Source: Aneurinibacillus thermoaerophilus (GTDB lineage Bacteria; Bacillota; Bacilli; Aneurinibacillales; Aneurinibacillaceae). From it: a DNA stretch of 51,865 nt. A program made the translations under genes and the position numbers. The notes beneath the pieces are model-generated. The model was given only the letters and a program-made list of their open reading frames with translations. It ran no database searches and was not told the origin of the DNA. Position 1 is the first letter of the stretch, and every line of letters begins with the position of its first letter. Positions 1 to 51,865 of this stretch are shown piece after piece. The stretch is from positions 1 to 51,865 of the forward strand of contig NZ_FNDE01000023.1 in assembly GCF_900099925.1 (NCBI RefSeq). Reading direction: 5' to 3'.

Positions 1-158
1 CCGGAGTTATCCCGGTCGTACAGGCAGGTTGCCTACGTGTTACTCACCCGTCCGCCGCTAACCTCAGGAATGCAAGCACTCCATCGGTTCGCTCGACTTG
101 CATGTATTAGGCACGCCGCCAGCGTTCGTCCTGAGCCAGGATCAAACTCTCCAAAAAA
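1..158 (-). rRNA. rrs: 16S ribosomal RNA, 5' end (partial)
   Basis: The minus strand carries the conserved 5' end of bacterial 16S rRNA: AGAGTTTGATCCTGGCTCAG reads from 150 to 131, followed by the usual helix 6 and variable region 1 sequence. The gene runs off the left edge, so only about the first 158 nucleotides are present. The mature 5' end is placed about 8 nucleotides before AGAGTTTGAT by comparison with known 16S genes. Tandem promoters and a leader lie upstream at 159-481. Confidence 0.97.
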
Positions 159-355
159 GATGAAGATTGATACGCAAGCTCGTAAGCTAGCTCATAAAGT
201 AAAGAATGTTTTTCGGGCCCCATAAAAGTGCCTGAAATCAACTTTGAAGCTGACCTTCACTTTCATGGGATATTTAACTCGCACACAAACGAGTTTCACT
301 GTTCAGTTTTCAAGGGACTTCTTTTTCTCTGTCGCATTCTGTTGACGACTTTTAC
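159..355 (-). other. rRNA operon leader
   Basis: This is the non-coding transcribed leader between rrn promoter P2 and the 16S gene. On the minus strand it contains CCTTGAAAACTGAACA (around 317-302), a sequence typical of Bacillales rRNA leaders and spacers. I see no credible protein gene here. Confidence 0.7.
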
Positions 356-384
356 ATTTTATCAAATATTAGACTAAATTGCAA
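356..384 (-). promoter_or_regulatory. rrn promoter P2 (sigma-A)
   Basis: On the minus strand there is a -35 TTGCAA (379-384), a 17-nucleotide spacer and a -10 TAAAAT (356-361). It is the promoter nearer the 16S gene of a tandem pair, the usual arrangement for rRNA operons in Bacillus. Confidence 0.75.
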
Positions 385-451
385 TATCTTTTTTAAAAAT
401 AACCCTGTTTTATCTCAAGGATTTATCACTGTTTTAACAGCGACAATTGAA

Positions 452-481
452 AATGTATCATATACTAATCACTATTGTCAA
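452..481 (-). promoter_or_regulatory. rrn promoter P1 (sigma-A)
   Basis: On the minus strand there is a consensus -35 TTGACA (476-481), an 18-nucleotide spacer and a -10 TACATT (452-457). It lies about 100 bases upstream of P2. The A/T-rich stretch beyond it (482-540) could act as an UP element. Confidence 0.7.
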
Positions 482-594
482 CACATTTATTATATCTTTA
501 TATTTGTATTTTTTATTTTGGAATTATGTTTCCAGTTTTCACTGCGAATTATACCACATCAAAAATAAAGAGTCTCAGGGGAAACAAAGCCCTT

Positions 595-1260
595 TCAGCC
601 CTTTAATTTAAGCATTTGCTTCATAATATCTATTTCCTGTCCCACGAAGCTCTGAATCAACAGGGGAGTGATGGTAGTCTCAACAACAGCTGCCACAAAT
701 AGCATAACTACAATAGTGCCAACAGCCAAAGGGAGATCTCTCAGCATATCACTGAACTTTTTCCTCACAGTTGTCCGTTTCTCTCTTACAAACAGACTAA
801 CAACCCAGTCATACGTCAATACACCCAACTTAATACCGATGGCTGCTGCGAAAATGATGGCACTCAGTTCAATAATCCCATGCGGCAAAATTCCAGCGAG
901 CAAAATCTTTAGCGGACTTATGCCTCCGCTTGCATATACTTTTAACAAGAAACCGAGCAAAATACCGTTTGTCACTAGCCCCAGGGCGGGATACAGCCCA
1001 AAGAAAAAGATGCCAAGCCCCACCATGCTAAACGCGACCATTACATTATTTTTAAAAATAACCCCAAATGTATATAACGGGTTATTGGCTTTTCTAATAT
1101 CACTTCCAATTCGTTGAATGTTGTCTATCATCTGCTTGGCAAATTGTTTAATTTCTTCCGCATTCGTATATCCGAAGAACACACCTATCAACATCAGCGC
1201 AACACCGAGCCATATGTATCGTTTATTCTCACAGACAATGCTTGCCAGTCTTTTTACCAT
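595..1260 (-). CDS. spoIIM: Stage II sporulation protein M (SpoIIM family)
   Basis: This 221-residue membrane protein has the SpoIIM/DUF95 pattern. There is a transmembrane segment near residues 15-32, two long hydrophobic blocks at about 74-107 and 121-157, and a last one at about 176-203. The family hallmark Pro-His-Gly-x-x-Glu occurs in the central block (PHGIIELSAI). SpoIIM works with SpoIID and SpoIIP in the complex that thins septal peptidoglycan and drives engulfment during sporulation; this is family knowledge. The start ATG is preceded by GGGGAG at about 10 bases. It stands alone between the rRNA operon and the divergent pdaB, in a neighbourhood rich in sporulation genes. Length is close to the roughly 215 residues usual for the family. 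Confidence 0.85.
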   Translation of the reverse strand: MVKRLASIVCENKRYIWLGVALMLIGVFFGYTNAEEIKQFAKQMIDNIQRIGSDIRKANNPLYTFGVIFKNNVMVAFSMVGLGIFFFGLYPALGLVTNGILLGFLLKVYASGGISPLKILLAGILPHGIIELSAIIFAAAIGIKLGVLTYDWVVSLFVREKRTTVRKKFSDMLRDLPLAVGTIVVMLFVAAVVETTITPLLIQSFVGQEIDIMKQMLKLKG

Positions 1261-1343
1261 TGCATATCTGCTCCCCTTTCCTGTACTTTCCTCTTCTTGA
1301 TAATACCGCGATTCTTTCTTCCGTATTCCTTATTTTCAAAAAG

Positions 1344-1371
1344 GCATATCCTTGACTCACAGGCATACATA
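1344..1371 (+). promoter_or_regulatory. Putative sigma-E promoter of pdaB
   Basis: GCATATC (1344-1350), a 13-base spacer and CATACATA (1364-1371) resemble the -35 and -10 consensus of the mother-cell sporulation factor sigma-E. The element lies 41 bases upstream of the pdaB start. B. subtilis pdaB (ybaN) is known to be sporulation-controlled, which fits. Confidence 0.55.
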
Positions 1372-1411
1372 TGTAATGGACAAGGGTTAAACTAATAAGG
1401 AGGTGTGATTT

Positions 1412-2170
1412 TTGTTTTGGATTGTAAACGCCAGACGTCTTAAACAGTATCTTATCATTCTTACTGCCGCTTTATTCGCCATTGGCATCGCCTGGGCCGA
1501 AAGGGATAATATTTCAATCTTCACGTCAGGAAAAAATGGGCCGAACGCTATTTACAAAGTGGACACGCGGGAAAAAAAGCTCGCTCTCACCTTTGATATT
1601 AGCTGGGGCGAAGAACGTGTAGGCCCAATTCTTGACATTCTTGAGCAAAAAGGTGTGAAAAAAGCAACGTTCTTCCTTTCCTCGCCCTGGAGCAAAAGCC
1701 ACCCTGACATCGTAAAACGCATTAAAGACATGGGATTTGAAATCGGTTCTCATGGACATAAATACACTAACTACAGCAGCCTAAACGACGAAGAAATTCA
1801 AGCGGAAATCACAAAAGCCCACGAAATTTTAAAGGAATTAACTGGAACTCCACCTAATCTTATCCGTACTCCGAATGGCGATTTCGATAAACGCGTACTT
1901 AAAATCGCCGACAAAATGGGGTATACAGTCGTCCAATGGGATACGGATTCGAAAGACTGGCTGAATCCTGGAACAGAGCAAATCATTAAAAATGTCGTGG
2001 ACAGTGCACATCCCGGTGATATTATTTTGATGCACGCAAGCGATTCATGCAAGCAGACCCATCTGGCCCTTCCGGCCATCATCGAACAATTGCGCTCCAA
2101 AGGTTACGAATTTGTCACCGTTTCTGAACTTATCGCTAACGCAAAAATAAATACAAACGAGGTTCAATAA
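1412..2170 (+). CDS. pdaB: Polysaccharide deacetylase family sporulation protein PdaB
   Basis: This 252-residue protein has one N-terminal membrane anchor (about residues 12-29) followed by a NodB-type carbohydrate esterase 4 domain. Visible motifs are TFD at 60-62 (TFDISWG, lacking the second Asp of the usual TFDDG, as in PdaB proteins), the metal-binding SHGH at 113-116, R-x-P-x-G (RTPNG), and the late LMHAS motif. PdaB is needed to keep the spore cortex intact after late sporulation. The start is TTG, chosen because an excellent ribosome-binding site, AGGAGGTG (1399-1406), lies just upstream. kbaA converges on it from the right and the two genes share a terminator region. The order matches the pdaB-kbaA-gerD-salA-cwlD region of B. 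subtilis. Confidence 0.9.
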   Translation: MFWIVNARRLKQYLIILTAALFAIGIAWAERDNISIFTSGKNGPNAIYKVDTREKKLALTFDISWGEERVGPILDILEQKGVKKATFFLSSPWSKSHPDIVKRIKDMGFEIGSHGHKYTNYSSLNDEEIQAEITKAHEILKELTGTPPNLIRTPNGDFDKRVLKIADKMGYTVVQWDTDSKDWLNPGTEQIIKNVVDSAHPGDIILMHASDSCKQTHLALPAIIEQLRSKGYEFVTVSELIANAKINTNEVQ

Positions 2171-2175
2171 ATGAG

Positions 2176-2215
2176 AAAAAGCCGGGCGGTTACTTCGCCA
2201 GGCTTTCGTTTTTTT
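2176..2215 (+). terminator. Rho-independent terminator of pdaB, inside the kbaA 3' end
   Basis: A GC-rich stem (AAAGCC-GGCG paired with CGCC-GGCTTT) is followed by a T-run (2209-2215). The last codons of the convergent kbaA gene (stop at 2190-2192) are part of this stem. Confidence 0.8.
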
Positions 2216-2792
2216 GCAGAACACGATGCAACTGCATAATTTGCCACGTATTGCATAATAACAACGGCACAATCATCATAATCATTGCTTTCGGATTGTT
2301 TTCTTTGAGCGCCGGAAGCCACTCAAGAACCGTAACAACAAACATAAAAAAAACGGTCGGAATCCAAGCAGAAGCATTCGTCGCCTTGACTTTAAAATAA
2401 GCAACCACCACCGCATAAACGAGCAGGCTAAACGGCAGCCATACATATCCGAGAATCGGTTCTTCTTTTGCGAACAGATCATGTCGTAAAACGACCAAAT
2501 CAACAAATACAAACAGAATCAAGAGCACCTGTACTCCCAGCCAAAGACTTTTTCTTCTGAGTACGCTAAGCGCTAAATAATTCAACATTAAATAGGCGAA
2601 AAAACCCATCTGGCTAATTATACTAAACATAAGACCCATAATTAATCTTCCAAAAATACCCATACCAAAATTCCCGAATCCGCCGCCAAGCGATTCCATG
2701 CCAATAAAAGCACCAGTAATTACCGCTCCCAAGGCTCCCATAAGAAGCGTCGTATAAAACAAAAAAGACCACTTTCGTAATGTCACCAACAT
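2190..2792 (-). CDS. kbaA: KinB-signalling pathway activation protein KbaA
   Basis: This 200-residue, strongly hydrophobic protein has about six predicted membrane segments and an N-terminal MLVTLRKW. Its position between pdaB and gerD is that of B. subtilis kbaA. KbaA is required for activity of the sporulation sensor kinase KinB, which feeds the phosphorelay to Spo0A. The open frame continues upstream to 3059, but the internal ATG at 2792 gives the length of the known family and has GAGGA about 11 bases before it. The upstream part would overlap divergent gerD. Another KinB-pathway gene, kapB, lies at 41562; kinB itself is not in this window. Confidence 0.8.
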   Translation of the reverse strand: MLVTLRKWSFLFYTTLLMGALGAVITGAFIGMESLGGGFGNFGMGIFGRLIMGLMFSIISQMGFFAYLMLNYLALSVLRRKSLWLGVQVLLILFVFVDLVVLRHDLFAKEEPILGYVWLPFSLLVYAVVVAYFKVKATNASAWIPTVFFMFVVTVLEWLPALKENNPKAMIMMIVPLLLCNTWQIMQLHRVLQKNESLAK

Positions 2793-2991
2793 ACCCCCAT
2801 GCTTCCTCGTTTCCCTTTCTTGATTGTACCAACAGCCCCAGTAAAAAACCAGTAATTTCGCCCATTCGTCACATCCTCCATTTCCTCCATAATTCACCAC
2901 GCGCAAGGCCCGGTCAATAAGGATAAACAGCATCATCGTTTGACATGCTAAATCATAGCTATACAAATTGAGAAATGAGGGAAGCAAAGTG

Positions 2992-3609
2992 ATGAACCAT
3001 TTTACCATTTCCATAAAATATGTGCTTTCTTCCATTCTACTCGCTGCTGTTCTGGTCACGGGTTGTAGCGGAGGTCAACAAAAAGAAAAATCCGCCTCTT
3101 CCGACTATAAAGAAACAAAGCAAATGGTTGTCGACATTTTAAAAACAAAAGAGGGGCAAAAAGCAATTCATGAAGCCATGAACGAACGCTCATCTACACA
3201 AAGCGTCCAGAGAGCAGGGCAAGGGGGCGGCGAAGAGATGAAAATTCAAGCCCATGAAATGATGCAAGACCCGAAATTTGCAGTTTCTATGGCTAAAGCG
3301 ATGCAGGAGCAAAACAAAAAATTACTAAAAGATCTCATGAAAGAACCTGAGTACCAGAAAATGATGCTCGATATTATGAAAGACCCTGAATATCAAAAGC
3401 TGGTGCTAGAAACAATGAAAAGTCCCGCGTACCGCCAACAGACAATGAGTGTAATGAAAGATGCGCTACAAAGTCCAATGTTCCGTCTGGAAATGATTCA
3501 GCTTGCCCAGAAAGCTCAGGAACAAATGATAAAGCCTGAGCAAGGCAAAGGTAAAGAAAAAGGAAAAGAAGGCGGAGGAAAACAAGAGGGCGGTGGAGGT
3601 AAAAAGTAA
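2992..3609 (+). CDS. gerD: Spore germination lipoprotein GerD
   Basis: This 205-residue protein has a lipoprotein signal peptide: a hydrophobic core followed by lipobox LVTGC with the lipidated Cys at about residue 25. The mature part is helical and rich in repeated Met/Lys/Glu stretches of the type EPEYQKMMLDIMKDPEYQKL, the GerD signature. It ends in a long Lys/Gly/Glu-rich tail (about the last 25 residues), which makes it longer than the B. subtilis protein of about 185 residues. GerD sits on the outer face of the spore inner membrane and is needed for clustering of nutrient germinant receptors. GAGG at 2977-2980 serves ATG 2992; the GTG immediately before (2989) is an alternative start. 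It diverges from kbaA. Confidence 0.88.
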   Translation: MNHFTISIKYVLSSILLAAVLVTGCSGGQQKEKSASSDYKETKQMVVDILKTKEGQKAIHEAMNERSSTQSVQRAGQGGGEEMKIQAHEMMQDPKFAVSMAKAMQEQNKKLLKDLMKEPEYQKMMLDIMKDPEYQKLVLETMKSPAYRQQTMSVMKDALQSPMFRLEMIQLAQKAQEQMIKPEQGKGKEKGKEGGGKQEGGGGKK

Positions 3610-3645
3610 TTCTCCTTCCTTCCAAAGCTAAAACCGCTTGTACAA

Positions 3646-3845
3646 GAAAAACTCGCTGGCTTATGCCTGGTCCTTTTTCCACATAGAAGAAAACCGGCCA
3701 CCTTGTGGTACGTCGGCCGGACTGACAAAACATCTGGAGCCCTCGAGGAGGGAGACATTTGCCAGTCTTTCTCTCCCTCCGTGCCACACGCTCCACATGC
3801 CACATGGAAAAAGAAAACGTTTGGCACACACCTCACGAGTTTTTC
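3646..3845. other. Candidate multi-stem structured RNA or DNA element
   Basis: This gene-free region has nested perfect inverted repeats. The outer 10-bp stem is GAAAAACTCG (3646-3655) with CGAGTTTTTC (3836-3845). Three hairpins lie inside: CCGGCC (3694-3699) with GGCCGG (3715-3720); GGAGGGAGA (3747-3755) with TCTCCCTCC (3772-3780); and GTGCCA (3781-3786) with TGGCAC (3822-3827). This multibranch pattern suggests a structured transcript or a small palindromic element. I do not recognise it as a known riboswitch, 6S RNA or SRP RNA, and the sequence does not show which strand is transcribed. Confidence 0.4.
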
Positions 3846-3861
3846 TTCATTTACTTATGGA

Positions 3862-3909
3862 AAGAAAGTGTATATTGCTTTATCACTATAAAGCAACATA
3901 TACTTTCTT
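3862..3909. repeat. Long near-perfect hairpin (22-bp arms, 4-base loop)
   Basis: The left arm 3862-3883 and right arm 3888-3909 are reverse complements except at two positions, separated by the loop CACT. The stem is A/T-rich and has no clear T-run. It may be a bidirectional terminator or an element of the adjacent structured region. Confidence 0.6.
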
Positions 3910-3915
3910 AATACG

Positions 3916-3955
3916 AAAAAAAAACGGAAGTGAGGAGTTCCTCATCTTCCGTTTT
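3916..3955 (-). terminator. Rho-independent terminator of salA
   Basis: On the minus strand the stem AAAACGGAAG...CTTCCGTTTT, with a further GAGGA/TCCTC pairing inside, is followed by a run of nine T. It lies just downstream of the salA stop. Confidence 0.85.
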
Positions 3956-3968
3956 CGCCGTATTTTGC

Positions 3969-5096
3969 TTATACGGAAATACCAGCTTTCTCATCAACTT
4001 TCCGCGCTAGTTCCGCATAGATTTTGCCGATTTCTTCATGTTCTTGATATACAGAAGGTGCGTAACGATCTTCGTCGCGCATCGGCTCCGGCTGTCCTAG
4101 CGGAATTTGCGCCAGCAATTCTGTCTTCAGCTCCTCCGCGAGCTTCTGACCTCCGCCGCTTCCGAAGATCGGGTCTTTTTCGCCGTTCTTGTTTATATAG
4201 TAAGACATGTTTTCTACTACCCCAAGAATTTCGTGGTTTGTGCGGAGGGCCATCGCACCGGCACGCGCTGCTACGAACGCCGCTGTGGGATGCGGAGTCG
4301 TTACGATAATTTCCTTGCTCTGCGGAATCATCTGGTGCACATCAAGCGCTACATCACCCGTTCCTGGCGGCAGATCGAGAATCATGTAATCTAGTTCACC
4401 CCAATGAATTTCACTAAAGAAGTTACGCAACATTTTTCCCAGCATCGGCCCGCGCCAAATAATCGGCGAATTGTCCTCTACGAAGAATCCCATGGAGATC
4501 ACTTTTACGCCGAAACGTTGCACGGGCATAACCATATTGTCAATTACAACCGGCCGTTGCGTAATGCCCATCATGTCCGGTACGCTAAAACCGTAAATAT
4601 CCGCATCAATGACACCGACTTTCTTGCCCATACGTGCCAACGCAACCGCTAGGTTAACTGTTACCGTGGATTTTCCGACGCCGCCTTTTCCGCTTGCTAC
4701 TGCAATAAATTGCGTTTTCGAATCCGGTGCAAGAAGAGGGGAGATTTGGCTTAAGCCCGCGCCGTGTCCCTGTACCGCGCCATTGTTTGGCGCGGAAGGC
4801 GAACCATCTGCACTACCGCCACGAATTATCGCAGCGACACGCGCTCTTTCCTCATCTGTCATCGCTCCAAAGTGAACAACAACTTCTTTCGCACCAAGCG
4901 CTTTAATCGCATTTTCCACATCTTCCTGAATCTTCACCTTTAACGGACAGCCCTGAATGGTAAGAATAACATCCAATTCTACTCTATCGTCATCAATCTT
5001 GATATTACGTACCATGCCCAGTTCCACTACACTGCGGTGGATCTCCGGATCTTGAACCCCTTTCAGCGCCTCTAACACTTTCTCTTCTGTAATCAC
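3969..5096 (-). CDS. salA: Mrp/NBP35-family P-loop ATPase SalA
   Basis: This protein of about 375 residues has an N-terminal MIP18/DUF59 domain (QDPEIHRSVVELGM), a linker rich in Gly/Ala/Pro, and a ParA/MinD-type ATPase domain. The deviant Walker A is SGKGGVGKS, and the switch and Walker B region includes DLPPGTGDV. Mrp proteins are iron-sulphur carriers; the Bacillus member SalA (YbaL) is a regulator that represses scoC. The Cys-x-x-Cys cluster motif found in many Mrp proteins after GVVENMSY is absent here, which favours the SalA branch. The start is set at GTG 5096 because GAGAGGTGAAA precedes it; an in-frame TTG at 5114 is less likely. It follows cwlD by 68 bases, probably co-transcribed. 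Confidence 0.88.
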   Translation of the reverse strand: MITEEKVLEALKGVQDPEIHRSVVELGMVRNIKIDDDRVELDVILTIQGCPLKVKIQEDVENAIKALGAKEVVVHFGAMTDEERARVAAIIRGGSADGSPSAPNNGAVQGHGAGLSQISPLLAPDSKTQFIAVASGKGGVGKSTVTVNLAVALARMGKKVGVIDADIYGFSVPDMMGITQRPVVIDNMVMPVQRFGVKVISMGFFVEDNSPIIWRGPMLGKMLRNFFSEIHWGELDYMILDLPPGTGDVALDVHQMIPQSKEIIVTTPHPTAAFVAARAGAMALRTNHEILGVVENMSYYINKNGEKDPIFGSGGGQKLAEELKTELLAQIPLGQPEPMRDEDRYAPSVYQEHEEIGKIYAELARKVDEKAGISV

Positions 5097-5164
5097 TTGT
5101 CTTTCACCTCTCAAAATGGCGTACTTTTTTCATTATACCACTCTGTTATTTTTTCCTACAAAGC

Positions 5165-5887
5165 TTATTGCACTTCTTCAACAGTTTCCCCTGAATAATA
5201 ACGTAAAATCCCCTGGTAAATCGCATTGGCCATTTGTTTTTGATAACGGGAAGTCGCCATAAGTTTAGCCTCTTGCTCGTTGGATAGAAACCCGACTTCC
5301 ACCAGTACGGATGGACATTCCGCTGTGCGAAGGATGAAAATATCATCTGTTTTTTTTGCCACTCTGTCTGTATTGCTTATGACACGTTTAATTTCATCCT
5401 GAATAAGATGAGCCATCTGGCCGGATTGCTTTAACGCAGGCGAATAGAATGTTTGTGCCCCTGACCAGCGCGGAGATGGAATGGCATTCAGATGAATGCT
5501 TATCAGCAAATCAGCCTGATTATCTTTAATTAACCGGACACGCCGCAGTAAATCTTCGGTTTTACGTTTACTCAACCCTTTTGTGCCAGGAGCGGCCAAA
5601 TCTGTATCCGTTTCGCGTGTCATAATAACCAAAGCGCCCGCCTCCTGTAGAAAATCGCGTAAATACATACTAATAGGCAAAGTGATGTCTTTCTCAATTA
5701 TTCCACCTTTGCTTTTGGCTCCGCCGTCTGGTCCGCCATGCCCAGCATCCACGACAATAATTTTTCCGGAAAGCGGCAGCGACCAAACGGACCATGACTC
5801 ATCATCCATCGGCATATTATATGTCAAAAGTGTTATAAGGAACATCAGTGCTCCTAACCACAGTATTACGTTTCTTTTTTTTTGCAA
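5165..5887 (-). CDS. cwlD: N-acetylmuramoyl-L-alanine amidase CwlD
   Basis: This 240-residue amidase_3 enzyme has an N-terminal signal anchor (about residues 7-24). The zinc-dependent active site is visible as DAGHGGPDGGA (His ligand), an acidic ligand in IEKDITLP, SIHLNA (second His) and the catalytic Glu in VLVEVGF. CwlD cleaves the peptide from muramic acid so that, together with PdaA, muramic-delta-lactam forms in the spore cortex, the mark recognised by germination lytic enzymes. The start is a TTG preceded by a run of seven G ending in GGAG with 6-base spacing. salA follows downstream on the same strand; ybaK upstream is separated by a terminator. Confidence 0.93.
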   Translation of the reverse strand: MQKKRNVILWLGALMFLITLLTYNMPMDDESWSVWSLPLSGKIIVVDAGHGGPDGGAKSKGGIIEKDITLPISMYLRDFLQEAGALVIMTRETDTDLAAPGTKGLSKRKTEDLLRRVRLIKDNQADLLISIHLNAIPSPRWSGAQTFYSPALKQSGQMAHLIQDEIKRVISNTDRVAKKTDDIFILRTAECPSVLVEVGFLSNEQEAKLMATSRYQKQMANAIYQGILRYYSGETVEEVQ

Positions 5888-6045
5888 AGTATACTCCCCC
5901 CCCTATTCTAATTACTATATACATTTGACTTGATCGATTGACATTGTTTAATAGAGCAAAGTACATCTCTAGCTCTTATATATAAAACATATGTACAACC
6001 TTCCTGTTTATTCGCGGAACATATATCCCCTGGTTTCGTTCAAAT

Positions 6046-6076
6046 AAAAAAGCGAGCTTTTGTCATAAGCCCGCTC
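6046..6076 (-). terminator. Rho-independent terminator of ybaK
   Basis: On the minus strand AGCGGGCTT and AAGCTCGCT form a stem followed by six T, immediately after the ybaK coding region. Confidence 0.85.
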
Positions 6077-6085
6077 TAAATCGCT

Positions 6086-6529
6086 TCAAAGCAATTTAAG
6101 TTTTCGCTGTTTTTTTCCATAGACAAGGCCGTGGCGAAACCACTTTGCCGCCAAATCTTCCGCTATAATGGATACTGAATAAAAGTCCCATTCGCCAAGG
6201 CGACTCATAAGGTTAAAATCATTAGCTAATGTGTAAATACTCAGAAGATGTTGCTGGGAGTAGCTGCGTTCAATTTCTTCCGCCGTACGCCCCGCTTTAT
6301 ATAACTTACTAGCTGCAACGCCTTGGAAAAAGAATTCGTAAATAATTTCGGCCAGATATTCTTCGACAAGGTAGCGTTGCAGCAAAGGGAGATGACGAAT
6401 GGAAACTTCGACAGTGTTATAGTAGTAGCGGCGCACCTCTTGGATGTCGATGCCATCCTTAATTTTCTTACGCATATTTTCGTTCCGTATCCTAGCACGT
6501 TCTTCAAACGATACTATATTGCTGTCCAT
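6086..6529 (-). CDS. ybaK: YbaK-like protein (DUF2521)
   Basis: This is a 147-residue soluble, mostly helical protein with no signal or membrane segment. It matches the small Bacillales family DUF2521 (B. subtilis YbaK) in length and in position between rpsI and cwlD. The N-terminus is basic and coiled-coil-like (VSFEERARIRNENMRKK), and the C-terminus is Lys-rich. Function is unknown. It has its own terminator downstream, and a strong terminator of rpsI separates it from the ribosomal operon upstream. Identification rests mainly on synteny and size. Confidence 0.75.
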   Translation of the reverse strand: MDSNIVSFEERARIRNENMRKKIKDGIDIQEVRRYYYNTVEVSIRHLPLLQRYLVEEYLAEIIYEFFFQGVAASKLYKAGRTAEEIERSYSQQHLLSIYTLANDFNLMSRLGEWDFYSVSIIAEDLAAKWFRHGLVYGKKQRKLKLL

Positions 6530-6648
6530 GCGATCACCCTGTTTTATCGTATGAATGTTACTCTTAGGATGGCCTTTTCGTTTATTGTTTCATACCTTGT
6601 TTGAAAATCTGATTATCTTAAACGAAAGCAGTCAGCAAAACGTGTAAC

Positions 6649-6680
6649 AAAAAGCCCAATCCAAAAGGATTGGGCTTTTT
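6649..6680 (-). terminator. Rho-independent terminator of rplM-rpsI
   Basis: A perfect 14-bp stem (6649-6662 with 6667-6680) has a 4-base loop, with A/T runs on both sides so it can act in both directions. It ends the long ribosomal protein transcript. Confidence 0.92.
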
Positions 6681-6702
6681 CTGAATATAAATATCGTCCA
6701 AA

Positions 6703-7095
6703 TTAGCGTTTGGAGAATTGAGGTGCGCGACGAGCAGCTTTAAGACCGTATTTCTTACGTTCTTTCATCCGTGGATCGCGAGTCAAGAATCCAGCTGCTT
6801 TCAAAGCGCCACGAAGATCCGGGTCAGCTTGCAGCAACGCGCGGGAGATGCCATGGCGGATCGCACCCGCTTGACCGGTTGTACCGCCGCCATTCACATT
6901 TACAAGCACATCGTACTTGCCTTCCGTTTCAGTAAGAACGAGCGGTTGCTTTACGATAAGTTTCAAAGTTTCAAGACCAAAATATTCATCCATTGGACGC
7001 TTGTTGATGATGATTTGACCATCGCCAGGTACTAAGCGAACGCGTGCAACGGAATGCTTGCGACGACCTGTTCCGTAGTATTGAACTTGTGCCAC
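6703..7095 (-). CDS. rpsI: 30S ribosomal protein S9
   Basis: This 130-residue protein starts [15 protein letters not shown] and ends with the family tail [17 protein letters not shown], whose last residues reach the P-site tRNA. Length is normal. It lies 18 bases downstream of rplM, in the conserved L13-S9 pair, with a ribosome-binding site GGAGGG before the ATG. Confidence 0.97.
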
Positions 7096-7113
7096 GAAAT
7101 TACCCTCCTTTTA

Positions 7114-7551
7114 CTATCCGCGCAGTTCCCATTTTTCTGGTTTTTGCGCTTGATGTGGATGCTCAGAACCAGCATATACATGCAGTTTTGTAACCAATCG
7201 ACGACCAAGGCGGTTCTTCGGCAGCATGCCTTTAACAGCAAGCTCGATCATGCGCTCAGGCTTGGTAGCCAACATTTGGCCAGCCGTAGTGATTTTCAAG
7301 CCGCCCGGATAACCGGAGTGACGATAATACAGCTTATCCGTCATTTTCTTACCAGTCAGTTTGATTTTATCAGCATTGATAACGATAACGAAATCGCCAG
7401 TGTCAACGTGCGGTGTGAATTCAGGTTTGAATTTTCCGCGAAGAATAGCCGCTACTTCGCTGGCCAGACGTCCGAGCGTCTGTCCTTCAGCATCAACAAC
7501 ATACCATTTACGCTCTACTTCGAGTGGCTTGGCCATGTATGTGGTGCGCAT
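7114..7551 (-). CDS. rplM: 50S ribosomal protein L13
   Basis: This 145-residue protein starts [21 protein letters not shown], the standard Firmicute L13 N-terminus. An in-frame extension upstream to 7575 is not used: GGAGGG lies 6 bases before ATG 7551. L13 is an early 23S-binding assembly protein. A promoter (7657-7686) and a leader hairpin (7602-7645) precede it, so rplM-rpsI can be transcribed separately from the upstream truA transcript. Confidence 0.96.
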
Positions 7552-7601
7552 TGTTTTCCCTCCTGTAACTTGCATTTCAAAAAGTTCCGTTAACCTTTAT
7601 A

Positions 7602-7645
7602 TTTTAAAAACCAACACATTTTCGGGGCGTTAGTGGGTTTTAAAA
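7602..7645 (-). promoter_or_regulatory. L13 ribosomal protein leader hairpin
   Basis: On the minus strand TTTTAAAACC pairs with GGTTTTTAAAA around a loop containing CGCCCCG. It lies in the 5' untranslated region of rplM. Firmicutes have a described L13 leader RNA at this position, thought to mediate feedback by L13; assignment is by position and hairpin shape. Confidence 0.55.
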
Positions 7646-7656
7646 TACCGAATTTG

Positions 7657-7686
7657 ATATTACTACAATTTTGGTATTAAAGTCAA
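7657..7686 (-). promoter_or_regulatory. rplM-rpsI promoter (sigma-A)
   Basis: The minus strand shows -35 TTGACT (7681-7686), an 18-base spacer and -10 TAATAT (7657-7662), directly upstream of the L13 leader. Confidence 0.65.
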
Positions 7687-7693
7687 GAAAAAA

Positions 7694-8485
7694 TTATACA
7701 CCAGGTGGCGTTGACTTCCTATACTCTACTTTCCATAAATACAGGCCCTGCGGGGGGACGTTGGCCTTAGCGATCGTACCATTCTTCGCTTCAAGCATCC
7801 ATTTCACGTAATCGACTTCCCAGCGGCCCTTGCCGACTTCTACAAGCGCTCCTGTCATCATACGAACCATGTTATACAAAAATCCGTTGCCACGAAACGT
7901 AAGCCAAATGTCAAGCCCCTGCCCGGGCACGAATTTGTCACGCTGCGTAACCTCGATCGTTACTTCATATATCGTCCGCACCTTGTCTTCCACCTGCGTG
8001 CGCATCGAACAAAACGAGGTAAAGTCATGCGTTCCCAAAAAATAAGCGGCGGCCGCACGCATCTTCTCAATATCAAGCGGCGCTTTTACATGATAAGCCC
8101 AGTCGCGAATAAAAGGATCAGGAGTATCTTGATTAAGAATCCGGTATTTATAGGTTTTCTCCGTGACATCATACCGAGCATGAAAATCCATTGGCACATC
8201 TACAGCATGCAGTACAACAATATCGTCCGGCAAAAACGTATTCATCGCTGGCACCAGCCTATCTGCAGGTATACGGCTAGTCGTAACAAAATGGGCGACC
8301 TGTTCCCTCGCATGAACACCCGAATCCGTGCGCCCGGATGCCACGATTTTTGTCTCATGTCGGAGAATATGTTTCAGCACTTTTTCAATTTCGGCCTGTA
8401 TGCTGGGACCGTTGTTCTGCCGCTGAAAGCCATAATAAGCCGTTCCCTGATAGCCAAACGTAAGCTTAATCTTACGCTCTTCCAT
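7694..8485 (-). CDS. truA: tRNA pseudouridine(38-40) synthase TruA
   Basis: This protein of about 263 residues converts uridines 38-40 of tRNA anticodon stems to pseudouridine. The catalytic Asp lies in the family motif SGRTDSGVHA near the N-terminus. Other TruA blocks are FLPDDIVV, YKYRI and GNGFLYNMVRMMTGALVEVG. The start is uncertain: ATG 8485 has AAAGGA 14 bases upstream, ATG 8500 has AGG directly against it with no spacing, and TTG 8518 has no clear ribosome-binding site. It follows ecfT closely in the conserved ecfA1-ecfA2-ecfT-truA order. Confidence 0.93.
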   Translation of the reverse strand: MEERKIKLTFGYQGTAYYGFQRQNNGPSIQAEIEKVLKHILRHETKIVASGRTDSGVHAREQVAHFVTTSRIPADRLVPAMNTFLPDDIVVLHAVDVPMDFHARYDVTEKTYKYRILNQDTPDPFIRDWAYHVKAPLDIEKMRAAAAYFLGTHDFTSFCSMRTQVEDKVRTIYEVTIEVTQRDKFVPGQGLDIWLTFRGNGFLYNMVRMMTGALVEVGKGRWEVDYVKWMLEAKNGTIAKANVPPQGLYLWKVEYRKSTPPGV

Positions 8486-8543
8486 CTGTGTTGTATTCAT
8501 CCTTTCATTGCCGGACAAAACCAGTCAATGCCAAAGCCGCCGC

Positions 8544-9347
8544 TTACGCCCGCAGCAGCCAGACAGTGACCGCTATCCCTATTGTAATGAGAAGAAGCAT
8601 CGCATCCCGCTTGCCGAAGCGCAACTGCCGGTACTTTGTCCGTCCTTCTCCACCGCGGTATCCTCTCGCTTCCATCGCAAACGCCAGCTCTTCCGCCCGA
8701 CGAAACGATTGTACGAACAACGGAACAATTAAAGGAAGGATGCCGTTAATCCGTTTTATAATCGAACCGCTGGAAAAAGAAGCCCCGCGTGACATTTGCG
8801 CTTTGGCGATTTTATCCGTCTCCTCAAGCAGTGTCGGAATAAAGCGTAGCGAAATCGACATCATCAGTGCCAGCTCATGTGCTGGAAAACCAAATTTCCG
8901 GAAAGGGGAAAACAAACTCTCCAGCCCATCCGTTAGCTGAATCGGAGAAGTTGTCAGTGTTAATAAAGAAGCCGATAGCATCAGCAGAATAATGCGTGCT
9001 GACACAAAGGCCGCGTCCTGCAGCCCTTTTTCGTGAATTTCAATGAACTTCCATGAAAATAAAAGTGCGCCTTCCTTATTCGTGAAAACTTGTAAAATCA
9101 CCGTTAATACGATAATCCAGAGAGCGGGCTTTAATCCACGCAGAACGTAGATAACCGGAATGCGCGAAACCGCGATTCCCAGAAGCGTGACCGCTGCCAC
9201 AAACAAGAAAGCGGCCAGCGTGTTCGCCATAAAAATAAAAATGATAAAAAAAAGTACGAATAAAAGTTTGCTGCGTGGGTCGCACTGGTGAAGAAACGAC
9301 TGACGCGGCACAAACTGGCCAATCGGAATGGAATTCAAAAAACTCAT
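8544..9347 (-). CDS. ecfT: ECF transporter transmembrane subunit EcfT
   Basis: This 267-residue membrane protein is the scaffold of an energy-coupling factor vitamin transporter. It has about five or six transmembrane segments and two conserved Ala/Ser-Arg-Gly coupling helices (MSRGAS near residue 175 and MEARGYRGG near 224) that contact the two ATPases. The start overlaps the 3' end of ecfA2 by 4 bases, indicating translational coupling. It is the shared module used by different substrate-binding S units; no S unit is in this window. Confidence 0.95.
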   Translation of the reverse strand: MSFLNSIPIGQFVPRQSFLHQCDPRSKLLFVLFFIIFIFMANTLAAFLFVAAVTLLGIAVSRIPVIYVLRGLKPALWIIVLTVILQVFTNKEGALLFSWKFIEIHEKGLQDAAFVSARIILLMLSASLLTLTTSPIQLTDGLESLFSPFRKFGFPAHELALMMSISLRFIPTLLEETDKIAKAQMSRGASFSSGSIIKRINGILPLIVPLFVQSFRRAEELAFAMEARGYRGGEGRTKYRQLRFGKRDAMLLLITIGIAVTVWLLRA

Positions 9348-10237
9348 CGTCGCTTCCCTCCTCTACGCGAAAAGCGACGGGCCAGCTCGTCAGCCAGCTG
9401 TTCTGAATCGAAAATATCAAGCGGAAGAGGCGGCACCGAGCTCCCAGCCGTACGCACGCGCTCGTTAAACTGCACGATAAAACGAGTAATTTCCGGTAAA
9501 TCCAGGCCCGCTTGCTGAATCTTCTCCGGCTCCTGGAACACCTGCTGTGGTGTTCCTTCCATCCATACGCGTCCTTGATTCATCACATAAAGATAATCAG
9601 CATATAGCGCAGCGTCCTCCATGCTATGCGTAACGAGAATCGTCGTCCGTTTCTCTTCACGATGAACACGGGCAATCATCTCCAGAATCGCACGATGCCC
9701 GGCAGGATCCAATCCTGCGGTCGGTTCATCCAGTATCAGTACTTTTGGATTCATAACAAGCACGCCGGCAAGTGCTGCTCGTCTCATCTGGCCCCCGCTC
9801 AAGGCGAAAGGAGATTTCTCTCCATACTTCTCCGGATCAAGGCCCACAAGGCGCAAAGCAGCATCCACACGCGCTACAATCATCTCAGGCGGGACGCCCA
9901 TATTGACAAGACCGAACGCAACATCTTTGCGTACCGTTTCCTCAAACAGCTGATATTCCGGATATTGAAACGCTAGCCCTACCTGTTGTCGTAGCTTCTC
10001 AAGACCTTTTTTCTTCTTGGCAGGCAATGTAAATTCGCCGATCTGCATCGTACCTTCCGTAGGCTGCAGTAAGCCGTTCAACAACTGAATGAACGTAGAC
10101 TTGCCCGAGCCTGTATGGCCAATAATGGCGACATAACGACCATGCGGAATATAAAGCGACACGTCTCTAAGCGCCTGATAAGCAAACGGGGTGCCCGGCG
10201 AATACGTATAACTCACGTTTTCTAATCGGATATCCAT
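9344..10237 (-). CDS. ecfA2: ECF transporter ATP-binding subunit EcfA2
   Basis: This 297-residue ABC ATPase has Walker A GHTGSGKST, signature LSGGQMRR, Walker B VLILDEPTAGLD and the switch His in LVTHSMEDA. It pairs with EcfA1 and EcfT to power vitamin import. The start overlaps the end of ecfA1 by 16 bases, and its stop overlaps the ecfT start. The longer C-terminal extension after the ATPase core (about residues 240-297) is usual for EcfA2. Confidence 0.96.
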   Translation of the reverse strand: MDIRLENVSYTYSPGTPFAYQALRDVSLYIPHGRYVAIIGHTGSGKSTFIQLLNGLLQPTEGTMQIGEFTLPAKKKKGLEKLRQQVGLAFQYPEYQLFEETVRKDVAFGLVNMGVPPEMIVARVDAALRLVGLDPEKYGEKSPFALSGGQMRRAALAGVLVMNPKVLILDEPTAGLDPAGHRAILEMIARVHREEKRTTILVTHSMEDAALYADYLYVMNQGRVWMEGTPQQVFQEPEKIQQAGLDLPEITRFIVQFNERVRTAGSSVPPLPLDIFDSEQLADELARRFSRRGGKRR

Positions 10238-11064
10238 AAGCTATCGAGCACTCCTTCACCGGTTATATTCAGCACAGGAAAACGAAAGCCTTTCTTTCGT
10301 AACCGGTACTGCAAATCGCAGGCAAACGGCACGTCAAGGCCAAGCTTGCGCAGCCAATCCACTTTTTGATAGATTGTTTCCGGTGTTCCTTCGCCTACAA
10401 GAGCGCCTCCGTCCATCACAAGAATACGGTCGCTTTCCAGCGTCTCTTCAAGGTAATGAGTAATCTGGATGACCGTCATACCTTGTTCAAGGTTCATCCG
10501 CCGCACAACTTCCAAGACTTCTTTTCGTCCCCGGGGATCAAGCATCGCTGTCGCTTCGTCCAGCACAAGCACAGCCGGACGGACGGCCAGAGCGCCGGCA
10601 ATAGCCACACGCTGTTTCTGTCCCCCAGAAAGTCGATTTGGCTCAGCCGTCCGAAATTCCGACATATTCACTTTTTGCAGCGCATCTATGATACGCGCTT
10701 CCATCTCTGAAGGAGGGATGCCGATGTTCTCCATACCAAAGGCGATGTCATCCTCTACTGTCGGCGCCACAAATTGATTGTCCGGATTTTGAAAAACCAT
10801 GCCTACCGTTTGACGCACTTGCCAAATCTGCTCTTCATCCGATGTAACAACACCGGCAACTTCCACGCTCCCTTCAGTTGGCAAAAGCAGACCATTCAGC
10901 AATTTTGCCAGCGTGGATTTACCGGAACCGTTATGACCGATAATCGAAAGGAACTCCCCTTTCCTCACTTCACACGAAACGCCCTTCACTGCCTTCTCTT
11001 CAGCGCCTTCATACGCAAAAGAAACTTGGTTGAGGCGTATGATTGTTTCAGTCAAATCCACCAC
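10222..11064 (-). CDS. ecfA1: ECF transporter ATP-binding subunit EcfA1
   Basis: This 280-residue ABC ATPase has Walker A GHNGSGKST, Q-loop FQNPDNQF, signature LSGGQKQR, Walker B VLVLDEATAMLDP and switch His in QITHYLEE. The likely start is one of two tandem GTG codons (11064 or 11061) with GGAAG upstream. It is the first gene of the ecf module after rplQ; a terminator (11202-11233) lies between rplQ and ecfA1, so some transcription may restart here. Confidence 0.95.
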   Translation of the reverse strand: MVDLTETIIRLNQVSFAYEGAEEKAVKGVSCEVRKGEFLSIIGHNGSGKSTLAKLLNGLLLPTEGSVEVAGVVTSDEEQIWQVRQTVGMVFQNPDNQFVAPTVEDDIAFGMENIGIPPSEMEARIIDALQKVNMSEFRTAEPNRLSGGQKQRVAIAGALAVRPAVLVLDEATAMLDPRGRKEVLEVVRRMNLEQGMTVIQITHYLEETLESDRILVMDGGALVGEGTPETIYQKVDWLRKLGLDVPFACDLQYRLRKKGFRFPVLNITGEGVLDSLWISD

Positions 11065-11201
11065 ACCGCTTTCTTCCGTTCCCCTTACTTAAGAAAAAAA
11101 GAAATAAAAACAAATGTTTTGTTAGCGGGCTTTCTTCGAAACAAGGGGATAGGTATAAAAAACTTCTGTAAAGAAAAGAATAGACATTGTTTTTCCTATG
11201 C

Positions 11202-11233
11202 AAAAAAAGGGTGATTTCATCCTCACCCTTTCT
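11202..11233 (-). terminator. Rho-independent terminator downstream of rplQ
   Basis: On the minus strand AAAGGGTGA pairs with TCACCCTTT and is followed by seven T. It lies 15 bases after the rplQ stop and ends the S10-spc-alpha transcript at least in part. Confidence 0.85.
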
Positions 11234-11247
11234 TGCGCCAGTGCTAA

Positions 11248-11613
11248 CTATTCAACTAACTCAAGGTATACCATTGGTGCGCCGTCGCCGCGGCGAGGAC
11301 CAATTTTCAAGATGCGAGTGTAACCACCTTGACGCTCAGAAAAGCGAGGTGCAATCGTATCAAACAACTTTTGAATTGCATCCTGGTTGGTTTCATTGTT
11401 AGCTGTTTCTTTACGCACAAAAGCGGCTACTTGACGACGAGCGTGCAGGTCACCGCGTTTAGCTAATGTGATCATTTTTTCAGCGATAGAACGTACTTCT
11501 TTCGCTTTGCTTTCCGTTGTTTCGATGCGCTCGTTGATAATCAGGTCCGTTACCAGATCGCGGAATAAAGCTTTACGAGCGGCGCTATTACGGCCTAATT
11601 TAGCATATGCCAT
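11248..11613 (-). CDS. rplQ: 50S ribosomal protein L17
   Basis: This 121-residue protein starts [20 protein letters not shown], the standard L17 N-terminus, and includes the block [20 protein letters not shown]. It is the last gene of the alpha operon after rpoA, with ribosome-binding site AAGGAGGG. Length is normal. Confidence 0.97.
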
Positions 11614-11649
11614 ATTTTTTCCCTCCTTAAAACGAACAGTTGGTCAATC

Positions 11650-12594
11650 TTAATCATCTTTGCGAAGTCCAAGTCCGAGTTCTTCGAGCTTTTCTTGAAC
11701 TTCTTCCAGAGATTTGCGGCCAAGATTGCGGACTTTCATCATATCTTCTTCTGTTTTCTGCGTCAGCTCTTGCACAGTATTGATACCTGCACGCTTCAAG
11801 CAGTTGTAGGAACGGACAGAAAGATCAAGTTCCTCGATTGTCATCTCAAGTACTTTTTCTTTCTTATCTTCTTCTTTTTCTACCATGATTTCGGCTTCTT
11901 TCGCCTCATCAGTTAGCCCTACAAACAGATTCAGATGTTCCGTCATGATCTTTGCGCCTAAACTTACCGCTTCCTCCGGGCGGATACTGCCATCCGTCCA
12001 TACTTCAAGCGTGAGCTTATCATAGTTAGTCACTTGGCCTACACGTGTGTTTTCCACTTGATAGTTCACACGGGTAATTGGTGTGTAGATTGAATCAATT
12101 GGAATCACGCCAATTGGCATATCCGGGCGTTTGTTCTGATCGGCAGGCACATAGCCGCGTCCGCGGTTGGCAACCATACGAATGTGGAGACGAGCCCCCT
12201 CTTCCATCGTTGCAATAACCAGGTCCGGATTCAAAATTTCTACATCGCTGTCTGCGCGAATGTCGGCAGCTGTTACGACACCGGCGCCTTCCGCATCAAT
12301 TTCAAGCACTTTCTCTTCATCCGAATGAATTTTCAAAGAAAGTGTTTTTAAATTCAAGATGATCTGGGTAGTGTCTTCTACGACGCCTTCGATCGTGGAG
12401 AACTCGTGGAGAACCCCATCGATTTCAACACTGATAATGGCGGCACCCGGCAGGGAAGACAGCAAAATACGACGTAAGGAGTTTCCAAGCGTTGTGCCGT
12501 ATCCTCGTTCAAGAGGCTCTACCACAAACTTGCCATAGGTAGAGTCTTCGCTTACTTCTACCACTTCGATCTTTGGCTTTTCGATTTCGATCAT
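11650..12594 (-). CDS. rpoA: RNA polymerase alpha subunit
   Basis: This 314-residue alpha subunit has an N-terminal dimerisation domain (block [20 protein letters not shown]), an acidic linker (about residues 225-245) and a C-terminal domain ([22 protein letters not shown]) that contacts UP elements and activators. The ATG at 12594 is chosen because AGGAGG lies 9 bases upstream; an adjacent in-frame TTG at 12597 is less likely. A 180-base gap to rpsK holds a palindromic hairpin (12623-12658), so rpoA may have its own control. Confidence 0.97.
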
Positions 12595-12622
12595 CAAACA
12601 ATCCCTCCTTCAAAACGTCGAA

Positions 12623-12658
12623 AATTCCGGACGGGTCATAAGGTCCACGACCGGAATT
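12623..12658 (-). promoter_or_regulatory. Hairpin in the rpoA 5' untranslated region
   Basis: The perfect 8-bp arms AATTCCGG (12623-12630) and CCGGAATT (12651-12658) lie about 30 bases upstream of the rpoA start codon. No T-run follows, so it is not a simple terminator. It may be a leader structure of the alpha operon; the role is inferred. Confidence 0.45.
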
Positions 12659-12777
12659 CCCCTTTGGCGGTTACCAGTAAATCGCAACCAAAGCACAGAC
12701 CTGTTCGTTCCATATTAAGATAGTATGCACAGGTGTATAACTTTTTAAACTGCTAGTTTATGCGACTTGCTGCCAAA

Positions 12778-13182
12778 TTATACACGGCGACGTTTTGGTG
12801 GACGGCAACCATTGTGAGGAATAGGTGTAACGTCTTTAATCATGCTGACTTCAAGTCCTGTAGCCTGCAGGGAACGAATTGCAGCTTCACGTCCGGAACC
12901 TGGTCCTTTAACCATAACTTCAACAGTTTTCATACCGTGTTCCATCGCAGCTTTAGCAGCCTGCTCAGCAGCCATTTGCGCCGCGAACGGAGTGCTTTTA
13001 CGAGAACCTTTGAAACCAAGGCCACCCGCACTTGCCCAAGAAATTGCATTTCCATGCGGGTCAGTAATAGTAACGATCGTGTTGTTGAATGTAGAACGAA
13101 TATGCGCGACACCAGCTTCAACGTTTTTGCGATCGCGACGACGAGTGCGAGTCGCAGCTACTTTTCTTTTTGCCAACTTCAT
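12778..13182 (-). CDS. rpsK: 30S ribosomal protein S11
   Basis: This 134-residue protein contains the S11 core [20 protein letters not shown] and ends [13 protein letters not shown]. It is a platform protein of the 30S subunit near the Shine-Dalgarno duplex. The ATG is preceded by AAGGGGGT. It follows rpsM by 9 bases. Confidence 0.97.
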
Positions 13183-13191
13183 TTACCCCCT

Positions 13192-13560
13192 TTACTTCTT
13201 CTTGTTCGCAACGGTACGGCGCGGACCTTTGCGAGTACGTGCATTGGTTTTCGTACGTTGACCACGAACCGGCAAGCCACGACGATGACGAACACCACGA
13301 TAGCAGCCAATTTCAATCAAACGCTTGATGTTGAGAGAAACCTCACGACGAAGATCCCCTTCAACTTTGATATTCTTGTCAATATAGTCACGAAGCTTTG
13401 TTGCTTCATCTTCAGTCAGATCACGAACGCGAGTATTTTCATCGATACCGGTTTCGCTCAAAATTTTGCTAGCAGTAGAACGGCCAATGCCAAAGATGTA
13501 AGTTAACGCAATAACAACGCGTTTATCACGAGGTAAGTCAACCCCAGCAATACGTGCCAT
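13192..13560 (-). CDS. rpsM: 30S ribosomal protein S13
   Basis: This 122-residue protein starts [21 protein letters not shown] and ends in the basic tail [16 protein letters not shown] that reaches tRNA and the intersubunit bridge. It contains the block [20 protein letters not shown]. Length is normal and the ribosome-binding site is AAGGAGGTG. Confidence 0.97.
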
Positions 13561-13582
13561 GTATCGTGCACCTCCTTATAAA

Positions 13583-13711
<129 letters not shown>

Positions 13712-13779
13712 TCATTTCTAGAGTGGAACTATTAGAGGTTGGAGGTTAGATAAACCTCTAACTCCTGTCGTTTCCTGCT

Positions 13780-13998
13780 CTATTTGTAACGATATGTGAT
13801 CCGTCCACGGGTTAAATCATACGGCGATAATTCGACGGTAACTTTGTCACCCGGCAATATACGAATGAAATGCATGCGGATTTTACCGGATACGTGAGCG
13901 AGCACTTTATGCCCGTTCTCTAGCTCTACGCGAAACATAGCGTTTGGCAGAGGCTCAATCACGGTACCTTCTACTTCAATTACATCTTCTTTCGCCAT
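13780..13998 (-). CDS. infA: Translation initiation factor IF-1
   Basis: This 72-residue OB-fold protein ([20 protein letters not shown] at the start, GRITYRYK at the end) has the standard IF-1 length. It binds the 30S A site during initiation. The usual small KOW-domain gene (ybzG) found between map and infA in B. subtilis is not intact in the 131-base gap here. Confidence 0.97.
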
Positions 13999-14129
13999 AA
14001 AGCCACTCTCCTTTCTTCAGCATGGCTGCTTTTGCTTAGCCCTCTTAACGCAAGCCGATTAAACCTACAATATCCCCATCGGCAATCATATCACATTGTC
14101 TATCTCGAAGGGAAATGGCAATTCCAGTT

Positions 14130-15574
<1,445 letters not shown>

Positions 15575-15585
15575 CTATATTACTT

Positions 15586-16893
15586 TTACTTAATAAACCC
15601 TTTGTAATGGCGTTTCACAAGCTGGCTTTCAATTTGCTTCATCGTATCCAGCGCGACCCCGATAACAATCAACAGCGCTGTGCCGCCGATCTGAACCGAA
15701 GCCGGCAACCCGCTCAGCTTCGTAAAGAAGATGGGCAGAATGGATACGGCTGCCAAAAAGATTGCTCCTGCCAAAGTAATTCGGTTTAGCGTTCTCGTAA
15801 TATATTGGGCTGTCTCATTTCCTGGACGTATGCCTGGGATGTATCCGCCGTTCTTTTTCATGTTGTCAGCCATCTGCGTTGGATTAACCTGCACAAACAC
15901 GTAGAAATACGTGAACCCGATGATCAGCAGTACATACAGCACCATGCCGATCCAATTCTGCGAGCTAAACGTCTGGATGTTAAACGTTTGAATCACCCAG
16001 TTGGAAACAGGATGCCCTGGCCAGAATTGAGCAATCGTAGGCGGAAAGATAATCAATGACAGAGCAAAGATTACAGGAATTACTCCAGCACTGTTTACTT
16101 TTAACGGGATGTGGGTGGATTGACCACCGTACATTTTTCTGCCGACTACGCGTTTTGCATACTGCACGGGAACTTTGCGCGCTCCCTGCTGGATGAAAAC
16201 TATTCCCACGATAACGAGAATAACAGCCAGCAGAATTAATAACACTTTAACAACATTTAAAAACATTTGATCCTCAGCGCCAATAAACTCTGAGGCATAG
16301 ATTTGTTTTACACCGTTCGGAATTCCAGCTACGATACCCGCAAAAATAATAATGGAAATGCCGTTTCCGATGCCCTTCTCGGTGATTTGTTCACCTAGCC
16401 ACATAAGAAAGGCTGTACCGGCAGTCAGTACGAGCGCAATTAGCGCATATGTCGTAAAAGAAGGGTCTATCACGAGGCCCGGTATCATCCGGTTAAATCC
16501 GATAGAAAGCCCAACCGCTTGAATCAACCCGAGAATGATCGTCAAATAGCGGGTAACCTGGGCAATCTTGCGCCGCCCGATATCTCCTTCTTTTGACCAC
16601 TGAGTGAATGTCGGAACAACATCCATCGACAACAGCTGCATGATAATCGAGGCGGTAATATACGGCATAATCCCCATCGCAAAAATGGAGAAGTTCTGTA
16701 AGGCACCACCCGTGAATGTGTTAAAGAATCCGAAGACGCTGCTTTGATTTGACAGCTGTTCTAGTACCGAAACATTAATGTTCGGCACTGGAACAAAGCT
16801 GCCAATCCGAAAGACGACAAGCATCAAAAGGGTAAACATCACCTTTCGACGCAAGTCGGCAATCTTAAAAATGTTGGTGATCATGGAGAACAT
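15586..16893 (-). CDS. secY: Preprotein translocase subunit SecY
   Basis: This 435-residue channel subunit of the Sec translocon has ten predicted transmembrane segments. Recognisable blocks include GALQNFSIFAMGIMPYITAS, the plug and lateral gate region, and the cytoplasmic loop RVVGRKMYGGQSTHIPLKVN. The start codon overlaps the rplO stop by one base (TAATG), with CGAGGTGATC as ribosome-binding site. Confidence 0.97.
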   Translation of the reverse strand: MFSMITNIFKIADLRRKVMFTLLMLVVFRIGSFVPVPNINVSVLEQLSNQSSVFGFFNTFTGGALQNFSIFAMGIMPYITASIIMQLLSMDVVPTFTQWSKEGDIGRRKIAQVTRYLTIILGLIQAVGLSIGFNRMIPGLVIDPSFTTYALIALVLTAGTAFLMWLGEQITEKGIGNGISIIIFAGIVAGIPNGVKQIYASEFIGAEDQMFLNVVKVLLILLAVILVIVGIVFIQQGARKVPVQYAKRVVGRKMYGGQSTHIPLKVNSAGVIPVIFALSLIIFPPTIAQFWPGHPVSNWVIQTFNIQTFSSQNWIGMVLYVLLIIGFTYFYVFVQVNPTQMADNMKKNGGYIPGIRPGNETAQYITRTLNRITLAGAIFLAAVSILPIFFTKLSGLPASVQIGGTALLIVIGVALDTMKQIESQLVKRHYKGFIK

Positions 16894-17333
16894 TAGATCA
16901 CCTCGGCTTTTCCGCCGAGAGCCTCAATTTTCTCAACCGCAGATTGAGAAAATTTCTGAGCTTGAACCGTCAGCTTAACGTTAAGTTCTCCATCCCCTAA
17001 AATCTTAACGCCATCGCGTGTATGTTTGATAATCCCTGTTTCGAGAAGCAGTTCCGGTGTTACAACTGTACCTTCTTCAAACTTGTTCAGTTTTTCGAGG
17101 TTAATTACAGCGTACACTTTGCGGTTCGGATTTGTGAAACCGCGTTTTGGCAGACGACGATACAGCGGATTTTGACCACCCTCGAAGCCAGGACGTACGC
17201 CGCCGCCCGAACGAGCGTTTTGTCCCTTATGTCCGCGACCAGCTGTTTTTCCGTTGCCAGAACCGATACCACGACCTACACGCTTACGAGTGTGACGGGA
17301 ACCTTCAGCAGGTTTGATCTCATGTAATTTCAT
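16893..17333 (-). CDS. rplO: 50S ribosomal protein L15
   Basis: This 146-residue protein starts [20 protein letters not shown], followed by the Gly/Arg-rich block [20 protein letters not shown] typical of L15. ATG 17333 is chosen; the upstream extension to 17357 begins before the ribosome-binding site GGAGGTG. It is translationally coupled to secY. Confidence 0.97.
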
Positions 17334-17365
17334 TGTCGCACCTCCTCCTTGTGTCAAATTTTTTA

Positions 17366-17551
17366 TTACTCAGCGATTTCCTTAACTTCAACCATGTGCT
17401 TTACTTTTTCCACCATGCCGCGCATCGCTGCGTTATCCGGTTTGATTACTGTTTGGTGGATTTTACGAAGTCCAAGAGCCGCAACCGTAGCTTTTTGATT
17501 TTGCGTACGACCAATCAGACTTCTTTTGAGGGTAATTTGCAGTTTTGCCAT
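17366..17551 (-). CDS. rpmD: 50S ribosomal protein L30
   Basis: This 61-residue protein ([20 protein letters not shown] at the start) is the short bacterial L30 of normal length, between rpsE and rplO, with GGAGGG before the ATG. Confidence 0.97.
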
Positions 17552-17564
17552 GTTTAAGTCCCTC

Positions 17565-18062
17565 CTAACCTAAAAGCTCTTCCGGAGTTTTTCCGCGGAG
17601 CTTTGCAACCTGCTCAACAGTTTTCAGACGGCTTAAACCTTCCAATGTTGCATGTACCATGTTAATCGGGTTGTTAGAACCCAAAGATTTGCTCAATACG
17701 TCACCTACACCGGCAAGTTCGAGTACCGCACGAACCGGACCGCCGGCGATAACTCCAGTACCTTCCGCAGCAGGCTTCATGAATACGCGGCCTGCGCCAA
17801 AACGTCCATTTACTTCATGAGGAAGTGTAGTTCCTACAAGCGGAACTTTGATCAAATTTTTCTTTGCATCTTCGATGGCTTTGCGGATCGCGTCCGGCAC
17901 CTCTTGAGCTTTACCCATTCCAGCGCCTACATGTCCGTTCTTATCGCCAACGACTACTAAAGCGCTGAAGCTGAAACGACGTCCGCCTTTTACAACTTTC
18001 GCAACGCGGTTAATGGCGACAACTTTCTCTTCCAGCTCCAGGTTAGAAGCGTCAATACGCAT
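17565..18062 (-). CDS. rpsE: 30S ribosomal protein S5
   Basis: This 165-residue protein has the N-terminal double-stranded-RNA-binding domain ([20 protein letters not shown]) and the C-terminal domain ([20 protein letters not shown]). It takes part in mRNA entry and fidelity. Length is normal and GGAGGG precedes the ATG. Confidence 0.97.
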
Positions 18063-18096
18063 GAAGTTCCCTCCTTGTGTAAGGATTTTCGTTCAA

Positions 18097-18465
18097 TTAG
18101 AATTGCAGGCCGGCTTCGCGCGCAGCGTCTGCAAGAGTTTTTACACGCCCATGATACAAATATCCGCCACGGTCAAATACAACTTCTTTGATACCTTTTT
18201 CAAGACCGCGCTTTGCAATCAGTTCGCCGACTTTTGCAGCGGCTTCCTGGTTGCCGCCATGAGTAATTTTATCTTTCAGCTCAGGATCAAGCGTAGAAGC
18301 GGAAGCCAACGTTACGCCTGCTACGTCGTCAATCAATTGAGCATACATGTGCTTGGAAGAACGGTATACGTTCAAGCGAGGAGCTTGTGCCGTACCAGAA
18401 ACTTTCTTACGCACACGCAGATGTCTTTTCTTCCGTGCTTTATTTTTGTCTTGTTTCGAAATCAC
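18097..18465 (-). CDS. rplR: 50S ribosomal protein L18
   Basis: This 122-residue 5S rRNA-binding protein has a basic N-terminus ([16 protein letters not shown]) and the family blocks [18 protein letters not shown] and [20 protein letters not shown]. It lies between rplF and rpsE. Confidence 0.97.
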
Positions 18466-18501
18466 GTCAATTTCACTCCTTTCTTACATACGCCTTAGCG
18501 A

Positions 18502-19041
18502 TTACTTCTTACCAGTCTTACCTTCTTTACGACGTACGTGTTCACCCTGATAACGAATACCTTTACCTTTGTAAGGTTCAGGTTTGCGCACGGCACGAAT
18601 TTCGGCAGCAACCTGGCCTACGCGCTCTTTATCGATACCTTTTACGATGATTTGCGTTTGCGCCGGCACTTCGAATTCAATGCCTTCTTCCGGAGTGATT
18701 TCCACTGGATGAGAGTATCCAACATTCAATGTCAGGTTTTTGCCGCTCTTGGAAGCACGGTAACCTACACCAACCAGTTCCAGTGTTTTAGAAAATCCGT
18801 TCGTTACACCTTCCACCATGTTGGCGATAACGCTACGAGTCGTACCATGCAGTGCGCGGTGCATTTTATTATCAGAAGGACGCTCAACGATAATTTCGTT
18901 GCCTTCTACCTTTACTGTGATATCATCATGAAGCGTACGGGTCAGCGTACCCTTTGGGCCTTTAACAGTCAATGTCGTACCATCAAGTTTCACATCTACC
19001 CCCGCAGGAATAGCGACCGGTTTTTTACCAATACGGGACAT
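18502..19041 (-). CDS. rplF: 50S ribosomal protein L6
   Basis: This 179-residue protein starts [20 protein letters not shown] and includes the C-terminal signature [20 protein letters not shown]. It sits at the base of the L7/L12 stalk near the factor-binding site. Confidence 0.97.
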
Positions 19042-19071
19042 TCGTTACACCTCCATTCGCTATCGAATGTA

Positions 19072-19470
19072 TTACCAAATGTATGCTAATACTTCGCCGC
19101 CCACTTGCTGTTGACGAGCTTGTTTATCAGTCATAACGCCTTTAGAAGTAGAAAGAATCGCGATTCCAAGTCCTCCTAGAACGCGCGGAATCTCTCCTTT
19201 CTTCGCGTATACACGCAAGCCAGGCTTGCTGATGCGCTTCAGACCATTAATTACACGTTCGTTATTCGCGCCGTATTTCAGGAAAATACGAAGAATGCCT
19301 TGTTTGTTATCTTCTACATATTCAACATCACGGATAAATCCTTCTTCTTTCAGAAGGTTAGCGATTGCCAGCTTAATTTTGGAAGCAGGCACTTCTAACT
19401 TCTCGTGACGCACCATATTGGCATTGCGAATGCGAGTAAGCATATCTGCAATTGGATCTGTCATTACCAT
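19072..19470 (-). CDS. rpsH: 30S ribosomal protein S8
   Basis: This 132-residue protein starts [20 protein letters not shown], exactly the usual S8 N-terminus, and ends with the GGEVLAYIW block. It binds the central domain of 16S rRNA and is the spc repressor in E. coli; such control is not shown here. Confidence 0.97.
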
Positions 19471-19499
19471 ATGTTTAACCTCCTTCCCATCTTAAGGGA

Positions 19500-19685
19500 T
19501 TACCAGCTTGCTTTCTTCACTCCAGGCAATTGGCCTTGGTATGCTAATTCGCGAATACAAATCCGGCACAGTTTAAATTTACGATACACGGAATGCGGAC
19601 GACCGCAGCGTTCGCAACGTGTGTAGGCACGTACTTTAAACTTCGGCTTGCGCTTTTGCTTCGCGATCATTGATTTTTTAGCCAC
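19500..19685 (-). CDS. rpsZ: 30S ribosomal protein S14, zinc-binding type
   Basis: This 61-residue C+ form of S14 has the ribbon [20 protein letters not shown] giving four zinc-binding Cys. Bacillus species often carry a second, zinc-free S14 elsewhere for zinc limitation; none is in this window. Confidence 0.97.
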
Positions 19686-19718
19686 GTGCTTTCCTCCTTA
19701 TCGTATAAAAATCCGAAA

Positions 19719-20261
19719 CTACTTGGCGAAAGGAGCGCCCAATTGTGTCAACAGTTCGCGGCTTTCTTCGTCCGTTTTCGCTGTCGTTACGATTACGATA
19801 TCCATTCCGCGGATTGCATCCACTTTATCGTACTCGATCTCAGGGAAAATCAATTGCTCTTTTAAACCGAGTGTGTAGTTTCCGCGTCCATCGAACGCTT
19901 TTGTGGAAATGCCTCGAAAATCACGCACGCGGGGAAGAGCAATGTTGAACAATTTATCCAAGAAGTGATACATACGCTCACCGCGCAATGTCACTTTGCA
20001 TCCGATCGGCATACCTTCGCGAAGGCGGAAGCCTGCGATGGATTTTTTTGCACGAGTGATAACCGGTTTTTGACCCGCGATCGTCTCGAGGTCGCGAACC
20101 GCTCCGTCCAGAATTTTCGGGTTGGAAACAGCTTCACCCAGACCCATGTTGATAATAACTTTTTCAACTTTCGGCACCTGCATGACAGACTTATATCCGA
20201 ACTTCTGCATCAGGGCCGGTGTGATTTTTTCTTTGTAAGCTTCTAATAATCTAGCAGCCAT
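19719..20261 (-). CDS. rplE: 50S ribosomal protein L5
   Basis: This 180-residue 5S rRNA-binding protein includes [19 protein letters not shown], the block [20 protein letters not shown] and the terminal region [20 protein letters not shown]. Length is normal; it lies between rplX and rpsZ. Confidence 0.97.
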
Positions 20262-20290
20262 TTAAAAGACCTCCTTTCCGACCTGACTAC

Positions 20291-20617
20291 TTAATCCAAT
20301 ACTTCGCCAGATTTTTTTGCAACGCGTACTTTCTTTCCGTCTACAATTTTATGACCGATACGAGTCGGCTCGCCAGTTTTCGGGTCAATAATCATTACGT
20401 TGGAAGCATGAATCGGAGCTTCCTGTGTAACGATACCGCCCTGAGGATTGCTAGCATTTGCACGCGTGTGCTTTTTCACCATGTTTACGCCCTCTACAAG
20501 CACACGGCCCGTTTTCGGGTAAGCTGCAAGAATACGTCCTTTTTTGCCTTTATCTTTACCGCTAATAACCATTACGTTATCACCGGTTTTTACGTGCATT
20601 TTTACTTTCCCGGACAT
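20291..20617 (-). CDS. rplX: 50S ribosomal protein L24
   Basis: This 108-residue protein has the KOW motif ([20 protein letters not shown]) and starts at ATG 20617, with GGAGGTG 5 bases upstream. It is one of two assembly initiator proteins of the 50S subunit. Confidence 0.96.
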
Positions 20618-20660
20618 GACGGCACCTCCTTATGTTTACTTAGCATGCCTCGTTCAGGTT

Positions 20661-21029
20661 TTACAGTACTTCAGGAGCCAGTGAAACGATTTTCATGAAG
20701 TCTTTGTCACGAAGTTCGCGGGCAACTGGTCCGAAGATACGTGTTCCACGCGGGCTCTTATCTTCACGCACGATAACTGCCGCGTTCTCATCAAAACGGA
20801 TGTAAGAACCGTCGTTACGGCGAACGCCGCTCTTAGAACGCACGATTACGGCTTTTACTACATCGCCTTTCTTAACAACGCCACCTGGTGTTGCTTGTTT
20901 TACTGAGCAAACGATCACATCACCAATGTTAGCGAACTTACGACCAGAACCGCCCAGAACTTTAATGCACATTAATTCTTTCGCTCCGGAGTTATCGGCT
21001 ACACGTAAACGAGTTTGAGTTTGAATCAC
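20661..21029 (-). CDS. rplN: 50S ribosomal protein L14
   Basis: This 122-residue protein starts [20 protein letters not shown] and contains the family core [20 protein letters not shown]. It forms intersubunit bridges. It lies between rpsQ and rplX. Confidence 0.97.
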
Positions 21030-21071
21030 GGAGAGTCCCTCCCTTCAGATGTTACTGAAACGTCCAAATGA

Positions 21072-21338
21072 TTAGATAATAACGGCTTTCTCAACCACTT
21101 CAACCAGTCTCCAACGCTTGTCTTTAGACAGCGGACGGGTTTCCATGATTTTTACTAGATCGCCGATTTTTGCAGTATTTTGCTCATCATGAGCTTTGAA
21201 TTTCTTGGAGTATTTCACGCGCTTTCCGTAAAGCGGATGCTTTTTGTATGTTTCGACAAGAACCACGATCGTTTTATCCATCTTGTCGGAAACAACTTTT
21301 CCAAGAACAACTTTACGCCCATTGCGTGTTTCTGCCAT
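21072..21338 (-). CDS. rpsQ: 30S ribosomal protein S17
   Basis: This 88-residue OB-fold protein includes [20 protein letters not shown] and [20 protein letters not shown]. Length is typical for Bacillales. Confidence 0.97.
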
Positions 21339-21358
21339 GTTTGCGACCTCCTCTCTTA

Positions 21359-21556
21359 TTAGCTAATACCTAATTCACGTTCGCGAAGGATAGTTTTTGC
21401 TCTCGCGATGTCTTTGCGTACCTGACGAATACGTGCAGTGTTATCCAGCTGACCAGTCGCTAATTGAAAACGGAGGTTGAAAAGTTCTTCCTTCAGGGAA
21501 GTTAACTTTTGTTCAATTTCGGCAGTGGTCAAATTACGAATTTCATTAGCTTTCAT
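21359..21556 (-). CDS. rpmC: 50S ribosomal protein L29
   Basis: This 65-residue helical protein ([18 protein letters not shown]) lines the polypeptide exit tunnel. ATG 21556 is chosen because GGTGGTGACG precedes it. The gene overlaps the 3' end of rplP by 11 bases, giving translational coupling. Confidence 0.96.
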
Positions 21557-21980
21557 TTGCGTCACCACCCGTTTCTTCCCGTTTTACAAACTTGCATTTA
21601 ATCGGAAGTTTGTGCATGGCCAGACGCATTGCTTCACGAGCTACCTCTTCGGACACACCAGCCAGCTCAAACATTACTTTTCCTGGTTTTACAACCGCTA
21701 CCCAGTGTTCTACAGAACCTTTACCAGAACCCATCCGTACTTCCAACGGCTTCGCCGTGATCGGCTTATCTGGGAAGATTTTAATCCATACTTTACCGCC
21801 ACGTTTAATATAACGAGTCATCGCACGACGAGCGGCCTCGATCTGACGGTTTGTAACCCAAGAAGCTTCCAAAGCTTGCAGACCGTATTCACCGAAAGTA
21901 ACAGTTGTACCGCCTTTTGCTTGCCCTCTCAGGTTCGGACGGTGCTGTTTGCGGTGTTTTACGCGCTTAGGAATTAACAT
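21546..21980 (-). CDS. rplP: 50S ribosomal protein L16
   Basis: This 144-residue protein starts [20 protein letters not shown] and contains the block [20 protein letters not shown]. It helps position tRNA at the A site. The rpsC stop is 2 bases upstream of the start. Confidence 0.97.
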
Positions 21981-21982
21981 AA

Positions 21983-22645
21983 TTATTGGCCTCCTTCCTC
22001 TTCAGTTCTCTTCTTCGCTTGAGGAAGAACTTCTCCACGATAAATCCATACTTTTACGCCGATTTTTCCGTACGTAGTATCAGCTTCAGCAGTACCATAG
22101 TCGATGTCAGCACGCAGTGTGTGCAGCGGAACCGTACCTTCGCTGTATCCTTCGGAACGAGCGATGTCTGCGCCGCCCAAACGGCCGCTTACCATCGTTT
22201 TGATTCCTTGAGCACCTGCGCGCATTGTGCGTTGCAGCGCTTGTTTTTGCGCACGACGGAAAGAAATACGGTTTTCCAACTGACGTGCAATGCTTTGTGC
22301 AACAAGCGTTGCATCCATATCAGGATTTTTGATTTCGTTGATGTTGATATGAACTTTCTTGCCAGTCAGGTTAGACAAAGCTTTGCGAAGCTTTTCTACT
22401 TCACTTCCGCCTTTCCCAATAACCATACCTGGCTTCGCAGTGTGGATAGTAACATTCAAACGGTTGGCAGCACGCTCAATTTCAATTGTAGAAACAGAAG
22501 CGTCTTTCAACTGGTCTTTAATATATTGACGGACCTTCAGGTCTTCATGTAACAGATCAGCATAATCTTTCTCCGCGAACCATTTAGACTCCCAGTCACG
22601 GATAATGCCAACCCGAAGTCCTACCGGGCTAACTTTTTGACCCAC
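21983..22645 (-). CDS. rpsC: 30S ribosomal protein S3
   Basis: This 220-residue protein has the N-terminal block [20 protein letters not shown], a KH domain with the GxxG loop ([19 protein letters not shown]), and the C-terminal domain ending RTEEEGGQ. It forms part of the mRNA entry helicase site. Confidence 0.97.
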
Positions 22646-22661
22646 TCGCTATCCCTCCTTA

Positions 22662-22997
22662 TTACTTCTTTTCAGACAGAATGACCGTTACGTGACTTGT
22701 GCGCTTGTTAATCCGGCTCGCACGACCCATTGCACGAGGACGGAAACGTTTCAGTGTCGGGCCTTCGTCTACGAAAATTTTGCTAATAACCAGATTGTTA
22801 GAGTCCATGTTCAGGTTGTGCTCCGCATTGGCAACAGCTGACATTAACACTTTTTCGATAACCGGAGAAGCAGCTTTCGGCGTATGCTTCAAGATAGCAA
22901 TCGCTTCACCTACTTCTTTACCGCGAATTAAGTCAACTACCAGACGCATTTTACGAGGAGCAATGCGAACATAACGAGCTACCGCTTTCGCTTCCAT
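22662..22997 (-). CDS. rplV: 50S ribosomal protein L22
   Basis: This 111-residue protein includes [20 protein letters not shown] and the extended hairpin [20 protein letters not shown] that lines the exit tunnel, where macrolide-resistance changes map in other species. No abnormality is seen. Confidence 0.97.
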
Positions 22998-23034
22998 GTG
23001 AGTAACCTCCTCTCTTCCTTCAACCTATAAGTTA

Positions 23035-23313
23035 TTACCGCTTTGTCTTTTTGTCAGTATCTACGTGACCCTTGAAGGTACGTGTTGGAGCAAATTCTCC
23101 AAGCTTATGTCCGACCATATCCTCGGTTACATATACAGGCACATGTTTACGTCCATCGTACACTGCAAATGTATGACCAACGAATTCCGGGAAGATTGTG
23201 GAGCGACGAGACCAAGTTTTGATTACTTTCTTCTCGCCTTTTTCATTTTGCTCAATGACCTTTTTCATAAGATGATCATCAACAAAAGGTCCCTTTTTTA
23301 AGCTGCGTCCCAT
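23035..23313 (-). CDS. rpsS: 30S ribosomal protein S19
   Basis: This 92-residue protein starts [19 protein letters not shown] and contains the family block [15 protein letters not shown]. The start at 23313 gives the normal length; the frame is open upstream to 23367 but that part is unlike S19. Confidence 0.97.
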
Positions 23314-23373
23314 GAACGAACCTCCCTTCGTGATAGAAGTGCGGTGACCTGCGACCGCACCTTGCAAACAGCA

Positions 23374-24204
23374 TTATTTTTTACGGCTACGAATAATATA
23401 TTTATTAGAGTGCTTGTTTTTCTTACGAGTTTTCGCACCAAGAGTCGGTTTGCCCCAAGGAGTAAGCGGACCGCTACGGCCGATCGGAGCACGACCTTCA
23501 CCACCACCGTGCGGATGGTCAACCGGGTTCATTACAGAACCACGAACCGTTGGGCGCTTGCCTAACCAGCGGGAACGGCCAGCTTTACCGATATTGATAA
23601 GCTCATGATCAAGGTTACCAACCTGACCAATTGTCGCACGGCATTCTTTGCGAATCATGCGGGTTTCACCGGAAGTCAGGCGCACGATTGCATAATCACC
23701 GTCACGGCCCAGCAACTGCGCTTCAGCACCAGCAGAACGAACAAGCTGACCGCCCTTGCCTGCTTTCAATTCAATATTGTGGATAACCGTACCTACCGGG
23801 ATTTTTTCCAAAGGCAACGCGTTACCGATTTTGATATCAGCATCCGGACCAGATTCGATGATCATGCCTACTTGCAAACCATGCGGTGCCAGGATATAAC
23901 GCTTTTCACCATCAGCGTAGTTGATCAGCGCGATATTTGCAGAACGGTTCGGGTCGTACTCGATTGTAGCAACGCGGCCCGGAATACCATCTTTATTGCG
24001 TTTGAAGTCAATAATACGATACTTCTGCTTATGACCGCCACCATGATGACGAACTGTGATTTTACCTTGGTTGTTGCGACCGGCTTTTTTATGTTTCGGC
24101 GCAAGTAGAGATTTTTCCGGTTTGGAAGTTGTAATCTCTTCAAAAGTAGACACAGTCATTTGACGGCGACCAGGAGAAGTCGGTTTATACTTTTTGATTG
24201 CCAT
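23374..24204 (-). CDS. rplB: 50S ribosomal protein L2
   Basis: This 276-residue protein includes [19 protein letters not shown] and the C-terminal signature [20 protein letters not shown], whose conserved His lies near the peptidyl transferase centre. Length is normal. Confidence 0.97.
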
Positions 24205-24236
24205 TTATTTTCCCTCCTTCGCTTACGTCGCTAGAA

Positions 24237-24527
24237 TTATACACCTTCAAAAAAATCAAGCGATTTACTGTCTTCGCTCAGTTGGACAATCGCTTTTTTC
24301 CAGTCAGAACGTTTTCCAAAATATCTACCTACGCGCTTCGGCTTACCTTTAACACGCATTGTATTTACGCTCACAACTTTTACGTCGAAGATGCGTTGGA
24401 TTGCATCTTTGATTTCTGTTTTGTTTGCACGTAAATCAACTTCGAATACGTATTTGTTGCTGGCCATCATGTCAGCAGTACGTTCGGTAATAACCGGGCG
24501 CTTGATAATATCGCGAGGATCTTTCAT
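24237..24527 (-). CDS. rplW: 50S ribosomal protein L23
   Basis: This 96-residue protein starts [20 protein letters not shown] and lies at the tunnel exit, where it docks trigger factor and SRP. The start abuts the rplD stop (shared base at 24527). Confidence 0.96.
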
Positions 24528-25150
24528 TATGCAAGCACCTCCTCAACTTTTGCGACTGCATCCTGCGTAATCAGCAACTTGTCATGATGCAAAACATCAA
24601 GAACGTTGATTCCGCTGGCAGAAACAAATTTTACTCCAGGGATGTTACGAGCGGACAGCGCGACGTTGTCATTGTATTCGCCAGTAACAACAAGAACTTT
24701 GTTATCTACTTTCAGATTTCCGAGCACTTTCACCATTTCTTTTGTTTTCGGTGCTTCAAAGCTCAGAGAATCCAATACTACGATTTCATCGTTTTTCACC
24801 TTGGAAGACAGTGCGGATTTCATTGCCAGACGACGAACCTTCTTAGGAAGTTTGTAAGCATAGCTGCGTGGCGTCGGTCCGAATACAGTACCACCGCCTA
24901 CCCATTGTGGCGCGCGGATGCTACCTTGGCGAGCGCGTCCTGTCCCTTTTTGTCTCCACGGCTTGCGGCCACCACCGCTTACTGCGGAACGATTTTTTGT
25001 AGCGTGAGTGCCGGCGCGACGGGAAGCTTGTTGCATAATAACATAGTCAGCAAGCACCGCTTCGTTCGGTTCGATTCCGAATACAGCATCGGAAAGCTCG
25101 ATTTCACCTACTTGTTTGCCAGCTTGATTAAAAAGAGTTACTTTAGGCAT
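24527..25150 (-). CDS. rplD: 50S ribosomal protein L4
   Basis: This 207-residue protein includes the extended tunnel loop [20 protein letters not shown] and the globular C-terminal domain. In some bacteria L4 represses the S10 operon; that is not shown here. Confidence 0.96.
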
Positions 25151-25170
25151 TGCGAGTCCTCCTTTCCTGA

Positions 25171-25803
25171 TTATTTGCTGCCTTTCACGGCAGATTTTAC
25201 AACTACGAAACTATTTTTAGCGCCCGGAATGGCACCTTTGATCAATAGTAGGTTGCGTTCTGCGTCAACAGATACAACTTCAAGATTTTGGATCGTAACT
25301 TTTTCTCCGCCCATACGACCCGGCAGCGGTTTACCTTTTACTACACGGTTCGGAGCGATCGGACCCATCGAACCAGGACCACGATGGTAACGGGAACCGT
25401 GAGCCATCGGTCCGCGAGCTTGACCATGACGCTTGATAGAACCGGCAAACCCTTTCCCTTTGGAAGTACCGGTTACATCAACGATGTCTCCCTCTGCAAA
25501 AATATCAGCTTTAATTTCCTGACCAACTTCGTATTGGGACAAATCAACATTACGAAGTTCACGAACGAAGCGCTTAGGCGTTGTATTAGCTTTTGCTGCA
25601 TGGCCTTTTTCCGGCTTGTTAGCACGAACTTCTTTCTTGTCAGCGAAGCCCAACTGGATCGCTTCATATCCATCAGTCGCTTGATCCTTCTTCTGCAAAA
25701 CAACGCAAGGACCCGCTTCAACAACAGTTACCGGAACCACTACGCCATCAGCATTGAAAATTTGGGTCATCCCAATTTTTCTACCTAAGATTCCTTTGGT
25801 CAT
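25171..25803 (-). CDS. rplC: 50S ribosomal protein L3
   Basis: This 210-residue protein starts [20 protein letters not shown] and contains the glutamine-loop block [25 protein letters not shown] lies 8 bases before ATG 25803; the in-frame GTG at 25812 overlaps the ribosome-binding site and is rejected. Confidence 0.96.
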
Positions 25804-25882
25804 GGTAGCCACCTCCTATTGTGTAATCAAAAATCCATGTATTTATCGTTCAATTATTTTCGTTTCGTTGGTTTGTGTTTGC

Positions 25883-26329
<447 letters not shown>

Positions 26330-26358
26330 ATTATATTAAAAGCATAGGTTGAATGCAA
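26330..26358 (-). promoter_or_regulatory. S10 operon promoter, proximal (sigma-A)
   Basis: The minus strand shows -35 TTGCAT (26353-26358), a 17-base spacer and a perfect -10 TATAAT (26330-26335), upstream of rpsJ. Confidence 0.75.
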
Positions 26359-26408
26359 GGTTTTTCTCTCTCTGCATCATTATTTATGTAATGACCCAGA
26401 CCTTGAAT

Positions 26409-26437
26409 ATTCTATCGTATCCCTATTTAAAAAGCAA
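26409..26437 (-). promoter_or_regulatory. S10 operon promoter, distal (sigma-A)
   Basis: The minus strand shows -35 TTGCTT (26432-26437), a 17-base spacer and -10 TAGAAT (26409-26414), 79 bases upstream of the proximal promoter. Confidence 0.6.
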
Positions 26438-26449
26438 GACACGATGTTT

Positions 26450-26890
26450 ATTTTTTTGAGCCAAATACGCCCTTCCTCCGTACCACGAGTGATTTTATGT
26501 CAATCAAGCGATTCAAGAAAAGGCATCAAACATTTGCGCGATAATCCCAGTACTTCCTTGGCGGCGCCCGGCGTCAATATTTCCTCCACTACTGTTTCCC
26601 GACGCAGCTTTTCGACGCTTTCTTTCCATTTCATCCTATATTATAGAGGTTATCTGCAAGTTCAAGCATCTGCCTGATATCAAGCAAGTATGCTTTCAAA
26701 TCACCAGCCAATCCGTCCGAAATATCATAACGCTGCATTCATTCGTTCCAGTTGGGCGGCACAAGCCCTCCTTCACGTAAATCAGCAACCACCTGTTCCA
26801 TTTTCAGACGATGTTCTTCCGGAAAGTAAAGTATAGCCTTACCGTGTTACTTTCTTCAACAATTTGAATGAGCATGTATAAATCTAGCCA
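26450..26890 (-). pseudogene. Decayed selB-like remnant (C-terminal winged-helix region)
   Basis: No intact gene lies here, but minus-strand translation in shifting frames gives segments resembling the C-terminal winged-helix domains of SelB, the selenocysteine-specific elongation factor. In order they are: LIQIVEESNTVRLYF (around 26870); EEHRLKMEQVVADLREGG followed by LVPPNW (26825-26739, then a stop); LAGDLKAYLLDIRQMLEL; and KESVEKLRRETVVEEILTPG followed by AAKEVLGLSRKCLMPFLESLD (26634-26500, then TGA). The pattern of a PP-x-W helix and a GxSRKxxxPxLExLD helix is typical of SelB winged helices. Frameshifts and stops make it non-functional. Recognition is from memory of the family; no alignment was run. 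Confidence 0.5.
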
Positions 26891-26962
26891 AAATGCTACA
26901 GGTTAAAAAAAGATGCAACCAGATAAATGGCAAAATCCAAAACAGACGTATAGGGGATGAAT

Positions 26963-27136
26963 ATGATGGCACATAAAAATAAGAAAAAGCAGGACTACGA
27001 AGACATGAAAACAATGGTAAATGAATTGGAACGAACTACGGTGGCTTCCAACCTTGCTGAAGATATGGATATCGGCAGTGAGATTGAGCATGATGACGTA
27101 AATCACCGTGATACCGGCATGCGGGATAGCCGATAA
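26963..27136 (+). CDS. Small hypothetical protein (57 residues)
   Basis: This short, highly charged ORF begins Lys-rich (MMAHKNKKKQDYEDMKTM) and ends with an acidic stretch (LAEDMDIGSEIEHDDVNHRD). AGGGG at 26952-26956 lies 6 bases before ATG 26963, and a terminator follows directly after the stop. Together these argue for a real gene. I do not recognise the family. It has no signal peptide or membrane segment. It is convergent with the YhcN-type lipoprotein gene. Confidence 0.6.
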   Translation: MMAHKNKKKQDYEDMKTMVNELERTTVASNLAEDMDIGSEIEHDDVNHRDTGMRDSR

Positions 27137-27140
27137 TGAA

Positions 27141-27180
27141 GAGAAGGCACTTCCTCACAACAGGATGTGCCTTTCCTCTT
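27141..27180 (+). terminator. Rho-independent terminator
   Basis: AAGGCACTTCCT (27144-27155) pairs with AGGATGTGCCTT (27162-27173) with one mismatch, followed by TTCCTCTTTCTTT. It lies between two convergent genes. Confidence 0.7.
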
Positions 27181-27183
27181 TCT

Positions 27184-27936
27184 TTATTCCGAAGCATTTC
27201 TAATAATCAAAGAAATATCTTTTACTAGCTTTTTCGCTGATGGAGAAGAGGCCTGCATTTCCTTTTTAATCCGATCCATCGCCGCTACTGCTTCACGCTG
27301 CTCTACTTTCAAAATCCGAACATTTCCGTCAAACATGGAAGCAATCTGACGGCGGGCTTCTTCCATATTATCGGAGGAAGCTACATTGGGCGTCCCTGAT
27401 GTTCCTGCTGTACCATTGACTTTTTCCCCACCCGCTTTATTATCTGGAAGTTTTTCTGGAGGGCGGCTCATATTGGCTATACCTGTGGCCGAATTTCCCG
27501 AAGTCCCGTTCAGCAGTTTGTTCTGCATCGGATCATAGCTCGTCGATACAATCTTTTTATCTGTTCTTCCCAAAATCACTGTGTCATCAAGTACCAATAC
27601 TTTGACACCTTCCACTCCCCCACTGGCCAATCTCGATTGCAAGTGAGCGGAAATCCCTCCTTCATGAAGACTGGAACTGCCAATCAAACTATAAACAGAC
27701 ATTCCTGTGTTCTGCGCTTCCTTTCCTTCATAACTTGTAGCTTTAACGGTTGAACCTTCCATTTTCCCTGTTTCATTATTATATCCAGGTATTTTGATCG
27801 TTCCTTGAATTTCCTGTGCATGCTCTGCATGCTGGGCACTGGGTGGAGCGGCATTGTCTTTCGGTGCCGCCTGATTGCCGCACGCAGTAGCTAGTAAAGC
27901 AAGCGACAGCACGACACTTATCTTTATTCTTCTCAA
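27184..27936 (-). CDS. YhcN/YlaJ-family sporulation lipoprotein
   Basis: This protein of about 250 residues has a lipoprotein signal peptide ending in lipobox LLATAC. Its central domain contains the YhcN/YlaJ hallmark VKVLVLDDTVILG and, further on, ARRQIASMFDGNVRILKVEQ. Members are spore inner-membrane lipoproteins expressed in the forespore; exact function is poorly known. A Gly/Ser/Thr/Asn-rich insert (about residues 140-190) separates the two halves of the domain. The TTG at 27936 is preferred as start because GGAGGG lies 7 bases before it, while the ATG at 27951 overlaps that ribosome-binding site. Confidence 0.8.
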   Translation of the reverse strand: MRRIKISVVLSLALLATACGNQAAPKDNAAPPSAQHAEHAQEIQGTIKIPGYNNETGKMEGSTVKATSYEGKEAQNTGMSVYSLIGSSSLHEGGISAHLQSRLASGGVEGVKVLVLDDTVILGRTDKKIVSTSYDPMQNKLLNGTSGNSATGIANMSRPPEKLPDNKAGGEKVNGTAGTSGTPNVASSDNMEEARRQIASMFDGNVRILKVEQREAVAAMDRIKKEMQASSPSAKKLVKDISLIIRNASE

Positions 27937-28124
27937 CTCGATTCCCTCCATATTGCTTTAGAACGAATTCTTCATAAATCGCATTCTTATCCTTCCCTTT
28001 ATTTTCCTGAACAATACACAAATAAATCAAAAAAACATTATGACAAAATTTTTAGAATACACAGTTTAACGATGCCCTCTTTTGTATAGAAAGAATAATA
28101 AACAACTTATCAGGAGGTGAATGT

Positions 28125-28880
28125 ATGTCTCCTCAGGACGATACAAAAGGGAACGAAAATGTATCCCGCCGGAACTTTCTAAAAAAATCCGGATATGCAC
28201 TAGGAGGCTTGCTGGTTGGCGGTGTTGTCGGAAGCTTGCTGACGGTCGGCCAAAGACAAGCGGCACCATCTCCTGCGCCGCAAACACAATCAACGACCGA
28301 CTATAACCAGGCTTTGATGTACTTTAGGCCCGACCAATTCCGAATGGTTGAAGCGGCTACAGAGCGGATTTTCCCCGCTGACGAGAATGGCCCTGGCGCC
28401 AAAGATTTGGGTGTCGCTTATTTTATCGATCACCAATTGGCCGGGGATTGGGGATTCAATGCCCGCGATTACATGCGAAGTCCTTTCTTCAAAGGTGAAA
28501 CAGTTCAAGGTTATCAAGGAAGGCTAAACCGAAGAGAAATTTTTGATATCGCGCTTCAGGAAATGCAGAACTACAGCCAGAGAAAATATCAAAAAAATTT
28601 TGCCGATCTGACAGAAGAACAACAGGACGAGGTATTGCGCGCTTTCGAAAAAGATGAAATAAAGCTAACAACCATTTCTCCAAGCGGATTTTTCCGCATA
28701 TTGCGAAATGCCACAATCGAAGGAGTATACGCCGATCCGCTATACGGTGGAAATAAAAATATGGGCGGCTGGAAATTGAAGAATTATCCCGGCAATCAGA
28801 TGGCATACACCAACATTATCGAAAAAGATGAATTTGTTAAAATGCCGCCAAAAAGCTTGAAAGATCACCTCCATACTTAA
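28125..28880 (+). CDS. Gluconate 2-dehydrogenase subunit 3 family protein, Tat-exported
   Basis: This 251-residue protein has a twin-arginine signal peptide (SRRNFLKKSGYALGGLLVGG, about residues 14-33) followed by a Gdh3-type domain (EAATERIFPADENGPGAKDL; IEGVYADPLYGGNKNMGGWK). Such subunits carry or stabilise the partner flavoprotein and export it by the Tat route. AGGAGGTGA lies just before the start. The next two genes, a GMC flavoprotein and tatA, follow closely, forming an operon ending at 30841. No cytochrome c subunit, as in three-subunit gluconate dehydrogenases, is encoded here. The true substrate is unknown. Confidence 0.88.
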   Translation: MSPQDDTKGNENVSRRNFLKKSGYALGGLLVGGVVGSLLTVGQRQAAPSPAPQTQSTTDYNQALMYFRPDQFRMVEAATERIFPADENGPGAKDLGVAYFIDHQLAGDWGFNARDYMRSPFFKGETVQGYQGRLNRREIFDIALQEMQNYSQRKYQKNFADLTEEQQDEVLRAFEKDEIKLTTISPSGFFRILRNATIEGVYADPLYGGNKNMGGWKLKNYPGNQMAYTNIIEKDEFVKMPPKSLKDHLHT

Positions 28881-28903
28881 AGAAAGAAAGGTGAATAAAA
28901 GGA

Positions 28904-30616
28904 ATGAGAAAATTGCCTAAAGTTGACGTAGTCATCGTCGGAGTAGGCTGGGCTGGGGGGATTATCGCTTCGGAACTGGCAAAAAATGGACTGAAAGTAG
29001 TTGGTCTGGAACGAGGAAAAGAGCGGAAAACAGAAGACTATTTCATGGTGCATGACGAATTGCGTTATGCCTACCGGTATGAATTAATGCAAGATCTTTC
29101 AAAAGAAACGATTACCTTTCGCAGCAACGAAAAAATCCGGGCGCTACCAATGCGACAGTACGGCTCTTTTTTAATTGGAAACGGTATCGGCGGCGCAGGC
29201 GTTCACTGGAACGGACAAACATACCGTTTTCTTCCTTATGATTTCGAGATTAAAAGCAAAACGATCGAGCGCTACGGTAAAAACAAAATCCCCAACGGCA
29301 TGACGATTCAAAACTGGGGTATTACATACGACCAACTGGAACCGTATTATGACAAATTTGAAAAAATGGCCGGAATTTCGGGAGAGGAAAACCCGTTGGC
29401 CGGAAAACGTTCCAGCAAATACCCAACTCCTCCCATGAAATCATCTCCGGCTATGAAGATGTTTATGGAAACGGCTAAAAAGATGAAGCTTCATCCTTAT
29501 ATCCTGCCATCGGCAAATTTGTCGCAGGCATATACAAACCCCGATGGAGTAGCACGTTCTGCCTGCCAGTATTGCGGATTTTGCGAACGGTTCGGCTGCG
29601 AATACGGAGCAAAAGCCGATCCGGTAGTAACCGTCATTCCTGTAGCCAAAAAAACCGGAAATTTCGAAATCCGTACCCACTCTTATGTCAGGCGTATTCT
29701 GCATAAAGGAAACAAGGCAATAGGAGTTATGTATACCGATGTCACGACAGGTGAAGAAATCGAACAACCAGCGGATATTGTTGTGATTGCGAGCTATGTG
29801 TTCAATAATGTCCGTTTATTGTTGAATTCCAAACTCGGGCGTCCGTACGACCCGGCAACAGGCAGAGGTGTCATCGGCAAAAATTACGCTTATCAAGTAA
29901 TGAGAGGAAATGCTATCGGATTTTTCGAAAACAAAGAGTTCAATACGTTTGCTGGAGCGGGCGCTCTTGGAGTAACGCTGGATGATTATAATGGAGACAA
30001 CTTCGACCATTCCGACTTAAAGTTTATTCATGGCGCAAGTATAAGCTTAACACAAACAGGGTTAAGACCTATCGCTAACAATCCAGTTCCTAAAGGTACA
30101 CCAAGCTGGGGGAAGGAATTTAAAAGGCAATCCATTAAGTATGCCAATCGTTCCTTAACTGTCGCCGCTCAGGGAGCTTCAATGCCTTTCAGGCATCACT
30201 TTCTTGATCTTGATCCTACATACAAAGACGTATTCGGTGATCCGCTAATTCGCATTACCTTCGACTTTGAAGAGCAGGACCGTCAATTGGCTCTCTTCCT
30301 CGCTACAAAGTGCGAAGAAATCTTGAAACAAATGGGCGCAGACCGCGTCGATGCCAATAAGGAATTAGGGCCATATGATATTGTGCCTTATCAGTCTACG
30401 CACAATACGGGTGGAGTCATCATGGGGGACAGCCCAGATTCTTCCGCCGTAAATAGTTATCTGCAAATGTGGGATGCCGAGAACGTATTCGTAGTAGGCG
30501 CTTCCGCATTCCCTCATAATAGCGGCTATAATCCTACCGGAACCGTTGGGGCTCTGTCCTACCGCGCGGCAGAAGGGATCCTCAAATATAGCAAAAAAGG
30601 CGGGCCAGTCGTATGA
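28904..30616 (+). CDS. GMC-family oxidoreductase (gluconate 2-dehydrogenase flavoprotein type)
   Basis: This 570-residue flavoenzyme has an N-terminal Rossmann FAD-binding motif (VIVGVGWAGGIIASELAKNG), a second GMC block (GNGIGGAGVHWNGQTYRF), a cluster of four Cys around CQYCGFCERFGC (about residues 224-235), and the C-terminal catalytic block with HNTGG and HNSGYNPTG. It has no signal peptide of its own, so export together with the Tat-signal-bearing subunit upstream is expected. The four-Cys cluster is seen in related dehydrogenases. The stop overlaps the tatA start by 4 bases. The likely reaction is oxidation of a sugar or sugar acid at the outer face of the membrane. Confidence 0.88.
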   Translation: MRKLPKVDVVIVGVGWAGGIIASELAKNGLKVVGLERGKERKTEDYFMVHDELRYAYRYELMQDLSKETITFRSNEKIRALPMRQYGSFLIGNGIGGAGVHWNGQTYRFLPYDFEIKSKTIERYGKNKIPNGMTIQNWGITYDQLEPYYDKFEKMAGISGEENPLAGKRSSKYPTPPMKSSPAMKMFMETAKKMKLHPYILPSANLSQAYTNPDGVARSACQYCGFCERFGCEYGAKADPVVTVIPVAKKTGNFEIRTHSYVRRILHKGNKAIGVMYTDVTTGEEIEQPADIVVIASYVFNNVRLLLNSKLGRPYDPATGRGVIGKNYAYQVMRGNAIGFFENKEFNTFAGAGALGVTLDDYNGDNFDHSDLKFIHGASISLTQTGLRPIANNPVPKGTPSWGKEFKRQSIKYANRSLTVAAQGASMPFRHHFLDLDPTYKDVFGDPLIRITFDFEEQDRQLALFLATKCEEILKQMGADRVDANKELGPYDIVPYQSTHNTGGVIMGDSPDSSAVNSYLQMWDAENVFVVGASAFPHNSGYNPTGTVGALSYRAAEGILKYSKKGGPVV

Positions 30617-30798
30617 TCAACAACATCGGGATTCCCGGTTTAATCCTTATCCTTATTATTGCGCTTATCGTTTTCGGACCGCAGAAACTGCCGCAAATCG
30701 GCCGCGGAGTCGGAGATGCGCTGCGCGAGTTCCGTCATTCAGCTAAAGGGATTCTCGAAGAGTCCACAGATATAGCTGACGAAAAGAAGAAAATATAA
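30613..30798 (+). CDS. tatA: Sec-independent translocase component TatA/TatE
   Basis: This 61-residue protein has a short N-terminal transmembrane helix (IGIPGLILILIIALIVFGPQ), the family FGPQKLP hinge, and an amphipathic helix followed by a charged tail (GRGVGDALREFRHSAKG). ATG overlaps the GMC gene stop by 4 bases (ATGA), so it is translationally coupled to its presumed cargo. tatC is not in the window. Confidence 0.93.
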   Translation: MINNIGIPGLILILIIALIVFGPQKLPQIGRGVGDALREFRHSAKGILEESTDIADEKKKI

Positions 30799-30803
30799 AT
30801 ATA

Positions 30804-30841
30804 AAAAGCAGTCCTTGTTTATGGTTCAAGGACTGTTTTTC
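30804..30841 (+). terminator. Rho-independent terminator of the gdh-like operon
   Basis: CAGTCCTTG pairs with CAAGGACTG around a short loop, followed by five T, 6 bases after the tatA stop. Confidence 0.88.
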
Positions 30842-30852
30842 TTTACAACTTC

Positions 30853-30990
30853 ATACCTGATTGATCCTCCGCTTAATTTCGCGAACAATTCCAGTGAGTT
30901 ATCCTTCCATCTCTTCCATATTACTAGAAATGTTCTACATCTCCTGAGATAAAGTTTCCAAATTTTTGATGTTAAGAAATGGGAGTAGAT
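30853..30990 (-). pseudogene. Possible decayed coding remnant
   Basis: In one minus-strand frame the sequence reads LNIKNLETLSQEM, stop, NISSNMEEMEG, stop, LTGIVREIKRRINQV, stop. The protein-like composition interrupted only by single stop codons suggests a degraded helical or coiled-coil gene. There is no recognisable start and I do not know the family. Confidence 0.25.
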
Positions 30991-31017
30991 TATATATAAT
31001 AATGATCAATGTATAAC

Positions 31018-31053
31018 AAAAAACCAGCCATTAGACCGGGGTCATTAGGCTGG
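31018..31053 (-). terminator. Rho-independent terminator of the coiled-coil gene
   Basis: On the minus strand CCAGCC...GACC pairs with GGTC...GGCTGG, followed by TTTTTTGTT. It lies directly after the coiled-coil gene stop. Confidence 0.85.
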
Positions 31054-31054
31054 A

Positions 31055-31522
31055 CTATTGTTTATTTGACGATTCTTCTAATTTTCTTACTTTCGGCTTT
31101 AAGCGAAGCGTTTCTTCAAAAGCTGAGGTAGCATATTCTTTGCTTAAGATCACTTCTTCTTTAAGTTCTTCCACATTCCCATTCAATACGCCTACACTGT
31201 TAATCAGTTGTACAATCATATCAGTATGTTGTCGTTGAGTATGCTTAATTTCTTTTATTTCTTGTTCTAGCTGTTGTTGTTCATTTCTAATTTCTTTTAC
31301 TTCTTGTCTAATCTCTTTTACTTCTTGGCTCAACTGCTGTTGAGCATGCTTGATTTCTTTTACTTCTTGGCTTAACTGCTGTTGAACATGCTTGATTTCT
31401 TTTACTTCTTGGCTCAACTGCTGTTGAACATGCTTAATTTCTTTTACTTCTTGATCAAACCGCTGTTGTCCTTTCTCAATCGACTCTAGCTTAGATATGA
31501 TTTCCTTAAGCATTCCCTCCAT
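31055..31522 (-). CDS. Coiled-coil repeat protein, function unknown
   Basis: This 155-residue protein is almost entirely coiled coil. Three to four tandem 14-residue units of the form QQLSQEVKEIKHVQ occupy about residues 25-85, followed by shorter related units and an Ile/Val-containing C-terminal helix (HTDMIVQLINSVGVLNGNVE). There is no signal peptide or membrane segment. The repeat at DNA level has a 42-base period. GAGGTG lies 6 bases before ATG 31522; an in-frame GTG at 31531 overlaps that site. Similar proteins are scattered in Bacillales, and repeat number often varies by slippage. It is monocistronic with its own terminator. Confidence 0.7.
   Translation of the reverse strand: MEGMLKEIISKLESIEKGQQRFDQEVKEIKHVQQQLSQEVKEIKHVQQQLSQEVKEIKHAQQQLSQEVKEIRQEVKEIRNEQQQLEQEIKEIKHTQRQHTDMIVQLINSVGVLNGNVEELKEEVILSKEYATSAFEETLRLKPKVRKLEESSNKQ
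31300..31455. repeat. 42-bp tandem repeat array inside the coiled-coil gene
   Basis: Units beginning TTTCTTTTACTTCTTGGCT on the plus strand recur every 42 bases (about 31313, 31355, 31397 and a diverged copy at about 31439). Two units are nearly identical, indicating recent duplication. Confidence 0.75.
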
Positions 31523-31654
31523 ACTGCTCACCTCACTTTTTTATATTATATCATGAAAAAACAAAAAATTAGGTAACAAAAGCTGTGAAATCCAATATAT
31601 TACATAATTGTATTTTACATTTTATTATATCATATTTTTACATGAAAAAATGGC

Positions 31655-31690
31655 TAAAAAAAGCCAAAGCAACAACACGCTTTGGCTTTC
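31655..31690 (-). terminator. Rho-independent terminator of glpD
   Basis: A perfect 11-bp stem, AAAGCCAAAGC (31660-31670) with GCTTTGGCTTT (31679-31689), is followed on the minus strand by a T-run. Confidence 0.9.
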
Positions 31691-31723
31691 GTACTAGTCA
31701 TAACTATGCTATTATGTGGAAAT

Positions 31724-33394
31724 CTAAGCTTCATTCTCCTGCGGTACTACCGCATCATGCATAAGTTGTTCCAAACGTGCGCGGTGACGAGCCGTCTCTT
31801 CTTCCGTCCAGCCCAGTTTCCGGGCCATGTAAGCGATAACCGGCTCTTTCCACCTTTCTACCCAACGAATATCAAAGTATAGCGCTCCGGTACGACGAAC
31901 GAAGTAATCTTCTGGTGTTGTGGCCATTTCAGCTTCGATAGCATACACAAGTGAACCAAAAACGTCTTTTGGCAAACCGGAAGCTTCCGCTTCTGCTTGA
32001 CGCTCACGGATAATCTCATAAATACAGTCTATATTTGAACCGTAACGACGCGTCAGCTTATCCGCTTCTTTCGTCGATAAGCCCACTTGAACTCCTTCTC
32101 CGGTTTTCTGACGTACGAACGCTCCAAAATTATCCGAGCCGCCCACATCGCCTCCTGACAGACGAATTTTGTCGGTGGTACACCCCGGATATGAGCCGTA
32201 CCCTTCTTCTTTAAGCTGAGACGCAACCAAATCAACAATGCGCTCCGCCATTTTACGGTATCCGGTTAGCTTCCCGCCGGCAATGGACAGAAGACCAGAT
32301 TCAGAAATAAAAATTTCATCTTTACGTGAAAGCTCAGAAGGGGACTTGCCCTCTTCATGAATAAGCGGACGCAAACCAGCCCAGCTTGATTCCACGTCTT
32401 CCTTAGTTAGCTTCAACGTTGGGAACATAAAATTTGCGGCCCGCAAAATGTAATCGCGATCTTCCGTCGTCATTTTCGGGTTGGCAATATCGCCATGGTA
32501 ATCTGTATCCGTCGTCCCTACATACGTTTTTCCATCGCGCGGAATCGCAAATACCATGCGCCCATCCGGTGTATCAAAGTATACCGCCTGGCGCAGTGGG
32601 AACCGCTTGCCATCGATAACAAGGTGAACACCTTTCGTAAGGTGCAGACGCTTCCCTTTTTTCGAACCATCAATTTCGCGAACTTTGTCCACCCACGGAC
32701 CGGCAGCATTCACCACTTTTTTCGCACGAATATCGTGCTTTGTGCCGGTTATTTGATCTACAGCGACAACACCTACCACCTTACCATTTTCATATAACAA
32801 ATCCTGTACCTTAACATAATTTACAGCCTGTGCACCGAGACGCACCGCTTCTTTCATCACTTCAATCGTCAGGCGTGCATCATCGGTACGATACTCCACA
32901 TAGTACCCGCCGCCTTTGAGTTTGTCTGTGCGGAGCAACGGCTCTTTCTTCAATGTTTCTTCTTTACTCAGCATTACGCGGCGTTCGCTCTTTTTGACAC
33001 CGGCTAACGTATCATAAACACGCAATCCAATGGAAGTAGCAAACTTACCGTACGTGCCTCCTTCAATCATCGGAAGAAGCATCCACTCCGGTGTAGTAAC
33101 ATGCGGAGCATTCTCATACACGATGGCTCTCTCTTTACCAACTTCAGCCACCAGCTTAAATTCCAGCTGTTTCAAATAACGCAGACCCCCGTGTACCAGC
33201 TTGGTGGAACGGCTGGACGTTCCAGCTGCGAAATCTTGCATTTCCAAAAGCGCTGTTTTCATACCGCGCGCTTGCGCATCCAGCGCAATGCCGGCTCCTG
33301 TAATGCCGCCACCGATGACAAGCACATCGAATGACTGTCCCTCCATATCGCGCAAAATTTCCTGACGGTTCATGCTCGAAAACGTATAGCTCAT
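31724..33394 (-). CDS. glpD: Aerobic glycerol-3-phosphate dehydrogenase
   Basis: This 556-residue membrane-associated flavoenzyme oxidises glycerol-3-phosphate to dihydroxyacetone phosphate. It has an N-terminal FAD-binding motif (VLVIGGGITGAGIALDAQAR), the block SRSTKLVHGGLRYLKQ, and the C-terminal DAO_C domain. ATG 33394 is chosen with AGGAG upstream; the frame is open to 33538, but that part lies in the GlpP leader. It is preceded by a sigma-A promoter and an intrinsic terminator that GlpP would bypass. It closes the glp gene cluster. Confidence 0.96.
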   Translation of the reverse strand: MSYTFSSMNRQEILRDMEGQSFDVLVIGGGITGAGIALDAQARGMKTALLEMQDFAAGTSSRSTKLVHGGLRYLKQLEFKLVAEVGKERAIVYENAPHVTTPEWMLLPMIEGGTYGKFATSIGLRVYDTLAGVKKSERRVMLSKEETLKKEPLLRTDKLKGGGYYVEYRTDDARLTIEVMKEAVRLGAQAVNYVKVQDLLYENGKVVGVVAVDQITGTKHDIRAKKVVNAAGPWVDKVREIDGSKKGKRLHLTKGVHLVIDGKRFPLRQAVYFDTPDGRMVFAIPRDGKTYVGTTDTDYHGDIANPKMTTEDRDYILRAANFMFPTLKLTKEDVESSWAGLRPLIHEEGKSPSELSRKDEIFISESGLLSIAGGKLTGYRKMAERIVDLVASQLKEEGYGSYPGCTTDKIRLSGGDVGGSDNFGAFVRQKTGEGVQVGLSTKEADKLTRRYGSNIDCIYEIIRERQAEAEASGLPKDVFGSLVYAIEAEMATTPEDYFVRRTGALYFDIRWVERWKEPVIAYMARKLGWTEEETARHRARLEQLMHDAVVPQENEA

Positions 33395-33453
33395 GTTTGT
33401 TTCACTCTCCTGTATATAGTATGGACGCAAAACAACTTGCTTATCTCTTCCAT

Positions 33454-33519
33454 AAAACAAAAAACCACAACATGATCCTTTTTCAACAAAGGATCTGCTG
33501 TGGTCTTCTCCTATTCTCC
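33454..33519 (-). promoter_or_regulatory. GlpP-type antitermination leader of glpD
   Basis: On the minus strand GGAGAATAGGAGAAG (33519-33505) directly precedes a terminator stem (33504-33464, ACCACAGCAGATCC paired with GGATCATGTTGTGGT) followed by TTTTTTGTTTT. A similar GGAGAACAGGAG-stem arrangement precedes glpF. In B. subtilis GlpP bound to glycerol-3-phosphate prevents termination at such leaders. Confidence 0.8.
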
Positions 33520-33557
33520 GACCAATATTAACTTCCACGTTAACTCTACATTATTTA

Positions 33558-33586
33558 GTATAACACGCTTTTTCTTCTCCAGCAAC
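33558..33586 (-). promoter_or_regulatory. glpD promoter (sigma-A)
   Basis: The minus strand shows -35 TTGCTG (33581-33586), a 17-base spacer and -10 TATACT (33558-33563), about 40 bases upstream of the antitermination leader. Confidence 0.7.
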
Positions 33587-33600
33587 CAAAGGTAAAAGGA

Positions 33601-35121
<1,521 letters not shown>

Positions 35122-35144
35122 TTATGCCAATGTTTTTTTGTATT

Positions 35145-35855
35145 CTAAGTTAGAAAAAATACCTTGTAAAACAATGCACCGAGCCCCCCACCAATAATAG
35201 GCCCTATAACCGGAATCCAGGCATATCCCCAATTCGAGCTACCTTTGCCAGCAATAGGCAAAAGGAAATGCGCCAAGCGCGGGCCAAAATCACGTGCTGG
35301 ATTAATCGCGTATCCTGTTGTTCCACCAAGTGAAAGACCAATGCTAACAATGAGAAATCCTACGATAAGCGGATTCAGGCCATCAGCAAACTTGTTGGCA
35401 CCAATTGCTAAAATGCCCAGCACAAGTATGAATGTTCCGATAATTTCACTGATTAAATTCGACAGCCGATGCGGAATGGCCGGGTCCGTCGCAAAAACAC
35501 CCAGTTTCGCCGCCGGGTCTTCGGTCGCTTTCCAGTGCGGAAAATAATGCAGCCATACTACTACCGCTCCCAAAAATGCGCCAATGAGTTGAGCCGCAAT
35601 GTACATCGGCACATCTGACCATGAAAACTGCCCAATGATAGCCAAAGCAATAGTCAGCGCTGGATTCAAATGCGCTCCGCTAATCCCACCAACCGCATAA
35701 GCGGCGATAGCGACAGCCAATCCCCATCCCAATGTAATAACAATCCAGCCGGAGTTGTGCGCTTTTGATTTGTTAAGCACTACTCCGCCTACAACACCGT
35801 TGCCTAAAATGATCAAAATCATGGTACCTATTACTTCTCCTAAAAAAGGCGACAT
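35145..35855 (-). CDS. glpF: Glycerol facilitator (aquaglyceroporin)
   Basis: This 236-residue channel of the MIP family has six transmembrane helices and both half-helix motifs: HLNPALT and AINPARDFGPR. The Asp after the second NPA-R motif is typical of glycerol-conducting members. It is the first gene of the glpF-glpK transcript, behind a GlpP-type leader, a sigma-A promoter and a candidate CcpA site. Confidence 0.95.
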   Translation of the reverse strand: MSPFLGEVIGTMILIILGNGVVGGVVLNKSKAHNSGWIVITLGWGLAVAIAAYAVGGISGAHLNPALTIALAIIGQFSWSDVPMYIAAQLIGAFLGAVVVWLHYFPHWKATEDPAAKLGVFATDPAIPHRLSNLISEIIGTFILVLGILAIGANKFADGLNPLIVGFLIVSIGLSLGGTTGYAINPARDFGPRLAHFLLPIAGKGSSNWGYAWIPVIGPIIGGGLGALFYKVFFLT

Positions 35856-35887
35856 CCTCTATTCTCCCTCCTTTAATTCACGGCAGA

Positions 35888-35953
35888 AAACAAAAATCCA
35901 CAGTAAATAACCCTATAAAGCTATAGGGAATTACTGTGGATCTCCTGTTCTCC
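35888..35953 (-). promoter_or_regulatory. GlpP-type antitermination leader of glpFK
   Basis: On the minus strand GGAGAACAGGAG (35953-35942) precedes a stem ATCCACAGTAA paired with TTACTGTGGAT (35941-35896), with an inner CCCTATA/TATAGGG stem, followed by TTTTTGTTTT. The layout is the same as in the glpD leader. Confidence 0.8.
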
Positions 35954-35978
35954 ATCACGATAATTAACCTGTGTTTTT

Positions 35979-36007
35979 ATTAAAACAGAAAAAGAAAACG
36001 CTGTCAA
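35979..36007 (-). promoter_or_regulatory. glpFK promoter (sigma-A) with candidate cre site
   Basis: The minus strand shows a perfect -35 TTGACA (36002-36007), a 17-base spacer and -10 TTTAAT (35979-35984). TGACAGCGTTTTCT (36006-35993) overlaps the -35 and matches the CcpA consensus TGWAANCGNTNWCA at all but two positions, suggesting glucose repression as for B. subtilis glpFK. Confidence 0.7.
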
Positions 36008-36021
36008 TATGCACATAATAT

Positions 36022-36062
36022 AAATCATCCGCTTTTCTTGCATGTGGAAAAACGGATGATTT
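36022..36062 (-). terminator. Terminator of glpT
   Basis: AAATCATCCG pairs with CGGATGATTT around an A/T-rich loop, just after the glpT stop. The T-tail is weak. Confidence 0.6.
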
Positions 36063-36080
36063 GCTTGTCTTTCTATTCCG

Positions 36081-37427
36081 TTAGTGTTTTACTTTTCCGG
36101 TATTCCATGTTAATGCCAAGAAGAAGATAGAAAGCAAGCATGCGGCGATAAGCATGATAAATCCTCCGTCCCAGCCAAACAAATCCACGGTATATCCCAT
36201 TACAGCATTTGCAAAAGTGGCACCTATCAAGTAGCCGAAAAGCCCAGTAAGTCCTGCAGCGGTACCTGCCGCTTTTTTAGGAGCCAAGTCAAGGGCATGG
36301 AGTCCGATTAACATCACGGGACCATAAATGAGAAAACCTATACTAATAAGAGCAATATTATCAATAAGCGGATTGCCCGGCGGGTTTACCCAATAAACAA
36401 TTACCGCAAGCAATACGCCCACCATAAACAAAATGCCTGCCGGCGCCCGGCGCCCTTTAAACAGACGGTCACTCATCCAGCCACATAACAGCGTTCCGGG
36501 TATGCCCGCATACTCATAAAGAAAATAAGACCAGCGAGAATTATCGTGACTGAATCCTTTAGCCTCAGTGAGATAAGTAGGAGCCCAGTCCACTACCCCA
36601 TAGCGAACAAAGTACACAAACACATTAGCCAGCGCAATAAACCATAAAAATTTATTATTTAATACATACTTAAATAAAATTTCTTTAGCGGTAAGCTCTT
36701 TTTCTCTATCCTGAACTTTATCCTTATCATCAGGATACTCATTTTTATATTCCTCAATCGGGGGCAACCCAACCGATTGCGGGGTATCACGTAACGTCAT
36801 AATAACGTATATACCGATTAAAACGGCAATAATGCCAGGGAAAAAGAAAATACTTTTCCATGTAGCAAACAATAAAATGCCCAATCCGACAAGCGGACCT
36901 GTAATACCGCCCCCTACATTGTGGGCAACATTCCAAATCGACATCTTCGTTCCCCGCTCGCTAATCGAGAACCAGTGTACCATCGTTCGTCCGCTTGGAG
37001 GCCATCCCATTCCCTGAAACCAGCCATTAATAAACATTAAAACAAACATAATAGCAATGCTTGACGTTAAAAAAGGTACCGTACCGAACAAAATATTCAG
37101 CACCCCGGACAAAATAAGGCCCGTTGCAAGAAAATAACGCGGATTGCATCGGTCAGACACAATTCCCATCACAAATTTGCTGATACCATAAGCAATAGAT
37201 ACGGCCGAAAGTACAAGCCCAAGCTCACCCTTGGAAAATCCCTGTTCTGTAAAGTACGGAATAGCCAATGAAAAGTTTTTTCTTACCAGATAATAACCAG
37301 CATACCCGATAAAAATTCCCAAAAATACTTGCAGCCGAAGCCGACGATACGTCGCATCAATTTTATCGGCTGGCAATCGCTCAATATGAGGAGCAGGACG
37401 ATAAAGGTTAACAATTTTCTGCCACAT
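36081..37427 (-). CDS. glpT: Glycerol-3-phosphate transporter GlpT
   Basis: This 448-residue major facilitator antiporter takes up glycerol-3-phosphate in exchange for phosphate. It has about twelve transmembrane helices. The organophosphate:phosphate antiporter pattern is visible in [19 protein letters not shown], the block [20 protein letters not shown] and the central charged loop (about residues 215-245). B. subtilis glpT is co-transcribed with glpQ; no glpQ is present here. A leader terminator and a promoter with a cre-like site lie upstream, and glpP is the next gene. Confidence 0.94.
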
Positions 37428-37550
37428 ATTCTTGTCCCTTCCTTTCTCTTGTTATAGTTTTTATAATCTGCAAATAAAGTATGAATAAAATAAGCAAATC
37501 TCTTGGGAATCCCTCCTTTTCATTGCCAAAGGTATAGTCTTCGGCATCAC

Positions 37551-37628
37551 AAAATAAAAAAAACCATAAAAAACATAAGAAGGAAGAAATACCTTCATGT
37601 TTTTTATGGTTTTTTTCTCAAAATCTCC
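37551..37628 (-). promoter_or_regulatory. GlpP-type antitermination leader of glpT
   Basis: On the minus strand GGAGATTTTGAGAA (37628-37615) precedes a long A/T-rich stem, AAACCATAAAAAACAT paired with ATGTTTTTTATGGTTT (37612-37561), followed by eight T. The conserved purine-rich element is weaker than in the glpD and glpF leaders, but position and stem fit. Confidence 0.65.
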
Positions 37629-37678
37629 AACCAAATTCGCCTATTAACTTCTAGCAATGATTTTATGTCTGTAGGTCC

Positions 37679-37717
37679 AATATATCATATCAACAAAAAA
37701 TTGTGAATGCGTTTTCT
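37679..37717 (-). promoter_or_regulatory. glpT promoter (sigma-A) with candidate cre site
   Basis: The minus strand shows -35 TTCACA (37702-37707), a 17-base spacer and -10 TATATT (37679-37684). AGAAAACGCATTCA (37717-37704) overlaps the -35 and differs from the CcpA consensus at two positions. Confidence 0.6.
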
Positions 37718-37734
37718 TCAAATTTTGTATTCTT

Positions 37735-38301
37735 TTAAAGTGGATTGGCTAGGAAGTGATTCCAAATTTCTTTGCGCGATGTAGTGACCGCAATAGCTCC
37801 TCCGCTTAAAGCCAATTCCGCATCTCGGATCGTACGGATTAGACCTCCGGCTAGTACGGGAATTTTTACCCTCTCATAAATTTCAGAAATAATATGAGGC
37901 ATCACGCCAGGCAATACTTCAATATAATCGGGCTGCGTCTGTTCTACCAATCGGTAACTTGTTTCCAACGCGGTAGTATCTAGGAGAAAGAAACGCTGAA
38001 CAGCAAGCACTTTATTTTTCTTTGCAGTCAGTACGGCACTTTTACGCGTGGAAATGACGCCAGCCGGTTTGATTTCCCGGCACAAAAATTCCGTGGCATA
38101 TTCATCGTTTCGCAGTCCTTGGATTAAATCGACATGCACCAGCATCTTTTTGTTATGCCTTCTGGCCGTTTCCACGATACTTTTGAGCTGACCAATGTGA
38201 CTGTCCAGCAATACCATATATTCAAAGGGGCTTTGCAACAGCAATTCAAAATCCTTCATCTGGCGAATAGCAGGTAATACCTTCTGGTTGCAGAAGCTCA
38301 C
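37735..38301 (-). CDS. glpP: Glycerol-3-phosphate responsive antiterminator GlpP
   Basis: This 188-residue protein of the GlpP family has a TIM-barrel-like fold, with blocks MVLLDSHIGQLKSIVETARR, LVHVDLIQGLRNDEYATEF, KPAGVISTRKSAVLTAKK, PDYIEVLPGVMPHII and PVLAGGLIRT. In B. subtilis GlpP binds glycerol-3-phosphate and then the leader mRNA of glpFK, glpD and glpTQ, preventing early termination. All three leaders occur just downstream here. The start is GTG 38301 with GAGGTGTGAAAGG upstream. It is the regulator of the whole cluster 31724-37427. Confidence 0.93.
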   Translation of the reverse strand: MSFCNQKVLPAIRQMKDFELLLQSPFEYMVLLDSHIGQLKSIVETARRHNKKMLVHVDLIQGLRNDEYATEFLCREIKPAGVISTRKSAVLTAKKNKVLAVQRFFLLDTTALETSYRLVEQTQPDYIEVLPGVMPHIISEIYERVKIPVLAGGLIRTIRDAELALSGGAIAVTTSRKEIWNHFLANPL

Positions 38302-38460
38302 GACCTTTCACACCTCATTCCGCAAACTATGTTGCACACATTTTAGCATAAACATTCATTATTTCAAATATTATCCCTCTGTACCTATATTCACCCGTTC
38401 GATTCGTCAAAATATGCAGTATAAAAGCATACTCTTCTTCGCACGCTAAGATAAGCGGAG

Positions 38461-38724
38461 ATGTTAACAGCGAGCAAACAAACCCATATATTTGTTAACC
38501 AAGACGAATTGCTGAAAGCCTGGAATCGAACCTTACCTTCCACCTTTGACAAGACCGACAAAGTCGAATGTACATTACTAAGCATTAAACGGCAAGGACT
38601 TTCGGTTGAACAGACGCCGGATATCCACGATCTCTCAAAAGATTATATGCGCAATACTCACGAATGCGCCCAAACTCTTCATCCTCTAGCCAATTCGCAA
38701 CTAAGAAAGAGGGGTTATACATGA
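38461..38724 (+). CDS. Hypothetical protein, first of two coupled small genes
   Basis: This 87-residue ORF (MLTASKQTHIFVNQDELLKA at the start) has no signal peptide or membrane segment and no family I recognise. A purine-rich GCGGAG lies immediately before the ATG, too close for an ideal ribosome-binding site, so the start is weakly supported. Its stop overlaps the start of the next ORF by four bases (ATGA), suggesting a two-gene operon that ends at the terminator at 38899. Confidence 0.45.
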   Translation: MLTASKQTHIFVNQDELLKAWNRTLPSTFDKTDKVECTLLSIKRQGLSVEQTPDIHDLSKDYMRNTHECAQTLHPLANSQLRKRGYT

Positions 38725-38873
38725 AAAATAAAGGAAGATTAAAAACAGATAAAAATCTTCAGAATGTGGTCAAGGATCTTGAACAAGTTAAAGTCAATAG
38801 TTTCCACGCCACACAAATCCAACAAGATACAAATGATCGCCGGCATCAAGATGCATTAAATCATGAAGAATAA
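38721..38873 (+). CDS. Hypothetical protein, second of two coupled small genes
   Basis: This 50-residue hydrophilic ORF (MKNKGRLKTDKNLQNVVKDL at the start, HQDALNHEE at the end) has a good ribosome-binding site GAGGGG 6 bases before the ATG, and a terminator follows 26 bases after the stop. It is rich in Asn, Gln, Asp and Lys. Size and composition recall small spore-associated proteins of Bacillales, but I do not recognise the family. Confidence 0.55.
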   Translation: MKNKGRLKTDKNLQNVVKDLEQVKVNSFHATQIQQDTNDRRHQDALNHEE

Positions 38874-38898
38874 TACTACCGGACAGAACCTGAACCAT

Positions 38899-38945
38899 AA
38901 CCCGAATAATGGACACTTTAAAACAGCCCGTTGTTCGGGTTTTTT
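38899..38945 (+). terminator. Rho-independent terminator
   Basis: ACCCGAATAAT pairs with the CGTTGTTCGGGT arm (two G-U pairs) and is followed by a T-run. Confidence 0.8.
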
Positions 38946-39079
38946 GTATGAGCCAATTTTTCATTGAATTTATAAAAACGAGAATATACTATTTGATTTT
39001 CTTCATTTTTCGGAGTAACATTACAAAATATATATGGCAAATTTATCCTTACCAAAATGTGTATAAATGAAGTGATAAT

Positions 39080-39408
39080 TTGGAAGACATGAGGCAGACC
39101 CTTAATAAACCAGCGAATGCAATTCGAAAAGATGATTTTATGAAAGATGACATTTCCACCCTTGACTTCCTTAAACTTTTAACTAAACTTGATACCCTAG
39201 TCCTAAGTAATCATCAAATTAAAGACATATCCCCCTGTAAAGCATTAAAAAATCTAACTTGGATATACGCGGTTCAAAGGTAAAGTCTGTTACGCCATTA
39301 ACTAAATCGGATAAATTAGAAATTCTACTTGTAGATAAGAAACAAATCAAAGGAATAAATTTATTACCCAAGAAAGTAAAGATCTCCGATCATACTATTA
39401 CAGACTAA
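39080..39408 (+). pseudogene. Leucine-rich-repeat protein fragment with a frameshift
   Basis: The first frame (39080-39283) reads an internalin-like cap and repeat: ISTLDFLKLLTKLDTLVLSN then HQIKDISPCKALKNLT. After ACT at about 39261 the repeat continues in another frame as LDIRGSKVKSVTPLTKSDKL and then EILLVDKKQIKGINLLPKKV, stopping at 39408. Restoring one T in the run ACTTGG would rejoin the reading frames. The 5' end is also short: it starts at a TTG with no signal peptide or upstream repeats. A terminator follows. It is most likely a decayed gene; a sequencing error is possible. Confidence 0.65.
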
Positions 39409-39410
39409 AC

Positions 39411-39438
39411 AAATCCCCCTAAAAAATCAGGGGGATTT
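39411..39438. terminator. Bidirectional terminator
   Basis: AAATCCCCCT pairs with AGGGGGATTT. It lies between the frameshifted repeat gene and the convergent C39-like gene and is flanked by A/T runs. Confidence 0.8.
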
Positions 39439-39445
39439 TATATGT

Positions 39446-39982
39446 TTACTTCGTGTAGTAATTGATATACTCTACGGCACCTTTTTGATTAATCACGTCA
39501 GCCAATGTTTTATTTTTAGAACTACCTGGGTCATTAACGAGGATCATGTTAGAAGTAATTTTGGATAAATCAGGATTTCCTTTTGCATCAACAGGAAGCG
39601 TTCCGTTAAAGCCTCTTGCAACTACAGTATGCCCCGGAACACGAACCATAATCGGAATTTTACTATTGACGATAAGGTTAAAGATACTATTTTTTAGCTT
39701 ATCAAAGCTTCCAAAAGTTTTATCTTTATACGTATGCTTATATTCTTTAGCAGCGGACAACCAGTTAAAGGGGCAGTCAGCCTTACTTTTCTTTAGTTTT
39801 TCCAGCATGGTTTTAGGAGTAACATTGTCACCAAAACTTTTAAAAATCATAGCAACGGAAGTAATAATGCACCCTTCTGCACTCATCGTACCGCCACAAC
39901 TCGTTTTTAAAGATCCCCATTGAGAATCACCTTGTTTCCAGCTTTGCGTTTTCAAATCCACATTATACGTTTTGGTTGCCAT
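39446..39982 (-). CDS. C39-like cysteine peptidase domain protein
   Basis: This 178-residue single-domain protein has a papain-like C39 pattern: an N-terminal QSWKQGDSQWGSLKTSCGG, the catalytic Cys in MSAEGCIITSVAMIFKSFG (about residue 38), the catalytic His in VRVPGHTVVARGF (about residue 118) and an Asp in ILVNDPGSS (about residue 149). It has no signal peptide, transmembrane segment or ABC transporter fusion, unlike bacteriocin-processing C39 peptidases. The substrate is unknown. ATG 39982 has AAAGGAGAG upstream. It is transcribed from a promoter (40080-40111) whose element is shared with the divergent sigma-like operon, and its mRNA starts with a long hairpin. Confidence 0.78.
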   Translation of the reverse strand: MATKTYNVDLKTQSWKQGDSQWGSLKTSCGGTMSAEGCIITSVAMIFKSFGDNVTPKTMLEKLKKSKADCPFNWLSAAKEYKHTYKDKTFGSFDKLKNSIFNLIVNSKIPIMVRVPGHTVVARGFNGTLPVDAKGNPDLSKITSNMILVNDPGSSKNKTLADVINQKGAVEYINYYTK

Positions 39983-40010
39983 TTTCTACTCTCTCCTTTA
40001 GATATCTTTT

Positions 40011-40075
40011 ATAGAACGAAAGGAGGACAGAGTCCCAAGATTTCCCCCTAACCTTGTTTCCCTGTTTCGTTCTAT
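40011..40075 (-). promoter_or_regulatory. 5' leader hairpin of the C39-like gene
   Basis: The perfect 11-bp inverted repeat ATAGAACGAAA (40011-40021) and TTTCGTTCTAT (40065-40075) has inner pairings ACAG/CTGT and CAAG/CTTG. On the minus strand the outer arm begins about 5 bases after the -10 element, so the mRNA would start in the hairpin. It could stabilise the message or be a binding site. Confidence 0.6.
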
Positions 40076-40079
40076 GATG

Positions 40080-40111
40080 ATAAAGAGAAAGACAGATTAT
40101 TTTTGGCAACC
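40080..40111 (-). promoter_or_regulatory. Shared-element promoter of the C39-like gene
   Basis: The minus strand carries GGTTGCCAA (40111-40103), a 15-base spacer and CTCTTTAT (40087-40080). The identical nine-base and eight-base blocks with the identical spacer precede the divergent sigma-like operon. Neither half is a sigma-A consensus. Confidence 0.75.
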
Positions 40112-40408
40112 AGAATTGAAAAATTTCTTTATAAAAATTTCGGCTCCACACCAAACTCTGTTTTTAATATGATGCGACGTTACCTACACATGAAAGATCC
40201 GTCACCTTTCAACATTTGGGCATATCGTATTTCTTCATCTTCCTGCCATTCGTATGACGTGTAAAGAGTGTCAAGCTTCTTTTGTGTGACAAATAAAAAA
40301 AATGAAACATACCCACCACAACTATCTTCAATAAATAATAATAGGCAATAAAAACGCTCCCTCTTTAGTCGTTTTATTTATAAAACATGATATTGAAACT
40401 AATTTTAG
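40112..40408. other. Intergenic region between divergent promoters
   Basis: This stretch is mostly A/T-rich with no convincing gene. In one minus-strand frame, about 40291-40186, it reads VTQKKLDTLYTSYEWQEDEE followed by IRYAQMLKGDGSF, which is protein-like but has no start codon or ribosome-binding site. It may be a remnant. Confidence 0.35.
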
Positions 40409-40440
40409 GGTTGCCAATTTGGATTTTAATTCCTCTTTAT
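40409..40440 (+). promoter_or_regulatory. Shared-element promoter of the split sigma operon
   Basis: GGTTGCCAA (40409-40417), a 15-base spacer and CTCTTTAT (40433-40440) match the C39-gene promoter exactly in both blocks and spacing. The -10-like block is the left half of a palindrome (CTCTTTAT-AC-ATAAAGAG, 40433-40450) that ends next to the ribosome-binding site. Confidence 0.75.
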
Positions 40441-40462
40441 ACATAAAGAGGGGGTAAGAGAA

Positions 40463-41095
40463 GTGTCTATCACAAAATTTTTGAGACAAGATTCTCATTT
40501 CAAAAAAGATGTCGTTCAATTTATCAACGATCATCCAATTTTACTTTCAAATCCCATCCTTAAAAATTTCCTTAAGGAAAAGAAAAATCTGCTCCTTTTT
40601 ATTCAAGCGGTAAGTTCTTCTACAAAAGAAAGTAAAAAGAAATTGGACAAATCATTTAAAAATTATTATCTGAAAATTCGATTAGTTAACTTTATGTCTA
40701 AACTCCTTTATTACAGTGCGATTGATTACGATAAAAAGATTCGCAAACATAATCAAAGGTATCTTTTGATACTGGATAAACCGGTTCAAAATGCATCACA
40801 GGACGACGAAATCACAATTGTTGATTTGATTCCTTCTAATGAACAACCTTTTGATGGACAAATTATCGAGAAAAATAACGTTTTAGAGGAAATCATAAGT
40901 GATCCTCTCCTAAGTAAAGCTATAAAAAGATTAACACCCAAAGAAAAATTAATAATAGAACTTGCTTATGTTCATGCTATGTCAGATCGTACAATCGCCA
41001 AAAAATTATGTATATCACATCAAGCCGTAAGTAAAACACGTAAAAGAGCTATTGCTAAAATTCGAAGCTACATGGAGGAAAGAGATGTCGTTTAA
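40463..41095 (+). CDS. SigO-like sigma-70 family factor (region 4 subunit)
   Basis: This 210-residue protein has a C-terminal sigma region 4 helix-turn-helix (about residues 155-205: RLTPKEKLIIELAYVHAMSD then RTIAKKLCISHQAVSKTRKR). The N-terminal half is basic and helical and lacks a clear region 2 core. This is the layout of B. subtilis SigO (YvrI), which works with a separate small region 2 subunit, RsoA (YvrHa). The next gene, overlapping by 11 bases, looks like RsoA. GTG 40463 is the start, with GGGGG 8 bases upstream. The promoter carries the element also present at the divergent C39-like gene. A single-subunit factor of the UviA/TcdR type is an alternative reading. Confidence 0.7.
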   Translation: MSITKFLRQDSHFKKDVVQFINDHPILLSNPILKNFLKEKKNLLLFIQAVSSSTKESKKKLDKSFKNYYLKIRLVNFMSKLLYYSAIDYDKKIRKHNQRYLLILDKPVQNASQDDEITIVDLIPSNEQPFDGQIIEKNNVLEEIISDPLLSKAIKRLTPKEKLIIELAYVHAMSDRTIAKKLCISHQAVSKTRKRAIAKIRSYMEERDVV

Positions 41096-41345
41096 AATAG
41101 GAGATTTACCTTCTTTGCTTAAAGAAGCACAAAATAAAAACTTAGATGCTATGTTACTTTTCATCCAAACATTTAAGCCAAAGTTAAAGTCTTCCCTTTA
41201 CCAAACATCTATAGGTGAGCGTGAAGATTTAGCACAAGAGTTAACTTTAAAAATCATAGAGGCTATATATAATTATGATCTGGAGGCTACTCCTGGATTT
41301 TTCGAGTTTATAGAACAAATAGAAGGGAACAGCGGAGCAAAGTAG
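41085..41345 (+). CDS. RsoA-like co-sigma factor (region 2 subunit)
   Basis: This 86-residue protein begins MSFKIGDLPSLLKEAQNKNL. Its core resembles sigma region 2: FIQTFKPKLKSSLYQTSIGE followed by REDLAQELTLKIIEAIYNYD. The size and the EDLxQEL core match RsoA of B. subtilis, the partner of SigO that supplies the core-binding region. It overlaps the upstream sigma-like gene by 11 bases and is followed by a terminator, so the two are expected in equal amounts. A related reading is a helix-turn-helix protein of conjugative elements, which also derives from sigma region 2; no other conjugation genes are nearby. Confidence 0.65.
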   Translation: MSFKIGDLPSLLKEAQNKNLDAMLLFIQTFKPKLKSSLYQTSIGEREDLAQELTLKIIEAIYNYDLEATPGFFEFIEQIEGNSGAK

Positions 41346-41361
41346 ATCCGCTAGTGTTTTT
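41331..41361 (+). terminator. Terminator of the split sigma operon
   Basis: AGCGGA (41331-41336) pairs with TCCGCT (41347-41352), followed after AGTG by five T. It overlaps the last codons of the RsoA-like gene. Confidence 0.65.
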
Positions 41362-41395
41362 ATTCATTTGACGTGTTAGCAGGCAAATGAATAAA
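41359..41395. repeat. 12-bp perfect dyad
   Basis: TTTATTCATTTG (41359-41370) and CAAATGAATAAA (41384-41395) are exact reverse complements with a 13-base gap. This may be an operator or a remnant end of a mobile element. Confidence 0.55.
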
Positions 41396-41465
41396 TATCA
41401 AAAAAAGATGTATATACGCTAATGTCGTTGCATAAACAGCCTAGAGATATGCTATGCTGAATTAA

Positions 41466-41535
41466 GAAAAACCCGCGTACTGCGCCCGCTTCATACAGTA
41501 GAAGCGAAGGCGTGGCGCAACTCCGCGCGTTTTTC
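41466..41535 (+). promoter_or_regulatory. Three-tier hairpin in the kapB leader, terminator-like
   Basis: Nested stems are AAAAACCCGCG with CGCGCGTTTTT (41467-41477, 41524-41534; one mismatch), TGCGCC with GGCGCA (41481-41486, 41514-41519), and CGCTTC with GAAGCG (41487-41492, 41501-41506). A T-run is built into the descending arm. Its place 27 bases before the kapB start suggests transcription attenuation, or a terminator for read-through from upstream. Confidence 0.5.
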
Positions 41536-41561
41536 CAAATCTGATGGAAAAGGGGATTGCG

Positions 41562-41954
41562 ATGAGCGAGTTTCAGCTAAAGTCTGGAGATTTGGTAACC
41601 GCTGCTTATAAATCGGGAGAGTATGTTGGTGAGTTAGTAGAACTGTATCCACCTCGCGTAGCTGTCGTCAAAATACTAGCCGTATTGGTCCATCCAACAC
41701 AGGGGGATTTGCACCATCCATTTGCAGCTAATGTTCCGCTGTTCCATCAACGCCGCGCGTTAGCCTATGGGGAGAAAGCGTCAGCACCACTTGCTTCCGT
41801 ACGTCCTTATGACGGTGAAGTTCCCGAATATAAAGCCTCGTTAAAAAAAGCTCTTGAAGAACAAATATCTAAACTAAGAGAAGATACGTCCGAATGGGCA
41901 CAACGCTCTCTTGTACAATTGAAAGAATTACAAAAAGAATACTTTGCTGAGTAA
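41562..41954 (+). CDS. kapB: KapB-like kinase-associated protein B
   Basis: This 130-residue protein resembles B. subtilis KapB in length and in blocks such as TAAYKSGEYVGELVEL, VKILAVLVHPTQGDLHHPF and FHQRRALAYGEKA. KapB is needed for signalling through the sporulation kinase KinB. No lipoprotein signal is seen. ATG 41562 has AAAGGGG 6 bases upstream; the frame is open to 41544. It shares the window with kbaA, the other KinB accessory gene, although the two are 39 kb apart. Confidence 0.8.
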   Translation: MSEFQLKSGDLVTAAYKSGEYVGELVELYPPRVAVVKILAVLVHPTQGDLHHPFAANVPLFHQRRALAYGEKASAPLASVRPYDGEVPEYKASLKKALEEQISKLREDTSEWAQRSLVQLKELQKEYFAE

Positions 41955-42011
41955 TGCTTCTGATACAGAAATGGAGCGGTACAATATTGTCCGCTCCATT
42001 CTCCACATCCA

Positions 42012-42212
42012 CTATTCCTCCTCTTTTTCCGAATTTTGATTCTCCTTTTTCGCCCCCGTTTTTGAAGGCAGGCGCCCCGCTTTCCGCACCGCTTCCCGGA
42101 GCAGAAATTCAATATGCGTGTTTACGCTCCGAAACTCATCCGCCGCCCAGCCTTCCAGCGCTTCATACAGCTTCGGATCGATGCGCAAGAGAAACTTCTT
42201 CTTCTGCGACAT
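42012..42212 (-). CDS. Arc-type ribbon-helix-helix protein
   Basis: This 66-residue protein has a ribbon-helix-helix fold: beta strand KKFLLRIDP, helix PKLYEALEGWAADE, then RSVNTHIEFLLREAVRKAGR, and an acidic/basic tail. Such proteins bind DNA as dimers, usually at short tandem operators. It lies 9 bases downstream of an SPFH gene. The promoter of that gene contains three 11-base repeats of GATATCA, a plausible autoregulatory target. Confidence 0.8.
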   Translation of the reverse strand: MSQKKKFLLRIDPKLYEALEGWAADEFRSVNTHIEFLLREAVRKAGRLPSKTGAKKENQNSEKEEE

Positions 42213-42221
42213 AGACTAAGA

Positions 42222-43064
42222 TTAATAAATAGACCCCGAGTTAATGACCGGCTGGGCTGAGCGTTCGGACACAATCGCCACCATTAAATTATTAATCATG
42301 GCAGCCTTCCGTTCTTCATCAAGTTCAAACCCTTCACGCTGCAACTCTTCAATTGCCATCTGTACCATACCAACAGCCCCTTCCACAATGCGCTGTCTTG
42401 CAGACACAATGGCGGAAGCCTGCTGGCGCTGAAGCATGGCGTTTGCGATTTCCGTAGCATACGCCAAATGCGTCAAACGTGCTTCCAACACCTCTACTCC
42501 CGCCACTTCAAGACGGGCCTGTAACTCCCGCGCCAGTTCACCTGCAATTTCTTCTGGATTACCACGCAGAGAATAGCCTTCCTCATCAAAGTTGTCGTAT
42601 GGATAACGGCTAGCTACATAGCGAAGCGCTGTCTCGCTTTGAATCTCCACGAACTGTTCGTAGTTATCTACATCAAACATCGCTTTCGCTGATTCTACCA
42701 CTTTAAATACAACCACAGCCGCAATTTCAATCGGATTTCCCTGAACATCATTCACTTTTAGGCGCTTGCTGTTAAAGTTGCGCACTTTTAGCGATACTTT
42801 GCGACGTACGGTAAGCGGAATTCCAAGCCACAGCCCACTCTTCCGTACGGAACCTAGATAATGGCCAAAGAAAATAAGTACCACCGCCTGATTCGGCTGT
42901 ACGATAAATATACCGCTCGCTCCAATGGCCGCAAGCAAAATCAGCAGAATACCCAGCAGTGGATTCTCCGCTTTACCAATACAATATACGCCGCCTAAAA
43001 ATAATGCGACAAGCAGTAACAATCCTAAAAAACCATCAATTGCCCATGCCCTTTTTTCCGTCAT
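42222..43064 (-). CDS. SPFH (band 7) domain membrane protein
   Basis: This 280-residue protein has two N-terminal transmembrane helices (about residues 9-50) followed by an SPFH/band 7 domain (PNQAVVLIFFGHYLGSVRKS, VPLTVRRKVSLKVRNFNSKR-like region, VVFKVVESAKAMFDVDNYEQ) and a helical C-terminus. Stomatin-like proteins scaffold membrane microdomains or proteases. ATG 43064 has AAAGGAGG upstream; the frame is open to 43100. It is co-transcribed with the ribbon-helix-helix gene. The combination is conserved in Bacillales as far as I recall, but the role is not established. Confidence 0.85.
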   Translation of the reverse strand: MTEKRAWAIDGFLGLLLLVALFLGGVYCIGKAENPLLGILLILLAAIGASGIFIVQPNQAVVLIFFGHYLGSVRKSGLWLGIPLTVRRKVSLKVRNFNSKRLKVNDVQGNPIEIAAVVVFKVVESAKAMFDVDNYEQFVEIQSETALRYVASRYPYDNFDEEGYSLRGNPEEIAGELARELQARLEVAGVEVLEARLTHLAYATEIANAMLQRQQASAIVSARQRIVEGAVGMVQMAIEELQREGFELDEERKAAMINNLMVAIVSERSAQPVINSGSIY

Positions 43065-43092
43065 ATTATCTTCCTCCTTTACTTGATTTTTA

Positions 43093-43122
43093 GATATCAT
43101 ATTGATATCATAATGATATCAC
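43093..43122. repeat. Three 11-bp iterons (GATATCAT)
   Basis: GATATCAT occurs at 43093, 43104 and 43115 (the last as GATATCAC), each 11 bases apart, so all lie on the same helical face. The repeats cover the -10 and start region of the SPFH promoter. A fourth GATATC occurs at 43155. This fits an operator for the ribbon-helix-helix protein encoded downstream. Confidence 0.7.
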
Positions 43123-43141
43123 TTTTGTATTTATTTGTAAA
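43113..43141 (-). promoter_or_regulatory. Promoter of the SPFH-RHH operon (sigma-A)
   Basis: The minus strand shows -35 TTTACA (43136-43141), a 17-base spacer and -10 TATCAT (43113-43118) inside the iteron array. Confidence 0.6.
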
Positions 43142-43240
43142 TGATTAAAGCGATGATATCCTCTTTGCTTAGTCTCAAATCCAACCGGAAATTCATAATT
43201 TCAATAGGCTTAAATATACTATTATGAGGAGGAAATAATT

Positions 43241-43732
43241 TTGAGCAATTTATGGATCTATCTTTTGGTGTTTGTGCTGGCGGCCACCCCAATGTTCGAA
43301 GTCTTTACTGTTGTTCCGCTGGGAATCCTCGCTGGATTGCCTTCTTTTCCCGTCAGTATTGTTGCCTTTCTGGGCAACGCTCTCACAGTATTTTTGCTAA
43401 TCGTATTTATCGAACGTTTGAAGCTCTGGTGGAAAAAAAAGAGAGGGGGCCCAGAAGGGGAAGAAAAAGACTCTAAACGTAAACTACGCGCCAAAAAACT
43501 ATGGAACCGCTACGGTATTCCCGGCCTTTCTCTGCTTGGACCCATTCTGGTTGGCAGCCATCTCACCGCTCTGATGGGAATTTCTTTCGGCGCTTCCCGC
43601 CAGCGTATTCTGGCCTGGATGGGAATTAGTCTAAGCATTTGGACAATAATTTCTGCTGTGCTAGCCCATCTTGGGTTTCACTTTATCATCCCGGAAGAGC
43701 AACGGAATATTCTTACACAATGGCTAAAATAA
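43241..43732 (+). CDS. Small multidrug export family protein
   Basis: This 163-residue membrane protein of the small multidrug-export family (COG2426) starts MSNLWIYLLVFVLAATPMFE and has a conserved N-terminal hairpin with FEVFTVVPLGILAGLP, a charged Lys-rich loop (about residues 66-90), and two or three C-terminal helices with GPILVGSHLTALMGISFG. Transport activity is inferred from the family name only. The start is TTG with AGGAGG 8 bases before it. A strong terminator follows. Confidence 0.8.
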   Translation: MSNLWIYLLVFVLAATPMFEVFTVVPLGILAGLPSFPVSIVAFLGNALTVFLLIVFIERLKLWWKKKRGGPEGEEKDSKRKLRAKKLWNRYGIPGLSLLGPILVGSHLTALMGISFGASRQRILAWMGISLSIWTIISAVLAHLGFHFIIPEEQRNILTQWLK

Positions 43733-43736
43733 ATAT

Positions 43737-43773
43737 GCCGCAGCGCTTACTCTTTAGGGCTGCGGCCTTTTTT
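43737..43773 (+). terminator. Rho-independent terminator
   Basis: The perfect stem GCCGCAGC (43737-43744) with GCTGCGGC (43759-43766) is followed by CTTTTTTG. Confidence 0.9.
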
Positions 43774-43838
43774 GTCCTTTAAATTTATCGTACAGCCTAT
43801 TGATTTTTCGGGCCAATTCGCCGCCCGAATCCATTCAT

Positions 43839-45284
43839 TTACAGTGCTCCTTTCTTTGCTTCATATGGCTCGTCCAAAGCTTCTTCTGACGATAACACGC
43901 TCTGCTTAGCTAGTACACTATTTCGATATCCATATGCAAAATATATGATAAGGCCAAGTACTAACCATACACCAAATCCTATCCATGTAAGAGATGGGAG
44001 GTTAAAAATCAAATAACCGCAGAGCAAAACCGCTAAAATCGGAATGACCGGCACAAACGGTACCTTGAATGCACGCGGCAAGTCGGGCTGTGCTCTACGC
44101 AGCACAAGAACACCAATAGACACAACAATATAAGCAAAAAGTGTTCCAATATTAACAAGTTCAGCTAATCGATGCAGCGGGACAAGCCCTCCAAATACAG
44201 CTATAATTATGCCGGTAATCCATGTGTTCGCGATAGGTGTTTGTGTGAAAGGATGAACCCTTGACATCACTTTCGGCAGCAAACCATCACGACTTATGGC
44301 AAAGAATAAACGAGTTTGTGCGTACAAAAGAACAAGCAATACTGTCGTAATTCCTGCAATTGCACCGACAGAAATAAACCCGGCCACCCAGTCTTGATGA
44401 ATATATCTCAGCGCAAAAGCAACCGGCTCCTTTACGTTTAGTTGGGTAAAAGGCACAATCCCTGTCAAAACCATAGAAACAACGATATACAGCAACGTAC
44501 AAATAGTTAATGAAGCAATGATACCAATGGGCATATTACGCTGTGGATTTCTTACTTCTTCGGCGGCGGAAGCGACTGCATCAAAGCCAAGGTACGCAAA
44601 AAATACGCTCGCTGCACCCGCAGCTACACCGGAGAAGCCGAACGGCATAAACGGTGTCCAGTTTTCTGGTTTGACATACCATACACCTACTCCAATAAAC
44701 AAAAAAATGACAGCTACCTTTACGATGACCATAATATTGTTTACTCGCACGGATTCACGAATACCACGGGTCAATAAAAAAGTAATTAATAACACGATCG
44801 CAATTGCCGGGATGTCAATATATGTTCCTTTTTCTGGATTATAGGCACTGGTGATAGCAGTTGGAAGTTCGACACCAAACCCTTTTATTAATCCCTGAAA
44901 ATATCCGGACCATCCGCTAGCTACAGCCGAAGCGGCAAGCCCGTATTCCAATACCATCGCCCAGCCGATAATCCAGGCGATTACTTCTCCAAATATTGCA
45001 TAGCTGTAAGTGTAAGCGCTCCCAGTTACAGGCATAGAAGAAGCAAATTCCGAATAACAAAGAGCTGCAAACACACAAGCAAGTCCAGAAAGAACAAAGG
45101 AGAGAACGAGGGCAGGGCCCGCATGCTCCGCCGCCGCTACCCCCGTCACTACGAAAATTCCCGTTCCAATAATGCAACCAAGCCCTAACATCGTTAAGTC
45201 CCAAGCACCTAATGCCTTCTTTAAATCGCTATCTTTTTTTCTGGTGAATTGTTGAGAAAGACTTTTTTTGCGAAAAAAATCCAT
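43839..45284 (-). CDS. APC-family amino acid permease
   Basis: This 481-residue transporter of the amino acid-polyamine-organocation family has about twelve transmembrane helices. The first carries the substrate-binding unwound motif in LGLGCIIGTGIFVVTGV, and the block FFAYLGFDAVASAAEEVRNP is typical of cationic-amino-acid-transporter-like members (YfnA type). As last gene of the tyrosine catabolic run, 25 bases after the flavin reductase gene, it may import aromatic amino acids. Family members usually prefer other amino acids, so the substrate is uncertain. No strong terminator follows on the minus strand; a weak stem lies at 43808-43830. Confidence 0.88.
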   Translation of the reverse strand: MDFFRKKSLSQQFTRKKDSDLKKALGAWDLTMLGLGCIIGTGIFVVTGVAAAEHAGPALVLSFVLSGLACVFAALCYSEFASSMPVTGSAYTYSYAIFGEVIAWIIGWAMVLEYGLAASAVASGWSGYFQGLIKGFGVELPTAITSAYNPEKGTYIDIPAIAIVLLITFLLTRGIRESVRVNNIMVIVKVAVIFLFIGVGVWYVKPENWTPFMPFGFSGVAAGAASVFFAYLGFDAVASAAEEVRNPQRNMPIGIIASLTICTLLYIVVSMVLTGIVPFTQLNVKEPVAFALRYIHQDWVAGFISVGAIAGITTVLLVLLYAQTRLFFAISRDGLLPKVMSRVHPFTQTPIANTWITGIIIAVFGGLVPLHRLAELVNIGTLFAYIVVSIGVLVLRRAQPDLPRAFKVPFVPVIPILAVLLCGYLIFNLPSLTWIGFGVWLVLGLIIYFAYGYRNSVLAKQSVLSSEEALDEPYEAKKGAL

Positions 45285-45309
45285 AGTGTCCTCTCCTTAA
45301 GCGGATTAA

Positions 45310-45933
45310 TTATTTAGCCGGTTGTTTTTTGCGCTCTAACACAAATGTATCAGAAACAGCCCGAGTATATACAGGACCGGCCAGACGGCCAACTGGGTTT
45401 AACTTTTCTGTGTTAATTTTCCCGTCAAAATATAATTCATCCTTAATATGAATAGTAACTACCTGACCGATTACGAGACTTCCGCCGCCCGGCTTGTCTC
45501 CAAAGTGCAGTATATCATGAAGCACGCATTCAAGTTGTACGTCGCTTTCTGCTACGCGCGGCGGTTTTACGATACGGCTCGATGCTTTCGTCAAGCCGAC
45601 CTCTTCAAATTCGTCTACATCAGGCGAATATTCAACTGCACAATCGTTCATCTGCTTGACGATTTTCTCACCAACAATATTAACAACAAACTCGCGCGTA
45701 GCTTCGATATTGTTCAATGTATCTTTGCGCGCGCCGTCTGTTCCTCTGCGCATCGGAGCGAAGCAGATCATCATCGGATCAGCACAGATCGCCGTGAAAA
45801 AACTAAACGGAGCCAAATTGGCCTGTCCGGTTTCATTTACCGTTGATACAAACGCGATCGGGCGTGGAAGAATGGAACCGGTCATCAATTTGTATGCTTC
45901 ATCCCAGCGTAATGTACTCGGTTCGATATTCAT
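45310..45933 (-). CDS. Flavin reductase family protein (FMN-binding split barrel)
   Basis: This 207-residue protein has the split-barrel flavin reductase pattern: LMTGSILPRPIAFVSTVNET, NLAPFSFFTAICADPMMICF and REFVVNIVGEKIVKQMNDCA. Members bind FMN and reduce it or act as oxidoreductases. The gene lies 14 bases after hmgA in the tyrosine operon. Its role there is not obvious, since none of the pathway dioxygenases needs reduced flavin. GGAGGG precedes the ATG. Confidence 0.85.
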   Translation of the reverse strand: MNIEPSTLRWDEAYKLMTGSILPRPIAFVSTVNETGQANLAPFSFFTAICADPMMICFAPMRRGTDGARKDTLNNIEATREFVVNIVGEKIVKQMNDCAVEYSPDVDEFEEVGLTKASSRIVKPPRVAESDVQLECVLHDILHFGDKPGGGSLVIGQVVTIHIKDELYFDGKINTEKLNPVGRLAGPVYTRAVSDTFVLERKKQPAK

Positions 45934-45947
45934 GATAGAGCCCTCCT

Positions 45948-47108
45948 TTATTCTTGCGGTAGCCAGCTATACATGTATCCTTCGTCTTCGTAAACATGCG
46001 CCTGCTTTACGACATAAAGCGGGCGGAATGTATCGATCATAACCGCCAGTTCTTTTGTTTCTTTCTTGCCAATGCTTTCTTCGATTTTGCCTGGATGCGG
46101 CCCGTGCGGCAGTCCGCTCGGATGCAACGTAATAGACCCTTCTTCAATGCCGCGCCGGCTCATAAAATCCCCATCCGCGTAATATAGCACTTCATCGCTC
46201 TCCACATTACTGTGAATATACGGAGCCGGAATCGCTTCTGGATGATAATCATACAGACGCGGTACAAACGAGCAAACAACATAATTGTGCCCTTCAAACG
46301 TCTGGTGTACAGGCGGTGGCTGATGAATACGTCCCGTAATCGGCTCAAAATCATGGATGCTGAAAGCGTACGGATACAGATAACCGTCCCAGCCAACCGC
46401 ATCAAGTGGATGGAAATCGAACAAATAGGACGTCAGCATGCTATGCGCACGCACACGCACTTCAAACTCGCCTTTCTCATCTTTGGGCTCCAGCTTCTCC
46501 GGCGTTCGAAAATCACGCTCACAATAAGGGGAATGCTCCAGCAGTTGCCCATGCTCGTTGCGGTAGCGCTTCGGTGGCACAATTGCTGAGTTGGATTCCA
46601 CAACAAGGAAACGTGCTTCCTCCGTCTCCAGATGAACACGATAGGTAGTACCAATTGGAATCACGATATAATCTCCCGGATAAAAGGAAAGCTCACCGAA
46701 AAGGCTTTCAATCTTCCCTTTTCCTTCATGAACATACAGAAGCTCATCACCTTCCCCGTTCCGATAGAAATAAGACATCTGCTCTGTCGGACGGGCAATA
46801 CCGATTGCCAAGTCATCATTGGCAAGTAATATTTTTCTCGCTTCATAGAAATCGCCACCCGCCTCTACGTTCCACGTACGAAAATGACGGTGCCTAAGCG
46901 TGTTCTGTTCCTCGAATTCAAATCGAATATCTTTAATCTTTTTTGCTTCTCGTACTTGGGTTGGTGGATTAATATGATAAATAAGTGATTGGATTCCTGA
47001 AAAACCTTTTGTTCCCATAAGCTGTTCATAATACAGTCCGCCATCCGGCTTGCGGAATTGCGTATGACGCTTGTGCGGAATGTTTCCCATTTTTACGTAA
47101 TGTGGCAT
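45948..47108 (-). CDS. hmgA: Homogentisate 1,2-dioxygenase
   Basis: This 386-residue non-haem iron dioxygenase opens the ring of homogentisate to maleylacetoacetate. The start MPHYVKMGNIPHKRHTQFRK is typical. The iron-site region is visible as YIHSNVESDEVLYYADGDF (His and Glu ligands) and GLPHGPHPGKIEES (His). It is shorter than the roughly 440-residue enzymes of proteobacteria and animals but normal for the Bacillus form. It follows the aminotransferase by 14 bases, with ribosome-binding site AAAGGGGG. Confidence 0.92.
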   Translation of the reverse strand: MPHYVKMGNIPHKRHTQFRKPDGGLYYEQLMGTKGFSGIQSLIYHINPPTQVREAKKIKDIRFEFEEQNTLRHRHFRTWNVEAGGDFYEARKILLANDDLAIGIARPTEQMSYFYRNGEGDELLYVHEGKGKIESLFGELSFYPGDYIVIPIGTTYRVHLETEEARFLVVESNSAIVPPKRYRNEHGQLLEHSPYCERDFRTPEKLEPKDEKGEFEVRVRAHSMLTSYLFDFHPLDAVGWDGYLYPYAFSIHDFEPITGRIHQPPPVHQTFEGHNYVVCSFVPRLYDYHPEAIPAPYIHSNVESDEVLYYADGDFMSRRGIEEGSITLHPSGLPHGPHPGKIEESIGKKETKELAVMIDTFRPLYVVKQAHVYEDEGYMYSWLPQE

Positions 47109-47122
47109 TCATATTCCCCCTT

Positions 47123-48229
47123 TTATCCAATAATTTCACGCAAAGCTGCGATAAACGCCCGATTTTCTTCATCCGTTCCTACGGAAACCCGAATGGTTTC
47201 CGGATAGCCAAGCACGGTTCCAGAACGGACGATGATGCCTTTTTTCAGAAGCGCTTTAAACACGTCATCGCCAGAGCAAGGAAGTTTCACCATTACAAAG
47301 TTTCCCTGAGAAGAGAAATAACCTAACCCGAGCTTTTCAACCTCGTTTTCTATGTAACGTCGGCCTGTCTCGTTTTTCTTTTTACAATTTTGCAAAAACT
47401 GTTCGTCGTCAAGCGAAGCAAGTGCAGCAGCCTGCGCTAGCCGGTTAGTGTTGAAAGGCTCTTTTACCTTCATCAATTCCTGAACGAATGCCTCATTCAT
47501 GACGCCATACCCAACACGAAGCGCAGCCAGTCCATAGATTTTGGAGAAAGTACGCAATACAACCAAGTTCTGATGTGAGCCAATAAGTGAAACGGAGTCT
47601 AGGTAATTTTCGTCCGTGACATATTCGAAATATGCCTCGTCAATAACTAACAGAATATGATCCGGAACCTTTTCGATAAACGACTGCATTTCCGCCTTTC
47701 CAACAATGGTGCCAGTTGGGTTGTTCGGATTACATACAAATATCATTCGAGTTTTCTCAGTAATGGCCGCCAGCATTCCATCAAGGTCGTGTACGCCGTT
47801 TACCAAAGGAACATGTATCGGAACGCCACCTTCGATTCTGACATTTGTTTCATAGCGGGGAAAGGTGACATCCGCCATGATTGCTTCGTCTCCTTGGCGA
47901 ATGTAGCTACGGGTTAGCAAATGCAAAATTTCATCCGAACCGTTACCTACAATGATTTGTTCCGGTTTTACCTGAAGCCGCTCAGCCAACTTCTGCGCAA
48001 GCATTGGTGCCGTTCCTTCCGGATATAATGTAATATTATCCATTTCGCGAATCATCGCTTCTTTAGCGCGTTCCGAATAGCCTAGCGGATTTTCGTTAGA
48101 TGCCAATTTAATAATCTGGGTTAAACCTAGTTCCCGCTTTACCTCTTCAATCGGTTTACCCGGCTTATAGACACCAAGTCCTTCCAGCTGCTTTTTTGCC
48201 GTAATTTTTGGGTGTCCTGCCACTGTCAT
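47123..48229 (-). CDS. HisC-like aminotransferase, probably aromatic (tyrosine to 4-hydroxyphenylpyruvate)
   Basis: This 368-residue fold-type I PLP enzyme is related to histidinol-phosphate aminotransferase. Visible motifs are SNENPLGYS, NPNNPTGT, the Asp in VIDEAYFEYV and the PLP Lys in TFSKIYGLAALRVGYG. It lies between the fumarylacetoacetase-like and homogentisate dioxygenase genes, so transamination of tyrosine or phenylalanine is the likely job. HisC enzymes are known to act on aromatic substrates as well. No histidine biosynthesis genes are nearby. GGAGGAAG lies 5 bases before the ATG. Confidence 0.85.
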   Translation of the reverse strand: MTVAGHPKITAKKQLEGLGVYKPGKPIEEVKRELGLTQIIKLASNENPLGYSERAKEAMIREMDNITLYPEGTAPMLAQKLAERLQVKPEQIIVGNGSDEILHLLTRSYIRQGDEAIMADVTFPRYETNVRIEGGVPIHVPLVNGVHDLDGMLAAITEKTRMIFVCNPNNPTGTIVGKAEMQSFIEKVPDHILLVIDEAYFEYVTDENYLDSVSLIGSHQNLVVLRTFSKIYGLAALRVGYGVMNEAFVQELMKVKEPFNTNRLAQAAALASLDDEQFLQNCKKKNETGRRYIENEVEKLGLGYFSSQGNFVMVKLPCSGDDVFKALLKKGIIVRSGTVLGYPETIRVSVGTDEENRAFIAALREIIG

Positions 48230-48250
48230 ATCGCTTCCTCCACTCTACTT

Positions 48251-49198
48251 CTAAATGATTTCGTTACGAAGCACGCCCAATCTTTCGATAGAAAGTTCAA
48301 TTGTATCCCCTTTTTCCAGCCAACGATGCACTTCGGCACCCAACTCAAGGATACAACCGGTTCCGACCGTTCCGGAGCCAATAACATCGCCAGGATACAG
48401 CGTGCAATCCTGTGAGGCACGTTCAATCATTTGTGCGAAAGAGAAATAAAGTGTCTTCATATTTCCCTGGGACAACAATTTTCCGTTAACAAATGCTTTC
48501 ATCTCCAGGTCATAATGTTCGCCGTTGCGACGATCCTCCAATTCGTCCTTCGTCAAAAGGTACGGTCCCATCGAAGTAGCAAAGTCTTTTCCTTTCGCCG
48601 GTCCGAGCCCAACTTTTACCTCTTCACGTTGGACATCACGTGCACTCCAATCGTTAAGAATCATAAAGCCTTCAATATAATCCAGCGCCTGTTCGCGCTT
48701 AATATTTCGGCCTTCCTTCCCAATAACGCAGGCCACTTCCAACTCGTAGTCCAGCCATTCGGTATAGCTCGGCTTTTCTACCGGCTCTCCCGATCCTTTG
48801 ATGGCGCTTGCATTCGAGAAATAAAAAACAGGAAATTTATACCATTCTGGTACCATATCAAGTCCGCGTTTTCTCCGCGCAGTTTTGACATGTTCCTCAA
48901 ACGCGTAAAAGTCACGAAAGCTCGGCGGACGTGGGATAGGTGCGGCCAGCTTTACCCCCTTTTCCTCACATACCTCAGGTATCTTAGCTTCCTTTTCCCT
49001 TGTCAGCACATAAAGCCATTTTTTTTTATCTTGCGGAAGATTCAGATAGTCAAGCAGAGAAACGGGAGGGGAAATAGCTTCCCCTCTCGTTTCTGCCAGA
49101 TAGCGGTATGTTTCTTCCATGTCGTATACTTTTCCGTTGTGAATCCAGCCTGCTCTCACCGTTTTGTTGTCCCTAAGATAATAACTGATAAGCTTCAT
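48251..49198 (-). CDS. fahA: Fumarylacetoacetate hydrolase family protein
   Basis: This 315-residue enzyme of the FAH superfamily has the divalent-metal ligands in LDYELEVACVIG (two Glu) and LNDWSARDVQ (Asp). It would cleave fumarylacetoacetate to fumarate and acetoacetate at the end of tyrosine breakdown. The start ATG immediately follows the hppD stop (TAA-ATG), giving coupling. No maleylacetoacetate isomerase gene is in the operon, so either this enzyme acts directly on maleylacetoacetate or an isomerase is encoded elsewhere. Confidence 0.88.
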   Translation of the reverse strand: MKLISYYLRDNKTVRAGWIHNGKVYDMEETYRYLAETRGEAISPPVSLLDYLNLPQDKKKWLYVLTREKEAKIPEVCEEKGVKLAAPIPRPPSFRDFYAFEEHVKTARRKRGLDMVPEWYKFPVFYFSNASAIKGSGEPVEKPSYTEWLDYELEVACVIGKEGRNIKREQALDYIEGFMILNDWSARDVQREEVKVGLGPAKGKDFATSMGPYLLTKDELEDRRNGEHYDLEMKAFVNGKLLSQGNMKTLYFSFAQMIERASQDCTLYPGDVIGSGTVGTGCILELGAEVHRWLEKGDTIELSIERLGVLRNEII

Positions 49199-50320
49199 TT
49201 AGATATTTCCTCGACGTTCTTGTTCGCGCTCAATTGATTCGAACAGTGCTTTAAAGTTTCCGTCGCCAAATCCGAGCGCACCTTTACGCTGAATGATTTC
49301 GATAAAGAGCGTTGGACGATCCACAACAGGTTTTGTAAAGATTTGCAACAGGTATCCTTCGTCATCGCGGTCTACAAGAATGTTCAGCTCTTGCAGTTTC
49401 TTCAGATCTTCGTCAATTTCACCCACACGATTTGTCAAATTCTCGTAGTATGTGTCCGGTGTATAAAGGAACTCCACTCCATTTGCTTTTAGCGCGCTCA
49501 CAGTTGCGACAATATCATTGGTCAGAAACGCTAAGTGCTGGACACCAGGACCTTTGTAGAAATCCAGATATTCTTGAATTTGCGATTTGCGCTTTCCATC
49601 CGCCGGTTCGTTAATCGGGAACTTAATTCGGCCTGTTCCATTCGTCATAACTTTAGACATTAACGCCGAATATTCAGTGGAGATATCCTCGTCGTCGAAA
49701 TGCTTGAATACAGTGAATCCGAACACTTTTTCATAATATTCAGTCCATTCATCCATACGTTCTACGTTTCCAACGATATGATCAATACCTACAAGTCCTG
49801 TAGAAACAGATGGAATTTCAAAATCATTCGGTTCATAGCCTGGCAAGAAAATACCATTGTAGTCTGCTTTTTCAATCAATGTGTGTACGGTATCGCCGTA
49901 TGTACCAATAACGGCTTTTTTTACGATACCGTTTTCATCGCTTTCCGTCCACGGTTCGCGGACAGCGATCGCTCCCCTTTCCAACGCTCCTCTATACGCT
50001 TCTTCCACGTTTTCTACTTTGAGGGCGATATCTTTCGCCCCTTCTCCGTGTAGTTTTACGAACTCTGCAACATCCGTTTGATCATCCAACGCCCCGGTAA
50101 CTACTAGGCGGATGTTCCCTTGCTCCAGCATATAAGATACACGGTCACGACAGCCTGTTTCCAACCCCCGGTAAGCCTTTACTTTAAAACCGAAGGCGCG
50201 ACAATAATAATAAGCTGCCTGCTTGGCGTTACCCGCATAAATCTCTACATGATGAATGTCCTGAACCGGAAAAAGCTCTTTTTTCTCTACTTTTTTTACT
50301 TCAAACAGTTCTTTAGCCAT
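49199..50320 (-). CDS. hppD: 4-hydroxyphenylpyruvate dioxygenase
   Basis: This 373-residue enzyme converts 4-hydroxyphenylpyruvate to homogentisate. It has two vicinal-oxygen-chelate domains; the iron ligands lie in the second: His in GIDHIVGNVE, His in GPGVQHLAFLTND and Glu in LFIEIIQRKG. Length is normal for the bacterial enzyme. It is the first gene of the operon, with GGAGGG 6 bases before ATG and a sigma-A promoter with a CcpA-like site at 50395-50432. Confidence 0.95.
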   Translation of the reverse strand: MAKELFEVKKVEKKELFPVQDIHHVEIYAGNAKQAAYYYCRAFGFKVKAYRGLETGCRDRVSYMLEQGNIRLVVTGALDDQTDVAEFVKLHGEGAKDIALKVENVEEAYRGALERGAIAVREPWTESDENGIVKKAVIGTYGDTVHTLIEKADYNGIFLPGYEPNDFEIPSVSTGLVGIDHIVGNVERMDEWTEYYEKVFGFTVFKHFDDEDISTEYSALMSKVMTNGTGRIKFPINEPADGKRKSQIQEYLDFYKGPGVQHLAFLTNDIVATVSALKANGVEFLYTPDTYYENLTNRVGEIDEDLKKLQELNILVDRDDEGYLLQIFTKPVVDRPTLFIEIIQRKGALGFGDGNFKALFESIEREQERRGNI

Positions 50321-50394
50321 CAGAGTCCCTCCTACATATAACTGATTATTTTAGTATAAATATTTATTTTTTTATGAGTTATTGGACTATTGAA

Positions 50395-50432
50395 ATGATA
50401 CATTGTTTTTTGAAATGTTGCAAACGATTACA
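50395..50432 (-). promoter_or_regulatory. Tyrosine catabolic operon promoter with cre site
   Basis: The minus strand shows -35 TTGCAA (50418-50423), a 17-base spacer and -10 TATCAT (50395-50400). TGTAATCGTTTGCA (50432-50419) overlaps the -35 and matches the CcpA consensus TGWAANCGNTNWCA at 13 of 14 positions, predicting carbon catabolite repression. Confidence 0.7.
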
Positions 50433-50508
50433 CTAACGCGTGTGCACTGTGCTATGTTAAAGTTAAATATGGTAATTATTATAGTTATATTAAAAATTGA
50501 TGCATAAA

Positions 50509-51861
50509 ATCGAGTAGGAGGGGGTGACTAGCCCCCGTCCTCTCACACCACCGTACGTACCGTTCGGTATACGGCGGTTCATTATGTACGCCGCAAGGCG
50601 TGATATCGTCCTTTTAGACTCTTAAGTTGATACGATTCGAAGAATCGTTTATCAAGAGTCCGATGTAAAACAGGGCTTTTGGCGATACGCCAGTATCCCT
50701 TACGGGAATTTCCCCACTCATAGGCTTTTCCTCTAGGCACGCCTAAAGCGAGAAGCCTTTTCACTTTTGTTCGGGGAAGTTTCCACTCTTTCCACAAACA
50801 CATACGCAGTCGCCTGCGCACCCATGCGTCGAGATTTTGAAATACATTTGGCGTATCTGCCAGCGCAAAGTATCCTATCCATCCCATCAGATATTCATTA
50901 AGTTCCTCGATTCTCCATTGTATAGGAATAGGTCTGCGTCGAGATGTAATCTGACGGATTTTCTGCTTCACCCGCTGTAGTGACTGTTTTGCAATGCGAA
51001 TCTTTGGTTCAAGGAGAGAAGTAAAGCTGAAACCGAGAAACTTGCGTTTCCATGGTCGGTCAACAGCACTCTTTTCTTGATTGACCTTCAATTTTAGCTT
51101 CCCTTTGATAAAGGCAGTGACAGACTGTTTCACCCGTTCACCTGCTTTGTGGGTTCGTACGTAGATATTACAGTCATCCGCGTAGCGAACAAATTTATGT
51201 CCCCGCTTTTCAAGTTCTTTATCCAATTCATCCAATACAATATTGGAGAGAAGCGGACTCAGTGGGCCACCTTGCGGTGTTCCCTCTGTAGGATTAAGAA
51301 CTACACCGTTCACCATAATGCCAGATTGGAGGAAACGACGGATCCTTGCGTGAGCGAAAGGTTCCTTTTGTGCCGAAGGCACACTCTGCCCTTCCGAAGT
51401 CCCCCGTGGAATTCACCACATCCTCCTTCGGATAAGTCCATACGGATTGTCTGCCTTCATCGCGTGTCTTCGAACGCCTGGTCTTTCGTTCTCCATAATG
51501 TTCGGCCCTTCCATGTCATGTCGTCACATGGCATGTACTATGACCTCTGTCGCGAATGAGGTTACCGAGGATACTCGGCTTATCAGACAGACCTCCCCGG
51601 GTAAGAGCGCCATCTTCCCCTCCATCTACCTGCCTCATTTACCTTCGCTCGCCTTCGGCAGTATGAACTTCGCCTTGTTGTGCAGGCTCATCCAACGAAC
51701 GCTGGCCTTATATGAGATTCGTGTTCCTCAGGCCGGAGGTTTGCCGCCGGCTTCCTTCAGATTCGACCTCACGGTCGACACCCTTGCCACAAGCTAATGG
51801 CTACTACTGCCTTCGCCACTCGGGACTTGAACCCTAGAGATGACGCCCATGCCGGGCACAC
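50509..51861 (-). mobile_element. Group II intron, internally deleted
   Basis: On the minus strand the element starts with the 5' consensus GTGTG (51861) followed by domain I sequence. It carries a maturase reading frame and ends with domain V (about 50580-50545: GAACCGCCG...ACGTACGGTGG) and a bulged-A domain VI hairpin (GGGGGCTAGTCACCCCC, about 50535-50519), with a 3' end near CTACTCGAT. Total length is about 1.35 kb against the usual 1.9 kb or so. The shortage lies at the start of the maturase gene. The insertion is 76 bases beyond the -35 of the tyrosine operon promoter. Only four bases of 5' exon are in the window. Confidence 0.85.
50582..51382 (-). pseudogene. ltrA: Group II intron reverse transcriptase/maturase, 5'-truncated
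   Basis: The protein keeps the palm motifs GTPQGGPLSPLLSNIVLDEL and FVRYADDCNIYV (catalytic Asp pair), the thumb/maturase X domain (RPWKRKFLGFSF; WRIEELNEYLMGWIGYFALA) and the end of the family. Homology starts only at RIRRFLQSGIMVNG (about residue 14). The finger domains RT0 to RT4, about 150 residues in intact enzymes, are missing: domain II/III-like RNA sequence (up to about 51350) is fused directly to the middle of the gene. It cannot be an active reverse transcriptase by itself, although splicing might be helped in trans. Confidence 0.85.
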
Positions 51862-51865
51862 ACAA

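Follow-up and report, generated by a model that had tools for sequence, protein, structure and literature searches.

A 51,865-nucleotide stretch of contig NZ_FNDE01000023.1 of Aneurinibacillus thermoaerophilus, referred to here as the window, carries two sigma factor-like genes and, divergent from them, a gene for a C39-like protein. The same two short sequence blocks lie upstream on either side. Do these blocks form a promoter that is read by RNA polymerase carrying the adjacent two-subunit sigma factor, and if so, what would such a factor control?

An exact two-block repeat beside a split sigma factor

The blocks GGTTGCCAA and CTCTTTAT, which the initial annotation reported 15 nt apart on both sides of the divergent pair, are present there without a mismatch. 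The predicted promoter of the sigO-rsoA operon spans positions 40409 to 40440 of the plus strand, with a putative -35 element at 40409 to 40417 and a putative -10 element at 40433 to 40440; that of the C39-like gene spans 40080 to 40111 of the minus strand, with the corresponding elements at 40111 to 40103 and 40087 to 40080. The two spacers are, as described, equal in length (15 nt) and unrelated in sequence, and beyond the -10 block the two promoters are unrelated as well. A chance origin had been judged unlikely, and the counts agree: with up to 3 mismatches allowed, the window contains just these two sites, against an expectation of 0.13, and none of 100 shuffled sequences gave two.

The whole-genome scan called for by the annotation found three exact sites in 3,658,529 bases with spacers of 13 to 17 nt allowed; all three have the 15-nt spacer, and a reversed control gave none. 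The third copy adjoins a second, damaged SigO-RsoA pair on contig C81, where two more sites carry two mismatches each, again with N15 spacers. The annotation also asked whether hits in related genomes accompany the sigma pair. Among 15 genomes of the order, 32 sites match with no more than 2 mismatches. We assigned 13 of them ourselves to SigO-RsoA loci (those in G003, G007, and C81 hold damaged or partial pairs); the other 19 are no more numerous than the 28 sites of the reversed control. N15 variants are kept at the same places in related species. In a paralogous pair of this genus, sigO is preceded by a distinct variant, which reads GGTTGTNNN-N16-TTCTTTAT in three genomes; a fourth genome has TTCTTTAA.

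The first gene of the window pair (40463 to 41095, plus strand) has a GTG start and encodes a SigO-like subunit of 210 aa with a C-terminal sigma region 4 (PF04545, E = 8e-8; TIGR02937 above cut-off; region-4 matches in the PDB); a structure model of this subunit has a pLDDT of 69. The gene is overlapped by 11 nt by the second gene (41085 to 41345, plus strand), which encodes an RsoA-like subunit of 86 aa with sigma region 2. This protein matches PRK14082 (E = 2e-17) and the RsoA family NF041489 (E = 6e-12), both below the cut-offs; its NF041489 score is 45.4 bits against a required 100, and the best of the four RsoA-like genes of this genome reaches 53.1. A profile of 13 RsoA-like proteins retrieved seven PDB sequences at E ≤ 0.1, all of them sigma factors aligned over region 2 (best E = 0.004). 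When the structure model of the RsoA-like protein (mean pLDDT of 74) was searched with Foldseek, the top nine of 21 matches were sigma factors, with probabilities of 0.89 to 0.99 and E values of 0.1 or worse; matches to region-2 structures of ECF factors were included. Sigma regions 4 and 2 are found on separate adjacent genes, as in SigO-RsoA, and since the RsoA scores fall below the cut-offs, the window pair is, as judged from sequences and models, a divergent relative of the Bacillus subtilis SigO-RsoA and no equivalog of it.

The locus does not encode a single-chain group V sigma factor: there are two chains, and they match RsoA-type and general sigma-70 families best. A phage origin was considered and rejected; the window SigO matched no phage record and RsoA a single one weakly, and among viral contigs there were 12 weak matches to region 4 and none to RsoA. 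The segment holding the sigma and C39-like genes (39000 to 41500) is AT-rich, with 30 to 37% G+C in 500-bp steps versus 44.5% for the whole window, as if it had been acquired.

The C39-like gene, its homologs, and a conserved leader

The C39-like gene (39446 to 39982, minus strand) encodes a papain-fold protein of 178 aa (PF13529, E = 2e-6), by eye without a signal peptide, for which a sequence search found no relative in the PDB. A strong terminator-like hairpin, on both strands, is present at 39411 to 39438, just past the gene. Among 398 genomes, 11 have a match to this protein at E ≤ 0.001; three matches besides that in its own genome are strong, at 44 to 63% identity. Only 1 of 72,556 plasmid records matched, a Brevibacillus laterosporus plasmid on which the gene adjoins a SigO-RsoA-type pair.

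The upstream regions of sigO and of the C39 gene were compared within each genome by an unbiased two-block comparison with a 15-nt gap. In the window genome, this returned exactly the pair of blocks described above (17/17 identical positions, P = 0.0017). In genome G320, where sigO and the C39 gene are 590 kb apart, the comparison returned GGTTGTKAT-15-ACCTTTAT (16/17, P = 0.0017), and in G393 it returned GGTTGTTTT-15-CACCTT (15/17, P = 0.01). A 13-nt gap scores 16/17 at another place in G393, so this case is weak when taken alone. Upstream of the remaining two C39 homologs, GGTTG and, after it, a weaker second block can be seen by eye. The C39 homologs in two distant genomes have a promoter like that of their own genome's sigO, strongly so in G320 and weakly so in G393.

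Directly downstream of the C39 promoter, at 40008 to 40076 on the minus strand, lies a conserved 5' leader with a hairpin. This leader of ~70 nt downstream of the -10 block is common to five cargo genes of four kinds: C39, DUF3238, C92-like (below the cut-off, in two genomes), and one that matches no Pfam family. When 15 genomes were searched, the leader occurred five times, in four genomes, and always at such cargo promoters. The window copy folds 3.5 standard deviations more stably than shuffled sequences (z = -3.5), the folding of two of the five copies is ordinary, and three base pairs are changed on both sides among the five sequences, a weak covariation. Rfam gave nothing at the leader and one subthreshold match elsewhere. 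The pattern suggests that cargo genes are exchanged while the promoter and leader ahead of them stay together as a fixed cassette.

Block spacing and neighboring genes across Bacilli

To place the element in a wider setting, an RsoA alignment was run against 398 genomes of the class; the pair loci studied are among the matches listed. Forty stretches were fetched, 33 outside and seven within the Aneurinibacillaceae. Those 33, together with ten plasmid loci, one further plasmid, and nine directly fetched loci, give a set of 53 loci from outside the family, 384 kb in all, picked solely for the presence of a sigma pair. Loci L006, L052, and L073 were left out of the LexA-box, profile, motif-finding, and block-distance counts, and eight sigO loci, five of them duplicates and three truncated, were dropped before the LexA-box and profile counts.

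In the 53 loci, among the matches listed, GGTTG and CTTTA are separated by exactly 21 nt in 39 pairs, versus 0 to 4 pairs at every other distance within 5 to 45 nt and 2 pairs at 21 nt in the reversed control. The corresponding distance in the window is likewise 21 (4 + 15 + 2). The 39 sites are spread over 29 of the 53 loci, some of which come from related genomes, so that not all sites are independent. This recurrence beside SigO-RsoA pairs agrees with the view that blocks at a fixed spacing have the form of -35 and -10 elements.

Eight of the 39 sites have sigO itself downstream. Others precede N-acetylmuramoyl-L-alanine amidases (L084, L087, and L094; L093 with peptidoglycan-binding repeats), a DUF3238 gene (L098), subtilases (L109 and L160), a phospholipase A2-like protein just under the cut-off (L107), or an annotated glutaredoxin (L160); several genes have no Pfam match, and 7 of the 39 sites have no assigned reading frame. 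On Bacillaceae plasmids, SigO-RsoA pairs repeatedly have a gene annotated as glutaredoxin family next to them (L160, L161, L163, L165, L166, and L168).

A profile built from the Aneurinibacillaceae sites would be circular within that family, and only the 41 other loci were therefore counted; the motif lies upstream of sigO at P ≤ 0.01 in only 8 of them (0.4 expected) and at P ≤ 0.05 in 11. On a genome-wide scale, GGTTGT-N20-CTTTAT occurs 85 times in 59 genomes with a strong RsoA match, against 52 for the reversed pattern (76 against 52 without one repeat-rich genome), and the bare consensus is therefore weakly specific. Two other approaches were set aside: two-block de novo motif finding by EM on 35 upstream regions, left after the removal of six near-identical ones, missed the promoter and settled instead on T-tracts and on a portion of the SOS box, and the pattern GGTTGN18-21YTCTTTAT was too unspecific, with matches in every one of 15 genomes.

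In B. subtilis, SigO-RsoA (YvrI-YvrHa) likewise has regions 4 and 2 on two adjacent genes, in an operon with its own promoter. The available portions of the literature describe it for B. subtilis only, with a role in acid stress and three target operons, sigO, yvrJ, and oxdC (PMC8103513), the oxdC promoter being an output of the factor (PMC10028694). In a B. subtilis-group genome with oxdC-, yvrJ-, and yvrL-like genes, we found by eye AGTTTACTT-15-CATTTAAT before sigO, AGTTGACTT-15-CACTTAAC before oxdC, and GGTTTACAA-16-CACTTATA before yvrJ. The 9-15-8 geometry of sigO and oxdC is, by eye, that of the window, whereas the block letters differ, being AGTTKACTT/CAYTTAA for SigO-RsoA of the B. subtilis group. 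The unbiased comparison was not significant in this genome (14/17 for sigO and oxdC, with a shuffle maximum of 14, and 13 for sigO and yvrJ). The window pair further differs from the B. subtilis system in its low RsoA score and in having no YvrJ gene within 10 kb; its locus has no BhlA-like match, and neither oxdC-yvrL nor yvrJ is among the reading frames near the pair. Judged by sequence, the window pair has a putative autoregulatory promoter in common with its target gene, as in SigO-RsoA.

Elsewhere, a YvrJ profile matches in 43 of 64 pair loci; when the ten loci from which it was built are excluded, the figure is 33 of 54. BhlA-like proteins are present in five further pair loci, three of which were used in building the BhlA profile. 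Only 1 of 46 shorter control loci matches, and it is itself a sigO locus. The putatively regulated neighbors are often holin-like proteins, wall hydrolases, proteases, or lipases, in which signal peptides are not evident by eye.

The other pairs of the window genome display such neighbors. The C81 locus (L004, 439 to 3077) consists of a divergent holin-like and amidase operon, a sigO whose N-terminal frame is disrupted by eye, an intact rsoA, and a DUF3238 gene; a reverse-transcriptase-like fragment was seen by eye downstream. Its divergent operon, whose predicted promoter has two mismatches to the element, encodes first a holin-like protein of the BhlA type, which matches phrog_1625 ("involved in bacteriocin production or immunity") at E = 2e-28, and then an amidase (PF01520, E = 1e-17). 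A. aneurinilyticus and A. danicus encode similar holin-like proteins at this position, and in A. danicus a similar amidase was also seen by eye. Next to the third pair (L099, contig C56) are YvrJ and a gene for a phospholipase A2-like protein in which no signal peptide is evident; the contig ends near a truncated sigO and has a LexA-like fragment at its other end. The fourth (L100, contig C41, 6717 to 8782) is an operon of sigO, yvrJ, rsoA, and a subtilase gene with the predicted promoter GGTTGTCAA-N16-TTCTTTAT, a layout that G003 and G005 share, as does G002 by eye, though its sigO is truncated.

LexA boxes and the proposed switch

Taking the recurrent 21-nt distance together with the sigO-like promoters at C39 homologs, we consider it very probable (about 0.9) that GGTTGCCAA-N15-CTCTTTAT is a promoter read by polymerase with the two-subunit sigma factor encoded at 40463 to 41345. 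The simplest model of the initial annotation, transcription of both the sigma operon and the peptidase gene by the split sigma factor, is supported by indirect, converging lines: the sigma homology of the pair, the recurrence of the blocks beside such pairs and before sigO, and the sigO-like promoters at C39 homologs in two genomes. By analogy with ordinary sigma factors, region 4 of SigO would read GGTTGCCAA as the -35 element and region 2 of RsoA would read CTCTTTAT as the -10 element. With the element as its promoter, the SigO-RsoA polymerase would amplify its own operon and switch on the divergent C39-like gene; it probably also acts at three C81 promoters, those of the holin-like operon, sigO2, and the DUF3238 gene, where the element is exact or has two mismatches. 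From these sequences we infer binding, transcription starts, and cross-talk between the window and C81 loci.

The sigO upstream regions also carry a second signal. An exact LexA (SOS) box, GAAC-N4-GTTC, as in LexA-controlled operons of Bacilli, is present in 6 of 12 Aneurinibacillaceae regions and 18 of 41 others (0.03 and 0.13 in shuffled sequences), and in 8 of 10 plasmid loci, for a total of 32 of 63. There are 24 boxes in 14.8 kb within the 53 sigO regions versus 7 in 355 kb outside them, and the window genome's own lexA is preceded by the same box. In the 40 nt that follow the 32 exact boxes, GTTG occurs 16 times in all, on 15 occasions 7 to 10 nt away; box and SigO-type -35 therefore form a composite element in 15 of 63 regions, a near-fixed spacing that sets these relatives apart from other LexA-controlled operons. 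A sigma-A -10 element is weakly enriched upstream of the boxes (22 of 32, versus 15.0 in shuffled sequences, with a standard deviation of 2.7 and a maximum of 23). No exact box lies upstream of sigO in the window, where the best match has 3 mismatches, or in five B. subtilis-group copies (2 to 3 mismatches); the C81 sigO has a match with one mismatch. SOS induction as the trigger is supported by sequence in the relatives, without such support for the window copy.

That poor SOS match, together with the broken frame of the C81 sigO, could mean that the window pair is inactive and its promoters are relics. We regard this as unlikely, since both window frames are open, with lengths near those of their relatives, and the promoter blocks are perfect while the spacers have diverged. 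Composite elements in which a LexA box sits near the -35 block imply that other proteins act there, and the two window sites could accordingly be a sigma-A promoter or another regulator's operator common to both genes, with the sigma pair merely adjacent. Here the annotation's statement that neither block fits sigma-A needs correction for the first block, which contains TTGCCA, one base from TTGACA; it stands for the second, in which a good -10 is lacking, and a scan for sigma-70 promoters calls none made of the blocks. Asymmetric blocks at a fixed 21 nt in 29 of 53 loci have the form of a promoter, unlike a dimeric operator, and the G320 C39 gene keeps the element far from the pair, all of which makes this explanation highly improbable. 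That a promoter segment was copied in the recent past, by duplication or gene conversion and without common recognition, has very little chance of being correct. The shared leader of the cargo promoters shows that segments are evidently copied, but the window sites have kept the blocks and their distance alone, and the 21-nt distance recurs in distant genera.

With the element read as the promoter of the two-subunit factor, a broader proposal can be made, to which we would give even odds: SigO-RsoA-type split sigma factors across Bacilli and their plasmids may be DNA damage-gated release switches. LexA would hold a composite element made up of an SOS box, 7 to 10 nt, GTTG, about 21 nt, and CTTTA. 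Upon release of LexA, the two-subunit sigma factor would amplify itself and turn on a holin-like membrane protein of the YvrJ or BhlA type. Co-induced cargo, namely, wall hydrolases, proteases, phospholipases, or papain-like enzymes that lack signal peptides, would presumably leave through the holin or by lysis. The module would then be an independently evolved counterpart of clostridial UviA/UviB and TcdR, and the acid-stress oxdC of B. subtilis would be a derived case.

The clostridial loci are known here by description. In the available text, UviA, UviB, an amidase, and a signal-peptide-less Bcn5 lie together (PMC9527704), and group V loci have non-sigma-A promoters common to the sigma and cargo genes (PMC4885068). 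As described, UviA-UviB/TcdR-type loci likewise combine a dedicated sigma factor, a BhlA-type holin, an N-acetylmuramoyl-L-alanine amidase, and cargo without signal peptides, but their sigma factor is a single-chain group V protein, whereas two SigO-RsoA-type subunits are found here, and the cargo families differ. In the text reached by an open literature search, we found no paper linking a SigO-type two-subunit sigma factor to LexA. The two-subunit sigma factor has been described before; what appears to be new is a counterpart of the clostridial UviA/UviB modules with a split sigma factor and SOS gating.

With a family-wide promoter signature, the regulons of many uncharacterized split sigma factors could be read directly from the DNA sequence. 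The LexA box, together with holin-like, amidase, and leaderless-enzyme neighbors, poses a testable question: may DNA damage lead to enzyme release through a sigma factor made in two pieces?
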